Source: Bacteroidaceae bacterium (GTDB lineage: Bacteria; Bacteroidota; Bacteroidia; Bacteroidales; Bacteroidaceae). Taken from it: a stretch of 64,000 nucleotides of DNA. Position numbers and translations under genes: made by a program. The notes under the pieces were generated by a model. It was not told where the DNA came from and did no database searches. It worked only from the letters and a program-made list of their open reading frames with translations. Where the stretch lies: positions 1-64,000 of the forward strand of contig JAGASY010000013.1 in the NCBI GenBank assembly GCA_017621515.1. The letters are read 5' to 3'. Shown piece after piece: positions 1 through 64,000 of the stretch (positions are counted from its first letter, which is position 1; every line of letters starts with the position of its first letter).

Positions 1-65
1 GGTATATAGGCTCCTCCCCTGTTAGGGGCAATTGCGGAATAGGAGCAATTGGGGAGCTTGCGACG

Positions 66-190
66 GAGGAGTCTGTGAATACAACCATTATGCCCATTTA
101 AACCAATACGAGGAGTATGTAAATCCCCACCACTATACCCACTTAAACAAATATGAGGAGTCTGTCGAAAACACCCACTTAAATATCCGA
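66..190 (+). repeat. R1 short repeat, three tandem units
   Basis: Three tandem copies of a 44-45 bp unit begin with GAGGAGT at 66, 110 and 155 and continue with variants of CTGTCGAATACAYCCAC. Related units appear at 2560-2695, 13534-13562, 27364-27480, 43262-43325 and 44170-44235, and weakly at 58440-58560. Upstream, at 16-28, a small CCCCT/AGGGG hairpin belongs to the same relic-like sequence. The array directly abuts the L end of element A. I see no convincing gene in bases 1-175; a 74-codon reading frame running through the repeats is not conserved. Confidence 0.75.
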
Positions 191-1004
191 AAAAACAACC
201 TAAAACCAACTTTTCAAAATATCAAAATGATATTTTCGCCCAAAATAAAAATTTAACATTTGAAGAGATTTTTTGATGAGGATGAAGAGACAAAAATTTT
301 CATCCAAAGATAATGCATTGATAATCAAGCAAATACAAAAATTTTCAAAATCCTCAGAAAAATGCGCTGGAGGCATTTTTTGGGAAAATCTGAATATTTT
401 CATAATCATCTGATTATTAATATTTTATAAGAAATTCTCTCGTTTTCACTCTCAAATGCCCTCAAAAAATCGCACACTTTTAAGTTCCTGCCAAGAAACT
501 CTTTCCAAGCAGGAATTACACACTTCTTAACATTTCAGTCGAAGCAAACTGCTTTTTTCTTCGCTTCCTAATGTTTATTTATTTTCAGCGCACTGTTTTT
601 ATTTTTGCAGCGCACAGTGGCAAAAATTCCAGCGCACCGAAAATAAAATTGCAGTGCGCTGTGAAGAAAAAAACAGTGCGCTGAAAATTTGAAAACTTAG
701 TAGTTTTTTTCCAAAAACTCTTCGCCGAAAATAAATAAATGTAAAAGAAGCGTTCCAAAACGAAACACTATTTCACATTTCGCAGAAGCTTTTGGAAATG
801 CACATAGAATCCCCATTCTGCGAGAAATGTTCGATGAGCTTCATTTTGGAGCGTTCCAGAGGGCTTGGGATTTTAACATTTGACAAAATCAAAAAGACAG
901 AATAGCTGCATAAAAGAAGTATTTAAGAAAGCAAAACAGCAAAATCACCTATCATTCTGTCAGAAAATATTTTTTTGTTAAAATATATGTATAAAAATTT
1001 TTAT
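176..1004 (+). repeat. Large intergenic element, copy A
   Basis: This is the first of four copies of an approximately 830-bp AT-rich non-coding element. Landmarks in order are: L box with TATCAAAATGATA at 220-232, a hairpin near 352-384, a conserved block around 516-551, a 22-bp-phased array at 586-683, the R box at 841-900 with GCGTTCCAGAGGGCTT, and the far inverted-repeat arm TATCATTCTGTCA at 950-962. The distance from outer edge to outer edge of the inverted repeats is 743 bp. No reading frame is conserved in all copies. The element lies between an R1 array and the lysO leader. Confidence 0.85.
586..683. repeat. 22-bp-phased CGCACTG array in element A
   Basis: Ten-base motifs start at 586, 608, 630, 652 and 674, so the period is exactly 22 bp. 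The first three read CAGCGCACTG or close variants, and the last two read the inverse, CAGTGCGCTG. Spacers are about 12 bp and AT-rich. The array starts 366 bp from the L-side inverted-repeat arm and ends 279 bp before the far arm. Confidence 0.9.
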
Positions 1005-1005
1005 T

Positions 1006-1158
1006 ATGGGGACATTTTTCAACAAAAGCAATGTTTATGTTAAGCGTAAGCAATTTAAGCCTAAAAAACGTCCGGAGCAATGTCCGAAACACCTTTTTTA
1101 TTTGCGTATGCAACAGCTACGAAAGATGAATCAGCCCTATAAATACTCTCACAAGTGA
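1006..1158 (+). CDS. Possible small basic protein, 50 aa
   Basis: An ATG two bases after the end of element A opens a 50-codon frame closed by TGA. The product is strongly basic, with many Lys and Arg including the segment KRKQFKPKKRP, and has no membrane segment or signal peptide. I recognise no family. No equivalent follows the homologous end of element B. It could be a chance frame in AT-rich DNA, and only codon statistics or homologues would settle it. Confidence 0.25.
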   Translation: MGTFFNKSNVYVKRKQFKPKKRPEQCPKHLFYLRMQQLRKMNQPYKYSHK

Positions 1159-1224
1159 AATAAAAAATTCACAAATTTTCACCCACATTTCTTGTCTTAT
1201 TTTCTTTATTCACAAGAAAAAGTG

Positions 1225-1232
1225 TAACTTTG
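1225..1232 (+). promoter_or_regulatory. Candidate -7 box (TAACTTTG) for lysO
   Basis: TAACTTTG matches the Bacteroidetes -7 consensus TAnnTTTG. No well-spaced TTTG -33 box is visible. If it is used, lysO mRNA has a leader of about 380 nt. That leader (1240-1619) contains a perfect 7-bp hairpin at 1507-1525 and an inverted repeat GATGCAAC (1525-1532) / GTTGCATC (1567-1574). It matches no riboswitch I can recall. Confidence 0.35.
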
Positions 1233-1619
1233 CCGACGGATAAACCCTACACTCATTTATGTATTCACACAATGCACATATCATATTCGGCAGCAAATAT
1301 ACAGGAGAACATGTTTGCCGTTTGGTGCATGTACACTGGTTCAGTGGTTTTATCTAAGTAACATACCATCAAAAGTATTGTAAGCATAGAGGGACGACAT
1401 ATTATTTGGCTATCTTGACGGATGGTCAAAATATGTGGTATGTGCCTCATGCCTAAATCCGGACTATAAATTGCAACTAAACCCAAGTGAAGCAGACATG
1501 GGAGTTCTTCGTTGTGCAAACGAAGATGCAACCGTAGTGCCTCTAAAAGGAATGGTCTGAAGTTTCGTTGCATCCGGAACATCACCTCTATTTTCAACAC
1601 ACAAATAAAAAGATTTTTT

Positions 1620-1904
1620 ATGTTTCGCATATTACTATTGCTACTCATAGGTACCGGAATCGGCTTGATGCTGCGTAACTCTGCCACATTAGTACACGGA
1701 ATAGAAAAGAGTACACGATACACCATATTCCTACTGCTTTTTATATTCGGAATATCCATCGGTTCTAACCGCTCAATCATAGACAACCTCGGCAGTGTCG
1801 GACTGGAGGCATTCACCATCGCCTTTTTGGGCATCGCCGGAAGCTTCTTCACCGTCTCTTTATTCAAATATATATCATCCAAAAAGAAAGGAGGCGAAAA
1901 ATGA
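1620..1904 (+). CDS. lysO: LysO family transporter, N-terminal part
   Basis: This 94-residue, very hydrophobic protein has about three membrane segments and ends in a Lys-rich tail. It corresponds to the N-terminal third of the lysine exporter LysO (YbjE, DUF340), which removes excess L-lysine and is a single protein of about 300 residues in E. coli. The ATG at 1620 is preferred over an upstream in-frame start because the upstream residues are Arg/Lys-rich and not membrane-like. The stop overlaps the next start by 4 bp (ATGA). The split into two polypeptides is, as I recall, common in Bacteroidales, so I do not call it broken. Confidence 0.8.
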   Translation: MFRILLLLLIGTGIGLMLRNSATLVHGIEKSTRYTIFLLLFIFGISIGSNRSIIDNLGSVGLEAFTIAFLGIAGSFFTVSLFKYISSKKKGGEK

Positions 1905-2530
1905 AAGATTCACTGGCTCTTCTGCTTGTCTTTGCCGCAGGCATCTGCCTTGGAGTGTCAGACATGGCACCTGAGTTCCTACATCTTCCGTGGTTGCCGA
2001 CTGTAGCATTGTCGCTGCTGATGGTACAAGTAGGCATAGGACTTGGTTCAAGAAAGGATTTGCCCGCCATCATCAAGTCGCTACACTGGTCTATGCTTCT
2101 GCTGCCCCTATCTACCATTGTGGGCACACTCACCTTCTCCACCCTCGCCCTGCTTCTTTTCAGGCACGAGAGTCTGAAGGACGTTCTTGCAGTCGGGAGT
2201 GGATTCGGATATTATTCGCTTTCCTCTGTTCTGATAGCAGAAATAAAGAGCGCGACAGCCGGAATGGAAAAAGCCACGCAACTTGCCACCATTGCACTGC
2301 TTGCCAATGTCACACGCGAAGTGTTTGCACTCCTGTGCTGTCCGGTTATCATACGAAAAGGTAAAGGCAATGCAGCAATATCTATTGCCGGAATCAGTTC
2401 AATGGATGTTTGTCTGCCCATGATTATAGGAAGAGACGGAAGTAAATCGCAACTGTTGCCTACCGCCGTCTTTCATGGTTTCATTCTTGAACTAAGTGTT
2501 CCTCTGCTTATCACCCTTTTTTGTCAGTAA
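1901..2530 (+). CDS. lysO: LysO family transporter, C-terminal part
   Basis: This 209-residue integral membrane protein matches the C-terminal two thirds of LysO, with five or six membrane segments, a conserved GFGYYSLSSVLI stretch and, near the C terminus, DVCLPMIIGRDG. It should form the lysine export channel together with the 94-residue partner encoded just upstream; the 4-bp overlap suggests coupled, equimolar translation. It ends close to a strong inverted repeat at 2560-2665 that separates it from the convergent membrane-protein gene. The family assignment is secure. The substrate (L-lysine, perhaps toxic analogues) is inferred from characterised LysO proteins. Confidence 0.85.
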   Translation: MKDSLALLLVFAAGICLGVSDMAPEFLHLPWLPTVALSLLMVQVGIGLGSRKDLPAIIKSLHWSMLLLPLSTIVGTLTFSTLALLLFRHESLKDVLAVGSGFGYYSLSSVLIAEIKSATAGMEKATQLATIALLANVTREVFALLCCPVIIRKGKGNAAISIAGISSMDVCLPMIIGRDGSKSQLLPTAVFHGFILELSVPLLITLFCQ

Positions 2531-2559
2531 TCTCACAAGTTGATTCTATCTCCTGCAAC

Positions 2560-2695
2560 TTCTTTTGTGGATGTATTTGACAAACCCCTCTTTTATACTT
2601 GTGGATGTACTCACAGACTCCTCAAAGAAAGTTACAAAAGTCTGTCAAATACATCCACAAAAGAAACATGAGAAGTCTGCGAATGCACCCACAAG
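2560..2695. repeat. R1 repeat cluster with 23-bp inverted arms
   Basis: Bases 2560-2582 and 2643-2665 are perfect inverted repeats (23 bp, core CTTTTGTGGATGTATTTGACA) with a 60-bp loop. Inside and after them are further R1 units, two in each orientation, including one starting GAGAAGTCTG at 2670. The cluster sits exactly between the convergent lysO and YczE-like genes, so it may also act as a bidirectional terminator. Confidence 0.8.
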
Positions 2696-2699
2696 CTTT

Positions 2700-3440
2700 T
2701 CATTTCACACACCACCTGTCTATCCACCCGGCATGTCTGGCAAGCACACGGACAATCTGTCCGACTGAAAGTGCAGCAATTACTGTTCCTTCACGAACCG
2801 CACAGAAAAGCCCATCTAACACCACATCCATGCTGACAATCCCATTGCTTTTTGCCAATGAGAAACCGATGGAAGAAACAACTGCAAGAAGCACAAGGGT
2901 TATATCGAACACAACCTTCACTCGTCCAAACTCCCTGCTCCAACGAGTACATATATAATACACAAAAGCTTCGCCCGACATCATGGTCACACCGGCTCTT
3001 ACTTCAAACAACACCCCCACACTCTGTATGAAACATCCGGAGACAAGCAACAGAAAGCTATAAAGATACAGAGAGAAAGAGGAGTTGCCAAAGGGCTGCA
3101 GCTCTGCCAGTCCGGACGCATCCATCAACCATATATTAAAGTCGATAAAGGCAGAAAACATAAACGAGAAGGGAATCTGCAAACCTATATTCACAATCTG
3201 CTGGCGGAGTCCGTGATGGCGAAGCACCATAAACTGTCCGGCAATCATCGCCATGTTGATAATGAACGTATAGGTTCCCACCGACAAAGGTGTATTACGA
3301 CTCATAACGTATGCCCAACTCGAAATTGGAGAAGTGCCCAACGAAGATGTGATAATCATAGCCAGCCCCATTGCCAGCACATAAACACCTAAAACATACA
3401 CTACAAACCTTTTTACCAATTCTTTTTTTCTCATTTCCAT
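2700..3440 (-). CDS. YczE/YitT-like integral membrane protein
   Basis: This 246-residue protein has about five to six hydrophobic segments. The motif TSSLGTSPISSWAYV near residue 31 is typical of the YczE/YyaS/YitT (DUF6198) family. These are uncharacterised inner-membrane proteins, sometimes linked to export or metabolite transport, and I can give no substrate. The frame offers ATGs at residues 1 and 3, equally plausible. It is transcribed convergently with lysO and away from the GH43 gene, and has no obvious partner in an operon. Confidence 0.75.
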   Translation of the reverse strand: MEMRKKELVKRFVVYVLGVYVLAMGLAMIITSSLGTSPISSWAYVMSRNTPLSVGTYTFIINMAMIAGQFMVLRHHGLRQQIVNIGLQIPFSFMFSAFIDFNIWLMDASGLAELQPFGNSSFSLYLYSFLLLVSGCFIQSVGVLFEVRAGVTMMSGEAFVYYICTRWSREFGRVKVVFDITLVLLAVVSSIGFSLAKSNGIVSMDVVLDGLFCAVREGTVIAALSVGQIVRVLARHAGWIDRWCVK

Positions 3441-3483
3441 AATTCATCTATTTTAATCCTAAAACAAAAAATATACAACTGCC

Positions 3484-3522
3484 AAGCCCGTCACACACGC
3501 AAAGACGAAGTGTGACAGGCTT
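3484..3522 (-). terminator. Candidate terminator after the GH43 gene
   Basis: AAGCC-C-GTCACAC pairs with GTGTGAC-A-GGCTT (12 pairs, one mismatch, 13-base loop). On the minus strand it is followed about ten bases later by a T-rich stretch. It would end the fucosidase-GH43 transcript. The gap before the T-run makes it imperfect. Confidence 0.45.
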
Positions 3523-3701
3523 AACAATTGGAATAAAATTCTGCATTTCTGCAAAATTATAAAAAAAATCAAAGAATTAGGCTACAAGACTACAAAATTA
3601 CAATCTACACTATAGATGTCATAGATTTTATTTCTCGTACTCTAACAACAACTCACAAATTCGGATACAACCCCAAACACAGGTCAAAGCAACCTTTCCA
3701 T

Positions 3702-5096
3702 TCACTCTGTACCACCAGCTTCATAGACTTTCCATTCCCAAATGCCCGGTTCTCCATTGATGATAGTGACCCGAAGAAATCGAACACAATCGTTAATCAG
3801 ATTGTTGGCGGGAGCTTTAATTTTTCCATTGTCAGGAGACTGCAAGATTTTCCAATTAACCCCATCAAGAGAGGTTTCAAACCTGTAATTATGTATTGAA
3901 GTGGGTCTGACGAAGTAAATTGCACTGCGTTCTATATTCACAAGTTTTCCGAAATCTGCCATTATCCATGACTCTGCCTCACCCGAAGCGGGCATCCAAC
4001 GAGAACCATTCATGGAGTCAAAGGCAAAACTTGGATAAAAGTATTCGGTACGTTTAAAATCCGGATTTTTCATATACTCGATAAACAAAGGAGAACGTAC
4101 CGATGATGCAGACACATGAAGAGGAGCTAATGTTTTTTCACTTCTTTTCCCTGCAATAGCACCAACTCCTGTAAGATTCAACTGGATCGGTTTTATTGTT
4201 CCATCATCATTAAAATCCATACGGTTGACATACGTTTGACGGTTCGTACTCCTCCTCCCAAATTCCAGATAGACGAAATAATAATCATCCGTGTTATTCG
4301 GATTAAACACACAACCATGTCCGGGACCAAATACACCAGCAGTAGAATCAGTCTCAGCTATAATGTTATTGTCAGGATATTCCCACGGTCCCAAAGGAGA
4401 CTCGCGACTCATCATATACGCATAGTGATAATTTTCATCCCCATCAAGGGTATAAAGATAATAATATATTCCCTTTCTTTTGAAAAACACCGGTCCTTCG
4501 GAATATTCCCTATGAGGAGTCGGAATCACCGTCACAGAGTCGAGTGTCACCATATCTTCTTTTAGACGTGCAACATGATAACGTCCCCAAAACATATAAG
4601 CAGAACCGTCATCGTCAACAAAAACCTCTGCATCTATTCCTCCCACATCATCCCCATCAATCAAAGTAGCCCCTTTCGTATAAGGAAGCTCAAATTTGTC
4701 TTCCCCTTTCGCAAGACGGAACGGACCAGTTGGTGTGTCCGACACAGCAGGATACATGTATGCATTTATGGTCGGATAAATATAATATCTGCCATTTTTT
4801 TCGGCAAGTTTACTCGGTGCCCAATACTTTTGTTTTTCCGCCGAGGGGAAATATATTCCATCGAAGCTCCAGTCAACGAAATTGTCGGATGTCCAAACCA
4901 CAGGAGGACCAGAGGTATCAAGTCCCCTCCCATAGCCGTCAGTAGTAGCAAAACAATAATACTTATCTCCTATCTGCTGCAAACTTGCATCAGCTATCAT
5001 ATCCGGAACAAGCGGATTTCCAAATGGATTTTGTGCAATACATCTCCCTGACAGCAAAATGAGAGCGAGCAAAGTTTTTTTCAAACAAATTGTCAT
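3702..5096 (-). CDS. GH43 family glycosidase with C-terminal discoidin-like domain
   Basis: A 464-residue secreted enzyme. The start at 5096 (MTICLKKTLL) gives a clean signal peptide; longer starts would translate an intergenic hairpin. GH43 five-blade propeller signatures are present: the general base Asp in IADASLQ, the pKa-modulating Asp in GGIDAEVFVDDDG and the acid Glu in SEGPVFFK. GH43 enzymes act mainly as beta-xylosidases or alpha-L-arabinofuranosidases. The last 130 residues resemble an F5/8 type C carbohydrate-binding domain (SWIMADFGK, NYRFETSLDGVNW). The gene follows the fucosidase with a 130-bp gap containing a 17-bp perfect hairpin. Unlike the fucosidase it lacks a type IX sorting tail, suggesting a periplasmic or surface-anchored location. 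The exact substrate is unknown. Confidence 0.88.
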   Translation of the reverse strand: MTICLKKTLLALILLSGRCIAQNPFGNPLVPDMIADASLQQIGDKYYCFATTDGYGRGLDTSGPPVVWTSDNFVDWSFDGIYFPSAEKQKYWAPSKLAEKNGRYYIYPTINAYMYPAVSDTPTGPFRLAKGEDKFELPYTKGATLIDGDDVGGIDAEVFVDDDGSAYMFWGRYHVARLKEDMVTLDSVTVIPTPHREYSEGPVFFKRKGIYYYLYTLDGDENYHYAYMMSRESPLGPWEYPDNNIIAETDSTAGVFGPGHGCVFNPNNTDDYYFVYLEFGRRSTNRQTYVNRMDFNDDGTIKPIQLNLTGVGAIAGKRSEKTLAPLHVSASSVRSPLFIEYMKNPDFKRTEYFYPSFAFDSMNGSRWMPASGEAESWIMADFGKLVNIERSAIYFVRPTSIHNYRFETSLDGVNWKILQSPDNGKIKAPANNLINDCVRFLRVTIINGEPGIWEWKVYEAGGTE

Positions 5097-5127
5097 TTCA
5101 AAATACTTTCTATTCATATATATACAA

Positions 5128-5174
5128 GGTCTATTCAATATCCATCTGCTTTTGCTTTGGATATTGAATAGACC
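5128..5174 (-). promoter_or_regulatory. Intergenic 17-bp perfect hairpin
   Basis: GGTCTATTCAATATCCA (5128-5144) and its exact reverse complement (5158-5174) flank a 13-base loop. The hairpin lies between the fucosidase stop and the GH43 start on the same strand. There is no T-run after it, so it is more likely an mRNA processing or stability element than a terminator. Confidence 0.7.
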
Positions 5175-5226
5175 AACAATCACATTATCTTCATATCATC
5201 ATTTTGAATACTGATGGAATTACTAT

Positions 5227-8200
5227 CTACTGTGCCATAAGCACGGATGCCTTACCGTTCTGACGCTTGATGTACAAGCCTTTGGCAGGGGCCGACTTGA
5301 GCCGTATGCCTTGGAGAGAATAGAACTCCGGCTTTGAGTTCTCGTTCTCCTTGACTGTCACATCCTCTATGGCATCAGCCTCGTCCGAATATTGCAGCAA
5401 CATGACATGGCTGAGACGAGCCTCTTGTGCTGAACCACCCTGACTCAAGTCCGCCTGCATTCCGAGAACCACGTCGGAAGGCCCTTCGAGAGTGAAATAA
5501 ACTCCGTAGTGGTTGCGGTCTATGGCACCGCCCATCATGTTATAGTATGCCACGGACTTTGTTTCCATTTCACTTGTCGGTATCGGCTCTTCAGCCACAA
5601 AGATATAGCCAGCATACAGGTTATAAAGCGCATCGAACTGTCCGCCGAAGTAATAACGTCCCTTGTCAAGATGGATGCGCTGATACACTCGTGCGTCAGC
5701 GATGTCGCCCTCCTGATTATTGTCACGGTCATCCCAGATGCCGAGCATCAGACAGTCCTGCCCCGGATATTTGTCGAGACCGTTCTTCACACCTTCCGTG
5801 CCCTTGTCGATAAGTATGTTCTCCACTGTCCAGTACTCAGGAGTGCCGAAGCGCAAAGTTCCGCTGCCTTCTGTACGGGAGAAGTTTTCGGACTCCCGGA
5901 GCTTCTCCTCCGTGATATCCTTAGCTCCGGTTTCATCAGGCTTTCCTCCCACATTCTTTCCGTGCTCCTTGAAGTCCGTGAACGCATTCATAAGACGGTT
6001 GTACGTGTCGGAGACTACATCCGGTGCCGCACTGCCGGACACGGACTTCGCTTCAGACACAATGCCCATGAGGATGTCGTATGACTCCCTGTTATAATAT
6101 CCCGTGTTCTCATTCACTTTCACTCCCGACAGTTCGGTCTCAACAAGTCCGACGAGTTCCTTCAGTCCGTCGATGTTTATCTTGCCGTAGTAGAGAAGCT
6201 TCACAGCCTTGGCACGGAACTCCTGTGTGGAGCTGCCGTTGTTCAGGTTCATTTGGAAGCCCAGATACACGTCCTGTTCCTCCGGAAGGGTGAAATAAAG
6301 TCCGTGCCAGTCCTCCACCCTGTCCGGTGCGTTGTTGATGGCATAGTACGCGATGGAGTTTTCAGGAATCTCCTCAGTAGGCAGTATCTCAGAGGAGGCA
6401 AAAAGATAGGCCTCCGGATTCACGCTATACGTGGTGTTATAGCTTGCGCCGAAATAATAGCGGCCGGCATCAAGGTGAACCTTACGGTATATGCGCGCAT
6501 TAGAGAGCGAGCCTTCCTCATTGCCTCCACGGTCGTTCCATATACCCAATGACAGACAGTCGTAACCGGGATGCTTGTCAATTCCGTTCTTTACACCATC
6601 GCCGCCATTAGGTATCTTAAAGTTCTCCACTGTCCAGTTAGCCGGAGAAGCGAAACGAGTCGTCACACTTTCATCCGCACGACTGAAATTATCTGCCTCC
6701 ACCAGAAAATCCGTAGTCACATCTGTACATCCGACTTCACTCGGAGCACCGCCCTTGTTTTTTCCGTTAAGCAAGAAATCTTCGTATGCGGCAGTGAGTT
6801 GGTTATATGCCTTCTCCACCTCTTCGTAGCTTGAATCCATATTAATGGCTCTTGCCACTTCCAATGCTTCTTGCAGCTTTGCCACAGACTCCTTGTTGAA
6901 GAAACCGGTGTTATCGTTTACTTTGCAATCATCCGCTACATACTCCGTCGTCATGATAAGATCTTCAAGCGCACTGTAATCCATTTGTCCGAAATCGAGC
7001 AGAACAACCTTGTCAACACGCATCTCCTGTGTGGTGCTACCGTTAAGCAGGTTCGCCTGAAATCCCAACACAACATCCTGTTCTTCCGTAAGAGTGAAGT
7101 ATATGCCGGAATATTCTCCGTTAGTCTTGCCAGTGTTCACCTTCCAGTAAGCAATTGAAGCTTCCGGAATTTCATCTGTATCCAATAATGTATTGGACGC
7201 AAAGATATATGCCTTGTCGCTCAAACCATAGGTGGTGTTATATGCCGCACCGAAATAATATCGTCCGGGACTGAGACGGACAGTACGGTAGAGACGTGCG
7301 TTGGCAAGATTGCCCTCTGTAGAGTTTGCCACATCATTCCATACACCCAACATCAGGCAATCGTGACCCGGATAGTTGTCCATTCCGTTTTTCACACCAT
7401 CTTTTCCATTCGGGATATTGAAATTCTCCACCGTCCAGTTCGCAGGAGTACCAAAACGCGTACCCATATCATTCATACGGCTGAAGTTCTCCGATTCCAC
7501 CAACATGTCCCCTGTGATGTCAGCCCTGTACCCCTTGCTTGGAGCACCGCCTTCATTTGCACCGTTCTTTTTCAAATTTGCATACGCTTCATTCACTGTA
7601 TTCAAAGCACGCTGTTGGGAAATCTCGTCAGCATTCACGTATGTCTTTGCATCACTGACTACTGCTGCAAACTCATTGATACGCTCACGGCTCATCTTTC
7701 CTGTGTTATAGCTCGTCAACTTCAACAAATCGGCTATACGCTGTTCGTAAAGATTCAAGATCTCTGCCAGTGATACAGCCACGTCATTCTTGTCAAAGGT
7801 AACAGCAAATACCGGTGCTATTTCATTCGGCTTCACCTCCGGCAAAGAAACAGTCAGTCCATCTACACCCAAAGAGTATTCAACCTTTCCGCTTCCGAGA
7901 AGTTCGACGCTCTTCACCTTCCCACTATAATATTTAGATGTAGGGGCAAAAGATGCAAATGTAAACTTCCGTCCTGCCGGCCAGCGCATGATTGTCGCAA
8001 ATACAGTGTCGTGCTTCTGCACAAAGCGTACATCATCGCATGTATAGTTATTGCCTTCGTTGAAGCCCTGAGAATTAAGAGGATTGCTCGACTCAGCAAG
8101 AGGACCTTCTCCAAATGTTTTCCACGGACGTGTGCCATATATACTCTTGCTGTTTACATCCATCCATGCCTTTATGCCTTCAAGCACAGCCATCTCCTTC

Positions 8201-9405
8201 TCATCAATAGTACCATTGCCTTTGATGGGCACACTCAACAGCATATTTCCGTTTTTACTGACCACATCAACCAACATATCTACCACCTGCTGTGCGGATT
8301 TGTAGCCGTTATTCTCATAAGTCGATGTATTATAGTGCCAATCTCCTATGCACGTACAGGTCTGCCAATATTCATCCTGCACACGATCAGGTATGCCACG
8401 TTCCACATCCCAAAGCATTGCCTGCTTGTGCATGTTCTCCAGAATCTTTCCCATGACGACAACTTGAGGGTCTCCGTCATTCATTTCCGCACTGCTATTA
8501 TAATAATGTGACAGGATATTAAGTCCGACGCTTTCGTCACAGCCGTGGAACGGCAGCACTGTGTCATCAAAATACAACATTGCCGGCTTATAAGCATTGA
8601 TACACTGCAACACTCGGTTCTGGAACTTCATCTTAAATTCTTCCGACGGCAGCGAAGCTCCCGCACCCCAATTCCACTGACTGTGGATAGTACCGGAATT
8701 TTCCCAACCAGTGCTATGCGGATGACGCTGAGCGTACAGTTCCTGCGGATCAAGCCCTTTCCACCATTTCTCCGTACCATCTTCATTGAGTTTATAGCCG
8801 TCTTCCTTTGTCAGATTTCCGTCATAATCCTGCGACTTCTCCATCCATGTCCATGTATGACTTCCGTGCATACTCACTCCGAGCGGCAATCCGTATTTCT
8901 TGCAAGCATCACTCCATTCTTTCACGATGTCGCGTTTCGGACCCACATTCACCGAGTTCCACTCCTGATAAGGGCTGTCCCAAAGGTCAAAGTTGTCATG
9001 ATGCTGACCGAGCGTGAAGAAATATCGCGCCCCGACACTCTTGTAAAGCGCAACAAGCTCTTCCGGATTCCACTTTTCTGCTTTCCATGCGTTGCACAAA
9101 TCTTTCAGTCCGAACACATCCGGTTCGCCGAAATGCTGCACATGCCAATTATAAGCACCTGAATACTCATAATACATAAAGCGTGCATACCAATCGCCGG
9201 CTTCAGCTTGACACTGCGGTCCCCAGTGCGCCCAGATACCAAACTTCGCATCTTTAAACCACTCCGGACAAGTCCATTCACTGAGGCTCTTCCAATCTGG
9301 AGAAAACTGTCCTTCTTTTACAGGCTCATTAGTCTGAGCGTGTACAGACTCTGCAAGCAACAGCGATGCTGCCGCCGAGAACAATAAACTCTTAACTTCT
9401 CGCAT
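5227..9405 (-). CDS. Secreted GH29 alpha-L-fucosidase with three accessory repeats
   Basis: A 1392-residue secreted protein. Residues 1-24 form a signal peptide. The GH29 catalytic domain follows (about 27-540) with family signatures HWGPQCQAEAGDWYARFM and GQHHDNFDLWDSP (near 131-144), and the likely nucleophile Asp in LYFDDTVLPF near residue 280. GH29 enzymes release terminal alpha-L-fucose from glycans by a retaining mechanism. The second half holds three diverged repeats, period about 267 residues, each marked by NWTVEN-like and PGxDCLxLGxW motifs (near 679, 944 and 1213) joined by helical linkers. The repeats are probably carbohydrate-binding modules. The C terminus (YSLQGIR...GLYIKRQNGK) resembles a short type IX sorting tail. 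It heads a unit with GH43 and diverges from an AraC regulator. Confidence 0.9.
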   Translation of the reverse strand: MREVKSLLFSAAASLLLAESVHAQTNEPVKEGQFSPDWKSLSEWTCPEWFKDAKFGIWAHWGPQCQAEAGDWYARFMYYEYSGAYNWHVQHFGEPDVFGLKDLCNAWKAEKWNPEELVALYKSVGARYFFTLGQHHDNFDLWDSPYQEWNSVNVGPKRDIVKEWSDACKKYGLPLGVSMHGSHTWTWMEKSQDYDGNLTKEDGYKLNEDGTEKWWKGLDPQELYAQRHPHSTGWENSGTIHSQWNWGAGASLPSEEFKMKFQNRVLQCINAYKPAMLYFDDTVLPFHGCDESVGLNILSHYYNSSAEMNDGDPQVVVMGKILENMHKQAMLWDVERGIPDRVQDEYWQTCTCIGDWHYNTSTYENNGYKSAQQVVDMLVDVVSKNGNMLLSVPIKGNGTIDEKEMAVLEGIKAWMDVNSKSIYGTRPWKTFGEGPLAESSNPLNSQGFNEGNNYTCDDVRFVQKHDTVFATIMRWPAGRKFTFASFAPTSKYYSGKVKSVELLGSGKVEYSLGVDGLTVSLPEVKPNEIAPVFAVTFDKNDVAVSLAEILNLYEQRIADLLKLTSYNTGKMSRERINEFAAVVSDAKTYVNADEISQQRALNTVNEAYANLKKNGANEGGAPSKGYRADITGDMLVESENFSRMNDMGTRFGTPANWTVENFNIPNGKDGVKNGMDNYPGHDCLMLGVWNDVANSTEGNLANARLYRTVRLSPGRYYFGAAYNTTYGLSDKAYIFASNTLLDTDEIPEASIAYWKVNTGKTNGEYSGIYFTLTEEQDVVLGFQANLLNGSTTQEMRVDKVVLLDFGQMDYSALEDLIMTTEYVADDCKVNDNTGFFNKESVAKLQEALEVARAINMDSSYEEVEKAYNQLTAAYEDFLLNGKNKGGAPSEVGCTDVTTDFLVEADNFSRADESVTTRFASPANWTVENFKIPNGGDGVKNGIDKHPGYDCLSLGIWNDRGGNEEGSLSNARIYRKVHLDAGRYYFGASYNTTYSVNPEAYLFASSEILPTEEIPENSIAYYAINNAPDRVEDWHGLYFTLPEEQDVYLGFQMNLNNGSSTQEFRAKAVKLLYYGKINIDGLKELVGLVETELSGVKVNENTGYYNRESYDILMGIVSEAKSVSGSAAPDVVSDTYNRLMNAFTDFKEHGKNVGGKPDETGAKDITEEKLRESENFSRTEGSGTLRFGTPEYWTVENILIDKGTEGVKNGLDKYPGQDCLMLGIWDDRDNNQEGDIADARVYQRIHLDKGRYYFGGQFDALYNLYAGYIFVAEEPIPTSEMETKSVAYYNMMGGAIDRNHYGVYFTLEGPSDVVLGMQADLSQGGSAQEARLSHVMLLQYSDEADAIEDVTVKENENSKPEFYSLQGIRLKSAPAKGLYIKRQNGKASVLMAQ

Positions 9406-9445
9406 ACCAACTCCAATTTATTAGATTTTAGTTCATTACCAATTG

Positions 9446-9453
9446 CAAAGATA
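9446..9453 (-). promoter_or_regulatory. Candidate -7 box for the fucosidase unit
   Basis: On the minus strand TATCTTTG fits the TAnnTTTG consensus 41 bp before the fucosidase start. No good -33 box lies at the right distance, which fits a promoter needing an activator such as the divergent AraC protein. The 245-bp gap to the AraC gene would hold its operator; I see no obvious direct-repeat operator. Confidence 0.4.
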
Positions 9454-9650
9454 AGCGGAAATATATAAGCTAATACAGGATTATCAAATACATAAAACAG
9501 GACAATATTGACATTTTTGTATCCTAAACCTGAAATTAATTGTCTCAAAATTATCTGTATCTCAAAAAAAACACATAATATTGCACATAATACAAAAAGG
9601 AATCTCTGGTTTTATCCTAATCTCATACCATACACATAACTAATACACAC

Positions 9651-10532
9651 ATGTCTTCATCTATAAGTAATATCAATCCTCTTGTGCTCAACATCGGAGT
9701 TGGGCGACAAGAATGCGACTGGAACTGGAAGAATGTACAGAGTCCGTTCACACGCATTTATTACGTGACAGAAGGAACAGCTCAGATTGTTCTTCCCGAT
9801 GGCACGCATACACTCAGGTCCAACCACCTTTACATGATTCCGGCATTCACATGCCACAGTTATATATGCCAATCACTTTTTGTGCATTATTACCTACATA
9901 TCTACGAGGAATATCAGTCCGAATCAGGGATATTCGATGAATTCGATTTTCCGGCAGAAGTGAAAGCCGGGGAGTTTGAGCTTTCGCTATTTCAAAGACT
10001 TCTCACCCTCAATCCTTCCATGCAGCTCCCATCTTCCGACCCGACCACATACGACAATAATCCGACTCTTGTCAACAACATCATCAAATACAAGCAGAAT
10101 TTCATCAGCAGACGCACCGAATCACAAGGAATCATACAGATTCTTATTGCCAGATTCCTTGAAAAAGCACAGCGCAAACACGATGCAGCCGACACACGGG
10201 TAAGCAAAGCATTGTCTTTCATCAAGCAAAACATATCCGCCCCTCTCACTACTGACTCCATAGCAGCAGAAGTGTGTCTGTCCAAAGAATATTTCATCAG
10301 AATATTCAAGGCTGAAACAGGAATGTCCCCTTTAAGATATATCAACAACAAGAAAATGGAGAAAGCGCAACTGATGCTCATCACAAGCGACGAACCTATA
10401 AAAAACATTGCATTTGCACTTTCATACGAGGACTACTCTTATTTCATACGTCTCTTCCGAAAAACGACCGGCATGACTCCTGCCGAGTTCCGAAAGCAGA
10501 ACAGAGCAAGATATACACCAGCACTCCTATAA
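9651..10532 (+). CDS. AraC family transcriptional regulator
   Basis: A 293-residue protein. The N-terminal half is a cupin-like sensor (RIYYVTEGTAQIVLPDGTH, IPAFTCHSY). The C-terminal 100 residues carry the two helix-turn-helix motifs of AraC/XylS proteins (DSIAAEVCLSKEYFIRIFK and IKNIAFALSYEDYSYFIRLF, then KTTGMTPAEFRK). It is transcribed divergently from the fucosidase-GH43 unit across 245 bp, so it very likely activates that unit in response to a fucosylated or related sugar. That is inference from position; the ligand cannot be read from sequence. It is convergent with the histidine kinase, with only 23 bp between stops. Confidence 0.88.
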   Translation: MSSSISNINPLVLNIGVGRQECDWNWKNVQSPFTRIYYVTEGTAQIVLPDGTHTLRSNHLYMIPAFTCHSYICQSLFVHYYLHIYEEYQSESGIFDEFDFPAEVKAGEFELSLFQRLLTLNPSMQLPSSDPTTYDNNPTLVNNIIKYKQNFISRRTESQGIIQILIARFLEKAQRKHDAADTRVSKALSFIKQNISAPLTTDSIAAEVCLSKEYFIRIFKAETGMSPLRYINNKKMEKAQLMLITSDEPIKNIAFALSYEDYSYFIRLFRKTTGMTPAEFRKQNRARYTPALL

Positions 10533-10555
10533 TCCGCAGAAACCACAGCGGCTTC

Positions 10556-11863
10556 TTATTCAAACTCCAGCAGGAATGTGGTGTTCCATCCCTTTGTTCC
10601 GGAAGGAAGCAGACTGATTCGTCCGCCCGACAAGGTCATGATGCGGCGAGAGAGCGACAGCCCAATTCCATTTCCATCTTTCTTTGTGGTGAAAAACGGA
10701 ACAAAGATTTCCTCCGCCAACTGTTTATCTACAACCGGCCCGTTGTTGCTGATATAGATAAATATGTGATCCTGTTCGTCAATCAAAGCCCTAACCCTTA
10801 TGCGCCCATCTTCCATTCCTGCCTCCAGAATGGCTTGTACCGCATTTTTCAGCAAGTTGATCAGCACTTGCCTTATCAAATTCGGGTCGGCATAAAGAAG
10901 CAAATCTTCCGGTTCTATACGCACTGTACACTCGATATTGTCGGGCACAATCCCCAGCCCTTGCACAGTCTTCCACATCTCAACAAAAGAAAATGCGGAA
11001 GGCTGCGGCTTCTGTAGAGCCGAGAACTTCCTGTAGCTGTCAACAAACTGCATCAGTCCGCTTGATGTTTCATGAATAGCACGCATTCCCTCATACAAAT
11101 CTCCTTCTCTAATCTCCGGACGGTTCATGAAAACTTCGCTCAGGGATGATATCGGCGCAATGGAGTTCATAATCTCATGGGTCAGCACACGAGTCAGCTT
11201 CATCCACGAATCAAGCTCCTTGTCACTCATTTCATCACGAATATCATTGAGGGCTATGACTCTCACGTTTTCACCCGCCAGTTCTATCTCCACTGCCTTA
11301 AGCACCAGATGCACCTCTCCCCTCTCCGTCTGGAAATGAAGGTTCGCACTTTCCCCGCTCTGCAACGTGCGCACCTTCTCGGCACAGGACTCACCATAAC
11401 GGTTCAACTGCGACAGGGTAGATAGAATCGGCAAACACAACAGTTTGGCAGCGGCGGCATTAGTCTGCACCACCTTCCCTTCTGCATCGAGCACCACAAT
11501 GCCAGTGGTCACACTTTCCAATATCAATTCATAATACCTTTCCTTTTGCTCCATCCATTGTTTCTGCTCTCCCATCATCTTGCCGAAATCATTCAACGTC
11601 TCCTGAAGGACAAACTCAACACCGGTAAGTCCTTTCATCGGCAGACGGAAGGAATAGTCAAAGTTGTGCATCGCCTCAAGCATCAGCCAGCATCTTTCAC
11701 GCAACATCTTCCGAGAAAGCCGGAAAAGATAGAAAGAAAAAAGACACAACAAGACCCCGACCGCCGTCAGCCACCACAGGCGGCAGCAAAACGCATACGT
11801 GAGTACACTCGTCCCCGCCGCAACGAAAAAGAATCGAAGAAACGTATAATTGAACTTTTGCAT
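10556..11863 (-). CDS. NtrB-like sensor histidine kinase
   Basis: A 435-residue kinase. Two membrane segments (about 9-48) precede a short linker, a PAS domain (about 106-208) and a HisKA/HATPase core. The phosphorylatable His is 229 in LTHEIMNSI. The N box reads LIRQVLINLLKNAVQA and the G box DGNGIGLSLSRRIM. There is almost no periplasmic loop, so it probably senses a membrane or cytoplasmic signal through the PAS domain. It lies 48 bp downstream of the sigma-54-type response regulator and should phosphorylate it. The signal and target genes are unknown. Confidence 0.9.
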   Translation of the reverse strand: MQKFNYTFLRFFFVAAGTSVLTYAFCCRLWWLTAVGVLLCLFSFYLFRLSRKMLRERCWLMLEAMHNFDYSFRLPMKGLTGVEFVLQETLNDFGKMMGEQKQWMEQKERYYELILESVTTGIVVLDAEGKVVQTNAAAAKLLCLPILSTLSQLNRYGESCAEKVRTLQSGESANLHFQTERGEVHLVLKAVEIELAGENVRVIALNDIRDEMSDKELDSWMKLTRVLTHEIMNSIAPISSLSEVFMNRPEIREGDLYEGMRAIHETSSGLMQFVDSYRKFSALQKPQPSAFSFVEMWKTVQGLGIVPDNIECTVRIEPEDLLLYADPNLIRQVLINLLKNAVQAILEAGMEDGRIRVRALIDEQDHIFIYISNNGPVVDKQLAEEIFVPFFTTKKDGNGIGLSLSRRIMTLSGGRISLLPSGTKGWNTTFLLEFE

Positions 11864-11911
11864 AGAAACAGAAATGAACAGGGAATAAAACCTACAAGAA
11901 CAGAAGACAAC

Positions 11912-13291
11912 TTACAGACCGTACTTCTTCATCTTATTATAAAGCGTCTGTCTGGATATGCCCAGCATGGAAGCCGCCTGCGACATGTTGCTGCCGCACT
12001 TGTCCAATGCCTTCTCCAAAAGTCCGCGTTCCATCTCATCTATAGTCTGAATCGCATCGTCACCCGCATGTGCCTCCATCTTGTCGGGAAGCACTTCTTC
12101 ATGCGAAGAGGCAGCAAACAGAATATCCTTGTCCGTCAGCAGCTTGTCGTCAGACAAGATGACAGCCTTCTCCACCACATGCTGAAGCTCACGTATGTTG
12201 CCATACCAAGAATGCGCCTGCAGCTTCACCGCCGCCTTATCCGAGAAACCATTTATGCGACGTCCGTAACGCGAAGCATACATGTCGAGAAAACGCTGTG
12301 CAAGAGGCAGTATGTCCTCCCTGCGTTCCCGCAGAGAAGGTATGTGCAGATGAATGGTGTTGATTCTGTAAAACAAGTCTTCACGGAACAGTCCGTCCTT
12401 TACCATATCCTCCAGACTACGGTTTGTCGCACAGATGAGCCGTATGTCCGTAGGCTGGGGCTGATTGCTCCCCACTTTCACAAACATCTTCTTTTGTATG
12501 ACCGTGAGCAGCTTCGCCTGAAGATGATAAGGCAGATTGGCAATTTCGTCAAGAAACAGCGTACCTCCGTCGGCAGCCTCAAACCGGCCCGTTCTGTCCG
12601 TATAGGCATCGGTAAATGAACCTTTGGTATGTCCGAACAGTTCGCTTTCAAACAAGGACTCGGAGACCGCTCCCATATCGACCACCACCAGAGGCTTGTT
12701 TCGGCGAGAAGACAGACGGTGTATTTCGTGGGCAAGCATGTCCTTACCCGTACCGTTCTCACCGGTGATCAGAATATTCGCATCGGTACTCCCCACCTTC
12801 TCTACCATCTGTTGAAGTCTTTGCATGGCAGCAGACTCGCCCCAGTACATCCGCCCGGACGCACCGCAATCCGACGACGACACAGAGGCATCAGCCCCCT
12901 TTGTCCGCGACTTCTTATAGACGTTTGTCAGTGTCTGAATCAACTTGGCATTATCCCAAGGCTTTACGACAAAATCGGCAGCACCGTCTTTAATGCCGGT
13001 TACAGCCAGCTCTATATCCGCATACGCTGTGAACAGAACCACTTCCGTGTCCGGATAATTCTTTTTTATGTCGCGAAGCCAGTACAGTCCTTCATTTCCG
13101 GTATTGACTCCGGAAGAGAAATTCATGTCCAGAAGTACGACATCGGCTTTCTCTTTCAACATGGCAGCCTTGATACCGTGCGGAGTGGAGAGAGCAACAA
13201 TATGTTCAAAGTATTCGGCTAACAAATATTGCAGCGAAGTAAGTATATTTTTATTGTCATCAACAACAAGTAATGTTCCTTTTCTTTCCAT
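11912..13291 (-). CDS. Sigma-54-dependent response regulator, NtrC family
   Basis: A 459-residue regulator. The start at 13291 (MERKGTLLVVDD) is chosen because it begins the receiver domain; the upstream in-frame extension is unrelated. The receiver has the acidic pair D11-D12 and phosphoacceptor D55 (VVLLDMNF). The AAA+ domain carries Walker A GENGTGKD, the sigma-54 contact loop ESELFGHTKGSFTDA (GAFTGA variant GSFTDA) and GGTLFLDEI. A Fis-type helix-turn-helix ends the protein (LGISRQTLYNKMKKYGL). It activates RpoN-dependent promoters after phosphorylation, presumably by the adjacent kinase. The sigma-54 gene itself is at 59.3-60.9 kb. A 5' leader of about 170 nt is predicted from the promoter at 13469-13502. 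Confidence 0.92.
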   Translation of the reverse strand: MERKGTLLVVDDNKNILTSLQYLLAEYFEHIVALSTPHGIKAAMLKEKADVVLLDMNFSSGVNTGNEGLYWLRDIKKNYPDTEVVLFTAYADIELAVTGIKDGAADFVVKPWDNAKLIQTLTNVYKKSRTKGADASVSSSDCGASGRMYWGESAAMQRLQQMVEKVGSTDANILITGENGTGKDMLAHEIHRLSSRRNKPLVVVDMGAVSESLFESELFGHTKGSFTDAYTDRTGRFEAADGGTLFLDEIANLPYHLQAKLLTVIQKKMFVKVGSNQPQPTDIRLICATNRSLEDMVKDGLFREDLFYRINTIHLHIPSLRERREDILPLAQRFLDMYASRYGRRINGFSDKAAVKLQAHSWYGNIRELQHVVEKAVILSDDKLLTDKDILFAASSHEEVLPDKMEAHAGDDAIQTIDEMERGLLEKALDKCGSNMSQAASMLGISRQTLYNKMKKYGL

Positions 13292-13468
13292 ACAGAATAT
13301 GTCTTTTATTTTACACGACACTATACCGAAAACAATTGACAATGCAATCGTTCTGTCCATAAAAAAAATGCCCAAGATGGACAAAACTGATTCCGGGCAT
13401 ATCTTCATGTCGTCCAAAACTATTACAAAGTAATAATATTTTTCTTTTGTAACAAAAGAATCAAAAAA

Positions 13469-13502
13469 CAAATATACAAACTGACACATCAAGTAACACA
13501 AA
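13469..13502 (-). promoter_or_regulatory. Candidate promoter of the two-component operon
   Basis: On the minus strand TTTG (13502-13499) is followed after 22 bp by TATATTTG (13476-13469), fitting the Bacteroidetes -33/-7 pattern with slightly long spacing. An ATGCCC/GGGCAT inverted repeat lies in the predicted leader. Confidence 0.35.
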
Positions 13503-13567
13503 TGCAAGCAACGAATTCATTATAAGATGTCTTCAAAAGACTCCTCACGCTGTTTAGGTGGACGCGC

Positions 13568-14412
13568 CTGTGCATACAACCACATAAACAACCATAAAAC
13601 ATACAAAAACAGCCCTTTTAAAATGACAAAATGATATTTTCGCCCAAAATGAAAATTTAACACTTCAAGCGATTCTTTGACGAGGACGAAGAATCGAAAT
13701 TTTTAGCTCAAAGATAAACTATTGAAAATCAACAGAATACACAACTTCTCAAAACACGCAAAAATATGCGCCGAACGCAATTTTTTGAAAAATTCGTGTA
13801 TTCTGATAATACATTGATTACTAATATTTTATGTTTGAACTTACCATTTCTACCCTCAAACATCCTCAAAAATCCACTCACTTTCAAGTTCCTGTTCAAA
13901 CACTCCTCCAAAGTAAGGAATTACACACTTCTTAACATTTCAACCGAAGCAAACTGGCTTTTTCTCCATTCCCCACTGTTTTTTTCTTTGCAGCGCACTG
14001 TTTTCAAATTTTCAGCGCACAGTGAGAGAATTTGCAGTGCGCTATACTGAAAATTGCAGTGCGCTGAAAATGTGACGACAGTGCGCTGGAATTTTGAAAA
14101 CTTAGTACTTTTTTTCCAAGAACTCTTCACCGGAAGTGAATTAATGTAAAAGAGCTGTTCCAAAACGAAACACTATTTCACAATTCTCTGGAGCTTTTGA
14201 AAATGCGCGTAGAATCCCCATTCTTCGAGAAAAGTTCGTCGCGCCTCATTTTGAAGCGTTCCAGAGGGCTTAGAATTTTAACATTTGACAAAATCAAAAA
14301 GACAGCATTTTGCCGGATTTTCAACAAACTGAAATTAAAATAACAAAAATCATTATCATTTTGTCAGAATAATTTTTCCGTTAAAAATCGTATTCAAAAA
14401 AAATTTTATAGA
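13568..14412 (+). repeat. Large intergenic element, copy B
   Basis: Same orientation as copy A. An R1 unit lies just outside at 13534-13562. The subterminal inverted repeats are perfect: TGACAAAATGATA at 13624-13636 and TATCATTTTGTCA at 14354-14366, 743 bp edge to edge. A hairpin lies at about 13755-13798, the array at 13991-14088 and the R box at 14246-14305. The element fills the gap between the two-component operon promoter and the divergent tRNA-Pro gene. Confidence 0.85.
13991..14088. repeat. 22-bp-phased CGCACTG array in element B
   Basis: Motifs start at 13991, 14013, 14035, 14057 and 14079, period exactly 22 bp. The first two read CAGCGCAC..., the last three CAGTGCGCT.... The array begins 367 bp from the L-side arm and ends 278 bp from the far arm, matching element A. 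Confidence 0.9.
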
Positions 14413-14585
14413 GCCTTAAAAAACCTTCGTAGCCACACGGAAATCAAGTGGTACAAAATCATTTTTTGAGACATCAACAAAGGGTATTTAAGCAACCTTT
14501 ACAGGCAAGAGACAGGAGCAGACGATTATCGGCAGAAAAAACACAGATAAAAAAAACGAAAAGAGTCGTTTTTTTCACCAAATAG

Positions 14586-14616
14586 TTGGCAGAGGTAAAA
14601 AAAAGATGTACCTTTG
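14586..14616 (+). promoter_or_regulatory. Promoter of tRNA-Pro
   Basis: TTGG at 14586-14589, a 19-bp spacer and TACCTTTG at 14609-14616 match the Bacteroidetes housekeeping promoter. The -7 box ends ten bases before the mature tRNA. Confidence 0.6.
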
Positions 14617-14626
14617 CGTCCGCTTA

Positions 14627-14699
14627 CGGAAAGTAGCGCAGTTGGTAGCGCACTACGTTCGGGACGTAGGGGTCGGGCGTTCGAGTCGCCTCTTTCCGA
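14627..14699 (+). tRNA. tRNA-Pro (anticodon CGG)
   Basis: A complete 73-base cloverleaf: acceptor stem CGGAAAG/CTTTCCG, D stem GCGC/GCGC, anticodon stem CTACG/CGTAG with loop TTCGGGA (anticodon CGG, codon CCG), variable loop GGGTC, and T arm with loop TTCGAGT. The discriminator base is A and CCA is not encoded. A strong terminator follows eight bases later. Confidence 0.95.
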
Positions 14700-14707
14700 C
14701 AAAAAAG

Positions 14708-14737
14708 GCTTAACAATTAATTTGTTAAGCTTTTTTT
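14708..14737 (+). terminator. Intrinsic terminator of tRNA-Pro
   Basis: GCTTAACAA pairs perfectly with TTGTTAAGC across a five-base loop and runs into seven T residues. Confidence 0.9.
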
Positions 14738-14840
14738 GTATGTGTGTTTTAGTATATAATCCAAAGGACATGATTAACAAGACAAGCAGAGACCAATATA
14801 CCACATAGGCTATAATATCAACATAAAAAATAGACAGACC

Positions 14841-15398
14841 ATGAAAATGAATACAAACGAAATAGACAGACTGAGCCTTGTCAAAGCTCATGCTTTGTTT
14901 GAAACTGGAGACATAGACCGCATCGAAGTAGGAACGGTCAACGGTTTATGCGACATACACCGCTATCTGTTCGATGGCTTGTACGACTTTGCCGGAAAGA
15001 TACGTACTTTGAATATCGCAAAAGGGAACTTTCGTTTTGCAAACTGCTTGTATCTGGATGCAATCTTACCGGTAATAGAAAAGATGTCGGAAAGTTCCTT
15101 TGGTGAGATTATAGCCAAATATGTAGAAATGAACATCGCACACCCTTTCATGGAGGGGAACGGTCGTACTACTCGTATTTGGCTTGACATGATGCTCAAG
15201 AAGAATTTGGGCAAGGTGGTGGACTGGCAGAACGTGGATAAAGTGCTTTATCTTCAAGCGATGGAAAGAAGTCCCATAAACGACTTGGAGCTGCGGACGC
15301 TGTTGTTTCAAGCGTTGACGGATAAAGTGAATGACCGCGAAGTGATATTCAAGGGGATAAACCAGTCTTACTATTACGAAGGGTACGAACCTTTATAG
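14841..15398 (+). CDS. fic: Class III Fic protein (predicted AMP-transferase)
   Basis: A 185-residue single-domain Fic protein. The catalytic motif [12 protein letters not shown] spans 101-112, with His101 as the base. Fic enzymes transfer AMP or other phosphate-containing groups to hydroxyl side chains of target proteins. At the C terminus, S176-YYY-E180-G181 matches the inhibitory motif (S/T)xxxE(G/N) of class III Fic proteins, so it should be self-inhibited through its own C-terminal helix, as in Neisseria meningitidis NmFic. No separate antitoxin is nearby. An ATG at residue 3 is an equally possible start. It stands alone between the tRNA terminator and its own terminator at 15502. The target is unknown; DNA gyrase or topoisomerase IV are known for some relatives. 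Confidence 0.9.
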
Positions 15399-15501
15399 TT
15401 GCAGCATCCGTAATTCATCATTTTTGAATCTAATAGCATATCAAGTAAGAAAGATTTGCCCTGTACGGTCGAAAAGATTCAAATGTTCACTATCTCACAA
15501 G

Positions 15502-15539
15502 AAAGTCAGTCGAATCTTTATGAATCGACTGACTTTTTT
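15502..15539 (+). terminator. Intrinsic terminator of the Fic gene
   Basis: A perfect 12-bp stem, AAAGTCAGTCGA (15502-15513) with TCGACTGACTTT (15525-15536), runs into a short T tract. A second weaker hairpin, TCGGGA/TCCCGA at about 15565-15595, may serve the convergent GH28 gene. Confidence 0.85.
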
Positions 15540-15607
15540 CTTTCAGTATCGTCCTCAAAAGCTATCGGGAAGAAGGGTAAGCAATTGTCCCGACAGAGCG
15601 ATATGCC

Positions 15608-16924
15608 TCACTCTCCCTTCGTCTTCACACTGACATTCTTCATGGTAAAATGCTCAATCTGAGTCTCATCACAATCCGGATTCTTAGCAGTCAGCGTGAT
15701 ATTGTCGAACACGAAATTTGACAAACGGTACTGATCGCTCTTCTCCACATTGAAGAAAGTATTGCAGTCCATAGTGATATTGCGCATGGTAATATGGTCG
15801 CCAAAAGAAACCGGCATGTCCGTTCTTCCTTTAAGGTCGAAGAACTGAGTCCACGGACGTATATAAATAAAGTTGGCAACCTCTCCTGCAATATCCTCCA
15901 CGGTGATGTACTCATACTGCTGCGGTGTGTCAGGACGCATCTTCAACCATAGCAGACGTTGCGCCTTGCCCACTTTTATGCGGCGCAGTATTACGTTCCG
16001 GCTATGGATGGACTCGCTTCCGCAGGTGAGACATCCGTGACAGAATCCATACTCGCAGTCTTCGATGATGATATTTTCATTCGCTCCGTTAGTAGGGTCA
16101 GTGTCAGCCCACGGACCTTTTCCGCCTTTCAAAGCTATGGCATCGTCATTGACAGCCATATAGCAATGGCTCACGTGTATGTTCTTGCAAGCATCTATGT
16201 CTATCGCATCCGTGCTCGGGGCTTTAACCGGCGCGGCAGGAGAGAGTATGCGAAGATGCAACAGCTTCACATGGTCGCAACGATATAGGTGTGTAGTCCA
16301 GAAAGGAGAGTTGACAAGGTTCACTCCGCTGATTTCAGCGTTTTTGCAGTGGGAAAGATAAACAAGGCGCGGACGCTGCTCGTCTTTGTTCGTACACTGT
16401 GGATTCCATGAACGACGCAGCCAGAAAGCTTTCCAATAGCGCAATCCGTTACCGTCAATAACTCCTTTTCCGGCAATCTTGAATCCGTCGAGAGAATCGG
16501 CATTCACAAGTGCGGAATAATATTTACATGTCTCTCCCTCTATGCGCGTGGTCAGCACAGGGAAATCGGCAATATCCTCACTGCCTTTCAGTTTTCCCCC
16601 TTCTGCGAGGTAAAGGCTTGTACCTTTCTTGAAGAATATGGCACCGCTGAGGAATGTTCCGCGCGGCACAACTATCACACCGCCGCCTTCATTCGCGGCA
16701 CGGTCTATCACAGCCTGTATCTGCTTCGTCTGCACCACCGTACTGTCGGCGGACACTCCATAGTCTGTCAGCATATATTGCCTTCCCATGTCTTTCAGTT
16801 CTGTAGGGGAAGTGTGCTTAAACCATTCCTCCACAGGAGTTCCATCAGGAAAAACATCCGTCTTTTTCTTTCCTTCGGCCACACTGCACAACAGCAATGC
16901 CATCACAACTGCAAGTAGTTTCAT
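15608..16924 (-). CDS. GH28 family polygalacturonase-like glycosidase
   Basis: A 438-residue secreted beta-helix enzyme with a signal peptide (MKLLAVVMALLLCSVAEG). After the N-terminal signature EGGGVIVVPRGTFLSGAI it has the GH28 motifs STDAIDID (usual NTDG region), AVNDDAIALK (catalytic Asp pair), a GHG-like region reading CHGCLTCGSESI and RRIKVG. GH28 enzymes hydrolyse galacturonic acid links in pectin, homogalacturonan or rhamnogalacturonan. The GHG triplet reads CHG here, which is worth checking for activity. The gene follows the DUF418 gene by 90 bp on the same strand and converges with fic. There is no type IX sorting tail, so a periplasmic location is likely. Confidence 0.87.
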   Translation of the reverse strand: MKLLAVVMALLLCSVAEGKKKTDVFPDGTPVEEWFKHTSPTELKDMGRQYMLTDYGVSADSTVVQTKQIQAVIDRAANEGGGVIVVPRGTFLSGAIFFKKGTSLYLAEGGKLKGSEDIADFPVLTTRIEGETCKYYSALVNADSLDGFKIAGKGVIDGNGLRYWKAFWLRRSWNPQCTNKDEQRPRLVYLSHCKNAEISGVNLVNSPFWTTHLYRCDHVKLLHLRILSPAAPVKAPSTDAIDIDACKNIHVSHCYMAVNDDAIALKGGKGPWADTDPTNGANENIIIEDCEYGFCHGCLTCGSESIHSRNVILRRIKVGKAQRLLWLKMRPDTPQQYEYITVEDIAGEVANFIYIRPWTQFFDLKGRTDMPVSFGDHITMRNITMDCNTFFNVEKSDQYRLSNFVFDNITLTAKNPDCDETQIEHFTMKNVSVKTKGE

Positions 16925-17014
16925 AAATTAAATTGATTAGTTATAAAAAGTTTTCGGTTTCAGACCATAATAGATTCTGCACCACAATGGTGCACAAAAG
17001 GCATCACACGGCCG

Positions 17015-18202
17015 CTACTTCTGCTTTGGTTTCAAAATCCATGTGCCTTTTCTCCACAAATATTCCAGCGGACCATGTGTGTGATGTTTCATCCAGACAC
17101 GGCAGAACAAAAGTTGCAATGCAAATATTGTTACACCCACACAAACACTGGCTGTGATACCCAAATCATCGTGCAAAGAGAGTCCCCAATTATAGAAAAG
17201 GAATGCACCCACCATACTTTGTGTGATGTAGTTTGTAAGACTCATTCGTCCGTAAGGCATAAGGAAACGGAACAGGCGCGACAGGGAAGTTACATAAAAC
17301 AAGAACAAGAAGCCGGTCACTATCATCAGCATAAACGCGAACTTATGCAGAGAACTGACAATAAGGGCTAACGGGGTCAGCACTGCCGCAGACGAAATGA
17401 ACTTCGGAAGCATGTTCGATATGCCATACAAAGGGAAGAAGCACACAATCGCCGCACCGAATACATATCCCCACAGACGGCGGTTCGCCCGTGTGTCGGC
17501 AAACCATCCGCAACGTCCTGCCACCATGCCAAGCATAAAGAGTGATGCAGTCTGGAACATGCGCGCATTTTCCCAAGCCCACGTCAATGAAGCCATCTGT
17601 CCGTCCCAAAGATTCATCTTCACGGTCTCGATAAAGTTTCCGCTTCCCAACACAGGATAAGCCTGTGCCCAATAATAGCTTGAGAGCGGTTTGGCAGGGA
17701 GGACATCCGGATTAGCCACAGCACTGACGAGTTTGAACCATTCGACAGGTTGTACCATACAGATTGCGGCAATGATAAGCACAGTACGGTTTGAAAGTCT
17801 GCACACAAGGGGAAGGACAAAGCCGACGAGGGAATAGAGTACAAGCACTTCGCCTGTGAAAAACATGGCATTCAGGTTGCCGAACAGGAAAAGGAGCACC
17901 ATCCTCCAGCAGAATCTCAACCGGAAATCACCGCCTCTTTTCTCCTGATTATGGTACATGATGTAGAAACTGAATCCGAACAGTAGAGCAAATATTGCGT
18001 ATGCCTTTCCTCCGAAAGCGAAAAAGAGTCCGTCCCAGATTGCCCTGTCCGTAAAATTAAGCCATGCAGACTGCCCTTCTGTGGAAGGAAAGGAATAAAA
18101 ATTAAAATGTTCTACCGAATGCAACAAAATAATAGCCATGACGGCAAATCCGCGCAAAGCGTCGGCGACCTCTATGCGAGGTTGTCTGTTTGTTATTTCC
18201 AT
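17015..18202 (-). CDS. DUF418 family (YeiB-like) membrane protein
   Basis: A 395-residue polytopic protein with roughly eight to ten membrane segments. The N-terminal motif ADALRGFAVMAIILLHS and the later LLFGFSFYIMY are typical of DUF418/YeiB proteins, distant relatives of membrane acyltransferases; a C-terminal WRKGTWILKPK tail is also typical. The biochemical role is not established for the family. It lies 104 bp downstream of the PgpH-type gene and 90 bp upstream of the GH28 gene, all on the same strand, so co-transcription is possible. A small hairpin TGCACCA/TGGTGCA lies in the gap before GH28. Confidence 0.8.
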   Translation of the reverse strand: MEITNRQPRIEVADALRGFAVMAIILLHSVEHFNFYSFPSTEGQSAWLNFTDRAIWDGLFFAFGGKAYAIFALLFGFSFYIMYHNQEKRGGDFRLRFCWRMVLLFLFGNLNAMFFTGEVLVLYSLVGFVLPLVCRLSNRTVLIIAAICMVQPVEWFKLVSAVANPDVLPAKPLSSYYWAQAYPVLGSGNFIETVKMNLWDGQMASLTWAWENARMFQTASLFMLGMVAGRCGWFADTRANRRLWGYVFGAAIVCFFPLYGISNMLPKFISSAAVLTPLALIVSSLHKFAFMLMIVTGFLFLFYVTSLSRLFRFLMPYGRMSLTNYITQSMVGAFLFYNWGLSLHDDLGITASVCVGVTIFALQLLFCRVWMKHHTHGPLEYLWRKGTWILKPKQK

Positions 18203-18306
18203 TATTAATAGTAAAATTAAGATTTCAAGTCATGAAGACCAAAATACAGCGGCAACATTCACATAAGCCCCACCCTTTGTTTTCAATGTACGGCAGAAAA
18301 CAAAGG

Positions 18307-20394
18307 TTATGGCTTTGCGTTGAGTTCCGGATAGGAGATTCTTGTATGATATACTATCTTCAGCCTCTCCTTAAACACGCTTTTGGCAATAGCTATTTCC
18401 TTGAAAGTAATATCACACTCATTAAAATATCCTTCCGCCACCTGGCTGTCTATAACTTTATCTACAAGTCCGCTGATGCTTTCTTCCGTATATTCTTTCA
18501 GGCTTCTTGAAGCAGCCTCAACAGAATCTGCCATCATCAATATGGCTTCTTCCTTCGTGCTCGGATTCGGTCCCGGATAAGTAAATAAAGCGTCATCTAC
18601 TTCCTCGTCAGGATGTTCGTTCTTATAGGTGATATAGAAATATTTTGTTTTACCCAATCCATGATGGGTTGAAATAAAACGCTTGATGATTTCCGGCAAA
18701 TGGTTCTTATCTGCCAACATGAGTCCGTTGGTGACGTGTGCGATAATCACCTCCGCACTCTTGGTTGCCGTAAGATGTTTATGCGGATTTCCTCCTGCCT
18801 GATTCTCCGTGAAGAACACCGGACGTTCCATCTTACCTATGTCATGATACAACGCACCGGTACGCACAAGCTGTGCTCTCGCTCCAATCTTCTTCGCTAC
18901 CTCAGAAGCCAGATTCGCCACCTGCATGGAATGCTGGAATGTACCGGGAGCCACTTCCGTCATTCGCTGCAACAACGGATTGTTGATATTGGAGAGTTCG
19001 ACAAGAGTCACATCCGAAACAAATCTGAAGCCTTTCTCAAACACCCAAAGAAGAGGATAGGTGAAAAGCAACAGTACACCATTGATGACAAAACAGATGT
19101 ACATTGAATTGTCAATCTTCATCAAATCATTCTCCTGAATAAGCTCGTATGCGGTATAGAAGACCATATAGCTGACTGCAATCACTGCCGCCGTGCGTAT
19201 AATTTGCGAGCGTTGCGACAATTCGCGCAAACTCTGTATAGCTATCATTCCCGCTGCAAGCTGCATGATGATGAACTCGTATGGATAGCGAAGCACCAAA
19301 GATATGATGAGAGTCATTGCGCAGTGGAACATATATGCCGTTCTGGAGTCCATAAATACTCTTATGATTATAGGCACCATACAGCATGGAAGCATAAATA
19401 CATTCAACAGATTACGCGACATCATCAACGATGCCACGATACTGAACACCACAATCAACGCATACAGAAGAATGGCACTGCGCCCATTCGTAAGATAATC
19501 TTTACGGAAGAGAGAAAGATAGGTGACAAGAATGGACATGACAAGCAGCACAAACACGGTCTGCCCCAGAAGTTTGTAAGGGAAATGCTCCGTCGCGCTC
19601 TTATGTTTTGTCGATTCTCTTTCAAGAGAGCGCAGAATATCATAAGTTTCTTTGGTGACAATCTCTCCGCGGTCGATAATCTTCTGCCCACTCTGCACAA
19701 TGCCTCTTGCACCGGAGATACTTGCTTTCAAGGCTTCCTCTTCCACTTTGGTCTTGGCAGGGTCTAAACTCACATTCGGCTGTAGCAATTCTATCACATC
19801 AAACTGCTGCATGACAGCACGGGGATACATGACCGTATCCTGATTCATAATATATTCGTATGCAGAACGAGTGGAAAAAAGGAACTTCACAGGGACAGAC
19901 ACCGCTGTATTATTGTCAACCAGACGTATCGAACCGTATCCCTTGTCTTTAAGACTGCCATATTCTTCTGCAGAAAGCAAGCCATAACGATACACTGTAT
20001 CCAACATAGCAACAATATGGCGGACATAAAACGAAGTGCCACTTCCTTTCAAGCGGTTACTTGCAGCCTGCAATTTCTTTATCATGTCCGATTTCACCTT
20101 GCTGTCAATATTGTAATAAGGCTGGAACCGACGCATAATGCTGTCCTGCTCTCGCTGCATCACTGAGTCATTCTTATAGATAGGGAACTTAAAAGTAGCT
20201 ATCAGCTGACCATACCGCCAAGGTTTGTCTATATCATACGTATAATTGAACTGCGCATCGCGCGGCATAAAATATACCACCGCCACCGTTGAAAGCAAAA
20301 CAAGCAACACCTTAAACAAAAGAAGATTCCTCTTCTCCTGTACCAGTTGTTTCCTCCCCTTTGTCGGCTTGGGTGTAAAAAAGTTCCATTTCAT
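18307..20394 (-). CDS. pgpH: PgpH-type HD-domain phosphodiesterase (7TM)
   Basis: A 695-residue membrane enzyme. One N-terminal membrane segment is followed by an extracellular 7TMR-HDED-like domain (to about residue 280), then seven membrane segments and a cytoplasmic HD domain with FQHSMQVANLASEVA, GALYHDIGKM and STHHGLGKTKYFY. The architecture matches PgpH, which hydrolyses cyclic di-AMP to pApA. The substrate here is inferred from that architecture. Its promoter (20450-20479) lies next to the 126-bp palindromic array at 20621-20746. Confidence 0.88.
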   Translation of the reverse strand: MKWNFFTPKPTKGRKQLVQEKRNLLLFKVLLVLLSTVAVVYFMPRDAQFNYTYDIDKPWRYGQLIATFKFPIYKNDSVMQREQDSIMRRFQPYYNIDSKVKSDMIKKLQAASNRLKGSGTSFYVRHIVAMLDTVYRYGLLSAEEYGSLKDKGYGSIRLVDNNTAVSVPVKFLFSTRSAYEYIMNQDTVMYPRAVMQQFDVIELLQPNVSLDPAKTKVEEEALKASISGARGIVQSGQKIIDRGEIVTKETYDILRSLERESTKHKSATEHFPYKLLGQTVFVLLVMSILVTYLSLFRKDYLTNGRSAILLYALIVVFSIVASLMMSRNLLNVFMLPCCMVPIIIRVFMDSRTAYMFHCAMTLIISLVLRYPYEFIIMQLAAGMIAIQSLRELSQRSQIIRTAAVIAVSYMVFYTAYELIQENDLMKIDNSMYICFVINGVLLLFTYPLLWVFEKGFRFVSDVTLVELSNINNPLLQRMTEVAPGTFQHSMQVANLASEVAKKIGARAQLVRTGALYHDIGKMERPVFFTENQAGGNPHKHLTATKSAEVIIAHVTNGLMLADKNHLPEIIKRFISTHHGLGKTKYFYITYKNEHPDEEVDDALFTYPGPNPSTKEEAILMMADSVEAASRSLKEYTEESISGLVDKVIDSQVAEGYFNECDITFKEIAIAKSVFKERLKIVYHTRISYPELNAKP

Positions 20395-20449
20395 AATCTA
20401 TGTATTTCGTGTTATTCATTGCAAACGATTTTCTCATAGCTTGCACATG

Positions 20450-20479
20450 CAAAAGTACAGAAAAAAAGCAACAAGACAA
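20450..20479 (-). promoter_or_regulatory. Candidate promoter of the PgpH gene
   Basis: On the minus strand TTG (20479-20477) is followed after 19 bp by TACTTTTG (20457-20450). This fits the TAnnTTTG pattern 56 bp before the start codon. Confidence 0.45.
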
Positions 20480-20620
20480 GACAAAACGAAAATATTCTGT
20501 CCAGAAGCTTCTCTTAAACCATATTGCACACAGTGCACATCCAATCCTGCCATGCAACAGACATAAAAAATATGTTATAATCCACCCATTAGAAAGACAT
20601 TTCCACTACACTGAAGAGTA

Positions 20621-20746
20621 GAAAACAGTGCGCTGAGTTCTCAAATCAACAATGTTGTTTTTATAATCAACAGTGCTGTTTACAAAATCAACAGTGCTGA
20701 TTTTATAATCAACAGTGCTGATTTGAGAATTTAGCGCACTGTTTTC
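20621..20746. repeat. 126-bp palindromic array E (four 21-bp units)
   Basis: Four units of AATCAACAGTGCTGATTTTAT-like sequence start at 20644, 20665, 20686 and 20707, period exactly 21 bp. Each is itself near-palindromic (AATCA...TGATT). The array is bracketed by arms 20621-20648 and 20719-20746, inverted repeats matching at 26 of 28 bases and including CAGTGCGCTG / AGCGCACTG, the motif of the large elements. The whole 126 bp can fold as one long imperfect hairpin. It lies between the thr-operon terminator and the PgpH promoter. Bases 20747-20875 hold nothing I can name. Confidence 0.9.
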
Positions 20747-20875
20747 AAGTTTTCCCTGCACATAATATATGTTTACAAGGCATTGTACATAATAGTATGC
20801 TTCCTTTAAAAATACTGTGCCTTCTTCAAGATATTTGAGCCAATGCCACAGAAATGATTTCAACCGTACAGGGCG

Positions 20876-20919
20876 AAAAAAAATGGTGCGTGCACCGGAA
20901 AGACCGTATGCACGCACCA
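20876..20919 (-). terminator. Intrinsic terminator of the thr operon
   Basis: TGGTGCGTGCA (20884-20894) pairs perfectly with TGCACGCACCA (20909-20919), and on the minus strand eight T residues follow. It lies 126 bp after the thrC stop. Confidence 0.9.
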
Positions 20920-21044
20920 ATTCTCTAATTTCTATACCACAGGTAGGGACAATGCCCTTTCTGTATTTCTCTATATTGTTTCCGTACTCCTTATTATATA
21001 GAAGTATTTTCCTTTATGATTATCCGTACTATCCCTCTATATCA

Positions 21045-22346
21045 TCATCGGCTCATAAGATAATCCTTGAAGTCGGCAAAGTCCTTGCTCATTTCCACAC
21101 AGTCCTTTTTGCCCTGCATAAAGGCAGCCAGCTTGTCCGGAATAGCCACTTCTGAAGCAATAATCCGTTCTACTGTATCGCGGAATTTTGCCGGATGTGC
21201 AGTTTCAAGGAAGACACCGACCTCATCGGCATGAAGTCCTTCCTTCAGCGCACGATAGCCACACGCACCATGAGGGTCACACAAATAGCCAGTCTCATCA
21301 TACACTTCCCTGATTGTCTCAGCAATCTGTTCGTCAGTGTATGCAGCTCCGCTCACATCCGCACAAACCGCGCCATGATTTCCTTGATACAAATCATAAA
21401 TACGGGCAAAATTGCTCGGATCACCCACATCCATCGCATTGGCAATAGTCTGTACCGACGGACGTGGACAATACTCGCCAGTCTTCAAATAATTATAGAA
21501 AATGTCATTTGCATTGTTCGCCGCAATGAAACGCTTTACAGGAAGTCCCATCTTTTTGCCGAACAATCCGGAAGTAATGTTACCGAAGTTTCCGGAAGGC
21601 ACACAGACTACAAGGCGGTCGGCAAGTCCCTTCTTCTTCATCTGGGCATAAGCATAGAAATAATAGAAAGCCTGCGGAAGGAATCTTGCCACATTGATGG
21701 AGTTGGCAGACGTAAGCTTCATGTGCCGATTCAGTTCCTCATCCATGAATGCAGACTTCACCAATGCTTGGCAATCGTCAAACACACCATCCACCTCTAT
21801 GGCTGTAATGTTCTGTCCGAGCGTTGTAAACTGGCATTCCTGTATCGGACTCACCTTACCTTTAGGATAAAGCACATAGACATGTATGCCCTCGACACCA
21901 AGGAATCCGTTAGCTACCGCCGAACCCGTATCTCCGGATGTAGCCACAAGCACATTGACCTGTTCATTGCCCTCCTGCTTGATGAAATAGCCAAGCAGAC
22001 GCGCCATGAAGCGTGCACCGACATCTTTGAAGGCAAGAGTCGGTCCGTGGAAAAGTTCAAGACTATAAATATTGTCCGTCACTTTCACTACCGGACAGTC
22101 AAAGGCAAGTGTATCATACACAATCTGTTTAAGAGTATCAGCCGGAACATCCTCGCCGAAAAAGGCATCGGCAACCGTATAAGCTATCTCCTGAAACGTC
22201 ATGTTCTCGATGTTGTCAAAAAATTCCTGAGGCAATGCTTTAATCACTTCAGGCATATAAAGCCCCTTGTCCTCTGCAAGACCTTTTACGACAGCCTTGT
22301 GCAAGTCTGCCACGGGTGCTTTCTTATTTGTACTGTAAAACTTCAT
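21045..22346 (-). CDS. thrC: Threonine synthase
   Basis: A 433-residue PLP enzyme of the usual length. The N terminus MKFYSTNKKAPVADLHKAV and the PLP-lysine region ELFHGPTLAFKDVGARFMAR are diagnostic; further on are VATSGDTGSAVANGF and VVCVPSGNFGN. It converts O-phosphohomoserine to threonine, the last pathway step. It is the third gene of thrA-apgM-thrC, starting 15 bp after apgM, and ends before the terminator at 20876. Confidence 0.96.
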   Translation of the reverse strand: MKFYSTNKKAPVADLHKAVVKGLAEDKGLYMPEVIKALPQEFFDNIENMTFQEIAYTVADAFFGEDVPADTLKQIVYDTLAFDCPVVKVTDNIYSLELFHGPTLAFKDVGARFMARLLGYFIKQEGNEQVNVLVATSGDTGSAVANGFLGVEGIHVYVLYPKGKVSPIQECQFTTLGQNITAIEVDGVFDDCQALVKSAFMDEELNRHMKLTSANSINVARFLPQAFYYFYAYAQMKKKGLADRLVVCVPSGNFGNITSGLFGKKMGLPVKRFIAANNANDIFYNYLKTGEYCPRPSVQTIANAMDVGDPSNFARIYDLYQGNHGAVCADVSGAAYTDEQIAETIREVYDETGYLCDPHGACGYRALKEGLHADEVGVFLETAHPAKFRDTVERIIASEVAIPDKLAAFMQGKKDCVEMSKDFADFKDYLMSR

Positions 22347-22361
22347 ATCTTATAATGGTTA

Positions 22362-23630
22362 TTATAACTTCATAAATGCTTTCATAAACTCATCCTTCTT
22401 CAGGCAACCATATCCGCCCTGCTTGCACGATTCTTCATCGAAAGTCTCAACTCCGTCAGGCTCAATGCCGGGAGCATAGATAAGAAAAGGTACAGGTTCG
22501 TTGGTATGTGTACGCAGCTTCACCGGTGTCGGATGGTCTGGCAAGACAGCAATCGCAATCGGCTCAGTCTTTGTGTTCAAAGCATCGCCCCCATTGCTGC
22601 GCACCTCTTCTTCCCATGCTTTGTTGACGCTCTCTGCATATTCCCAAATAGGACGCACTGCACGCTTGTCGAGATTCTCAATCGTTGACAACTTCAGGTC
22701 AAGTTTACCGTCATGACCGGCTTCATCGCTCGCCTCTATATGCAGATAAACAAAATCGTCTGTCTTCAAAGCTTCAATCGCCGCCTCAGCCTTGCCCTCA
22801 TAGTTCGTATCGGCAAGACCGGTTGCCCCTTCTACATCAATACATCTCAGTCCGGCATAATGCCCTATACCTCTAATCAAGTCCACGGCAGTGATAACAG
22901 CTCCGCGCCGAATCTGCGGATATGTCTCCGTCAGCGGCACCATGTCAGGACGATAGCCACCCGCCCACGGCCAGATGCTGTTGGCAGGGTCTTTCCCTTC
23001 CGACACACGCTGTTTGTTCAACGGATGTTCGTCAAGAAGCTTCCGGGATTTCAGAATCAATTCATTAAGAAGGTCTGCCGTGGCTTGTGCCTCCGGCACT
23101 TCCGGCTTCACAAGCAGCGGTCTCCACGGTTGTCCGGGAACATCGTGCGGAGGTGTACATATCAGTCGCTTATCTCCGCCCTTTATCACCAGCAGATGAC
23201 GATACTGCACTCCCGTATAGAAATGCACACGTTCACTGCCGAGGTGCTCCTGCAAGTACTTTATCAATACATCACCTTCCTCCGTCTTGAGATGTCCGGC
23301 AGAGTGATTCTTTATGTTATCGCCTTCAATACAGATAAGATTACAGCGTATCGCCATATCGTCGGGAGCCAACTCCACCCCGATGCTTGCCGCTTCGAGC
23401 GGACCGCGCCCTTCATACACATGTGTCTGGTCATAACCGAGAATAGAAGAGTTGGCAACTTCACTTCCCGGATGAAAACCTTCCGGCACAGTAGAAAGCA
23501 TTCCCGTGCGTCCTTTCCTTGCCAGCATATCCATGTAAGGAGTGTCGGCATATTGCATCAATGTCTTGCCGCCGAGACTGTCAACCGCCCAGTCTGCCAT
23601 CCCGTCGCCAAGTATGATTATATGTTTCAT
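22362..23630 (-). CDS. ApgM-family phosphoglycerate mutase-like protein (possible homoserine kinase)
   Basis: A 422-residue member of the alkaline-phosphatase-like superfamily. The start at 23630 (MKHIIILGDGMADW) places the first metal-binding motif at the N terminus; nine upstream in-frame residues are not family-like. PGSEVANSSILGYD and ASDEAGHDGKLDLK mark the archaeal-type cofactor-independent phosphoglycerate mutase family (ApgM). It sits between thrA and thrC, where homoserine kinase would be expected, and no GHMP-type ThrB is visible in the operon. I infer that it phosphorylates homoserine, or that this step is encoded elsewhere and the protein is a true mutase. I recall similar proposals for Bacteroides. 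Confidence 0.85.
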   Translation of the reverse strand: MKHIIILGDGMADWAVDSLGGKTLMQYADTPYMDMLARKGRTGMLSTVPEGFHPGSEVANSSILGYDQTHVYEGRGPLEAASIGVELAPDDMAIRCNLICIEGDNIKNHSAGHLKTEEGDVLIKYLQEHLGSERVHFYTGVQYRHLLVIKGGDKRLICTPPHDVPGQPWRPLLVKPEVPEAQATADLLNELILKSRKLLDEHPLNKQRVSEGKDPANSIWPWAGGYRPDMVPLTETYPQIRRGAVITAVDLIRGIGHYAGLRCIDVEGATGLADTNYEGKAEAAIEALKTDDFVYLHIEASDEAGHDGKLDLKLSTIENLDKRAVRPIWEYAESVNKAWEEEVRSNGGDALNTKTEPIAIAVLPDHPTPVKLRTHTNEPVPFLIYAPGIEPDGVETFDEESCKQGGYGCLKKDEFMKAFMKL

Positions 23631-23653
23631 AAGTTCAGTTCTTAGTCCTTTCG

Positions 23654-26092
23654 TCAAATGTTAGCAATACTCATTATATCGGCAAAAACTCCTGCCGCCG
23701 TAACACTTGCACCGGCTCCATATCCCTGAATCAGCATCGGATAGTCATGATAACGCTCCGTAGTGATAAGAATGATATTGTTGCTGCCCTCAAGGTCGTA
23801 GAAAGGATGATGCTCACCTACTTCCTCCAACGAGACAGAAGCCTTGCCTCCATCGAGCTTCGCCACAAATCTCCAACGCTTGTTTTCCTTGTCGAGAACC
23901 TGACGACGCGCCTCAAAATCGGCATCCAATCCCGGCAAGTCCTGCCAAAACTCATCAAGGGAACCGACAAGCAAGTTGTCCGGAATGAACAGATGCTTCT
24001 CCACATCGCCCTGCTCTATCTCATAGCCTGCCTCACGCGACAGTATGACAAGCTTCCTTATCACATCCTTGCCACTAAGGTCAACACGAGGGTCCGGCTC
24101 CGAATAGCCCTCCTCTTTGGCAAGACGAACCGTCTGGCTGAAAGGAATGTCGGCACTTATGGTGTTAAAGATGAAGTTCAGCGTACCGCTCAGCACAGCT
24201 TCAATCTTCAATATGCGGTCGCCACTGTTTATAAGGTCATTAATCGTATTGATGATTGGCAGACCGGCTCCCACATTTGTTTCAAACAGGAACTTCACCC
24301 CGCGTTTGCGCGCCGTAGCCTTCAGTTCCGCATAGTTCTTATATTCAGACGATGCCGCCACCTTATTGGCAGCCACCACGGATATGTTATGTTCAAAGAA
24401 GTCGCCATAAAGGGATGCCACCTCCGGACTTGCCGTACAATCAACAAAAACGGAATTGAAGATATTCATGCCGATAACCTCGTTCTTCAATCTCTCAATA
24501 TTGCTGGGCTCGCTATGTTTCAGCTGTTCACGATAGTCAGTCAAATCTATCCCCTCACGGTTGAACATGGCATTATGACCACTCGCAATGCCCACCACAT
24601 TGAGTTTCAGTCCGCGTTCTTTCTTCAGCTTCTCACGCTGACCCGCAATCTGCTCTATCAAGCTGCTTCCGACTGTACCTACTCCGCAGACAAAGAGGTT
24701 AAGCACCTGATATTCCGAGAGAAAAAAACTGTCATGGATGACATTAAGCGTTTTTCTCAACAGTTTGCTCTCCACCACAAAAGAGATATTCGTTTCGGAA
24801 GCACCCTGAGCACAAGCGATGACGCTTATACCGCTGCGTCCGAGAGTGCCGAAAAGCTTTCCGGCGATGCCCGGAGTATGTTTCATGTTCTCGCCAACCA
24901 CTGCCACTGTGGCAAGATTGCTCTCGAACTTCATCTTGTACATTGCGCCCATCTCGATTTCCTTGGCGAACTCACGGTTCAGCACCTCACATGCCTGTTC
25001 CGCATCCTCATTGCGCACACCGATGGAGGTACTGTTCTCTGACGATGCCTGACTGACCATGAACACACTGATACCACAGTCGGCAAGAGCAGAGAATATA
25101 CGGCGGTTCACACCGATGACACCGACCATAGAGAGACCGGACACCGTGATAAGGCTCGTATTGTTGATGGAAGAGATACCCTTAATCGCCCGGTTCTCTT
25201 CTCCGCATTCCTGCTGTATGATTGTTCCTTTCGCATCCGGACGGAAGGTGTTCTTTATCAGAATCGGAATATTCTTCACACACACAGGATATATAGTAGG
25301 AGGATATACCACCTTTGCACCGAAGTTGCAAAGCTCCATCGCCTCCACGTATGAAAGACGATTGATGGTATATGCCGTATTTATCACTCGCGGATCGGCT
25401 GTCATAAAACCATCGACATCCGTCCATATCTCCAGCACATCGGCATCAAGAGCGGCAGCAATGATACTTGCCGTATAGTCAGAGCCTCCACGTCCGAGAT
25501 TGGTAATCTCCCCGCTCGACATGTCTGTGGAGATAAAACCCGGGACGAGTGCCACTTTCACTTCTTCCCCGAATCCCTTGAAAGCCTCGCAGACAAGCGT
25601 GTTCGTCAGTTCTGCATTCAAGAAATTCGCCCGCTGCTTCTTCTCGGTCTTGATAAAAGACAAAGAGTCAAACCACTTTGCGCCTTCAACCAAGGTTGCC
25701 ACAATATTAGAGGAGATACGCTCACCATAGCTGACAATGGCATTGGAAGTCTTCTCCGACAAATCTTTTATCAGATAAACACCCTGATAAATGCTCTTCA
25801 AGTCTGCAAGAAGCTCGTCAACCACCGCCAACAAAGCAGTTTTCTTGACAGGATCGGGAATAATGGCATCTATCATCTCATGATGGCGCTCTACCATCTC
25901 CTTATATGAATCAAGATACGAGATATCACCTTCCTGCGCCAGCTTCGATGTACCGATAAGCTTGTCGGTAATACCGCCGAGTGCGGAAACAACCACTACC
26001 ACTGGCTCATCGGCAGCCTCTACAATCTTCTTGACATTGAGAATACTCTCTACGGAACCTACGGATGTTCCGCCAAACTTTAATACTTTCAT
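23654..26092 (-). CDS. thrA: Bifunctional aspartokinase / homoserine dehydrogenase
   Basis: An 812-residue fusion, the usual length. The kinase starts with MKVLKFGGTSVGSVESI and continues with GRGGSDYTASIIAAAL. Two ACT-type regulatory segments follow (SMVGVIGVNRRIFSAL and MKHTPGIAGKLFGTLGRSG). The homoserine dehydrogenase half includes LNLFVCGVGTVGSSLIEQI and GTLNFIFNTI. It catalyses the first and third steps from aspartate to threonine, and the ACT domains imply feedback control by threonine. It heads the thr operon. A promoter at 26381-26411 and a possible leader peptide at 26260-26328 precede it. Confidence 0.96.
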   Translation of the reverse strand: MKVLKFGGTSVGSVESILNVKKIVEAADEPVVVVVSALGGITDKLIGTSKLAQEGDISYLDSYKEMVERHHEMIDAIIPDPVKKTALLAVVDELLADLKSIYQGVYLIKDLSEKTSNAIVSYGERISSNIVATLVEGAKWFDSLSFIKTEKKQRANFLNAELTNTLVCEAFKGFGEEVKVALVPGFISTDMSSGEITNLGRGGSDYTASIIAAALDADVLEIWTDVDGFMTADPRVINTAYTINRLSYVEAMELCNFGAKVVYPPTIYPVCVKNIPILIKNTFRPDAKGTIIQQECGEENRAIKGISSINNTSLITVSGLSMVGVIGVNRRIFSALADCGISVFMVSQASSENSTSIGVRNEDAEQACEVLNREFAKEIEMGAMYKMKFESNLATVAVVGENMKHTPGIAGKLFGTLGRSGISVIACAQGASETNISFVVESKLLRKTLNVIHDSFFLSEYQVLNLFVCGVGTVGSSLIEQIAGQREKLKKERGLKLNVVGIASGHNAMFNREGIDLTDYREQLKHSEPSNIERLKNEVIGMNIFNSVFVDCTASPEVASLYGDFFEHNISVVAANKVAASSEYKNYAELKATARKRGVKFLFETNVGAGLPIINTINDLINSGDRILKIEAVLSGTLNFIFNTISADIPFSQTVRLAKEEGYSEPDPRVDLSGKDVIRKLVILSREAGYEIEQGDVEKHLFIPDNLLVGSLDEFWQDLPGLDADFEARRQVLDKENKRWRFVAKLDGGKASVSLEEVGEHHPFYDLEGSNNIILITTERYHDYPMLIQGYGAGASVTAAGVFADIMSIANI

Positions 26093-26155
26093 TGTGCTGA
26101 TTTTATTTTTGATTTAGCCGATACAGGCATATACACGTACATGTCCATAACGCTC

Positions 26156-26268
26156 CCCCTCACAACAGGGGTCTAATTTTACTTTTGTAATAAAAAAACG
26201 GATTATTCAATATGCTAACAACAGTTAGCCTTTCATATAGAATTTATATATACATCTGCTCAACCCCT
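26156..26268 (-). promoter_or_regulatory. Mutually exclusive pairings in the thrA leader
   Basis: AGGGGT at 26167-26172 can pair with CCCCT at 26156-26160 (six-base loop) or with ACCCCT at 26263-26268, which lies inside the last codons of the putative leader peptide. A separate small hairpin, GCTAAC/GTTAGC, lies near 26213-26228, twelve bases before a run of seven T on the minus strand. The layout is that of an attenuator, but no stem abuts the T-run, so control of translation is an alternative. Confidence 0.4.
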
Positions 26269-26328
26269 AAGGGTCATACCCTTTGCGGCTGTACTCTTCA
26301 TACCAGTCCAAACACGGCTGAGATTCAT
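26260..26328 (-). CDS. Putative thr leader peptide, 22 aa
   Basis: An ATG on the minus strand opens a 22-codon frame, MNLSRVWTGMKSTAAKGM followed by TLRG, with Thr codons ACT, ACA and ACC at positions 8, 13 and 19. It begins about 45 nt after the predicted transcription start and ends 167 nt before thrA. Its stop region overlaps one of two competing pairing partners in the leader RNA. Three Thr in 22 residues is only mild enrichment, so this is a candidate rather than a firm call. Confidence 0.4.
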   Translation of the reverse strand: MNLSRVWTGMKSTAAKGMTLRG

Positions 26329-26380
26329 ATAATTTGTATATATATTCATCATTTCAGTGACAAATTTCTTAAAAACGCTG

Positions 26381-26411
26381 CAAATTTAGAACTTTTTGCA
26401 GAGAATACAAA
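26381..26411 (-). promoter_or_regulatory. Promoter of the thr operon
   Basis: On the minus strand TTTG (26411-26408), a 19-bp spacer and TAAATTTG (26388-26381) match the Bacteroidetes promoter consensus exactly. Transcription would start near 26374, giving a leader of about 280 nt before thrA. Confidence 0.7.
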
Positions 26412-26531
26412 TTAAAGATGATTTTTTTAGAAGTGACTCCATGTTATTTGTCAACGCAAGGACATATCCGGCAGAGTCCTCTATTATTTCTTGATTTTAC
26501 AGGGGCATTTGCAGAACCCCATAAAAGGCCT

Positions 26532-27365
26532 CCATAAAAAAATTTTTGAATACGATTTTTGAGAGGGTATTCAGTTTTGACAAAATGAAAAGCGTACTCC
26601 AGCATTCCGATCCAATTTTACAGATTTTCCATTCAAATACTATCTTTTTGATTTTGCCAAATGTTAAAACTCCAAGCCCTCTGGCACGCGTCAAAATAAA
26701 GCTCACTGAACTTTTATCGGAGAATGGGGATTCTGTGCGCATTTCGTGAAGCCTCCGCAAATTGTGAAATAGTGTTTCATCTTGGAATGGTTCTTTCACA
26801 TTTATTTATCTCCGGCGAAGAGTCTTTTTGAAAAAAGTACTAAGTTCGCAAATTTTCAGCGCGCTGTTTTTTTCTCCACAGCGCACTGCAATTTTATTTG
26901 CAGTGCGCTGCAAATTCTCTCACTGTGCGCTGAAAATTTGAAAACAGTGCGCTGAAAATAAAAAAACAGTGGGGAATGGAGAAAAAGCCTGTTTGCTTCG
27001 GCTGAAATGTTAAGAAGTGTATAATCCGCAGTTTTGGAAGAACATCTGAACAGGAACTTAAAAATATGTAGATTTTTAAGAGTGTTTGAAGGTAGGAAAG
27101 GTATATTTTTCTATAATTCATTAATAATCAACAGATTATCAGAATATGGAAAACTTTCAAAAATTTGCGTCCGACGCGTTTTTTTGAAGATTTTGAAAAG
27201 TTTTATATTCTATTGATTATCAATCAGTTATCCTTAAACCAAAAATTTCATCTCTTTGTCCTCAATAAAAAAACTCTTCAAATGTTAAATTTTCATTTTA
27301 GGCGAAAATATCATTTTGTCAAATTGAAAAAGTCGGATTTAGCGTGTTTTTCGCTGTTTATATGA
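26532..27365 (-). repeat. Large intergenic element, copy C
   Basis: Inverted relative to copies A and B. Far arm TGACAAAATGAAA at 26578-26590 and L arm TATCATTTTGTCA at 27309-27321 are 744 bp apart edge to edge. The R box is at 26643-26702, the array at 26857-26954 and a conserved hairpin at 27155-27189. R1 units lie outside the L end at 27364-27480, as in the other copies. It fills the gap between priA and the thr promoter. A 60-codon frame at 27034-27216 resembles one in copy B (see findings). Confidence 0.85.
26857..26954. repeat. 22-bp-phased CGCACTG array in element C
   Basis: Motifs start at 26857, 26879, 26901, 26923 and 26945, period exactly 22 bp. The first is the full palindrome CAGCGCGCTG. 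The array lies 367 bp from the L arm and 279 bp from the far arm, as in copies A and B. Confidence 0.9.
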
Positions 27366-27480
27366 ATGTATTCGACAGACTTCTCATGTTTCTTTTTGGA
27401 AGTATATTCAACAAAGGAATCTGCCAAATACATCCGTAAATCACAGTCGTATAAACATGAGAAGCTTGTCGAAGATATCC
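27364..27480. repeat. R1 repeat cluster beside element C
   Basis: An R1 unit in minus orientation (27364-27391) and one in plus orientation (27452-27480) form inverted repeats matching at about 23 of 28 bases. A partial unit with CTGCCAAATACATCC lies between them. The cluster separates element C from the priA stop. Confidence 0.7.
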
Positions 27481-27516
27481 ATTTCAAATATTACCCTGTA
27501 CAATCACAACAGATTC

Positions 27517-29517
27517 TCAAACAGGATCTACATCATAATGGATATTCAGTCCGTTAGATGAAGGAAGATGAAGCATCTGTTGCTTGACTGCACACAGAAC
27601 GGAGCGCACCTTGCTTACAGACGCTCCGTTCTCAATCTTTATCACAATCTTACGTATGAACAACGACTGCACGCGTCCGACCGGAGGACTGTCCGGTCCA
27701 AGTATTCTGTCGCCGAAAACCTCGCGGAGCATTGAAGCCATCGTCTGTGAAAGAGAATCCAGAACACGATTGTCCTTATGCCTCAGATAGACATATATCA
27801 GGCGGAAAAAGGGCGGATAGCGGAAGATACGACGCTCCTCCATCTGTGCTTGGAACATAGAAAGATAGTCGTTGCCTACAACCTGCGTTATTATATCACT
27901 ATCTACACTGCGGGTCTGAAGAACCACCCTTCCTTTATGTTTTTTCCGTCCGGCGCGTCCTGCCACTTGCGAAAGCACGTGGAATGTACGCTCGTAGCTC
28001 CTAAAATCGGGCTGGTTCAGCATCGTATCGGCATCGAGTACACCGACCACACTCACATTGTCGAAGTCAAGTCCCTTGGACACCATCTGAGTCCCGATAA
28101 GAATGTCGCTTTCGTGACTGGCAAAATCATTGATGATGCGCTCGTATGCAGCACGTGTACGCGCCGTGTCCAAGTCAAGCCGCAACGTGCTTGCCTCCGG
28201 AAACAGCTCCTTTATCTGATCTTCCACACGTTCCGTACCAATGCCGACAGTCGAGAAGTCCGCCTCTTCGCAATTCGGACACCGGGGCGGAAGTGCGTAT
28301 GTGTGTCCGCAATAATGACAAGTAAGCATTCCCGTGCCTTTATGATAAGTAAGACTCACATCGCAATGTTCGCAACGAGGAACCCAGCCGCATGTACGGC
28401 ACTCGATGAAAGGCGAATATCCGCGACGGTTCTGGAACAGAATCACTTGTTCGTGGCGGCTCAGTGCTTCTTTTATAGCATCGACCAGCACAGGCGAGAA
28501 GGCACCGTTCATCCGTTTCTGATGCCGCAAACGTTTGATGTCAACAAGTTCAATGTCCGGAAGCTGCATGTCGTTGTATCTCTGCATCAAGGGCACATAC
28601 CCGTAGCGTCCGTTCTGAGCATGATGGAAAGTCTCCAGACTCGGCGTCGCCGTGCCTAATAGCGTCTTCGCGCCATACTGACGCGCAAGCATTATCGCCG
28701 CACTTCGCGCATGGTATCGGGGAGCAGGGTCTTGCTGCTTGTAGGAGGTCTCATGCTCTTCATCCACAATTACAAGCCCCAAGTTCCGGAAAGGCAGGAA
28801 CACGGAAGAGCGCGCCCCAAGTATCAGACCGTAAGGCTTGTCGGAAAGAAGACGGCTATAGATTTCAACTCTTACCCCATCGGCAAACTTGGAATGATAG
28901 ACTCCGAGCTTGTCACCAAAGACATTGCGCAGACGCTCCGTTATCTGTGTGGTAAGGGCTATCTCAGGAAGCAGATAAAGGACCTGCTTTCCCTCCTGTA
29001 TGTATTTGTCGATAAGATGGATATAGACCTCCGTTTTTCCGCTCGATGTCACCCCATGAAACAAGGTGATGTCTTTCTCCCGGAAACTATCGTTTATCTG
29101 TTCAAAAGCCCGCTGCTGTGCTGCATTCAGCGTGTTCTTCACCCCCTCAGCCTGCACCGTCGCCACTTTCTTTCGCCTCCTCGATGTTTCTTTTTTTTCA
29201 GTGGCTTTCATACCTGCGGGCATCGCCGCATTATAAACATCACCCACGGTACAGAGATAATAATCTGCCATCCACTGCCAAAAAGCAATCTGCCGGTCAC
29301 TGACCGTCGGTACGGCATCCAGCACCTCGTGTATGTCTTTGACAAGAACATCCGCCGGGGCATCTTCATGCACACGAAGAACTACACCGGTATAAATCTT
29401 TTTCTTTCCGAAAGGTACAACCACCCGGCTGCCTTTCTTCACCACGGTCTCCATGTCTCGCGGTATCGAATAGGTGAAAGCATCAAAAGGAATCGGAAGT
29501 ATGACGTCTGCGTACAT
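27517..29517 (-). CDS. priA: Primosomal replication helicase PriA
   Basis: A 666-residue 3'-5' helicase that restarts stalled replication forks. The N-terminal DNA-binding region begins MYADVILPIPFDAFTYSIP. Walker A is GVTSSGKTE, Walker B IVDEEHE, and GTATPSLET is helicase motif III. The zinc-binding cysteines are paired through CRTCGWVPRCEHCD, CHYCG and CPNCEE. It is shorter than E. coli PriA (732 residues), mostly between the N-terminal domain and the helicase. The start has the conserved family N terminus. It is monocistronic, with its own promoter at 29562-29591. Confidence 0.95.
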   Translation of the reverse strand: MYADVILPIPFDAFTYSIPRDMETVVKKGSRVVVPFGKKKIYTGVVLRVHEDAPADVLVKDIHEVLDAVPTVSDRQIAFWQWMADYYLCTVGDVYNAAMPAGMKATEKKETSRRRKKVATVQAEGVKNTLNAAQQRAFEQINDSFREKDITLFHGVTSSGKTEVYIHLIDKYIQEGKQVLYLLPEIALTTQITERLRNVFGDKLGVYHSKFADGVRVEIYSRLLSDKPYGLILGARSSVFLPFRNLGLVIVDEEHETSYKQQDPAPRYHARSAAIMLARQYGAKTLLGTATPSLETFHHAQNGRYGYVPLMQRYNDMQLPDIELVDIKRLRHQKRMNGAFSPVLVDAIKEALSRHEQVILFQNRRGYSPFIECRTCGWVPRCEHCDVSLTYHKGTGMLTCHYCGHTYALPPRCPNCEEADFSTVGIGTERVEDQIKELFPEASTLRLDLDTARTRAAYERIINDFASHESDILIGTQMVSKGLDFDNVSVVGVLDADTMLNQPDFRSYERTFHVLSQVAGRAGRKKHKGRVVLQTRSVDSDIITQVVGNDYLSMFQAQMEERRIFRYPPFFRLIYVYLRHKDNRVLDSLSQTMASMLREVFGDRILGPDSPPVGRVQSLFIRKIVIKIENGASVSKVRSVLCAVKQQMLHLPSSNGLNIHYDVDPV

Positions 29518-29561
29518 GTTCTACAGTTGTTTTTGTTATTACATCTTTTCTGTCGGAAATG

Positions 29562-29591
29562 CAAAGATAGTCTTTTTGTTCCTCATAACAA
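29562..29591 (-). promoter_or_regulatory. Candidate promoter of priA
   Basis: On the minus strand TTG (29591-29589), 19 bp, then TATCTTTG (29569-29562), 45 bp before the start codon. Confidence 0.45.
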
Positions 29592-29642
29592 TGCTTCGGT
29601 AATTTTTCAAGAGGCAGTCAATGGTTCAGCAGAGGCAAATCG

Positions 29643-31961
29643 TCATTTGAGAATGCCGGCATCTGTATCTTTATTATTCAACTCTACTTCCTGCGTTTTG
29701 GATTTTATCCCATGATTCCAATGCCAAGAGAATGTAAGGAGAATGTTATTGCCCGCTTCGGAGTTACTGTGTCTTACTACTTTATGTACCACATTATTAA
29801 GTGTTTCTACACGATTGTTCGTACCTCCATGCTGGAATGGCTGCTCCCATGTAAGTCCAACCTTCAGGTTTTTCCAGCTGTAGGTTGCATTGAGAGAACT
29901 GGAATACTCATTATACCAAACAGTTTCTGCAAAAAGACTATTGTAGCGGCTACTTATAGCGGCAGACAAGTAGAACTTACCTAAATAACTTTCTAATGCG
30001 AAGTTACCATAAAAGAAACCTCGCTTATTTGCATACAGATTGCTTTTGGCATGAAAAAGATTATAACTTCCAGAACCACTTACGACTAATTTATTATTAA
30101 AGGCAGCATAGCGCAAATAAGCCATCAGCACCAGTTGGTTCATATCCCGCTGGTTCTGTACTCCATTATCAAAGAATATCTGCCCATCCATTTCTGTACG
30201 GGTGATTGTCGGCATGATGGCTTTTTTATTGGAAGCGTATGTCACATTCAACATCGCATACAAGTTAGTTTTGTAGTAGGTCGCCTTTATTGAATTCTCT
30301 ATATGATTGAAAGGTTTCAAAAAGGGATTACCGACACGACGTTCCCAATGATCTTTTTGTATGGTTATGTCGTTCAGAAGTGCCAAGGAGGGCAAACGAG
30401 ATGCGAGATTGAATTGATATCCCAAACTGATAGCAGGTGATAAAGAGTAATTGAAATTGATTTGTGGTGTGAAACACAGTTTGTGATATTTGTCTTTATC
30501 CTGAGTGTAGTACTGGGCATCCAAAGATAGACTTGCACTTCCGGACAATTGTTTCCAGCGTCCGTCCATCTGTACGTATGCGTTGGAATTGGAATTCTTC
30601 ATTTGGGTCTCACTGTTAATGCTTCCGGTATAATCATTTCTGGTATCACTATAGACAGAACGCAGACCTGAGGTCAAGTTTAGCCATTTAACTCCTTTGC
30701 TGTATTTGACTTCACCGATTAAGGATACTTTCTTGCCATTTATGCCATAAGAAGTTTGAAAAGTTCCAGTTCCACCTTCTTGCTCATAGGAATAATTGTA
30801 GTCGGAATTAATATACGTTCCAACCACATTAAAAACCAACTCCTGCTGGTGTGGTAGATATTTCTTGAAATACAGGTTTAATGCCGGCGAACTATGCTGG
30901 TCTTTACTGCGAATATGGTAAGTATTATCGTTCTTTCCAGTCTCATTCACAAGGAATGTGCTATTTTGTTTTGGGTTACGTTGAATATTCATATATCCTT
31001 GTATCTGAAGTACATATTTATCGGGATGGGTAATATTGTATTTTAAGGTAGTCCCGTGTGTGGCGGACAACGTGCGTGAGGATAAGCTCCGTGTATGCAC
31101 AGTGTGCCAAATCTCGTTTGGCAAAAGATATTGGCTCAAGTCGTCAGAACTCAGACGTGAATAATTTTGATAGTTCCCACTCTGGTTGATGCTTAATTGG
31201 GAATTATTATTGTTATACGTGGCATAGATATTATTATACCCATTAGTAACTTTTACGGAGTTTGTAGTATTCATGCCTAATGTGACACCATTCCGGGCTT
31301 GTTTAAGTACCAAATTAACAGCTATGGCGAGATGTGTTCCATATTTCAGTCCGGGATTACGGACAATTTCCACTCGTTTTATCTGTTTTGGGTCGATTAT
31401 GGCAATATCATTTACTTCTGCAGGGATATCATTAATGAATAAAGCCACACCACCTAAAGGATCCAGCGAAGATATTGTACGGGTTATCGGATTAACCACC
31501 AATAATGGTATAGGTAATTTCTTTAATAAATCCAATCCACTTCCAGATGTCTCAATCTGTTGTTCTGACGGATAGATACTTTGTTTGTCTGTAGTAAACA
31601 CATTCCGATCTGCAACAATACGCACCTCGTTCAACTGTATATTCTTTTCATACATAACTAATATCCCTAAATCCAAATCTTGTCCTTGAGGAATTTGTAC
31701 ATCTGCAATGTATTCAGAATAACCAATATGAGAACACAACAGGGTATATTCACCTACTTCTACATTGCGCAGTATAAAAGTTCCTTTAGCCGTTGTTTGT
31801 GTGGACAACATTATCTTTCTGTCTTTTAATGTACATAAAAACACATTTGCACCATTAATAGGAGTATTTGTTTCATCGCATATTGTACCAACAAGGTCGT
31901 TAGCCTGAATATGCAGACAGCATGACAGTGATAGAAAAAGGAGAAATAAAAGTGGTCTCAT
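29643..31961 (-). CDS. Outer-membrane beta-barrel protein with carboxypeptidase-regulatory-like domain
   Basis: A 772-residue outer-membrane protein. A signal peptide is followed by a carboxypeptidase-regulatory-like fold (about 24-110, with DLVGTICDETNTPINGANV), a plug-like segment (LLKKLPIPLLVVNP, FINDIPAEVNDIAIIDPKQ) and a long beta-rich barrel. It resembles the TonB-receptor-like OMP_b-brl_3 proteins of Bacteroidetes. It is the last of three consecutive barrel genes. The DNA looks more AT-rich than the neighbouring genes, which may point to transfer. The substrate is unknown, and I see no SusD partner. Confidence 0.8.
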   Translation of the reverse strand: MRPLLFLLFLSLSCCLHIQANDLVGTICDETNTPINGANVFLCTLKDRKIMLSTQTTAKGTFILRNVEVGEYTLLCSHIGYSEYIADVQIPQGQDLDLGILVMYEKNIQLNEVRIVADRNVFTTDKQSIYPSEQQIETSGSGLDLLKKLPIPLLVVNPITRTISSLDPLGGVALFINDIPAEVNDIAIIDPKQIKRVEIVRNPGLKYGTHLAIAVNLVLKQARNGVTLGMNTTNSVKVTNGYNNIYATYNNNNSQLSINQSGNYQNYSRLSSDDLSQYLLPNEIWHTVHTRSLSSRTLSATHGTTLKYNITHPDKYVLQIQGYMNIQRNPKQNSTFLVNETGKNDNTYHIRSKDQHSSPALNLYFKKYLPHQQELVFNVVGTYINSDYNYSYEQEGGTGTFQTSYGINGKKVSLIGEVKYSKGVKWLNLTSGLRSVYSDTRNDYTGSINSETQMKNSNSNAYVQMDGRWKQLSGSASLSLDAQYYTQDKDKYHKLCFTPQINFNYSLSPAISLGYQFNLASRLPSLALLNDITIQKDHWERRVGNPFLKPFNHIENSIKATYYKTNLYAMLNVTYASNKKAIMPTITRTEMDGQIFFDNGVQNQRDMNQLVLMAYLRYAAFNNKLVVSGSGSYNLFHAKSNLYANKRGFFYGNFALESYLGKFYLSAAISSRYNSLFAETVWYNEYSSSLNATYSWKNLKVGLTWEQPFQHGGTNNRVETLNNVVHKVVRHSNSEAGNNILLTFSWHWNHGIKSKTQEVELNNKDTDAGILK

Positions 31962-32073
31962 AATCTTGCAGTTATTTAATTAAAAGTTAGAATGTTATAG
32001 ACAGGAATTCCGATAGAGTTATGATTGGCTGTGATTCAACATGAACTATTCCGTTATGGAATGATTGCTTTTC

Positions 32074-34881
32074 TTACTTATGCCACTTATATATCACACT
32101 AAGCATAGCATAGCGAGGTAGAGAATTGTAAGACATGTTGGTATAGCCTTCGCTTGAAATTCTCCAAATATTGTGTACTGCCCGATTGAGAATGTCATGG
32201 GTAATGAGATTGAGCGTCAGACGGTCGTGACAGAGCGACTTTGTGATTTGGGCATTCCAAATAGAGTTGCTACTGTTCATCGCACTACTTTCATAACCGC
32301 TGTGGTAAAGTATTGACAAGTCGGAAGAAAACCGGAAACCAAAAGGCAGCGACCAACGGACTGCAAGACCACAGGAGAAATCGGCAACACGCACATTTTC
32401 GTAAGATGGCAGGTCGCTCCACGACAGACCATATACAAAGCCTCCATGTAAGCTGGTATCGAATTTTGAGTTGGCACGGAAGGAGAACGTCAGTTTCTCG
32501 TCTATCTTGGCATGACGTGTAGTGATACGTTCCATCGTAGCACTTGCTTTCGAAAAGTCTTGTCCTCGCCAAACCATGTTTGAGTAGGTTATCCACAGCA
32601 CATTGTCCACATGCCAGTTACGGGCTTTATCGATAGCGCGATTGAATGTGATACCGGCAAGCGTACTCCAATTACCATTAATATTTTCATCTCGGCGGCT
32701 ATAGACTCCTGTCTTGCGGTCGTAACAGACCGATGGCATTATCTGATTTGTTGTGATAGAAGCATCGAAATAGGTATAGAGCATCTGTTCATACCGCGGA
32801 CAATTCTTCACAAAGTATGCCATAGCCTTATAGGTGTGCTGCGGTTTGAGGTCCGGATTACCTATATTAGTATTAAGCGGATCGTAATGGCTTTCATATC
32901 CCACCAAATTAGTGATGTCCGGTAAAACGGTTTCTGTCGTAATCGATGCACTATAATAGATATTACGCTTATGAAGTTGTCGCGTAAAACTAATGGCAGG
33001 ATTGAAGAATGTTTGGTTTCTCCGTACTTTAGTGTTCACATTGCCACGCTGGTAATGCTGGCGTCCGCGCTCGTACATCAGTGGCATCTTCAGTTCAAAG
33101 TTAGTATAGGATTCTGCACCGCTCTTCAAATAATAAATACGGGCGGAGAACTGGTGCCGCCTTGCACGTGTCACTATGTCAAGACTATTTTCCTTATCCA
33201 TCAGTCCGTTTGAAAGAACAGAAGGTAATGCATCGATTGATGGAGTTTGCAGCATCCATGCAGCATCGCGGTCTAAACGATAAGATGGTGCATCATCTGC
33301 GTCACGACTCTGACGGAATTTATAGCCAACATCCAAATTCCAGTCGTGTGAAAAGTGAAAAACATACTCAGCCTCAGTTTGCCAGTAGTATTGTTCAAAC
33401 CAACGAGGTTCGTAGCGGCGACGTAAATCTTGCAATTGCCCGACATCATCATATTTCAATAGGTAATGAGAAAAACTTCTGCCTCTCTGTGTGCTGTAAA
33501 CACCATCAAGGCGAATATTAAGGCGGTCACCCCAAGGCAGTTTCACGAGCACATGGTTGGCTGTAAATACCTGATGGTCATAACTATGCAGCTTTGCATT
33601 GTCTTCCAGACGATACAATGCCCCAGTATCACCACTTACTCGTGCACTATCCTGCTGCTGTGCATCGCTATTTCCATAGTTATATCCAATTAAAGAGGTT
33701 AGATACACAGGCGATGTAGATTTGTTACGAGTGAAAGTATTAGTCAAACTGAATTTCATATCATGCGTAAGCCCACTATGACCACGATGAGCAAACTCCC
33801 CACCACCCTGCAAGTAATATTCGCTCTCTTGTTGGCTCTGACGGTTATTTTCATTGTCCGTAAATGTCACGGCAAGCTCATTTTTCCAATTTTTACAGCG
33901 GTCTTCGCTGAATAGGTTCGCATTCACCTCGTTATGCCTTGTTATTCCATCAGTAGGGTCTGACGCATTCCATTCACCATTCTCTCCGGGACGACTCGTT
34001 TCATTGACATTGTTACTGTTACCAAAGACCGTAAGACGAGAATGGTCGGAAAAACGCAGACCAAAGGCACGCGCCATCCACCGCTCGGCTGTACCTCCTC
34101 CTGCCTCAGCGTTGACAGTAAGCCCAACAGAATATTCGCGTTTCAACACCACATCCATCACATAGTCTTTCTTTTCAGCATCATAGCCCAGAAATTCGCT
34201 CACATCAGAACATTTGTCATACACCTTTATATTTTTCACTGTATAGTATGGCAGATTGTCAAGCATCATTTTGTTATTGCCCTTGAAGAAATCAGTACCA
34301 TTTAGCGTAAGGTAATCTACTTTACGTCCGTTTACTAATATATCTCCATTCTCTTTCAGTGTCACACCCGGCAATTGCCGAATGAGTCCGTCAAGCATAG
34401 AACCTTGCGGCACATTAAACGCATCTGCATTGTAAACGAGCGTGTCACCCTTCCATACCAGCTGTACCTTCGATGCCTTCACCACCACTTCATCAAGAGA
34501 TTGTTCCAGCATTGAACTTTTTTTCTTTAGATTAATCCACGGCGCATATACATCCTTTGTGCGCTTATAGCATTTTACTTTCATCGCTATGTCAGCCGAT
34601 TCATATCCTTCATGTTCTGCTTTCAGGATAATATTCTGCGTTTTCGCCGGCAATGAAAAGTGAAACAATGCATTATTCTCATACATATAGGTACGAACCG
34701 TATCCACTACAATACCATCGTCTGTCATCAGAGTCACTTTTGAACCTTCAAGTCCAACCTGCAGAAATGAGTCAACCACATATCCCCACAAATTTATCCG
34801 CTCTTCTTTCTCATTGCTTTGCGCAGAAGCGGATAAAGAAAAAGATAATGCAATAATAAATACAGAAACCATCCAACTCAT
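32074..34881 (-). CDS. TonB-dependent-receptor-like outer-membrane protein
   Basis: A 935-residue outer-membrane protein with an N-terminal signal peptide, a carboxypeptidase-regulatory-like domain (about 29-115), a plug (LDEVVVKASKVQLVWKGDTL; LDGLIRQLPGVTLKENGDIL) and a beta-barrel of some 600 residues. This plug type is common in Bacteroidales receptors without a TonB box that I can place. It lies 102 bp downstream of one barrel gene and 112 bp upstream of another. No SusD-like lipoprotein is adjacent, so it is not a standard glycan locus; metal, peptide or cofactor uptake are alternatives. Confidence 0.82.
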   Translation of the reverse strand: MSWMVSVFIIALSFSLSASAQSNEKEERINLWGYVVDSFLQVGLEGSKVTLMTDDGIVVDTVRTYMYENNALFHFSLPAKTQNIILKAEHEGYESADIAMKVKCYKRTKDVYAPWINLKKKSSMLEQSLDEVVVKASKVQLVWKGDTLVYNADAFNVPQGSMLDGLIRQLPGVTLKENGDILVNGRKVDYLTLNGTDFFKGNNKMMLDNLPYYTVKNIKVYDKCSDVSEFLGYDAEKKDYVMDVVLKREYSVGLTVNAEAGGGTAERWMARAFGLRFSDHSRLTVFGNSNNVNETSRPGENGEWNASDPTDGITRHNEVNANLFSEDRCKNWKNELAVTFTDNENNRQSQQESEYYLQGGGEFAHRGHSGLTHDMKFSLTNTFTRNKSTSPVYLTSLIGYNYGNSDAQQQDSARVSGDTGALYRLEDNAKLHSYDHQVFTANHVLVKLPWGDRLNIRLDGVYSTQRGRSFSHYLLKYDDVGQLQDLRRRYEPRWFEQYYWQTEAEYVFHFSHDWNLDVGYKFRQSRDADDAPSYRLDRDAAWMLQTPSIDALPSVLSNGLMDKENSLDIVTRARRHQFSARIYYLKSGAESYTNFELKMPLMYERGRQHYQRGNVNTKVRRNQTFFNPAISFTRQLHKRNIYYSASITTETVLPDITNLVGYESHYDPLNTNIGNPDLKPQHTYKAMAYFVKNCPRYEQMLYTYFDASITTNQIMPSVCYDRKTGVYSRRDENINGNWSTLAGITFNRAIDKARNWHVDNVLWITYSNMVWRGQDFSKASATMERITTRHAKIDEKLTFSFRANSKFDTSLHGGFVYGLSWSDLPSYENVRVADFSCGLAVRWSLPFGFRFSSDLSILYHSGYESSAMNSSNSIWNAQITKSLCHDRLTLNLITHDILNRAVHNIWRISSEGYTNMSYNSLPRYAMLSVIYKWHK

Positions 34882-34983
34882 TGTTATTCTTTTATCGGGT
34901 GAAAGAGTTTATGAAATAAAGAGGACTGTCTAATGTTCTAAGTTTCTACATATATGATTATCATAAACCGTATGCACAGCTTG

Positions 34984-37065
34984 CTATAGACGTTTCAGTT
35001 CATCTTCCGCCGCAGAAGAACCTTTGTATTTGCTCTTGCGAGGCTGGAAATTATAGATGACGTTGAGCGAGACACCACGTCGGTCATAACTCTGACATTT
35101 GTCAACAAAAATGCCACAAGTATTCATTGTCCAATCGTTGCCGGCTGTGTTGAATATATCAGTAGCTGACAGTTTTACAGTCAGTGCCTTGTGAAGAAAA
35201 GTCTTGCTGACTGAGGCATCCATTGTGAACCACATAGTACAAAAACGGTTCGTATGCATATCGCCTTGTGTCTGTCCGTTGATATTGGCAGTGAGCATCC
35301 AACCATGAGACAAAGCTAATGTGTTATCAAAATAATATGAGAATATAGGTTTGTTGTGGCGCGTATTGTCGAGAGTGAACCACTGACGATACATTCCGGC
35401 AGTGACATTCGGAGTCCAACAGCCCATCGGTTTACTCCAGACAAGATAGAGACTCAAAGCCGACACGTCAATATTCATAGGGTGCATCAGGAGCTGAAGG
35501 TTGTCGGCAGGATAAAGTTGCTTGACAAAAGCGTATGTGTCGATGCTACGCATAAAATTAGCTTGAAGCATAAAGCCATTCCACATACCGAACAGTTGAA
35601 CATCGTGCAACTGCTCATCGCGCAGCACAGGATTGCCGCCCTCTATTTCGTGAAGCCCAACATAACTGAGCGAACCGGTCAGTTGGGAGTATGGCGGTTT
35701 TACCGTGGGCATTCTGTAGCTGAGACTTATTTGTGCGTCATCGCTGAAAGAATAGCTCAATGACAGGTCGGGAGTCAGTTGATGGTCGCGACGACTTACA
35801 TTCTCGTCTCGCTTGCCATCTACTTTGAAGTCATAATCAACATACTCATATCTTGCTCCAAGCGAAAGAGAGAACTTTCCTAATGTCCGCGCCCATGACG
35901 CGAACAGAGCCGAGGAAATCTGCCTTGCATCAGTAAGAGACGACGGGATGTATTCTCCTACCTTATTGTTCAACATGCGATAATCAAGAGTTGTATGTGT
36001 ATAGCTGTTCTGTGTCCCGACAGTGAAGTCTCCGTTCCAGAGCGGGCATCTCAAATATAGTTTTCCCGCCCAGAGTGTTGAATTTCTATAATCCGTGGAG
36101 TTCACATTGTCTGCGTTTGCATCGGGATAGGTTGTGGCAGTTCTATTATCGGCTTTCGAGGTTTTGAAGTCACCATCGAAATGAAGAAGATATTTGTCAG
36201 CAAAGGTGTTCTCATAGTAAACGGATGCAAAATGACTGTGGGCACGTATCCGTTTATCTATCTCGCGACTCAATACAGGATTATTATCAAGCCACTCAGT
36301 TCCGATATTATTGAAATCGCCATGCTCTGGACTTAAGCGGTAGTATGCACCGAATGACTGCGAATCTTTTGCATAGTTGAACCCAGCCTTTATCATCCCT
36401 GTTATAGTGGGATACGAATTATGCTGACTGCTTCCCACCACAGTTTCTTTCTCTTCATACACAAGCTTGTTAGTAGTAGAACCCTTGATAAGATGGTTGT
36501 TGCGGTTTATTATTCCGTTCAGAAAGAAATCCCAGCCTCCGGTTCTGTAGTTCAGTCCAAGATTGTCCATCACAGACCATTTGCGATACCGTTGAAATTG
36601 GAACTGCTCGGTAAGCGACAGTCCTTTCACGAAATTACGTCTGGTGGTAATCCTCAGAACTGCTCCTGTCTCACTTCCGTAAGTTGCTCCGGGAGCCATA
36701 AGCAGCTCTACTTTCTTTAGATTAGACGAGAGAATCTGCTGCAATTCCAATTCTCCATCCATCGATCGCCCGTCAATATAGATTTCGATATTGCTTTTGC
36801 CGATGACACTGACAGTATTGTCTTGAACCTTAATCATCGGCAGTTGGGCAAGCACATCCAAAGCAGTGCCAAGGTCGGCAAGATTGGAACCGGGAATAGT
36901 GGATACGAGTGTAGAGCCGACAAGTTTAGTCGCAGGTTGTTTGGCAGTTACAACCACTTCTTGCAACTCGCGCATGAGACTGTCAGCAGCCTCCTGATTC
37001 TGTGCCCAACCCGGCTCAATAGTGAGAAGAGCAGAAAAAAATGAGATAAATATTTTAGCGTTCAT
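34984..37065 (-). CDS. Outer-membrane beta-barrel protein, TonB-receptor-like
   Basis: A 693-residue outer-membrane protein. A signal peptide (to about residue 21) is followed directly by a plug-like domain (LQEVVVTAKQPATKLVG; LPMIKVQDNTVSVIGK; IYIDGRSM) and a barrel; the carboxypeptidase-regulatory domain found in the two downstream paralogues is missing. It is the first of three barrel genes and has its own promoter (37085-37117). A membrane-tethered regulator is encoded immediately upstream. Transported substrate unknown. Confidence 0.8.
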   Translation of the reverse strand: MNAKIFISFFSALLTIEPGWAQNQEAADSLMRELQEVVVTAKQPATKLVGSTLVSTIPGSNLADLGTALDVLAQLPMIKVQDNTVSVIGKSNIEIYIDGRSMDGELELQQILSSNLKKVELLMAPGATYGSETGAVLRITTRRNFVKGLSLTEQFQFQRYRKWSVMDNLGLNYRTGGWDFFLNGIINRNNHLIKGSTTNKLVYEEKETVVGSSQHNSYPTITGMIKAGFNYAKDSQSFGAYYRLSPEHGDFNNIGTEWLDNNPVLSREIDKRIRAHSHFASVYYENTFADKYLLHFDGDFKTSKADNRTATTYPDANADNVNSTDYRNSTLWAGKLYLRCPLWNGDFTVGTQNSYTHTTLDYRMLNNKVGEYIPSSLTDARQISSALFASWARTLGKFSLSLGARYEYVDYDFKVDGKRDENVSRRDHQLTPDLSLSYSFSDDAQISLSYRMPTVKPPYSQLTGSLSYVGLHEIEGGNPVLRDEQLHDVQLFGMWNGFMLQANFMRSIDTYAFVKQLYPADNLQLLMHPMNIDVSALSLYLVWSKPMGCWTPNVTAGMYRQWFTLDNTRHNKPIFSYYFDNTLALSHGWMLTANINGQTQGDMHTNRFCTMWFTMDASVSKTFLHKALTVKLSATDIFNTAGNDWTMNTCGIFVDKCQSYDRRGVSLNVIYNFQPRKSKYKGSSAAEDELKRL

Positions 37066-37084
37066 GTGAGTAAAATTTTATGTA

Positions 37085-37117
37085 CAAAATTACTCACAAA
37101 AGCTCTAAAGTTCCAAA
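37085..37117 (-). promoter_or_regulatory. Candidate promoter of the barrel-gene unit
   Basis: On the minus strand TTTG (37117-37114), 21 bp, then TAATTTTG (37092-37085), 20 bp before the start codon. It lies between the regulator gene and the first barrel gene, so the barrel genes can be expressed separately from the regulator. Confidence 0.5.
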
Positions 37118-37209
37118 ACAATCGTCTGACCACAACAATTGCAACACACTATCGTTCAATTAGTTGCGCAGAAACATTCAGAAAAAGTCTGACCAAAGAG
37201 GAAACAGAG

Positions 37210-38193
37210 TCAGAAAACGGCCATAATATCGGGACAAACAGGCTCTACAAGGGACTTAAGGCGGGCTTTAAGCCTCGATTTACGCTTGTAGATTACATCG
37301 ACTGATTCACCAAGAAGAAGGCTGATTGTGCGTGTAGAAAGCCCACTGGCAAGATACACCAGAAGTTGATACTCCTCAGTTTTGATGTCAGGATAGTTAT
37401 CCGTGACTTTACAAAGAAGGTTATCCCTACAATCATTCACCGTTTGTTCCAATTCAGAGAATGAGTCAGTGCGTACCGATTCTATTTCACTCTTCACTTT
37501 GTCAATTATCGCCTTTCGCTCACTCTTGGTTCCCTGCGATTCGTAATAGGTTTGGCAAAGCGAATCAATAAGGGCAAAGCGATTCTCAAGCAATCCGTGC
37601 AACTTTGCCTCCAGCCTACCAATATCTTCCCGTCCGGCTTCAATCCGGCTTTTTAGTCCGGAAGCCTCAGCCATCAGAGCATCGTGCTGCAATGATTGTA
37701 ACTTCATGCGCTGACGCATCCATACTATCATTCCGGTTGCAACAAGCAGGATAATAATGCCGACAAACATATACAGCTCACGCTTTGTCCGCTCCTTATA
37801 TAAAAGAAACTCCTTTTCTTTCTGAAGATAAAGAGCAGTAGCAAGCGCATCCGAATCACCGGATGACAGAATCAAAGCCTTAAGACGCAACGCTTTTTGA
37901 AGTTCATCAGTCTGATTATGCCTTTCGTAGTAGTCTATAGCAATATTAACAATGGTATCAGTAGGAGCTACCAATCTGTTGACAACCATCGCCTCGCTAT
38001 ATAGAAGTGCCCATCGTGCCATAGTCGCGGAATCCTGAAAATCCGACACATCCACTCCATTGAGCTTTGACAAAGCTGTAGAAGGATCGCTCTGCATGAG
38101 ATGCTGAGCCTCGTCAAGTGCTTTCGGATGAGATTCCGAAAAACCACAACTGGCAACAACAAAAAGAATAAAGATGTATAGCAATCCACGCAT
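37210..38193 (-). CDS. Membrane-tethered helix-turn-helix regulator
   Basis: A 327-residue protein. The N terminus is a lipoprotein-type signal (LFVVASC, Cys16). A helical, TPR-like extracytoplasmic part runs to about residue 137, followed by a membrane segment (MFVGIIILLVATGMIVWM), a cytoplasmic coiled coil (about 165-270) and a C-terminal LuxR-like helix-turn-helix (YLASGLSTRTISLLLGES, VIYKRKSRLKARLK). Bacteroidales carry many such one-component membrane regulators. It is just upstream of three outer-membrane barrel genes, so it probably controls them. A lipid anchor plus a transmembrane helix would be redundant, and the N terminus may instead be a plain signal anchor. Confidence 0.78.
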   Translation of the reverse strand: MRGLLYIFILFVVASCGFSESHPKALDEAQHLMQSDPSTALSKLNGVDVSDFQDSATMARWALLYSEAMVVNRLVAPTDTIVNIAIDYYERHNQTDELQKALRLKALILSSGDSDALATALYLQKEKEFLLYKERTKRELYMFVGIIILLVATGMIVWMRQRMKLQSLQHDALMAEASGLKSRIEAGREDIGRLEAKLHGLLENRFALIDSLCQTYYESQGTKSERKAIIDKVKSEIESVRTDSFSELEQTVNDCRDNLLCKVTDNYPDIKTEEYQLLVYLASGLSTRTISLLLGESVDVIYKRKSRLKARLKSLVEPVCPDIMAVF

Positions 38194-38222
38194 AATGCTT
38201 AATCAGTAAGAATATGTAGTAT

Positions 38223-38831
38223 TTATTTGAGTTTCAAATCGAAGAACATAAAACGGGTTTCCAATGGTTCTTCAGGAGTCAAATCCAAAAAGGCACGTTC
38301 CTCCTGCTCGGTCTTATACAATGGTTTAAAACCATTCTTTTCATAGAAATGCATTGTCTTTTCGTTATTATAAGCATCCACAACAATAAAACGACATCCT
38401 GTTTTATTATCATTAGCACGAAACCAACCTTTGATAAAATCGAGAATCTGACTACCAATATTAAGTCCCCTACCTCTATATTCAGATGAAACGCCCAAAC
38501 GTCCAATAAGAACTGCAGGATAATTCATACCACGTTTAGCATTGATAATGCTACGCTGCAAACGGTTTCGTGCTGAACTAGCAATAAATTGTGCTTTAAC
38601 GCTGTCATTAGCCAAAGTGACTAACCCCAAAATTTTCGTTGGGTCAGAAGTATTAATCCATGCGTATGTCTTACCAAGTAATTCCTTTTCATACAAGAAA
38701 ACATCTTTCGAAAAGAACTCGTCAAGGTCTTTGTCCAGACAAGAAAAAGGCACACAATAAGCTGCGACGTCTTCCGTATAAGGACACATCACAGCATCAT
38801 GTTCTAGAACAAAATCATACCCCGATACCAT
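38223..38831 (-). CDS. GNAT acetyltransferase, possible toxin
   Basis: A 202-residue GNAT-fold protein with the acetyl-CoA loop YRGRGLNIGSQILDF around residues 124-138 and a C-terminal FYEKNGFKPL strand-helix. Its start codon shares one base with the stop of a 60-residue upstream gene (TAATG), so the two are translationally coupled. Small protein plus GNAT is the layout of TacAT/AtaRT type II toxin-antitoxin modules, in which the enzyme acetylates aminoacyl-tRNA. That role is inference; it could equally be a metabolic acetyltransferase. The DNA looks AT-rich relative to its neighbours. Confidence 0.78.
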   Translation of the reverse strand: MVSGYDFVLEHDAVMCPYTEDVAAYCVPFSCLDKDLDEFFSKDVFLYEKELLGKTYAWINTSDPTKILGLVTLANDSVKAQFIASSARNRLQRSIINAKRGMNYPAVLIGRLGVSSEYRGRGLNIGSQILDFIKGWFRANDNKTGCRFIVVDAYNNEKTMHFYEKNGFKPLYKTEQEERAFLDLTPEEPLETRFMFFDLKLK

Positions 38832-39013
38832 TATTTCTTATCTTTGGGAGGGAATATGAATTCACGTGATTTTTTCAAAAATTCTGCTATCCGAGCTTCG
38901 TGTTCCGGAGATAAACGTGGTGTAGGCAACTTGCCATTACGCTCCGCTTCTTCAACGAAAGCTCTTGCAGATTCACCAGTTAAAACAGGTGATGAGTTAA
39001 TCGTCATTGCCAT
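38831..39013 (-). CDS. Small antitoxin-like partner of the GNAT protein
   Basis: A 60-residue protein, MAMTINSSPVLTGESARAF at the N terminus, then a charged helical segment and a Lys-rich tail. I do not recognise a named DNA-binding fold, but small proteins with an N-terminal PVLTGE-like motif precede GNAT genes in other Bacteroidales as far as I recall. The one-base overlap with the GNAT gene and a good promoter at 39033-39063 support a real gene. The antitoxin role is inferred from the arrangement. Confidence 0.65.
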   Translation of the reverse strand: MAMTINSSPVLTGESARAFVEEAERNGKLPTPRLSPEHEARIAEFLKKSREFIFPPKDKK

Positions 39014-39032
39014 ATCAAATTCCTATAATGCA

Positions 39033-39063
39033 CAAAGTTACAACAATACAACAAATTACACAA
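39033..39063 (-). promoter_or_regulatory. Promoter of the GNAT module
   Basis: On the minus strand TTG (39063-39061), 20 bp, then TAACTTTG (39040-39033), 20 bp before the small gene. Confidence 0.5.
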
Positions 39064-39174
39064 GAAGTCGGCTGCAAAAAGCAAAGGAAGAAGCTTCGGA
39101 AAATGGACATATACGGATTCAAGGAAGCATCATAGAAACAGACAAAAGATTATATAAACCAACAAAGACCGCAC

Positions 39175-39213
39175 AAAAAAGGCGGCAGAAAAGAATCTCC
39201 TGCCACCTTTTTT
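39175..39213 (-). terminator. Terminator of the etf-acyl-CoA dehydrogenase operon
   Basis: GGCGGCAG pairs with CTGCCACC (one mismatch) and is flanked by six A on one side and six T on the other, so it can work in both directions. It lies 17 bp after the acyl-CoA dehydrogenase stop. Confidence 0.85.
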
Positions 39214-39230
39214 CTATATCAGATATGTGA

Positions 39231-40952
39231 TTAAGCCTCTGCTACCGTATAGCGATAGTTGTCAAGCTGTGCCACATCCATCTTACGGATATAGTTGAAA
39301 TGCTTCTCCACTTCACTTTCTGCATAGTTCACAAACACGTTCAAGCTCCTTGCGAAAAGTTCCGGAGCCTTCTGCGCATCCTGAAGAAGAAGATGGCACA
39401 TCACTGTGTAAGCAGTCATTTCATAAAGTTTGCGTGCGCAGAAGTCAAGAAGTTCCTGATTGTCAGCTTCCTTAACTGCATTCGTGCTTGCTTCAAGCTT
39501 AGAAGCCATCTCCTTTATACGCTTCATGTAATCCTCGTATTCAGGAGCGACAGGCTGTGCCTCAAAGTCACGGATAACGCTCATGTAAGTACCGTTAGTC
39601 ACATAACGTATGGCAGCCACTGTCTGAAGCTGAGTAGTTCCTTCATATATACTTGTAATACGAGCATCGCGATAGAGCTGCTGACACTTATATTCAAGCA
39701 TGAATCCCGAACCACCATGTATCTGGATGCTGTCGTATGCATTCTGGTTTGCAAACTCAGAGTTCATACCCTTTGCAAGCGGAGTGAACGAGTCAGCAAG
39801 TTTTGCGTATGTCTTCTGCTCCTTACGCTCTTCCGGAGTAAGCTTGCGCTCACGAGCAATATCATCGAGTGCCTTGTATATATCGACATAACGAGCTGTC
39901 ATATAAAGCAATGAACGTCCGGCATCGAGTTTTGCCTTCATCAGAGCAAGCATATCATAGACAGCCGGGAAGTTGATGATTTCCTTGCCGAACTGCTTGC
40001 GGTCTTTTGCGTATGCAAGACCTTCATCGTATGCAGCCTGCTCAATACCTACAGACTGTGCTGCAATACCCAGACGTGCACCGTTCATCAAAGCCATGAC
40101 ATACTTGATAAGACCTAACTTACGGTCTCCGCACAATTCTGCTTTTGCATTCTTATATACAAGTTCACAAGTAGGGCTGCCGTGAATACCAAGCTTGTTC
40201 TCTATGCGGCGCACATTCACACCGCCCTGACGCTTGTCATAGATAAACATGGAAAGACCGCGACCGTCTCTTGTGCCCTCTTCAGAACGAGCAAGAACCA
40301 AATGGATATCTGAATCACCATTTGTGATGAAACGCTTCACACCATTGAGCAACCAGCAGCCTTCTTCCTCTGAATAGGTTGCCTTGAGCATGACAGACTG
40401 AAGGTCTGAACCTGCATCCGGCTCCGTAAGGTCCATTGACATCGTTTCGCCTGCACAAACACGAGGAATGAAACGCTTGCGCTGATCTTCATCACCAAAC
40501 TCATAGAGAGTTTCTATACAGTCCTGCAATGACCATATATTCTCAAAACCAGCATCACCGGCAGAAATAATCTCGTTTGCAGCCGTATAGACAGTAATAG
40601 GAAGATTAAGACCACCATAGCGGCGCGGCATGGTCATACCGTTCATTCCGGCTTTGATGGTCGCATCCAGATTCTCGTATGTCTTAGCTGCATAGCGTAC
40701 ACGTCCGTTCTCGCAATGAGGGCCTTCAGCATCTACAGCCTCAGCATTCGGTGCTATCACGTTTGCTGTGACATCACCTACAATCTCCAATGTCTTGTCG
40801 TATGAATCCATTGCGTCCTCAAAATCCTGAGGCGCATAGTCATACTGATCTTTATCCGCATAGTTGCGTTCCTTCAGTTCCACGATACGAGACATCAGCT
40901 CGTGCTCCATGTGGAATTTTATCTCAGGGTAATCTGTATATGAATTTGCCAT
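39231..40952 (-). CDS. Acyl-CoA dehydrogenase
   Basis: A 573-residue FAD enzyme, longer than the 380-residue short-chain family because of an added C-terminal domain (about residue 470 onward). Signatures are MSMDLTEPDAGSDLQSV (substrate/FAD loop), GVKRFITNGDSD and IQIHGGSGFMLEYKCQQLYRDARI, the latter typical of the C-terminal FAD-binding region. It oxidises an acyl-CoA to the enoyl-CoA, or runs the reverse reaction, with electrons carried by the ETF pair encoded just upstream (etfB-etfA). It starts 23 bp after etfA. Chain length is not evident; butyryl-CoA or a branched-chain substrate is plausible. Confidence 0.92.
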   Translation of the reverse strand: MANSYTDYPEIKFHMEHELMSRIVELKERNYADKDQYDYAPQDFEDAMDSYDKTLEIVGDVTANVIAPNAEAVDAEGPHCENGRVRYAAKTYENLDATIKAGMNGMTMPRRYGGLNLPITVYTAANEIISAGDAGFENIWSLQDCIETLYEFGDEDQRKRFIPRVCAGETMSMDLTEPDAGSDLQSVMLKATYSEEEGCWLLNGVKRFITNGDSDIHLVLARSEEGTRDGRGLSMFIYDKRQGGVNVRRIENKLGIHGSPTCELVYKNAKAELCGDRKLGLIKYVMALMNGARLGIAAQSVGIEQAAYDEGLAYAKDRKQFGKEIINFPAVYDMLALMKAKLDAGRSLLYMTARYVDIYKALDDIARERKLTPEERKEQKTYAKLADSFTPLAKGMNSEFANQNAYDSIQIHGGSGFMLEYKCQQLYRDARITSIYEGTTQLQTVAAIRYVTNGTYMSVIRDFEAQPVAPEYEDYMKRIKEMASKLEASTNAVKEADNQELLDFCARKLYEMTAYTVMCHLLLQDAQKAPELFARSLNVFVNYAESEVEKHFNYIRKMDVAQLDNYRYTVAEA

Positions 40953-40975
40953 AAATTTTTAATCTACCTCAAAGC

Positions 40976-42013
40976 TTATTTACTATTCTTCTTATAATAT
41001 TTTATCAGTTTAGGCACCACTTCCTCCACTGTACCATTGATGATATAATCAGCAATCTGATTAATCGGAGCATTAGGGTCGCTGTTGATGGAAATGATGA
41101 TACCGCTGTCTTTCATGCCCGCAATGTGCTGGATTGCACCGGAAATACCACATGCAATATACACTTTAGGGCGCACAGTGACACCGGTCTGCCCAACCTG
41201 ACGATCATGGTCAATCCATCCGGCATCCACAGCCGCACGGCTGGCACCGACTTCTGCATGGATTTCCTTTGCCAACTCAAACAACTGGTCAAAGCCCTCC
41301 TTAGAACCTACACCATAGCCTCCGGCTATCACGATGTTGGCACCTTTAAGGTTGTGCTTAGCCTTCTCCACATGACGGTCGAGCACCTTCACCACATAGT
41401 CCGTCTCCGGCACATATTTTGCCACATCATGGCGAATCACCTCGCCCTGATAGTTTTCGTCAAGAATTTCCTTCTTCATCACACCGTCGCGGACAGTAGC
41501 CATCTGAGGGCGATGTTCCGGATTGACAATGGTAGCAATGATGGAACCTCCGAATGCCGGACGAATCTGATAGAGCTGCTTCTCGTAGTGTTTGTCAACG
41601 AATGCACCATCCACCTTCACCTTCATGTCGAAGTCACCAATCTCAAGCTGAGTACAGTCTGCAGTAAGTCCGGAATGAAGAGCCGAAGAAACGCGCGGAC
41701 CGAGGTCACGACCGATTACAGTAGCTCCAAGAAGACAAATCTGCGGCTGCTCCTCCTTGAAAAGGTTCACAACAGCCGATGTATGAGGAAGGGATGTGTA
41801 AGGGAAAAGTCCTTCAGCATCAAATATATGCACTTTATCAACACCAAAAGGCATTACCTGCTTCTCTACACCGTCGAGTCCGCAACCGATGCAAACACAC
41901 TCCAACTGCACACCAAGCTGATTTGCCAGCTTACGGCCTTTTGTAAGAAGCTCCAAACTTACGTCAGCAACTTTGTTGCCTTCAAGTTCACAATATACAA
42001 ATACGTTGTTCAT
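40976..42013 (-). CDS. etfA: Electron transfer flavoprotein alpha subunit
   Basis: A 345-residue ETF alpha subunit. The C-terminal FAD-binding region is clear ([50 protein letters not shown]). With EtfB it moves electrons between the acyl-CoA dehydrogenase and other redox partners; in anaerobes such pairs can be bifurcating, which I cannot settle from sequence. It is the second gene of etfB-etfA-acd, separated from etfB by 152 bp containing imperfect inverted repeats (for example AAACCAACCGGTTT). Confidence 0.94.
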
Positions 42014-42165
42014 TTCTTTCGTTTTTTAATTTTTAAGCTGACTCGTTTATGGTTCACCATAGCGGACATTCAGAAACCGTTATGTCTCCGCCTTCACATT
42101 TCCGGCACGAAACCAACCGGTTTGCCCGAATAAGGCAGGAATCCATAAACCAAAGAACTTAAATA

Positions 42166-43038
42166 TTAGCCAATGGTGTTGCTTTCCAACAGTTCAACAA
42201 TAAGACTTTCAACATCTGCATCGCTGGAAGTCAGTGTCTTATTCTCTTTTGCCTTGAAGACAATATTCTTCACAGCCTTCACATTAGTAGGCGAACCTGC
42301 CTTACCAATCTGCTCAGGATCTGCTTCGATGTCTGCTGCACCCCACGACTGTATCACAAGATAAGGACGAGACTCATAGAATGCCTTCTCCTCGTCAGAA
42401 AGAGCCGCAATCTCAGAAGTGGTCTTTGCCTTCTTATACTTCATGACAAGCTTGGCATTACGGCTGCGACAAGGAGCCGCGCTTCCGTTGACTGTCACCA
42501 CGATAGGCATAGGACCTTCTACGGTTTCTACACCACCGTCGATATGACGTTTTGCCACAATCTTCTCTTTTGTACATTCCAGAATCTCTTCTGTATAAGT
42601 AATCTGAGTCAGCCCAAGTTTCTCTGCCACCTGAGGACCGACCTGCGCCGTATCGCCATCAATAGCCTGACGACCGCAAAGAATGATGTCGTAGTCGCCA
42701 ATCTTCTTTATACCCTGAGCAAGAGAGTAGCTTGTTGCGAGGGTGTCAGCACCACCGAGAGCACGGTCTGTAAGCAGACATCCGGCATCTGCACCACGGA
42801 AAAGTCCCTCACGCAGCACCTCTGTCGCCTTCGGCAGACCCATTGTCAGCATTGTAATAGTAGAGCCGGGATTGGCATCTTTCAATCTCAAAGCCTGTTC
42901 CAAGGCATTCAAGTCCTCAGGGTTGAAAACGGCTGGAAGAGCAGCACGGTTTACAGTACCCTCTGGGGTCATCGCGTCCGGTCCGACATTACGTGTGTCA
43001 GGAACCTGCTTCGCGAGTACGATGATTTTTAAACTCAT
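42166..43038 (-). CDS. etfB: Electron transfer flavoprotein beta subunit
   Basis: A 290-residue ETF beta subunit. The start at 43038 (MSLKIIVLAKQVPDTRNVG) matches the family N terminus; the longer in-frame extension is non-coding and includes the promoter region. Other features are FNPEDLNALEQALRLKD, YDIILCGRQAIDGDTAQVGP (nucleotide-binding) and a C-terminal arm. It forms the ETF heterodimer with EtfA, supporting acyl-CoA dehydrogenation. It is the first gene of the operon, with a strong promoter at 43113-43144. Confidence 0.94.
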   Translation of the reverse strand: MSLKIIVLAKQVPDTRNVGPDAMTPEGTVNRAALPAVFNPEDLNALEQALRLKDANPGSTITMLTMGLPKATEVLREGLFRGADAGCLLTDRALGGADTLATSYSLAQGIKKIGDYDIILCGRQAIDGDTAQVGPQVAEKLGLTQITYTEEILECTKEKIVAKRHIDGGVETVEGPMPIVVTVNGSAAPCRSRNAKLVMKYKKAKTTSEIAALSDEEKAFYESRPYLVIQSWGAADIEADPEQIGKAGSPTNVKAVKNIVFKAKENKTLTSSDADVESLIVELLESNTIG

Positions 43039-43112
43039 ATAAAAATATAGGTATAAATTTGTGTTTATAGATTCGTCATTAACTCTTTTACATGCAATAA
43101 TACCTGCATCTG

Positions 43113-43144
43113 CAAAGGTAAAACAAAATAAGTTCTGCACCAAA
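43113..43144 (-). promoter_or_regulatory. Promoter of the etfB-etfA-acd operon
   Basis: On the minus strand TTTG (43144-43141), 20 bp, then TACCTTTG (43120-43113). This matches the consensus well and lies 74 bp before the etfB start. Confidence 0.7.
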
Positions 43145-43261
43145 AAAGTAAAGAGTTTTCTGTTTGACGGGCTTTCATATTTCAGGTATGCAAGAAAAAG
43201 GAAAGAACACATCATGAAGAGTGTCCTTATTTATATACAACCAGAGCTATATATATTCACG

Positions 43262-43325
43262 GAGGAGTCAGTCGAATACATCCGCGAAAGAAGCATGAGG
43301 AGCCTGTCAGATAATCTACATAAAT
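43262..43325 (+). repeat. R1 repeat pair upstream of element D
   Basis: Two R1 units begin GAGGAGTCAGTCG at 43262 and GAGGAGCCTGTCAG at 43297, 35 bp apart. They lie on the truncated side of element D. A 172-codon frame covering 43061-43579 runs through repeats and is not considered a gene. Confidence 0.7.
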
Positions 43326-43674
43326 CCTTAGCGAGAAAGCATTCAAGCATGCCCTACAAAAAAGATGCCAATGGCGAAAAACAGGAACAGGCAAGAAACG
43401 TTTTAGTCACAAAAAGCATAAAATCAGGTACAAATAGACAGCAAATTACTACATTTGCCGCCACTATGATTTTCTTAATTGTTAAAATTCCAAGTCCTCT
43501 GGCATGCGTCAAAATGAAGTGCACCGAACTTTCCTCGCAGAACGGGGATTCTACACGCATTTTCAAAAGCTTCCGATAAATGTGAAATAGTGTTTCATTT
43601 CGGAGTGTTTCCTTTACATTTATTTATTCTCGGCGAAGAGTCTTTTTGGAAAAAGTACTAAGTTTTCAAATTTT

Positions 43675-43772
43675 CAGCGCACTGTCGCCACATTTTCAGC
43701 GCACTGTAAATTTATTTGCAGTGCGCTACAATTTTAAGAACTTAGTAGATTGGAGAAATTTTCAGCGTAGAT
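43675..43772. repeat. 22-bp-phased CGCACTG array in element D
   Basis: Clear motifs start at 43675, 43697 and 43719 (period 22). The next position, 43741, is degenerate, and a partial motif CAGCGTAG sits at 43763, again on the 22-bp grid. Confidence 0.82.
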
Positions 43773-43971
43773 TTTTTGAAAAAGCACCGGGAAACGGAGA
43801 AAAAGACAGTTTACCTCAGTTGAAATGTTAAGAAGTGTATAATCGACTGTTTGGGGAGAGCGTCTGAACAGAAACCTGAAAATGGGTGGTTCCGGAGCGG
43901 TGTTTGGGGGTTAAAATGGTAAAAATGACTGTAATTTATTAATAGTCATCGAATTACCGGAATACTCAGAA

Positions 43972-44008
43972 TTCTCGAAAAATTGCGTCCGGCGCATTTT
44001 TTCGAGAA
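43972..44008. other. Conserved hairpin of the large elements (best copy)
   Basis: Arms 43972-43987 and 43993-44008 pair at 15 of 16 positions around the loop TCCGG. Counterparts occur at the same place in copies A (about 352-384), B (13755-13798) and C (27155-27189). Compared with C, two stem pairs differ by compensating changes (C-G to T-A and G-C to A-T). Confidence 0.75.
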
Positions 44009-44169
44009 TTTTGAGAAATTTTATATCCCGTTGATTCTCAATGTTTTATCTTTGTGACAAAAATTTCGTCTTTTTGTCACTGGCAAAAAATCGTCCGAAA
44101 TGTTAAATTTTCATTTTGGGCGAAAATATCATTTTGTCAAATTGAGAAAGTGGATTTTGTCATGTGTTT

Positions 44170-44235
44170 TTACTGTTTTAAGAATGAGTGCATTCGAAAG
44201 ATGTCTCCGTCTAAAACAGCATGGAGGAACTTGTG
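44170..44235. repeat. R1-like sequence beside the L end of element D
   Basis: Diverged R1 sequences (GTGCATTCGAAAGATGTCTCC and CATGGAGGAACTTG) occupy the same side of the element as the R1 units of copies A, B and C. Confidence 0.45.
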
Positions 44236-44325
44236 AAACCTCATTATATATATTTTGATTAGATTATTCGCATGGATTATGTTATGTAACATATATAGCT
44301 ATGAATGAAAGGTTGTAATAAGTGC

Positions 44326-44333
44326 TACATTTG
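44326..44333 (+). promoter_or_regulatory. Candidate -7 box for the secreted-protein pair
   Basis: TACATTTG fits TAnnTTTG 31 bp before the ATG at 44364. No well-spaced -33 box is evident. Confidence 0.4.
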
Positions 44334-44363
44334 TAACATTGTTTAACTTAAAAGCTAATTGAT

Positions 44364-44859
44364 ATGAAAAAGGTATTTCTTGCTATTGGGTGTTTGTTTC
44401 TATTTTTGGGGATTAGGACCAAAACCGGCTCATTGCCCAGACTGGGTGCCCGATATTCCGGATGGCGATGATTCTGATTACACCAAAGGACCAATGGATG
44501 AATATGGCAGATTAAGGGACTTAGATCCGGACTTGAACGATACCATATTTATAAATACTGATTCTGTTTGTTCAAAAAAGAAATTTATTTATAATCATAC
44601 AGTAATAAAAAGTGGTGCTTCTTTAACATTGCGTGGGCAGACGACTTTTTATCGAAATGCGACGTTAACAGTGGAAGATGGTGCTTCTTTCGTTGTTGAT
44701 GCTGCGTATGTTGAAAATGCTGATATATCGGTGAAACCCGGTGGAGATGTGAAGGTTATCAACTATGGTGTAATAAGAATATGCAAGGGAAAGGATTATA
44801 TTCTTCCTTTAGGGGCATCAATGGAGGTTACTAATGGCATTATATTTACTTACGAATAA
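44364..44859 (+). pseudogene. Small secreted protein interrupted by a +1 frameshift
   Basis: ATG at 44364 opens a good signal peptide (MKKVFLAIGCLFLFLG), but this frame stops after 35 codons. The rest of the protein continues in the +1 frame from about 44408 (GLGPKPAHCPDWVPDIPDG... to 44859). Removing one G from the GGGG run at 44408-44411 rejoins them into a protein of about 165 residues. The mature part is acidic at first, then beta-strand-like (HTVIKSGASLTLRGQT, VEDGASFVVD), like small beta-helix surface proteins. It may be a real mutation, a sequencing error in T5G4, or recoding. It precedes another secreted protein by 11 bp, probably in one operon. Function unknown. Confidence 0.6.
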
Positions 44860-44870
44860 CAAATAATATT

Positions 44871-46058
44871 ATGAGAAAAAGTTTATTTTTATTTCTTGCG
44901 TTATTTTGTTTGTTCTTCTGCATGTCGGAAGCACAGATACGACCGCTTATAGAAAAAGGCAAGTCTTGGCATGTAAGGACATACGGTCCTTATAGTCTTG
45001 TGTTTGGTATTTATAATGAAGGACCTGATGAAGAATATGATTTGTGTTTCATGGAAGACGCGGATACAGTGATAAATGGAAGAACATACATGAAACTCAC
45101 TTATCAAAACGGTCATTATTTCATTCCATTTCATAAGGACGGAGCTGTGTATGCTATTTTGCGGGAAGAAGACGGAAAGGTATATGCGTGGAATAAGGCA
45201 TACGGTAGAGAGATTCTGCTGTATGACTTCACCTTGAATGAAGGCGATGAGTTTGAATTGCAATCTTTCTGCGACACAGGAACATACAGCTGTAAGGTGG
45301 AAGAAGTGTCATATATAGAGGCAAACGGCATAAGGCTGAAGAATATTCTGTTTTCATCAATCTATTCGGAGTTGTCTCCTGAAGAAATAGAAGAGCATCC
45401 AGTATATACTACATGGACGGAGTGTTTGGGAGGGGTGATGCCACAGACCCACCCAGATGAAAGTACACTACTAATGGATGGAGGAGCTTATGAACAGGTT
45501 TCGTATATCACCTATTCTGATGGAGGCTATATACCAGCGCGATATGATGGTCATTATCTTCATGGTCAACAATTGGTGCTTGGAAAGGAGGTTACTTCGG
45601 AGATTCCGGAAGACAGGCGAGGACATGATGACTTGAAATATGAATTTGTGGATGAACATACACTCCATGTGTATGGTACGATGTGGACGAAGCGCAATCC
45701 CAATCAGTACATTTATTTGACAGGTGTTCAAGTGGATGTTTCTCCTTGTCCTACTTTTGAATTTAAATTTGAAGTGGACGAGCTTGAACCGCACGTGGAA
45801 GGAGAAGGCGCTTATACCGTAGATTTGTATTTTGGAGGGTTTGGTCCGCTTTTCTTAGGTTCTGTTTATAGGTTTACAGACAGCGAGGGAGTGCATGTCG
45901 TTGAATTTAATAGAGAACAAGTTTTAGGCATAGATGAACGACACGTGGAAGAAGCCCGTGTCGATGAACGGATATTCAATTTGTCCGGTTGCGTGATAAA
46001 AAATGTGCCGAAAAAAGGCATATATATAAAAGGCGGAAAGAAGTATATGGTGCGTTAG
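44871..46058 (+). CDS. Secreted protein with type IX-like sorting tail
   Basis: A 395-residue protein of unknown function. The signal peptide (MRKSLFLFLALFCLFFCMSEAQ) is followed by a beta-rich, acidic body with no recognised domain. The last 30 residues (IFNLSGCVIKN then KKGIYIKGGKKYMVR) match the short C-terminal sorting tail common in Prevotella secreted proteins and resemble the end of the fucosidase at 5227. It is therefore a candidate substrate of the type IX system encoded from 46234 to 52378. It lies 11 bp downstream of the frameshifted gene. The DNA looks AT-rich and lacks close neighbours of known role. Confidence 0.75.
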   Translation: MRKSLFLFLALFCLFFCMSEAQIRPLIEKGKSWHVRTYGPYSLVFGIYNEGPDEEYDLCFMEDADTVINGRTYMKLTYQNGHYFIPFHKDGAVYAILREEDGKVYAWNKAYGREILLYDFTLNEGDEFELQSFCDTGTYSCKVEEVSYIEANGIRLKNILFSSIYSELSPEEIEEHPVYTTWTECLGGVMPQTHPDESTLLMDGGAYEQVSYITYSDGGYIPARYDGHYLHGQQLVLGKEVTSEIPEDRRGHDDLKYEFVDEHTLHVYGTMWTKRNPNQYIYLTGVQVDVSPCPTFEFKFEVDELEPHVEGEGAYTVDLYFGGFGPLFLGSVYRFTDSEGVHVVEFNREQVLGIDERHVEEARVDERIFNLSGCVIKNVPKKGIYIKGGKKYMVR

Positions 46059-46121
46059 CAGTCCGATCTAAAAACAACCATATATAGCCACAACAAACAA
46101 AATCAGAGCAACTTCTTAAAC

Positions 46122-46173
46122 AAAAAAAAGACTTCCCGATTCTTTAATTGTATAAAACTAAAGAACCGGGAAG
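46122..46173 (-). terminator. Terminator of the gld operon
   Basis: CTTCCCG-A-TTCTTTA (46132-46146) pairs with TAAAGAA-C-CGGGAAG (46159-46173), 14 pairs with one mismatch. On the minus strand it runs into eight T. It lies about 60 bp after gldN and may also stop the convergent 44871 gene. Confidence 0.85.
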
Positions 46174-46233
46174 CCGCACCTAAAATAGGGTTATAAGGAT
46201 TTTAGGAAGCTTTATCAGACATAGAAAATAATC

Positions 46234-47325
46234 TTAATGTCTCTGTCTGCGCACTGAAACACGCGGAGCAGAAGAGCCGGACGAACTTGAAGACTTTTCG
46301 CTCTTCTCTTTCTTGCTTGCAGAAGAACGTCTCGATGTGCGAGACGAAGAAGCTGTAGCCTTTCCTGTTGTCGCAGAAGAGGAAACACGTCTCCTCCCTT
46401 TCTTTGCGTTGGCAGCATTGGCAATAGAATCCTGACGCGCAAGCTCCACGGAATCAACAGGAGTCGCCCATATATTCTTCTCGAAATCAGTAATTTCCTT
46501 TTCAATACGCTTCTGTTCTTTCACCAAAGCACTGTCAGTCGTACAATACTGCTGCAAAGAACGATTCTGCATGTTTGTCGTCATATAGATGGTTCCTTTA
46601 TACTGATTTGTAGCAAAGAAGTCGTCCATAGACATTGTTGCCGCATTGTTCAGATTGCTTATCATCACAGAATGTTTGCTAAGATAAGGGGCAAGGTCAT
46701 CATACTTAATCCAGAACATCGGGTATTTGCGCATGTCCATACTGAAATCATCTGCACGATGAAGAACCGGACACAAAGCTACAACCCGTGTATGATAGGT
46801 TGCCGTATGCTGATCGTAATAGGAACTTTCCTTAACATTAAAGCTCAGAACCTCTGCAGACGGAATATCGCTGTTGTCCACCTTGATTGTCCGTCCTTCA
46901 ATCTCATACAAGATATGATACCTGTCAAGCATGTCCTTGAAGTGCATTCTGTTCTCCTTGGAGAAGTCCTCCACACCGTCAAGTTTATAATCGTATGCAG
47001 GCAATTTACCTGTGTTCAAGAGTTGAAAGATAAGCGTGAAAAGGTTCACTTCATTCCCCATTGGTTCAACAGGATAATAAAGAGCTGCATTCTCATCCTT
47101 TTTCAAATCAAGAGTACGATATATATCACGTCTCCACGCAACATCCTCCGGCACATCGACAGGAGTAGGAAACATCAACGTAGCACGGTCAACTGGCTGT
47201 GCCGCCCCATTGTTACCAGTTCTGTTCGTGGCACCATTGTTTGTTCTTACACGGCTTTTTGCCGGCTGCGCCATAGCACTTCCGACAAGGCAGATACCGA
47301 AAAGTATGAATAATATACGTTTCAT
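46234..47325 (-). CDS. gldN: Type IX secretion protein GldN/PorN
   Basis: A 363-residue periplasmic component of the type IX secretion system, which forms the ring with GldK under the outer membrane. It has a signal peptide (MKRILFILFGICLVGSAMAQ) and conserved segments PTPVDVPEDVAWRRDIYRTL and NPLF-like YYPVEPMGNEVNLFTL. The C-terminal 60 residues are an unusual Ser/Lys/Arg-rich low-complexity tail (SSSATTGKATASSSRTSRRS and onward), probably disordered. It is the last gene of porP-gldK-gldL-gldM-gldN, 16 bp after gldM. Confidence 0.93.
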   Translation of the reverse strand: MKRILFILFGICLVGSAMAQPAKSRVRTNNGATNRTGNNGAAQPVDRATLMFPTPVDVPEDVAWRRDIYRTLDLKKDENAALYYPVEPMGNEVNLFTLIFQLLNTGKLPAYDYKLDGVEDFSKENRMHFKDMLDRYHILYEIEGRTIKVDNSDIPSAEVLSFNVKESSYYDQHTATYHTRVVALCPVLHRADDFSMDMRKYPMFWIKYDDLAPYLSKHSVMISNLNNAATMSMDDFFATNQYKGTIYMTTNMQNRSLQQYCTTDSALVKEQKRIEKEITDFEKNIWATPVDSVELARQDSIANAANAKKGRRRVSSSATTGKATASSSRTSRRSSASKKEKSEKSSSSSGSSAPRVSVRRQRH

Positions 47326-47341
47326 TTATTTGTTTGTTTTA

Positions 47342-48910
47342 TCAGTTGACAATAACTTCCATAGATGCAGGAAGCGTGCGTTCTATACCGTCAGGACCAA
47401 TGGCATGTACACGCGAAATATAAAAACGCTTGCCGCGCGTAAGCCTGCGGAAAAGTTCTTTCTGACGCGGAGTGAAATCACCCGACTGGGACACTTCCGG
47501 AACAGCATTTCCCATGTTATCAAAAAAGACTGTTTCAAAACCGGTTACGCGGAAAGATATATCAAGAAGTCCGTCGTCGATTGCGGCTCCAATGCCACCG
47601 GTACTGAGAAGTGCGGCTTTTGACAATGGAGTTCCTCCCTTGTAGCGGTTCTTCACACCTTTGTCATCAGCAAATTCAATATAAGCCGTAGGGTCTGGCA
47701 ATTTACGCACATGGAAAGAGAATTTTCCCATTTCCTGCATACGTCCTTCATTGTTGGCTGTTACAGTCATGACCACATCACTTCCGACCGTCGTAGGTAC
47801 TGCAACATAAGAGCCATCGCCTTTCTTCGTCAATGTACCTCCTGTCATAGATAGGTTTATCCTATTCGCAGGAACACCCGGTACAGAGACACTTATCGGA
47901 TTCTGATAGCCGGCATACAACATGTTCATCAATGTAGCTGAGACTGTAGCAGAGGGTTCCACTACGGTATAAGGCTGTTCAAATTCTCTTCGTATAGTTT
48001 CCCCATTTCCACTTCGCATAACCATATATCCGCGAAGCGTAAAATCACCGGTAGAGTTGCATATTGTTTCATATCTACCATCACCGGACTTCAGCAAAGT
48101 ATTCCCCACATAAATGTCCGGACGTTGGGTCGTATCCACCGCTGCCATTATAATCTGTGCAGAAAACTTACTTCCACGAACTACCGTCTGTGCACTCGGA
48201 ATTACGTATGCCTGAACCTGATTCACACGCACATCCTTCACGTCAATGTTTGCCACAAGCTGATGTAGCACCTCACCTTCGGCATAACGCACATCCGATT
48301 GCAGTTTAGTAAGCATCGTAACAGCAGCTGCAACAGGAGTATTTTCAAACATATATTCCTCCCAGTTCTTACCAAGAACGCTTGCCTTTCGAGGCACTTC
48401 TGTGGAAAGGTTGTTTCCGATAATCTGCCTCTTGACAGAGTCGTCCACCATATCCAAGATATCATTCCGATATTTATTTATGGCAGTACGCAAAGCCTTT
48501 CCCTGACCTACTCCCGGAGCCAACATCACATGAGTGGCAGACTCAAGATTATCTTTGGCACTGATGTTGTTGATATCTGCATCTTTACCATCTGCATCAC
48601 GCACAATCTTCCATTTCAGTTCCTCGGCAAAAGTATATATCGAGTCAGAAATAGTCCGCACCTGCTGCGCCTTTTGATACCATTCTCTTGTTTTCTCCGG
48701 ATTCTGCTGCATCGCCGCCTCCAACTCGGAATATATTGCCGCATTCTGCGTTGAAGAATTCAACGTTGACTTGTTCAGGCTTTCATCCATAAGAGTAAAT
48801 CCCTTTAGCACATCGGAACTGACGTTCAATGCAAGCATTGCCATCAATACGACGTACATAAGATTTATCATCTTCTGACGAGGAGAAAGTTTTCTTTTCT
48901 TTATAGCCAC
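47342..48910 (-). CDS. gldM: Type IX secretion motor protein GldM/PorM
   Basis: A 522-residue inner-membrane protein. A single N-terminal membrane helix (KMINLMYVVLMAMLALNVS) is followed by a helical periplasmic domain and beta domains ending in IERTLPASMEVIVN. GldM pairs with GldL to form the proton-driven motor that powers protein export through the outer membrane. It lies 97 bp downstream of gldL. The length matches the family, and no anomaly is visible. Confidence 0.95.
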   Translation of the reverse strand: MAIKKRKLSPRQKMINLMYVVLMAMLALNVSSDVLKGFTLMDESLNKSTLNSSTQNAAIYSELEAAMQQNPEKTREWYQKAQQVRTISDSIYTFAEELKWKIVRDADGKDADINNISAKDNLESATHVMLAPGVGQGKALRTAINKYRNDILDMVDDSVKRQIIGNNLSTEVPRKASVLGKNWEEYMFENTPVAAAVTMLTKLQSDVRYAEGEVLHQLVANIDVKDVRVNQVQAYVIPSAQTVVRGSKFSAQIIMAAVDTTQRPDIYVGNTLLKSGDGRYETICNSTGDFTLRGYMVMRSGNGETIRREFEQPYTVVEPSATVSATLMNMLYAGYQNPISVSVPGVPANRINLSMTGGTLTKKGDGSYVAVPTTVGSDVVMTVTANNEGRMQEMGKFSFHVRKLPDPTAYIEFADDKGVKNRYKGGTPLSKAALLSTGGIGAAIDDGLLDISFRVTGFETVFFDNMGNAVPEVSQSGDFTPRQKELFRRLTRGKRFYISRVHAIGPDGIERTLPASMEVIVN

Positions 48911-49007
48911 TTCTGTAAAGTTTAATGATTAAAGTTCGTTCTGCATGTAAAAACAGTGTTTACTGCTACCGAACATAGACGGTTCTGGTACAGAACCTTT
49001 ATTCTTT

Positions 49008-49862
49008 TCACTTCATGTTTACTTTCAAAGCTTCAACCATACGTGCATACACAGCATTCAACTCTTCCAGTTGCTCTGCAAGTTTTACGGTCTGTGCATT
49101 CACATCGTCTATGGTATTGCTCTGCGCACTTACACTACGAAGCTGTATCTCATAGAATTTGTTGATACCGGTAAGAGTACGGTTCATATTCTCCATCTCT
49201 TCCGAATCACGAGTAAGACGTGCAGACTGTTCCGCAACTTGCTGTAATGTTTCCGTCAACGACTTCAACTGCTCTACATAAGCTTGGGTAGCCTCCGCCA
49301 TATCCGGTGTCATTCCCGCATACTGCGGATTACATAATATCGGAGAAGACGCAATATTGCCGGCAAGCTGTGAAGAATCAACAGGCGCTGCGTCCTCTGC
49401 AGACGGCTGCACACCTTGCGATTGATTGTCTGAAGCTACATTCTGTCCAACCGGAACACCACCGCCAATAATGATAGTTCCTCCCATACCACCAGTTACA
49501 CCACCAGCTATACCGCTTGCCATATCACCAGTTACACCTCCTGCAACTCCGGACACGCCACCGATAATCACCGGTTGCGCAGCACCTCCCATACTTTGTG
49601 TAGCAACAGTCGAAGTACCTTCCGTTTCTTCGTCTCTGTCCCACGGACGCTCAAAACCGGCAAGGAAGAACACGATAACCTCAGTGCCCATACCGATAAA
49701 AAGCATAATATCCGCTCCAGCAATATGCGTAAGTTTGAAAAGTGCACCAAGAATCACAATAGATGCACCCCAACTATATGCGTAATTCAGAAACATCTGT
49801 CCGGGCTTACTGTCCATCCAGCGTTGTATGACTGACAAGTTCTTGATTTTATTCTTCGCCAT
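49008..49862 (-). CDS. gldL: Type IX secretion motor protein GldL/PorL
   Basis: A 284-residue inner-membrane protein with two membrane helices (YAYSWGASIVILGALFKLTH and MLFIGMGTEVIVFFLAGF); the second contains the conserved Glu of the motor. The C-terminal half is a coiled coil ending VYARMVEALKVNMK. Between them is a Gly/Val-rich repeat (about 85-140; GGVSGVAGGVTGDMASGIAG and similar), absent from most GldL proteins I know. It works with GldM to energise export. It is transcribed 34 bp after gldK. Confidence 0.94.
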   Translation of the reverse strand: MAKNKIKNLSVIQRWMDSKPGQMFLNYAYSWGASIVILGALFKLTHIAGADIMLFIGMGTEVIVFFLAGFERPWDRDEETEGTSTVATQSMGGAAQPVIIGGVSGVAGGVTGDMASGIAGGVTGGMGGTIIIGGGVPVGQNVASDNQSQGVQPSAEDAAPVDSSQLAGNIASSPILCNPQYAGMTPDMAEATQAYVEQLKSLTETLQQVAEQSARLTRDSEEMENMNRTLTGINKFYEIQLRSVSAQSNTIDDVNAQTVKLAEQLEELNAVYARMVEALKVNMK

Positions 49863-49896
49863 TTGATTCTATATTTTATAAATTGCTTAACAAAAA

Positions 49897-51339
49897 CTAT
49901 CTTTTAGCCTTTCCCGGAGTACCTATTTGAGTACGTACACAACGGAAACCAATGAAAGAACGGCCCACATTCTGATATTCAGACGAGCGCCATGCAGACT
50001 TGATAAAGCTTTCAGGGTCTTTCCATGAACCACCTCTCACAGACTTACGTTTCAATATATACGGGTCTTCTTTCGCTGCGTTATATGACAATTCCGGATT
50101 CATGTCGCTCATCGACTTCACTCCCGCTTCCGTATATACAGTGCTTGTCCATTCTGCCACATTACCAGCCATGTCATAAAGTCCATTTGAGTTTGCCGAA
50201 TATATTCCTACTTTCGATGTGATAAGATTACCATCTACGGTATAATTGCCTCTATCCGGTTTGAAGTTGGCATAGAAACACCCTTTTTCACTCTTCACTC
50301 CATCCTGCTCCCACGGCAACTCATTTCCATTCTTTCCACGAGCAGCATATTCCCACTCAGCCTCTGTTGGCAAACGGTAACGCTGAATAAATTTTGCACT
50401 TCCGCCCAATCCGCGCATCAGAAAGTCCGTGCGCCAATTGCAGTAAGCATTTGCCTGTTCCCAGTTTACTCCAACAACAGGATACTCGTTATAATTCGGA
50501 TGATTGAAATAAAGACGCATATACGCTTCATTCTCAGCATTCTTAAAATCATTAATCCAACATGTTGTATCAGGATAAATGTTTACAATATAGGTATTCA
50601 CAAAATCCCACATACTTGACAACGGACGTGTGATTGTTTCCCGGTGTATGATTCCATCATCATCTATATATGCCGTATCTTTCGAAATCATGACCACTTC
50701 ATTCGGATTCAGCTCTACATCCGTATTAAGATTACGCTCAGCCGGATCAAGTCTATACTTGCGCATAGCCGCCATCGCATAATCAAATGTTTCATAACGA
50801 TAATTCATTTGTTTAGCATCAAGCATCTTTGTTCCATCGAAAGGATGAAATGTATAGACACTTTCTATCGCTCTCTGTTGATCTTCGTCAGGATTCTTCC
50901 ATGGAATAGGCTTACTCCAGTTCAAATGCGGAGTAATAGGATCACCATTCTTATCCTCTTCTATCTTAAACGACTCATCACCTCCATACGCAGGATCTGC
51001 AAGACGTTCACGTATGATACTGTCACGTACCCAATTGACAAACTGCTTGTATTTGGAATTTGTCACCTCCGTCTCATCCATCCAGAACGCATCAACAGAT
51101 ATCTCTCTTTCAGGCATCTTCTTTCCCCAGAGACTATCCGTCTTGCCCGTTCCCATTTTCAACGAACCGCGTTTCACAAGCACCATTCCAAACGGAGCTG
51201 GTTCCGATACAGGAGCACCACCAACTCCCGTAACCTCACCGCCTGTAGCTGCACCACTAAGTTTGCCTGCTCCCATACAAGAAGCAACCACTAATGAAAC
51301 AGCTACAATAATGCATATCGCATAAAATCCTCTTTTCAT
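49897..51339 (-). CDS. gldK: Type IX secretion lipoprotein GldK/PorK
   Basis: A 480-residue lipoprotein (signal with lipobox VVASC, Cys21) containing a formylglycine-generating-enzyme-like fold (FGMVLVKRGSLKMGTGKTDS, AFWMDETEVTNSKYKQFV, YRLPTEAEWEYAARGKNGNE, RGGSWKDPESFIKSAWRSSE). In type IX systems GldK forms the outer-membrane-associated ring with GldN and is not thought to be an active enzyme. It is the second gene of porP-gldKLMN, 97 bp after porP. Confidence 0.95.
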   Translation of the reverse strand: MKRGFYAICIIVAVSLVVASCMGAGKLSGAATGGEVTGVGGAPVSEPAPFGMVLVKRGSLKMGTGKTDSLWGKKMPEREISVDAFWMDETEVTNSKYKQFVNWVRDSIIRERLADPAYGGDESFKIEEDKNGDPITPHLNWSKPIPWKNPDEDQQRAIESVYTFHPFDGTKMLDAKQMNYRYETFDYAMAAMRKYRLDPAERNLNTDVELNPNEVVMISKDTAYIDDDGIIHRETITRPLSSMWDFVNTYIVNIYPDTTCWINDFKNAENEAYMRLYFNHPNYNEYPVVGVNWEQANAYCNWRTDFLMRGLGGSAKFIQRYRLPTEAEWEYAARGKNGNELPWEQDGVKSEKGCFYANFKPDRGNYTVDGNLITSKVGIYSANSNGLYDMAGNVAEWTSTVYTEAGVKSMSDMNPELSYNAAKEDPYILKRKSVRGGSWKDPESFIKSAWRSSEYQNVGRSFIGFRCVRTQIGTPGKAKR

Positions 51340-51436
51340 ATTTTATTTTCTTTTCTATATCATTATTACTCCAAATTATACAAACGCACAAATCCGGATT
51401 TCTTCTATTTTCACGCAAACACTCAAGACCTCCATC

Positions 51437-52378
51437 CTACAACACCCGCACACTTTTGTGCTTGTTGCGTCCTTTCTTGAAAAGGTCAAGCTCTGTCTGA
51501 TAACCTATCACGATTTCGTGCGAACCGTTTTGCATTCCGACACCCGATGTGTACATCTGATAAGAATATCCCAAAGACACACCATGAAAATCGCCTCCAA
51601 GCATAAAAGTAACAGATGTACTCGGACTATATCCCAATCCTCCATAAAACTTCCGTCCGTCATACTCATAGGCAACCTTACACTGAACGTCTTCACGCCA
51701 AGACTGCATATCAGTCTGTACAAGAAAAGACGGATGCAAAGTCAGATTGGTATTTCTTATTTTTAAGCGACAACCGCCCATCAGATAATATGCCGGTGAA
51801 ATCTCCACTTTATGCCTCTCTCCAAGCTCCAAAACCGGTGACATCAAATGCTGCGCCGACACTCCCGCCCACCATTTCGGATGATAATAATATATACCGG
51901 ATCCTACATCAAATCCATTACCGTCAACAGATGAAGTAGGAAATGCAGGGTCGGAAGGGTCTTCCAGTTCCACATCTTTCGGGTCAATGGTCTCACTCAG
52001 CAATGCCCCTTGCAAACCTATCGCCAATCTGCCCTTAGAACCGATTTTCATATTATAGGCATATTGCAAAGCCAGTTTCTGTGTTCTGAACATACCAATC
52101 TCATCACTCATAAAACTGATTCCAGCTCCATGTCTCGGACTTAGGAAATATACAGGCAAGTCCGCACTGAAAAACATGGTTGCCGGTGCATTTTCATATC
52201 CTGCCATTTGCATGGAATATGTTCCACACACATTCAGTTTTCCATCTGTTCCCGACACCGCAGGATTATAAAACGACTTCAATGCAGTGTAGTCCGAGAA
52301 CTGCACATCCCACTGTGCCCTCGCAGTCAGAACACCACACGTCAGCACCGTCATCAGTATGAAAAACTTTTTTCCCAT
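51437..52378 (-). CDS. porP: PorP/SprF family outer-membrane protein
   Basis: A 313-residue beta-barrel protein with a signal peptide and the family N terminus QWDVQFSDYTALKSFYNPA. PorP/SprF proteins dock to type IX components and, with some substrates, help anchor them at the cell surface. It is the first gene of the operon with gldKLMN, as in Porphyromonas. The region just upstream holds a perfect 9-bp hairpin (TGTGTCGAA/TTCGACACA, 52411-52436), perhaps in the mRNA leader. I found no clear promoter. Confidence 0.93.
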   Translation of the reverse strand: MGKKFFILMTVLTCGVLTARAQWDVQFSDYTALKSFYNPAVSGTDGKLNVCGTYSMQMAGYENAPATMFFSADLPVYFLSPRHGAGISFMSDEIGMFRTQKLALQYAYNMKIGSKGRLAIGLQGALLSETIDPKDVELEDPSDPAFPTSSVDGNGFDVGSGIYYYHPKWWAGVSAQHLMSPVLELGERHKVEISPAYYLMGGCRLKIRNTNLTLHPSFLVQTDMQSWREDVQCKVAYEYDGRKFYGGLGYSPSTSVTFMLGGDFHGVSLGYSYQMYTSGVGMQNGSHEIVIGYQTELDLFKKGRNKHKSVRVL

Positions 52379-52410
52379 TAATTCTTACAACGGCACATTT
52401 ATTATATTAT

Positions 52411-52436
52411 TGTGTCGAAGAGCTTTTTTCGACACA
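52411..52436 (-). promoter_or_regulatory. Hairpin upstream of porP
   Basis: Perfect 9-bp inverted repeat with an 8-base loop, between the B3/B4 gene and porP on the same strand. There is no T-run directly after it, so terminator or mRNA leader structure are both possible. Confidence 0.55.
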
Positions 52437-52530
52437 TAAAGCAACGAAAATACCCACATTCTATATAGAAAACATTCACAAGAGCAACATCATCACACCC
52501 TTACTCCTCTTTCCGCCCTGACAGCACACG

Positions 52531-53208
52531 CTATTGCCCAAACTCAACTACCTCTCCACCATCAGACATGGCATATTTACGAAGCAAGGTCTGTATATAC
52601 GAAGCACAAGCCATCACATTGTCCCGATTTCCATCATATCCATTGACAAGTGCCAAGATACGCGTTGTCTTCAACGACATCTTAGTACGTTCATTGTCAC
52701 TTGTGGGTGTACCAATCCCTCCTACCGAATCGCGATACACCGGAAGCCCGCATATATTCAACATACCTCTCCCTATACCTTCATACGGTTCTCCTTCACG
52801 ACCAATACCAAGTTCCAACACATCACCTTCAATCTTATCATAGTCAAAACCACCTATACTATATCCATAAGCAATGGAAGCCAGATTCACAAGATCGACA
52901 GCCGTATCCACATGATAAAGCTCTTTTCCCTGAAGCACCCGGCGAACAAGAGCCTCGCCCGACGGACGGTAACGACTCGGGTCCTTACCGCATCTGCGAT
53001 ATGCCTGCCTCGTTGCCTCCACAGAAGGCATCCGCTTGATGGAGCTTATATCATAACATTCTCGATACTTCCGAACAAAGTCCTCTATATCCGCCCACAA
53101 CTCCGGAGAATAATCCGTATTTACCAATTCCGCATATACAGCAGCACCCACAAAAACCGGACATGCAGAGCGCAACTTTTCCGATACTATTATCTGCTTA
53201 TGTTTCAT
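52531..53208 (-). CDS. B3/B4 tRNA-binding-domain protein
   Basis: A 225-residue stand-alone B3/B4 domain, the fold found in the phenylalanyl-tRNA synthetase beta subunit, where it edits mischarged tRNA. Signatures are PSVEATRQAYRRCGKDPSRYRPS and VDLVNLASIAYGYSIGGFD. Free-standing members are thought to edit or deacylate mischarged aminoacyl-tRNA, though this is not proven. It precedes the type IX operon by 152 bp on the same strand and is probably a separate unit. Confidence 0.85.
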   Translation of the reverse strand: MKHKQIIVSEKLRSACPVFVGAAVYAELVNTDYSPELWADIEDFVRKYRECYDISSIKRMPSVEATRQAYRRCGKDPSRYRPSGEALVRRVLQGKELYHVDTAVDLVNLASIAYGYSIGGFDYDKIEGDVLELGIGREGEPYEGIGRGMLNICGLPVYRDSVGGIGTPTSDNERTKMSLKTTRILALVNGYDGNRDNVMACASYIQTLLRKYAMSDGGEVVEFGQ

Positions 53209-53250
53209 GTCGTTTCTCTTTTTTCACAAAGAACATCATCCCAAGACACA

Positions 53251-53307
53251 AAAAACTAAGCTGCGGTTGTCATAGAATCCATACTATACACTTTACAACC
53301 ACAGCTT
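53251..53307 (-). terminator. Intrinsic terminator
   Basis: AAGCTG-C-GGTTGT (53258-53270) pairs with ACAACC-A-CAGCTT (53295-53307), 12 pairs and one mismatch. On the minus strand it is followed by TAG and six T. It ends the dnaE-trxA-small-protein unit about 80 bp after the last gene. Confidence 0.8.
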
Positions 53308-53386
53308 AATCCCTTCCTATTCGCCATTTCAAATCCACAAACAGGAAAAACTACAATTAAATAAATAACAAATATTAAACCATTTA

Positions 53387-53722
53387 TTATTCTGCACAAT
53401 TCTCACTATATTCCATTTCTCCTTGAACTACAAAAAGAATATCATCGTGCTCGTATTCTCCCATTCCTTCCTTCTTCGCTTTTTTCACGATATAATCAAC
53501 TACATCATCAAGATCAATCTCCACATAGCCATCCTTATCTGGTTCTGCGCTAAAAATGTCATTAGAAGCATAATAGTCAAATATGACATCAAGAAAATAA
53601 TACAACTCATCTTCCGTAAACTTGTCTTTCAGTTCTTGCGGAAGATAACTATGGATAAACTCAACTGCACGTGCATCGTCTTCTGCATCCTTCAACAGTT
53701 CATCATCAATGTTGCTTGACAT
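53387..53722 (-). CDS. Conserved small acidic protein, 111 aa
   Basis: A very acidic 111-residue protein (many Asp and Glu; for example KFTEDELYYFLDVIFDYYAS and DGYVEIDLDDVVDYIVKKAK) predicted to be helical and cytoplasmic. I do not know its function; similar small acidic proteins are found in other Bacteroidales genomes as far as I recall. It lies 160 bp downstream of trxA on the same strand, across a structured gap (53764-53846), and ends before a strong terminator. Confidence 0.75.
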   Translation of the reverse strand: MSSNIDDELLKDAEDDARAVEFIHSYLPQELKDKFTEDELYYFLDVIFDYYASNDIFSAEPDKDGYVEIDLDDVVDYIVKKAKKEGMGEYEHDDILFVVQGEMEYSENCAE

Positions 53723-53763
53723 GGTATTTACAATTTAGGGGGTTAAAAAGTACATGATTCTAC

Positions 53764-53846
53764 AAGAATGTCCGCCATAAAAACGGCATAACCCGGTAAT
53801 GGCACAAGCTTTGCCCAGCAAACCTTTCTTCACAGCGGACATTCTT
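53764..53846 (-). ncRNA. Structured intergenic region after trxA
   Basis: AAGAATGTCCGC (53764-53775) and GCGGACATTCTT (53835-53846) are perfect 12-bp inverted repeats enclosing about 60 bp that contains further small hairpins (TTTGC/GCAAA and GCC/GGC on the minus strand). There is no T-run. It may be a structured leader of the 111-residue protein gene or a processed small RNA. Candidate only. Confidence 0.35.
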
Positions 53847-53882
53847 CACATTTTATTCACATTATTATTTACAATTCCGCCA

Positions 53883-54191
53883 TCAGAGGATTGCCTGAAG
53901 CTTCTCCTCAAACTTAGCTTTTGTGGTAGCACCTACAATCTTGTCAACAACCTCGCCATTCTTCATATAAAGAACAGTAGGCACATTGCGGATACCGAAC
54001 TTTGAAGCCAGACCGTCTGCTTCTTCCACATTCACCTTGCCAACAATGGCACGACCTTCATATTCTACTGCAAGAGCCTCAATATCCGGTCCGATTTTCT
54101 TGCAAGGTCCACACCATGTAGCCCAGAAATCAAGCATCATCGGCTTACCTTCAGCTACAACTGATTCAAAATTTTCATCGTTAATTACCAT
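53883..54191 (-). CDS. trxA: Thioredoxin
   Basis: A 102-residue thioredoxin with the active site WATWCGPCKK. The start at 54191 (MVINDENFESVV) gives the standard N terminus; the upstream 18 codons in frame are not family-like. It reduces protein disulfides in the cytoplasm, with NVPTVLYMKNGE containing the conserved cis-Pro. It follows dnaE by 120 bp, an arrangement common in Bacteroidales. Confidence 0.95.
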   Translation of the reverse strand: MVINDENFESVVAEGKPMMLDFWATWCGPCKKIGPDIEALAVEYEGRAIVGKVNVEEADGLASKFGIRNVPTVLYMKNGEVVDKIVGATTKAKFEEKLQAIL

Positions 54192-54311
54192 AATACTCCT
54201 TATTATATATGTTAAACATTTAATTAATTGTCTCCACACTTCCAAACCACAGCTCTATGCTCGGTCTTCAAGACTTCTTGTTGAACATGCGCAACGCTCT
54301 CGCAAAGATAA

Positions 54312-57300
54312 TCAATTTATCTTAAAGACAATCTCCGGACGCTCCAAAACATAGTTCACAAGCTTTTTTTGCACGGAGATTTTAATTTTACGCGAGAACA
54401 GACAAGCTTTCATATTGTCTCCCGAATACACATTGAAGTAAAGTTCTGCACGTCCGGGACTCTCTTTTGCAATCTCTGCAAGGTCTTCTACAAGCTCCAC
54501 CGTCAACCTGTCCAAAGGCACAGAAAGCGTAATTCGGTCTATAACGGAGTCCTTCACATCCGAGAGCAGTTCAACACTTTTCAGAGCCAAATCATATCCG
54601 CCCTGTCCCCATTGCTTTGGAACAGCCTTTCCGCGGATGAACAAAGGAGTTCCAATCATGAAACTGTTATGATAATCAAGCCAATCCTTTCCAAACAGCG
54701 GAATCTCCCCCGCCCCGGTAAAGTCCTCAATCTTCACAATTCCGTATGGATTTCCTTTTTTAGTCTGCCCTTCCCTTATGTCGGTGACAAGTCCTCCAAA
54801 AGTCACTTCATCCAATTTGGCAAGCTGTTCTTTATCTTCAAGCTCCGTCACCTTCGTGTTGCACACATGGTTCAACACGATAGAATATTCATCAAGCGGA
54901 TGTGCCGAAAGATATATCCCGACAAGCTCACGTTCCCTGTTCAGACGCTCCATATCACTCCACGGCTCCACCTCCTTCGGCAAATCCGGATGAGCAACCT
55001 CTATTGCCATTCCCATGCCGAACAATGAGTTTGAAGCCATATTCTTATCTTGCTGGAAACGGTTACCATAGCGGATGAGTGTCTCCACAAAAGTCTCGCC
55101 GTTCTTTCCGCCCGGAGCGAAGTACATCTCACGGGAAACATCCTTAAAACAGTCCAAAGCTCCCGCAAGCACAAGGTTTTCAATATTCTTACGGTTACAA
55201 GCCGTAAGATTGACGCGTTCAACAAAGTCAAAGACAGACGTAAACACCCCGTTCTTCTCACGCTCGTCAATGATGGCAGCCACAGCACTCTCGCCGACAC
55301 CTTTCACCGCCCCCATACCGAAACGTATATCACCATGAGCGTTGACCGAAAACTTTTGGCGGCTTTCGTTTATGTCCGGTCCGAGTGTATTGATACCCAT
55401 TGACTTACATTCGTCCATCAGCTTACGTATATCCGTGATATTCGCCAAGCTTCGGCTCATGACAGCAGCCATATACTGAGCCGGATAGTTCGCCTTCAGA
55501 TAAGCCGTCTGGTATGCCACCCACGAATAACATGTCGCATGACTCTTATTGAAAGCATACGAAGCAAACTTCTCCCAATCCGCCCATATCTTCTGCAAAG
55601 TCTCAAGCTTATGTCCGTTGCTCTGTCCACCTTCAAAGAATTTCGGACGAAGCATATCAAGCTTGTCTTTCAGTTTCTTACCCATCGCCTTTCTCAGCGT
55701 ATCGCTCTCACCACGAGTAAAATTCGCCAGAAGACGAGAGAGAAGCATGACCTGCTCCTGATACACCGTAATGCCATACGTATCCTTGAGATATTTCTCC
55801 ATCACCGGAATATCATACTCAATCGGCTTCCGTCCCTGTTTTCTGTCGATAAAGTCAGGGATGTAGTCCATCGGTCCCGGTCGGTAAAGGGCATTCATCG
55901 CAATGAGGTCTTCAAACGTGGTCGGCTGAAGCTCTCGCAGATACTTCTGCATTCCGGCAGACTCAAACTGGAATGTTCCGATAGTACGTCCATCGCTGTA
56001 GAGTCGGTATGTCGCCGGGTCATTAATATCAAGCGAGTCAACATCTACATTAACACCCAAACTGTCCTTAATGTTCTCGACAGCCTCCTTTAAAATGGAA
56101 AGAGTCTTCAAACCGAGAAAGTCCATCTTAATTAGTCCGGTCTCTTCTATCACATGCCCGTCATACTGTGTGCAGCGCAGTTTCTCGCCAGTCTCCTTGT
56201 CATCGGCAGTAGATACTGGCACCCAGTCAGAAATGTCATCACGGCAGATAATAGTTCCGCACGCATGAACACCCGTATTCCGGACATTATTCTCAAGCAT
56301 CTGAGCATATCTGAGCGTATCGCGCAAAAGAGGATCCGGCGATGTCACAGCATCCTGAAGTTCCTTCACACACTCAATTGCATTCGGAAGATTCATCTTC
56401 TTTCCCGTAGGGAGTTTGTCGGGAATAGCCTTACACAAGGCATTGGAGATATTGAGAGGCAGCTTCTGCACACGCGCCACATCCTTGATGGCAAGCTTTG
56501 TCGCCATAGTGCCATACGTGATGATATGCGCCACCTTCTCTTCTCCATATTTCTGAGTTACCCACTGAAGCACCTTTCCGCGTCCGTCGTCATCAAAATC
56601 CACATCTATATCGGGCAAAGAGATACGGTCAGGATTCAGGAATCGCTCGAACAGGAGGTCATACTGAATAGGGTCCACCCGCGTGATGCCAAGGCAATAA
56701 GCTACTGCCGAACCTGCCGCAGAGCCACGTCCCGGACCTACCCAAACTCCAAGTTCTTCGCGCGCCGCATTGATATAGTCCTGCACAATGAGGAAGTAGC
56801 CGGGGAAACCCATCGTCTTCATGATATGCAGCTCAAAGTTCAGCAGCTCCATTACATGGTCGGGAATAGGGTCGCCATACATTTTCTTTGCACCCTCGTA
56901 TGTGAGCTTCTTCAGATAGTCCGCCTCAAATTTTATTCTGTAAAGTTTCTCGTATCCTCCCAGTTTCTTTATCTTGTCATTTGCCGCCTCTTCACTCATC
57001 ACCACGTTTCCATGTTCGTCACGAGTGAACTCATCGAACAAGTCCTTCTCCGTCAGCCTCTGCCTGTACTCCTCCTCCGTCCCAAAATCTTCCGGTATGG
57101 CAAAGTTCGGCATAATCGGCGCATGGTCGATGGAATAGTTCTCCACCTTGTCCAGCACCTCCACCGTATTGCGCAACGCTTCCGGCACATCGGCAAACAC
57201 CTCGTTCATTTCTTCTCGGGTCTTGAACCACTCCTGCTTTGAATAAAGCATTCGGTTCGGGTCGTCAAGGTCTCGTCCCGTACTCAGACAGATAAGACGG

Positions 57301-58160
57301 TCATGTGCCTCCGCATTCTCTTCATCTACAAAGTGAACGTCATTCGTACACACAAGCTTGACATTATGCTTACGGGCAAGTTCGATAATGACACGATTAC
57401 ACTCTTGCTGAATAGGAAAAGCTTCCCGGTTCGCCCTCTGCGTCGGGTCTTTCACCTCATGCCTCTGGAGTTCAAGATAATAGTCGTCACCGAAAAGGTT
57501 CTTGAACCACACCACAGCCTCTTCAGCCTTTGCTATCTGTCCCTGACGTATATACCACGGAACTTCACCGGCGATACATGCCGAACATGCAATCAAGCCT
57601 TCATGATACTTCATCAGCTCTTCATGGTCTGTACGCGGTCTGTTATAGAATCCATCTACCCACGCATGACTGACAAGTTTCACAAGATTGTGATATCCGG
57701 TGCTGTTCTTGGCAAGCAGAATGAGATGCCATCCGCTGCTGTCAAGCTTTCCCTCTTTCAGATGAAGCCCTCTCCGTGCACAATACATCTCACAACCGAA
57801 GATAGGCTTAAAATCAAGTTTGGGAGTAGTCTTGGCTATCGTCTCCTCCGCCTCCTTCACAAGCTGCGCTTCCGGCTTACCCTCATATTTGTCCTTGCCG
57901 TCACGATCCTTACGTTCAAGTGTTCCGTTGTTAATATCATCAATAAGTTTCTGAGCTGTCTTAACCTTGTCGCGGTTTTTGCCGTTCACCTTCTTGCAAT
58001 AGTTGAAAAACTCTTTTATTCCGAACATATTGCCGTGGTCGGTGACAGCCATCCCTTTCATGCCGTTGGCAATAGCCTTATCGACAAGCTTCGGGATACT
58101 CGCCTGACCGTCAAGTATCGAATATTGGGTATGTACATGCAGATGAACAAAATTCTCCAT
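54312..58160 (-). CDS. dnaE: DNA polymerase III alpha subunit
   Basis: A 1282-residue replicative polymerase of the DnaE type. The start at 58160 (MENFVHLHVHTQYSILDG) places the PHP domain at the N terminus. The polymerase core includes VGPGRGSAAGSAVAYCLG and the catalytic Asp motif LPDIDVDFDDDGRG. The helix-hairpin-helix (FDFVERVNLTACNRKNIENL) and OB-fold (GGLVTDIREGQTKKGNPYGI) regions follow. It lengthens DNA at the replication fork. The length is slightly above E. coli DnaE (1160). It is followed by trxA. Confidence 0.97.
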   Translation of the reverse strand: MENFVHLHVHTQYSILDGQASIPKLVDKAIANGMKGMAVTDHGNMFGIKEFFNYCKKVNGKNRDKVKTAQKLIDDINNGTLERKDRDGKDKYEGKPEAQLVKEAEETIAKTTPKLDFKPIFGCEMYCARRGLHLKEGKLDSSGWHLILLAKNSTGYHNLVKLVSHAWVDGFYNRPRTDHEELMKYHEGLIACSACIAGEVPWYIRQGQIAKAEEAVVWFKNLFGDDYYLELQRHEVKDPTQRANREAFPIQQECNRVIIELARKHNVKLVCTNDVHFVDEENAEAHDRLICLSTGRDLDDPNRMLYSKQEWFKTREEMNEVFADVPEALRNTVEVLDKVENYSIDHAPIMPNFAIPEDFGTEEEYRQRLTEKDLFDEFTRDEHGNVVMSEEAANDKIKKLGGYEKLYRIKFEADYLKKLTYEGAKKMYGDPIPDHVMELLNFELHIMKTMGFPGYFLIVQDYINAAREELGVWVGPGRGSAAGSAVAYCLGITRVDPIQYDLLFERFLNPDRISLPDIDVDFDDDGRGKVLQWVTQKYGEEKVAHIITYGTMATKLAIKDVARVQKLPLNISNALCKAIPDKLPTGKKMNLPNAIECVKELQDAVTSPDPLLRDTLRYAQMLENNVRNTGVHACGTIICRDDISDWVPVSTADDKETGEKLRCTQYDGHVIEETGLIKMDFLGLKTLSILKEAVENIKDSLGVNVDVDSLDINDPATYRLYSDGRTIGTFQFESAGMQKYLRELQPTTFEDLIAMNALYRPGPMDYIPDFIDRKQGRKPIEYDIPVMEKYLKDTYGITVYQEQVMLLSRLLANFTRGESDTLRKAMGKKLKDKLDMLRPKFFEGGQSNGHKLETLQKIWADWEKFASYAFNKSHATCYSWVAYQTAYLKANYPAQYMAAVMSRSLANITDIRKLMDECKSMGINTLGPDINESRQKFSVNAHGDIRFGMGAVKGVGESAVAAIIDEREKNGVFTSVFDFVERVNLTACNRKNIENLVLAGALDCFKDVSREMYFAPGGKNGETFVETLIRYGNRFQQDKNMASNSLFGMGMAIEVAHPDLPKEVEPWSDMERLNRERELVGIYLSAHPLDEYSIVLNHVCNTKVTELEDKEQLAKLDEVTFGGLVTDIREGQTKKGNPYGIVKIEDFTGAGEIPLFGKDWLDYHNSFMIGTPLFIRGKAVPKQWGQGGYDLALKSVELLSDVKDSVIDRITLSVPLDRLTVELVEDLAEIAKESPGRAELYFNVYSGDNMKACLFSRKIKISVQKKLVNYVLERPEIVFKIN

Positions 58161-58439
58161 ATATTTCAAATATATTTATTCTTTCATAATAGGTAAGTCA
58201 TAAGGAGTATCCACAGAGCACAATGTCCGCCGTCTGTCCCGAAAACTTACAGGCATCACACGAAGTGTTGGGATATTTTTATTACATTCCCAGACCTACA
58301 AGGCGCAAAAATCGCACTAAGTTAATATATTTTTTGCAAATATGCACAACACGCGAAATGAAAGTGGGAGACAAGAGGCTGTTTTAAGTTTTATTACTTA
58401 TGGTTATAAAAACGGATTCGAGAAAGTTTTCTACTATAT

Positions 58440-58560
58440 CTCATGTATGTACTCACCGGGGGCTTGCTAAAGTAAATATATTCGACAAACTACTCATACA
58501 TCTTTTGTGAGTGTATTCGACTATTTAAAATGGATATACACACAGACCCCTACAACTATA
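58440..58560. repeat. Diverged R1-like sequences upstream of dnaE
   Basis: ATTCGACAAACTACTCATAC (about 58479-58498) and GAGTGTATTCGACTAT resemble R1 units in both orientations. The match is weaker than at other loci. The rest of 58161-58572 holds no gene that I can support. Confidence 0.4.
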
Positions 58561-58572
58561 TCGAATACTTTC

Positions 58573-59196
58573 TTACATCCAGCTGATAAGTATGAAAAAC
58601 ATGGCGCAGACAAATCCTACGGCAAACCCGACAAGAACTTGTGCAAGCGAATGTTGACGCAGTACGATGCGGCTTGTGCCGATTGCTCCGGAGAGCAGCA
58701 ACAATCCGCAAAGAGGCCATATAGGGTTGAAATAGAACAGATAGCTGAAAGCAATAATACTTCCCGTCAATCCGCCCGCGCCCACCATGTGTGTGCTGAT
58801 TTTCCACCATCGGTTAATAATGACGCATAATATCTGTGCCATGAGAGCCGCCATGACGATGCCCCTGATGAACATTGCCGTGTTCATGTTGGTCATCAGC
58901 ACAAGACACGCAGTATAGCTTACAAGCGTAAGCACGTAAGGAGTGTGTCGGTTTCGCCTGTGGCTGAGTTGCCAGTGCGTCCATTTATTCAGTTTGCGGA
59001 ATAAGTTTATGCTTATTCGCGGAATGAACACCGTGAAGCAATATACCATTAGCAGTATAAGAAGCTTGTAGCCTGACGGCAGCAGTCTCAGATAGCTGAA
59101 TATGAAAAGTCCGGCAAAAGCCCACAGAGGAGCATAGAATGGCGAGAACAGTGCCGAAAATATCTTGGCAACCTGTATCAGTCGTTTTTCATTCAT
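58573..59196 (-). CDS. PAP2 family membrane phosphatase
   Basis: A 207-residue protein with about five to six membrane segments. The start at 59196 (MNEKRLIQVAKIFSALFSPF) fits a short cytoplasmic N terminus. Late motifs WKISTHMVGAGGLTGS and GTSRIVLRQHSLAQVLVGFA match the SGH and SRxxxxxHxxxxxxxG regions of PAP2 phosphatases, although the usual Asp near the end of the last motif is not obvious. Likely substrates are lipid phosphates such as undecaprenyl or phosphatidylglycerol phosphate. It is the last gene of yugP-like, alkD-like, rpoN, PAP2. Confidence 0.8.
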   Translation of the reverse strand: MNEKRLIQVAKIFSALFSPFYAPLWAFAGLFIFSYLRLLPSGYKLLILLMVYCFTVFIPRISINLFRKLNKWTHWQLSHRRNRHTPYVLTLVSYTACLVLMTNMNTAMFIRGIVMAALMAQILCVIINRWWKISTHMVGAGGLTGSIIAFSYLFYFNPIWPLCGLLLLSGAIGTSRIVLRQHSLAQVLVGFAVGFVCAMFFILISWM

Positions 59197-59287
59197 AAAA
59201 AATCTTATCGTTATTTTGAAGCGGTCGCATGTCATAGTTGTATGCCGCTTTCTGTTCTTTTTGTTTCTGTCTATGTCTGAATCCGTC

Positions 59288-60853
59288 TTACGATATGCTT
59301 TTTTCTCCTGCGGCGCGTTTCTTCGCTGTCGGTATTCCCATGCTGTCCCTGTATTTTGCCACAGTTCTCCTGCTGATGCTCAGTCCGTTCTTTTTCAGCA
59401 TTTCCATGAGTTGTTCGTCTGAATACGGCTTGCTTTTGTCTTCCGATTCGATGATGGAACTGATGAGCCGGTTCACCTTGCGTGCCTGTATTTCTTCTCC
59501 TTCCGCATTGGCGCGTGTACGTAAGAAGAAATGTTTCAACGGATATATACTTCCGTCAACCATCGCATACTTGCTGTTGCAGACCCTTGATATGGTGGAT
59601 ATGTCGAGCTGTGATTTGTCAGCGACATCGCGCAGCACCATAGGTTGTAACGTATCTTCGTCTTGTGTTAGGAAAAAATCTCTTTGCAGGTCGATTATGG
59701 TCTTCATGGTGACATACAATGTCCGTTGTCTTTGCTTGATTGATTCGATGAACATGCGTGCCGCATCCACCTTCTGCTTGGTATATGCGAAAGCCTCCTT
59801 TTCGCTCCTGCTCATCCGGTTTCCCCGCTTCATGTAGGCATCGAGTTGCTTCACATATTCTTGGTTCACATGCAGTTCCGGCAACTCACCCTCGTTGAGT
59901 GTCAGCGTGATGTTGCCTTCACCGTCCGTCTCTATTATGAAGTCCGGAATAATCGTCTGCACTCTGTCGTCTGACGATTCGCACAATGAGCGTCCCGGGT
60001 GGGGATTAAGCTTGCCGATGACACCGATGGCCGCCATGACGTCCTTGCAGCTTACACCAAGCTCTTCACTCAGCGGTTCCACCACACGCTCAGTGATGTC
60101 CGCCGGATTGTTCGCAATCTTTGTCCATGTGTCATATTCCTTGGCAATGATTTCCTTCCCTATTTTCAGCAGCCAGCGTCGGGCTTCGCTCTGTTCTTTC
60201 TTGTCTTTCAGCAGACGGTCTATCTGTATGAGCAGACATTCCTGCAGGTTGCGCGCTCCAATTCCAGCCGGCTCGAATTGCTGCAATGTGTGCAGTGCTT
60301 CCTCCACTTCCTTCTCATCAGTGTCTATGTTGTGGCTGAACAGCAGTTCATCCACGATGTTTGAAAGCGGACGGTCTATGAATCCGTTATTGTTCAACGA
60401 ACCAATCAGATATTTGATTATCAGTTGCTTCTGCTCTGATATTTCGTATTCCAGAATCTGATTCTCCAAGTCTTCGATGAAAGAGCGGGTGTCGCCTATC
60501 GGTATCTCCGCACCCTCATTCTCCCGGCGGTTGACAAGATAAGAGGGCATGTCGTCGGGCGAAGAATAGTCGCCGTATTCCAGCTCTGTTCCGTCCGCTT
60601 CATAATTCTCGTCATGCTCCGTATTTTCTCCGTCCGATGCCGAAGCACGGTCGTCATCCTTTGCTCCTTCCGCACCGGGAATCTCCTCTCTGCCCTCTTC
60701 AAGAGCTATATTGTCGATAACTTCGTTTTTGACACGCTCTTCAAGATCGCTCACAGGAAGTTCTATGAGCTTGACCAGCATCAGCTGCTGAGGAGAAAGT
60801 TTCAGTATCTGACTTTCCGTCTGCGTCTGGTATAATCCTTGTTTTTGTGCCAT
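59288..60853 (-). CDS. rpoN: RNA polymerase sigma-54 factor
   Basis: A 521-residue sigma-54. The Gln/Leu-rich activator-binding region I starts LYQTQTESQILKLSPQQLML. An acidic region II follows (about 50-110). The RpoN box near the C terminus reads SRRTVAKYRDSMGIPTAKKR. It directs RNA polymerase to -24/-12 promoters and needs AAA+ activators such as the regulator at 11912-13291. It starts 2 bp after the alkD-like gene, in an operon with a zinc peptidase upstream and a PAP2 protein downstream. Confidence 0.96.
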   Translation of the reverse strand: MAQKQGLYQTQTESQILKLSPQQLMLVKLIELPVSDLEERVKNEVIDNIALEEGREEIPGAEGAKDDDRASASDGENTEHDENYEADGTELEYGDYSSPDDMPSYLVNRRENEGAEIPIGDTRSFIEDLENQILEYEISEQKQLIIKYLIGSLNNNGFIDRPLSNIVDELLFSHNIDTDEKEVEEALHTLQQFEPAGIGARNLQECLLIQIDRLLKDKKEQSEARRWLLKIGKEIIAKEYDTWTKIANNPADITERVVEPLSEELGVSCKDVMAAIGVIGKLNPHPGRSLCESSDDRVQTIIPDFIIETDGEGNITLTLNEGELPELHVNQEYVKQLDAYMKRGNRMSRSEKEAFAYTKQKVDAARMFIESIKQRQRTLYVTMKTIIDLQRDFFLTQDEDTLQPMVLRDVADKSQLDISTISRVCNSKYAMVDGSIYPLKHFFLRTRANAEGEEIQARKVNRLISSIIESEDKSKPYSDEQLMEMLKKNGLSISRRTVAKYRDSMGIPTAKKRAAGEKSIS

Positions 60854-60855
60854 TT

Positions 60856-61530
60856 TTATCTTTTGAGTTCTCTTATAATATCCTTCTCACGGTCTGAAAC
60901 TCGTTGCGACTCGATGATTTTCTGTAATGCCTTGTTGTAGGTCTCCTTATCAAGCCCACAGTCTCTGAGTGTCGTTATGGTCTTCTCCGGATATTTGACA
61001 TAACATACGGACAAAGCCCATGCCACAGCCATCTTGGCATAATAATGTGGCGAGCTTAACCGGGTGAGCCGTGAAAGCGTATAGTCTATATAATCCTCGT
61101 TAATGAAATAGTCCATCAGCATGACCGCCCCGAACCTCTGCTCATATTCTTTTTCGGAGTCAAGATAGGGTTGCAAGAAATCCAAAGTCTGTGGAAGAGC
61201 CTTCTTAACTGCTTTGAATGTAGAACATGCGCAGTCACATACCGCCCACGAATCAATGAGAGGCACAAAGTTCTTGATATGTTCCAGACGCTCTCCGAAA
61301 GGCATCTTGGCATATCCCACTACAAGTCCGTGCAGCAACCTCTCCTCCATTGCTCCTCTGTGGTCTTCCGCAAGAAAATCCTTCCAGTCCGTTCCTGCCG
61401 CAATCCTCTTTGCCAACAGGCGCAGCTGCGGGATTCTCACTCCGATGACAGAAGCTCCCGGAATGAGGGCGGACGAGAATTTGCGAAGTTTCTCGTCAGC
61501 CATGCTTTCAAGTTCTTTCCGGATATCCAT
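60856..61530 (-). CDS. DNA alkylation repair protein, AlkD-like
   Basis: A 224-residue all-helical HEAT-like protein. Motifs such as IGVRIPQLRLLAKRIA, FVPLIDSWAVCDCACSTFK and HYYAKMAVAWALSVCYVKYP are typical of the AlkC/AlkD DNA glycosylase family, which removes N3- and N7-alkylpurines. It starts on the last base of the upstream gene's stop (TGATG) and ends 2 bp before rpoN, so it is translationally coupled in the operon. Substrate range is inferred from the family. Confidence 0.88.
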   Translation of the reverse strand: MDIRKELESMADEKLRKFSSALIPGASVIGVRIPQLRLLAKRIAAGTDWKDFLAEDHRGAMEERLLHGLVVGYAKMPFGERLEHIKNFVPLIDSWAVCDCACSTFKAVKKALPQTLDFLQPYLDSEKEYEQRFGAVMLMDYFINEDYIDYTLSRLTRLSSPHYYAKMAVAWALSVCYVKYPEKTITTLRDCGLDKETYNKALQKIIESQRVSDREKDIIRELKR

Positions 61531-62264
61531 CAGTCGTTCCTTCTGCTTCCGACAAGCAACATGACATAATAAAGTAATGTGGCAAGCGAACCGAGAGCAG
61601 CCACCACGTAGGTATATGCGGCAGCGCGCAAAGCATCCACCGATGCGCTGTGAGTACGTGCGTCGGTGAGTCCTGCACTGTCAAGCCACTTGATAGCTCT
61701 CCGGCTTGCGTCTATTTCTACAGGCAGAGTGATGAACGAGAAGAGAGTGGTCATCGAGAATAATATCACTCCTATCAGCAGCACAGTGCCGGAACCGGTG
61801 TAGCTCAACATCAGCATACCGCCAAGCAACAACCACTGCATCCACTGTGAGGCAAAGCTCACCACCGGCACCAGTTTGGAGCGCAATGCGAGAGGCCCGT
61901 ATGCGTAGGCATGTTGTACGGCATGACCGCATTCGTGTGCTGCCACGGCAACCGCCATGATGCTGTTGCTGCCATATACAATCTCGCTCAGGTTCACAGT
62001 CCGGTCTGCCGGATTGTAGTGGTCGGTCAACCGTCCTTCAGTGCTTATCACCTTCACATCTGTGATGCCGTTGTCGCGCAGCATCATTTCCGCCACTTCC
62101 TTCCCCGTAAGTCCTCGGTAAGACCTCATTTCGGAATATTGTGTGGTCTTTCTGTTCAGGTTCCACTGCACAATCCAACTTGCTATCGCTATTCCGATAA
62201 ATATAATCCAATAAATCGTGGTGGCACTCATTGCGTAGCCATCCGCATAACCTGTTTCGTACAT
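61530..62264 (-). CDS. YugP-like membrane zinc metallopeptidase
   Basis: A 244-residue inner-membrane protein. An N-terminal membrane segment (IYWIIFIGIAIASWIVQW) precedes the zinc site AVAAHECGHAVQHA (HExxH), followed by several more membrane segments. It belongs to the YugP family of neutral zinc metallopeptidases; the function is not established. Starts at 62264 and 62231 are both possible. It heads the operon with alkD-like, rpoN and PAP2; a -7 box lies at 62329-62336. Confidence 0.88.
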   Translation of the reverse strand: MYETGYADGYAMSATTIYWIIFIGIAIASWIVQWNLNRKTTQYSEMRSYRGLTGKEVAEMMLRDNGITDVKVISTEGRLTDHYNPADRTVNLSEIVYGSNSIMAVAVAAHECGHAVQHAYAYGPLALRSKLVPVVSFASQWMQWLLLGGMLMLSYTGSGTVLLIGVILFSMTTLFSFITLPVEIDASRRAIKWLDSAGLTDARTHSASVDALRAAAYTYVVAALGSLATLLYYVMLLVGSRRND

Positions 62265-62328
62265 AGTCTTTCTTCGTTGTTAAGTTCAAAAATTGATATT
62301 CTTTCCTTAGTATAACAAATTTTGCAGC

Positions 62329-62336
62329 CAAAAGTA
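62329..62336 (-). promoter_or_regulatory. Candidate -7 box for the rpoN operon
   Basis: On the minus strand TACTTTTG fits TAnnTTTG about 65 bp before the zinc peptidase start. No clear -33 box. Confidence 0.35.
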
Positions 62337-62688
62337 CGAAAAACCTTTTACTTTGTGTGTGTATGACTCTTATTTCTTTGCGAATCTCAGTCTTTTTGTG
62401 TTTTTGTAACGGCAATGACAGGCGGAATCCACTTACGTGCATCCGAAAACAAAAGCTTCGCATTCTAAAAATCGCAGAATCTATCTTTTCAGCTATTACT
62501 TTAGTTTCAAGTTCCGCAAGTATTGATTTTCTGAGACAGAAGAGAAAACAGTCTTATTCTACAAGACAAATGAGAACTTTCGTCACTGTGGTCTAAAGCG
62601 AAATATTTGCCTATATCGAAGAAAAAACACTATACTCTATATGCACAGACTATGCTTTGAAAACATATTGTATGTACGGAAAAGGAAT

Positions 62689-62814
62689 GAAAACCGTGCA
62701 CCGAATTCTCAAATCAGCACTGCTGATCATAAAAACCACACTGCTGATTTTGTAAACTGCACTGCTGATTACAAAAACCACAGTGTTGATTTGAGAATTT
62801 TACACACCGTTTTT
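62689..62814. repeat. 126-bp palindromic array F (four 21-bp units)
   Basis: Four units start at 62712, 62733, 62754 and 62775, period exactly 21 bp, each with a CACTGCTGATT-like core. Outer inverted arms (62689-62720 and 62783-62814) contain CTCAAATCA / TGATTTGAG. Total length and unit offsets are identical to array E at 20621-20746, though many bases differ. It lies between the divergent zinc-peptidase operon and cysS. The rest of 62337-63081 contains no gene that I can support. Confidence 0.88.
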
Positions 62815-63081
62815 AATTCCTCGCTGCACCGATATTTTTATTTTAGAGGGTATATCATCATTTAAATGTACAGTATAGCATGTCACACGTAGTCAAAGTA
62901 TTTTGAGAACTTACTGTTTTTTAGAGATACGGAATAATGCGTAACAACTCATCTATCCGAATCAATTGTCTATGAAACGCTTTTAGGCAAGAAAACATGT
63001 CTTTTTTATGCCTTATCTCTGAAATCATATACTTGCGAAACTCAGTTATAGTCTTACCACTCATCACCTTTTTTCGTTTAT

Positions 63082-63115
63082 TTTGCTGATATGGCATTGG
63101 AAAATCGTAACTTTG
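63082..63115 (+). promoter_or_regulatory. Candidate promoter of cysS
   Basis: TTTG at 63082-63085, 22 bp, then TAACTTTG at 63108-63115, 41 bp before the start codon. Confidence 0.45.
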
Positions 63116-63155
63116 TGCCATGAATCACATTGAAATGTAAGATAAACAAAACGAT

Positions 63156-64000
63156 ATGGAACAGAAACTTTTTGTGTATAACACACTGACACGCAGAAAA
63201 GAGGAGTTCAAACCTCTTCATGCGCCTCATGTAGGCATGTATGTATGCGGTCCGACCGTATATGGAGATGCCCATCTCGGACATGCGCGCCCTGCAATCA
63301 CTTTCGACATTGTATTCCGCTATTTGAAACACCTTGGGTATAAAGTGCGTTATGTGCGCAATATCACCGATGTCGGTCATCTTGAGCATGACGCGGACGA
63401 GGGCGAAGACAAGATTGCAAAGAAGGCACGTCTCGAAGAGCTTGAACCAATGGAAGTGGCACAGTATTATACCAACCGCTTTCATGAGGCGATGGACGCT
63501 CTCAACGTACTTCCGCCAAGCATAGAGCCTCATGCCACAGGACATATCATTGAGCAGGAACAGCTTGTCAAGGAGATACTGGACAACGGATTTGCATACG
63601 AGAGCAACGGTTCCGTGTATTTTGATGTGGAGGCTTACAACAAGAAACACAGATACGGCATCCTTTCCGGACGTAATCTTGACGATATTATCAACAACTC
63701 ACGCGAACTTGCCGGAGTGGGAGAAAAGCGCAATCAGGCGGATTTCGCACTTTGGAAGAAGGCACAGCCCGAACACATCATGCGCTGGCCGAGTCCGTGG
63801 AGCGACGGATTCCCGGGCTGGCACTGCGAATGTACGGCGATGGGACGCAAGTATCTGGGCAGCCACTTCGATATTCACGGAGGAGGAATGGACTTGATAT
63901 TCCCTCACCATGAGTGTGAGATTGCACAAGCAGTGGCAAGCCAAGGCGACGATATGGTTCGTTACTGGATTCACAACAACATGATAACCATCAACGGACA
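63156..64000 (+). CDS. cysS: Cysteinyl-tRNA synthetase (5' part)
   Basis: The window holds the first 281 codons of a class I aminoacyl-tRNA synthetase that charges tRNA-Cys. The N terminus [18 protein letters not shown] is family-like. The zinc-cysteine motif MYVCGPTVY and the ATP-binding [10 protein letters not shown] (HIGH box) are followed by the remaining zinc ligands in GWHCECTAM and FPHHECE. The reading frame is open to the window end; the KMSKS loop lies beyond it. Array F and a typical promoter lie upstream. Confidence 0.95.

Follow-up and report, generated by a model that had tools for sequence, protein, structure and literature searches.

Structure of loci E and F

The window, the 64,000-nucleotide stretch of DNA analysed here, contains two 126-bp palindromic cores, E and F, which lie in opposite orientations, a point missing from the preliminary description. 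Core E (positions 20621–20746, plus strand) is located between the genes for threonine synthase and a 7TM-HD phosphohydrolase, and core F (62689–62814, minus strand) between a zinc peptidase gene and cysS. Core E is an imperfect palindrome with four 17-bp dyads spaced 21 bp apart. Unit 1 (AATCAACAATGTTGTTT, 20644–20660) is followed by units 2 (20665–20681), 3 (20686–20702), and 4 (20707–20723), all on the plus strand, and unit 4 is the most perfect dyad of the family. Units 1 to 4 of F occupy positions 62775–62791, 62754–62770, 62733–62749, and 62712–62728 of the minus strand. The coordinates, the 126-bp length, the 23-bp offset of the first unit, and the 21-bp period reported previously for both loci were reproduced by re-reading the sequence and by TRF, which independently identified 21-bp arrays at 20644–20724 and 62718–62791.

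The units of the E/F family are imperfect 17-bp dyads with the consensus AATCnnCAsTGnnG[A/T]TT. The two bases that follow CASTG are variable (CT, TT, TG, CC, CA, and others), and CAGTGCTG, previously taken for the unit core, is therefore just one variant of several. The motif CAGTGCGCTG, common to E and to the repeats A–D described below, has 12 occurrences in the window, where 0.1 would be expected. E had been thought to be bracketed by this motif; however, the exact copy is present on one side only, in the left arm (20626–20635, plus strand), and the other side contains TAGCGCACTG, which is one base off. Conserved tail modules are located at 20764–20787 (plus strand) for E and at 62649–62672 (minus strand) for F. 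E retains only the right terminal inverted repeat (TIR), TTCGCCCTGTACGGTT (20862–20877, minus strand), with one mismatch to the TIR of its subfamily. The TIR of F, TTCAAGTTCCGCAAGT (62506–62521, plus strand), also has one mismatch and is of the end type of the TTCAAGTTTCGCAAGT subfamily.

Copy number, spread, and length of the family

The family has approximately 44 copies in the genome of the window (G000) and approximately 57 in that of the sister species Prevotellaceae bacterium BH.3_6 (G001). In G000, 38 copies of 126 bp, together with shorter and cut-off ones, were identified using blastn and a covariance model, whereas the 57 copies in G001 comprise 42 of 126 bp, three of 105 bp, 11 of 84 bp, and one of 63 bp. 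The covariance model is based on 57 aligned copies, with the variant copy L052 left out of the alignment, and all 57 aligned cores fill its 126 columns without gaps. Copies within a genome diverge at 12–17% of positions. The similarity of E and F is far beyond chance: a blastn search of its own genome with E gives E-values to 2e-65 elsewhere, and F as the query performs likewise. With approximately 80 copies of exactly 126 bp in the two genomes, the assignment of E and F to one family with fixed unit spacing stands, and the shorter complete copies, rather than being of unrelated lengths, differ by multiples of 21 bp.

Cores thus change length by whole 21-bp units (from 126 to 105, 84, or 63 bp), and the flanks change in 22-bp steps, the core-to-tail distance being 17 bp in 72/80 and otherwise 39, 61, or 82 bp. 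In contrast to the array, the core-to-TIR distance is affected by small indels in 4/13 (176, 182, 184, and 184 versus 183 bp). Many copies are no more than a few hundred bp away from the end of a contig, for example C270, C64, C142, C51, and C77 in G001, and C64, C130, and C100 in G000. For this reason, repeats of the E/F family probably break assemblies, and the counts given here may be too low.

In G002, a third species of the genus, a diverged relative occurs whose AAAC..GTTT units often follow one another at 21-bp steps. G001 was the sole true carrier in a pattern scan of the 84,980 species of GTDB r220; matches in Treponema and Lachnospiraceae were due to chance, and the array is absent in both. 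Plasmid, phage, and IMG/VR collections yielded no match, and an origin of the family from these sources was therefore dropped. So far, the E/F family is confined to one narrow group of Prevotellaceae-like bacteria, represented by three genomes of one genus.

At position 5 of the unit, G000 has A or C (C 65/148, G 0/148), whereas G001 has almost exclusively A or G (G 79/168, C 1/168), and the dyad partner changes correspondingly in each species. At least one orthologous insertion, L043/C194, exhibits the position-5 switch across its units. The difference in letters may reflect amplification from different masters, homogenization, or coevolution with a binding protein. It is conceivable, if rather doubtful, that the array is the target of a putative sequence-specific DNA-binding protein with a specificity that shifts between species and is followed by dozens of dispersed four-site arrays, which would make it a satellite-like platform on a selfish element.

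Ends of the element and target duplication

The TIRs, defined from the G000 copies, are 16 bp long and lie outside the palindrome. In one subfamily, the ends of which are TTCAAGTTTCGCAAGT and its reverse complement, they are 369 bp apart; the spacings of the TIR pairs are 369, 369, 361, and 326 bp, the last belonging to a two-unit copy. The ends of the E subfamily, TTCGACCTGTACGGTT, were found as one pair, in L017. Only a few copies have both TIRs, and many, including E and F, have one that is recognizable. The sequences flanking four copies of one subfamily match at 9/9, 8/9, 6/9, and 6/9 positions, with a peak at length 9, which indicates a 9-bp target duplication. The total of 29/36 matches compares with 14.1 ± 2.8 under the null and was attained in 0 of 20,000 AT-matched draws. 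No target duplication was seen for the E subfamily. The flanks are conserved but mosaic, and their subfamilies are linked to the core type.

E and F had been described as array-only relatives of other repeats; instead, the palindrome forms the core of a larger element that has TIRs and target duplications of its own. In accord with the definition of a MITE, this element is short (about 370–435 bp), non-coding, intergenic, and of high copy number in both genomes, has TIRs, although a minority of copies keep both ends, and generates a 9-bp target duplication, as seen in four copies of one subfamily. We use the label MITE-like because no autonomous element with the same ends was found: the 91%-complete G000 draft contains no IS-sized pair of E/F-family TIRs, and no transposase was noticed among its long ORFs near solitary TIRs. 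Since the draft is 91% complete, a transposase partner could be missing from the data. Solitary TIRs were rejected as traces of an autonomous element, with no transposase noticed among the long ORFs; one such site has a core-less copy and one a different nested palindrome.

At positions 2314–2474 of L212, the family ends enclose an unrelated palindrome, GTAGGGCTGCCCCCGGTACAGCC..., instead of the core. Outer inverted repeats GTAACTATTCAGCGAA / TTCGCTGAATAGTTAC surround L028 (left −88 and right +307 from the core) and L033 (left −105 and right +309). These outer repeats place some copies within larger units, which suggests nested elements. A further repeat, ending in TTTGACAGACTCC...GGAGTCTGTCAAA and containing GGAGTCTGTGAATACA in tandem, is present in several intergenic regions, including L018 (approximately 682–800) and positions 66–179 of the window; in L018 it forms a near-perfect palindrome adjoining the E/F-family element.

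Genomic sites and comparison with the sister species

Of 98 copies, 97 are intergenic. According to gene calls from a home-made caller, gaps between divergent genes contain 22/66 copies, versus 12% expected by length, and convergent gaps contain 6/66, versus 17% expected (P = 0.047). The segment containing E (20532–21034) is replaced in G001 by approximately 125 unrelated bp, and the site is empty there: between flanks of 92% identity, G000 has 504 bp and G001 has 125 bp. The sites of L018, L033, and L037 are also empty in G001, which gives four empty sites with both flanks recovered. At L033 and L018, the difference from G001 exceeds the element itself. Because the gaps differ beyond the element, the empty sites were discarded as a source of clean insertion points, and the target duplication is unreadable there.

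Both species have a copy in the F gap; the orientation of the core agrees between them, but the flank modules are in opposite order. Approximately 13 of the 41 G000 copies share an intergenic gap with a G001 copy, some supported on one side only, in a sample biased towards filled sites by the targeted retrieval of G001 copies. L043/C194 and L051/C196 are clearly single insertions, the latter with four units versus two. Flank modules are non-homologous at several shared sites. Since homologous flank modules are present at only two or three shared sites, the idea that the cores of orthologous copies change far more rapidly than the flanking sequence was dropped. Among copies with a clear tail side, the core is inverted relative to the tail in 1/36 in G000 and 10/54 in G001, and one copy, in C8, has lost its core. 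The flips and the loss of the core are consistent with palindrome-driven rearrangement.

Relationship to known repeats and to A–D

Transposon-like repeats of this kind are known, whereas the E/F family and its architecture look new. A literature search on MITEs and Prevotella yielded the work on Porphyromonas gingivalis, and no title or abstract among the results described the E/F family. The nearest published relatives in design are the BrickBuilt MITEs of P. gingivalis, which contain 1 to 22.8 repeats of 23 nt, have 12-nt IS5-type TIRs, and generate inconsistent target duplications (PMC4596501). Both families are intergenic and dispersed, have a leader and a tail around a short tandem repeat, are predicted to form long stem-loops, and have a narrow host range and no transposase of their own. 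Compared by description, the E/F family differs in having mostly four units, a core that is palindromic as a whole, different 16-mer TIRs, and a 9-bp duplication; its units are of 21 bp rather than 23 nt, and its TIRs are not of the GAGACCTTTGCA kind. MITE464/PgRS of P. gingivalis is likewise a MITE with internal tandem repeats, but its repeats are 41 nt long and its TIR is GAGACTGTTGCA (PMC4596501).

A–D (approximately 145–1004, 13574–14409, 26640–27139, and 43500–44000 of the window) are copies of a separate 750–850-bp repeat and are 73–78% alike. This repeat has at least 40 scored places in G000 (311 first-look candidates) and many in G001, and its possible ends are TGACAAAATGATATTTTC and GAAAATATCATTTTGTCA. 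Part of the previously proposed relationship of E and F to A–D persists: A–D are also of high copy number, and the presence of AAAACAGTGCGCTGAAAA and of 22-bp phasing, seen as 22-bp flank steps in the E/F family, supports a common motif at the level of sequence. However, the A–D repeat is of a different length and lacks the E/F TIRs (no match within three mismatches).

DNA array or RNA hairpin

Each locus had been predicted to fold into a single hairpin with 63-base arms. The fold of E as RNA is stable, far below shuffles on either strand (z −8.9 and −9.2); however, it is imperfect, and array pairs 38–89, 41–86, 44–83, 47–80, 53–74, and 59–68 are mispaired in 51–56 of 57 copies. The arms covary, with 24/61 pairs changed on both sides and 243 cells with two-sided changes, whereas shuffles gave 113 and slid controls were far lower; the palindrome is therefore maintained or repeatedly re-copied. 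The stable folds and two-sided changes would be explained by a transcribed RNA hairpin, such as an attenuator or an RNA-stability or processing element, selected for pairing and scattered by duplication. We consider this unlikely, since pairing is not what is kept at array pairs that are mispaired in nearly every copy, and the mispairs have no consistent excess of G.T over A.C on either strand. Furthermore, the core flips relative to the flanks, the copies are enriched in divergent gaps and depleted at convergent 3′ ends, and no Rfam match to E or F exceeds the gathering score, the only one in the window being a tRNA. Judged by letter matching, within-unit and whole-hairpin symmetry are about equally good, and the dyads within units are conserved. 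With moderate confidence, we favour a phased DNA array bound by a putative protein, because several array mispairs are fixed, the unit dyads are kept, and the unit letters differ species-wide. Both 21 and 22 bp are close to two helical turns, which also speaks for a phased array; the putative protein would be dimeric.

Proposed nature of the E/F element

E and F probably represent the cores of a single non-autonomous, MITE-like element that is restricted to the genus and has split into subfamilies, of which each locus represents one; the core may serve as a protein-binding platform. The TIRs, the 9-bp duplications, and the empty E site in the sister species argue for the MITE-like character. 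An element of about 370–435 bp would move as a unit with its 16-bp TIRs, and its insertion, preferentially into intergenic targets and especially divergent gaps, would produce the 9-bp duplication seen in one subfamily. The middle of the palindrome consists of head-to-tail 17-bp dyads with a spacing of 21 bp, which corresponds to two helical turns, and is framed by the CAGTGCGCTG arm, from which the 22-bp-phased flank starts. The phased dyads may provide a cooperative platform for a dimeric DNA-binding protein, either a transposition accessory or a host nucleoid or regulatory protein, and such a platform would require exact array spacing and permit changes by whole units only. Loss of units, loss of the core, and inversion of the core with respect to the flanks may all be promoted by the long palindrome through hairpin formation or template switching. 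Against this explanation, no transposase with matching TIRs was found in the 91%-complete assembly, few copies have both TIRs, with E and F each keeping one, and the arm covariation could also result from selection for hairpin formation in RNA or DNA.

REPINs and BIMEs are dispersed intergenic palindromes with quasi-species-like variation and are associated with RAYT transposases, from which TIRs with a 9-bp target duplication are not expected. The E/F family resembles them in its dispersed intergenic palindromes, subfamilies, mosaic flanks, and quasi-species-like variation. Nevertheless, spread by a RAYT (Y1) transposase is very improbable and already largely refuted, as no Y1_Tnp gene exceeds the cut-off in G000, G001, or G002 (PF01797 matches are below the cut-off in G000 and absent from the other two), and the family has TIRs, the target duplication, and a phased four-unit array. 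The shared gaps, including the two clear single insertions, would also fit ancient, vertically inherited chromosomal sites without current mobility, for example a chromosome-organizing array. This is unlikely as the whole story because of the empty sites and the target duplications, and the non-homologous flank modules at several shared sites also argue against it.

The MITE-like element defines a mobile family with ends, a target duplication, and empty sites, known so far from one Prevotellaceae-like genus, in which three genomes have it. Its copies provide a natural series of one, two, three, and four phased sites, in both orientations and in two species-specific alphabets. With this series, one can ask what the bacterium, or a parasite of it, gains from maintaining dyad arrays in helical phase at dozens of sites rich in promoters.
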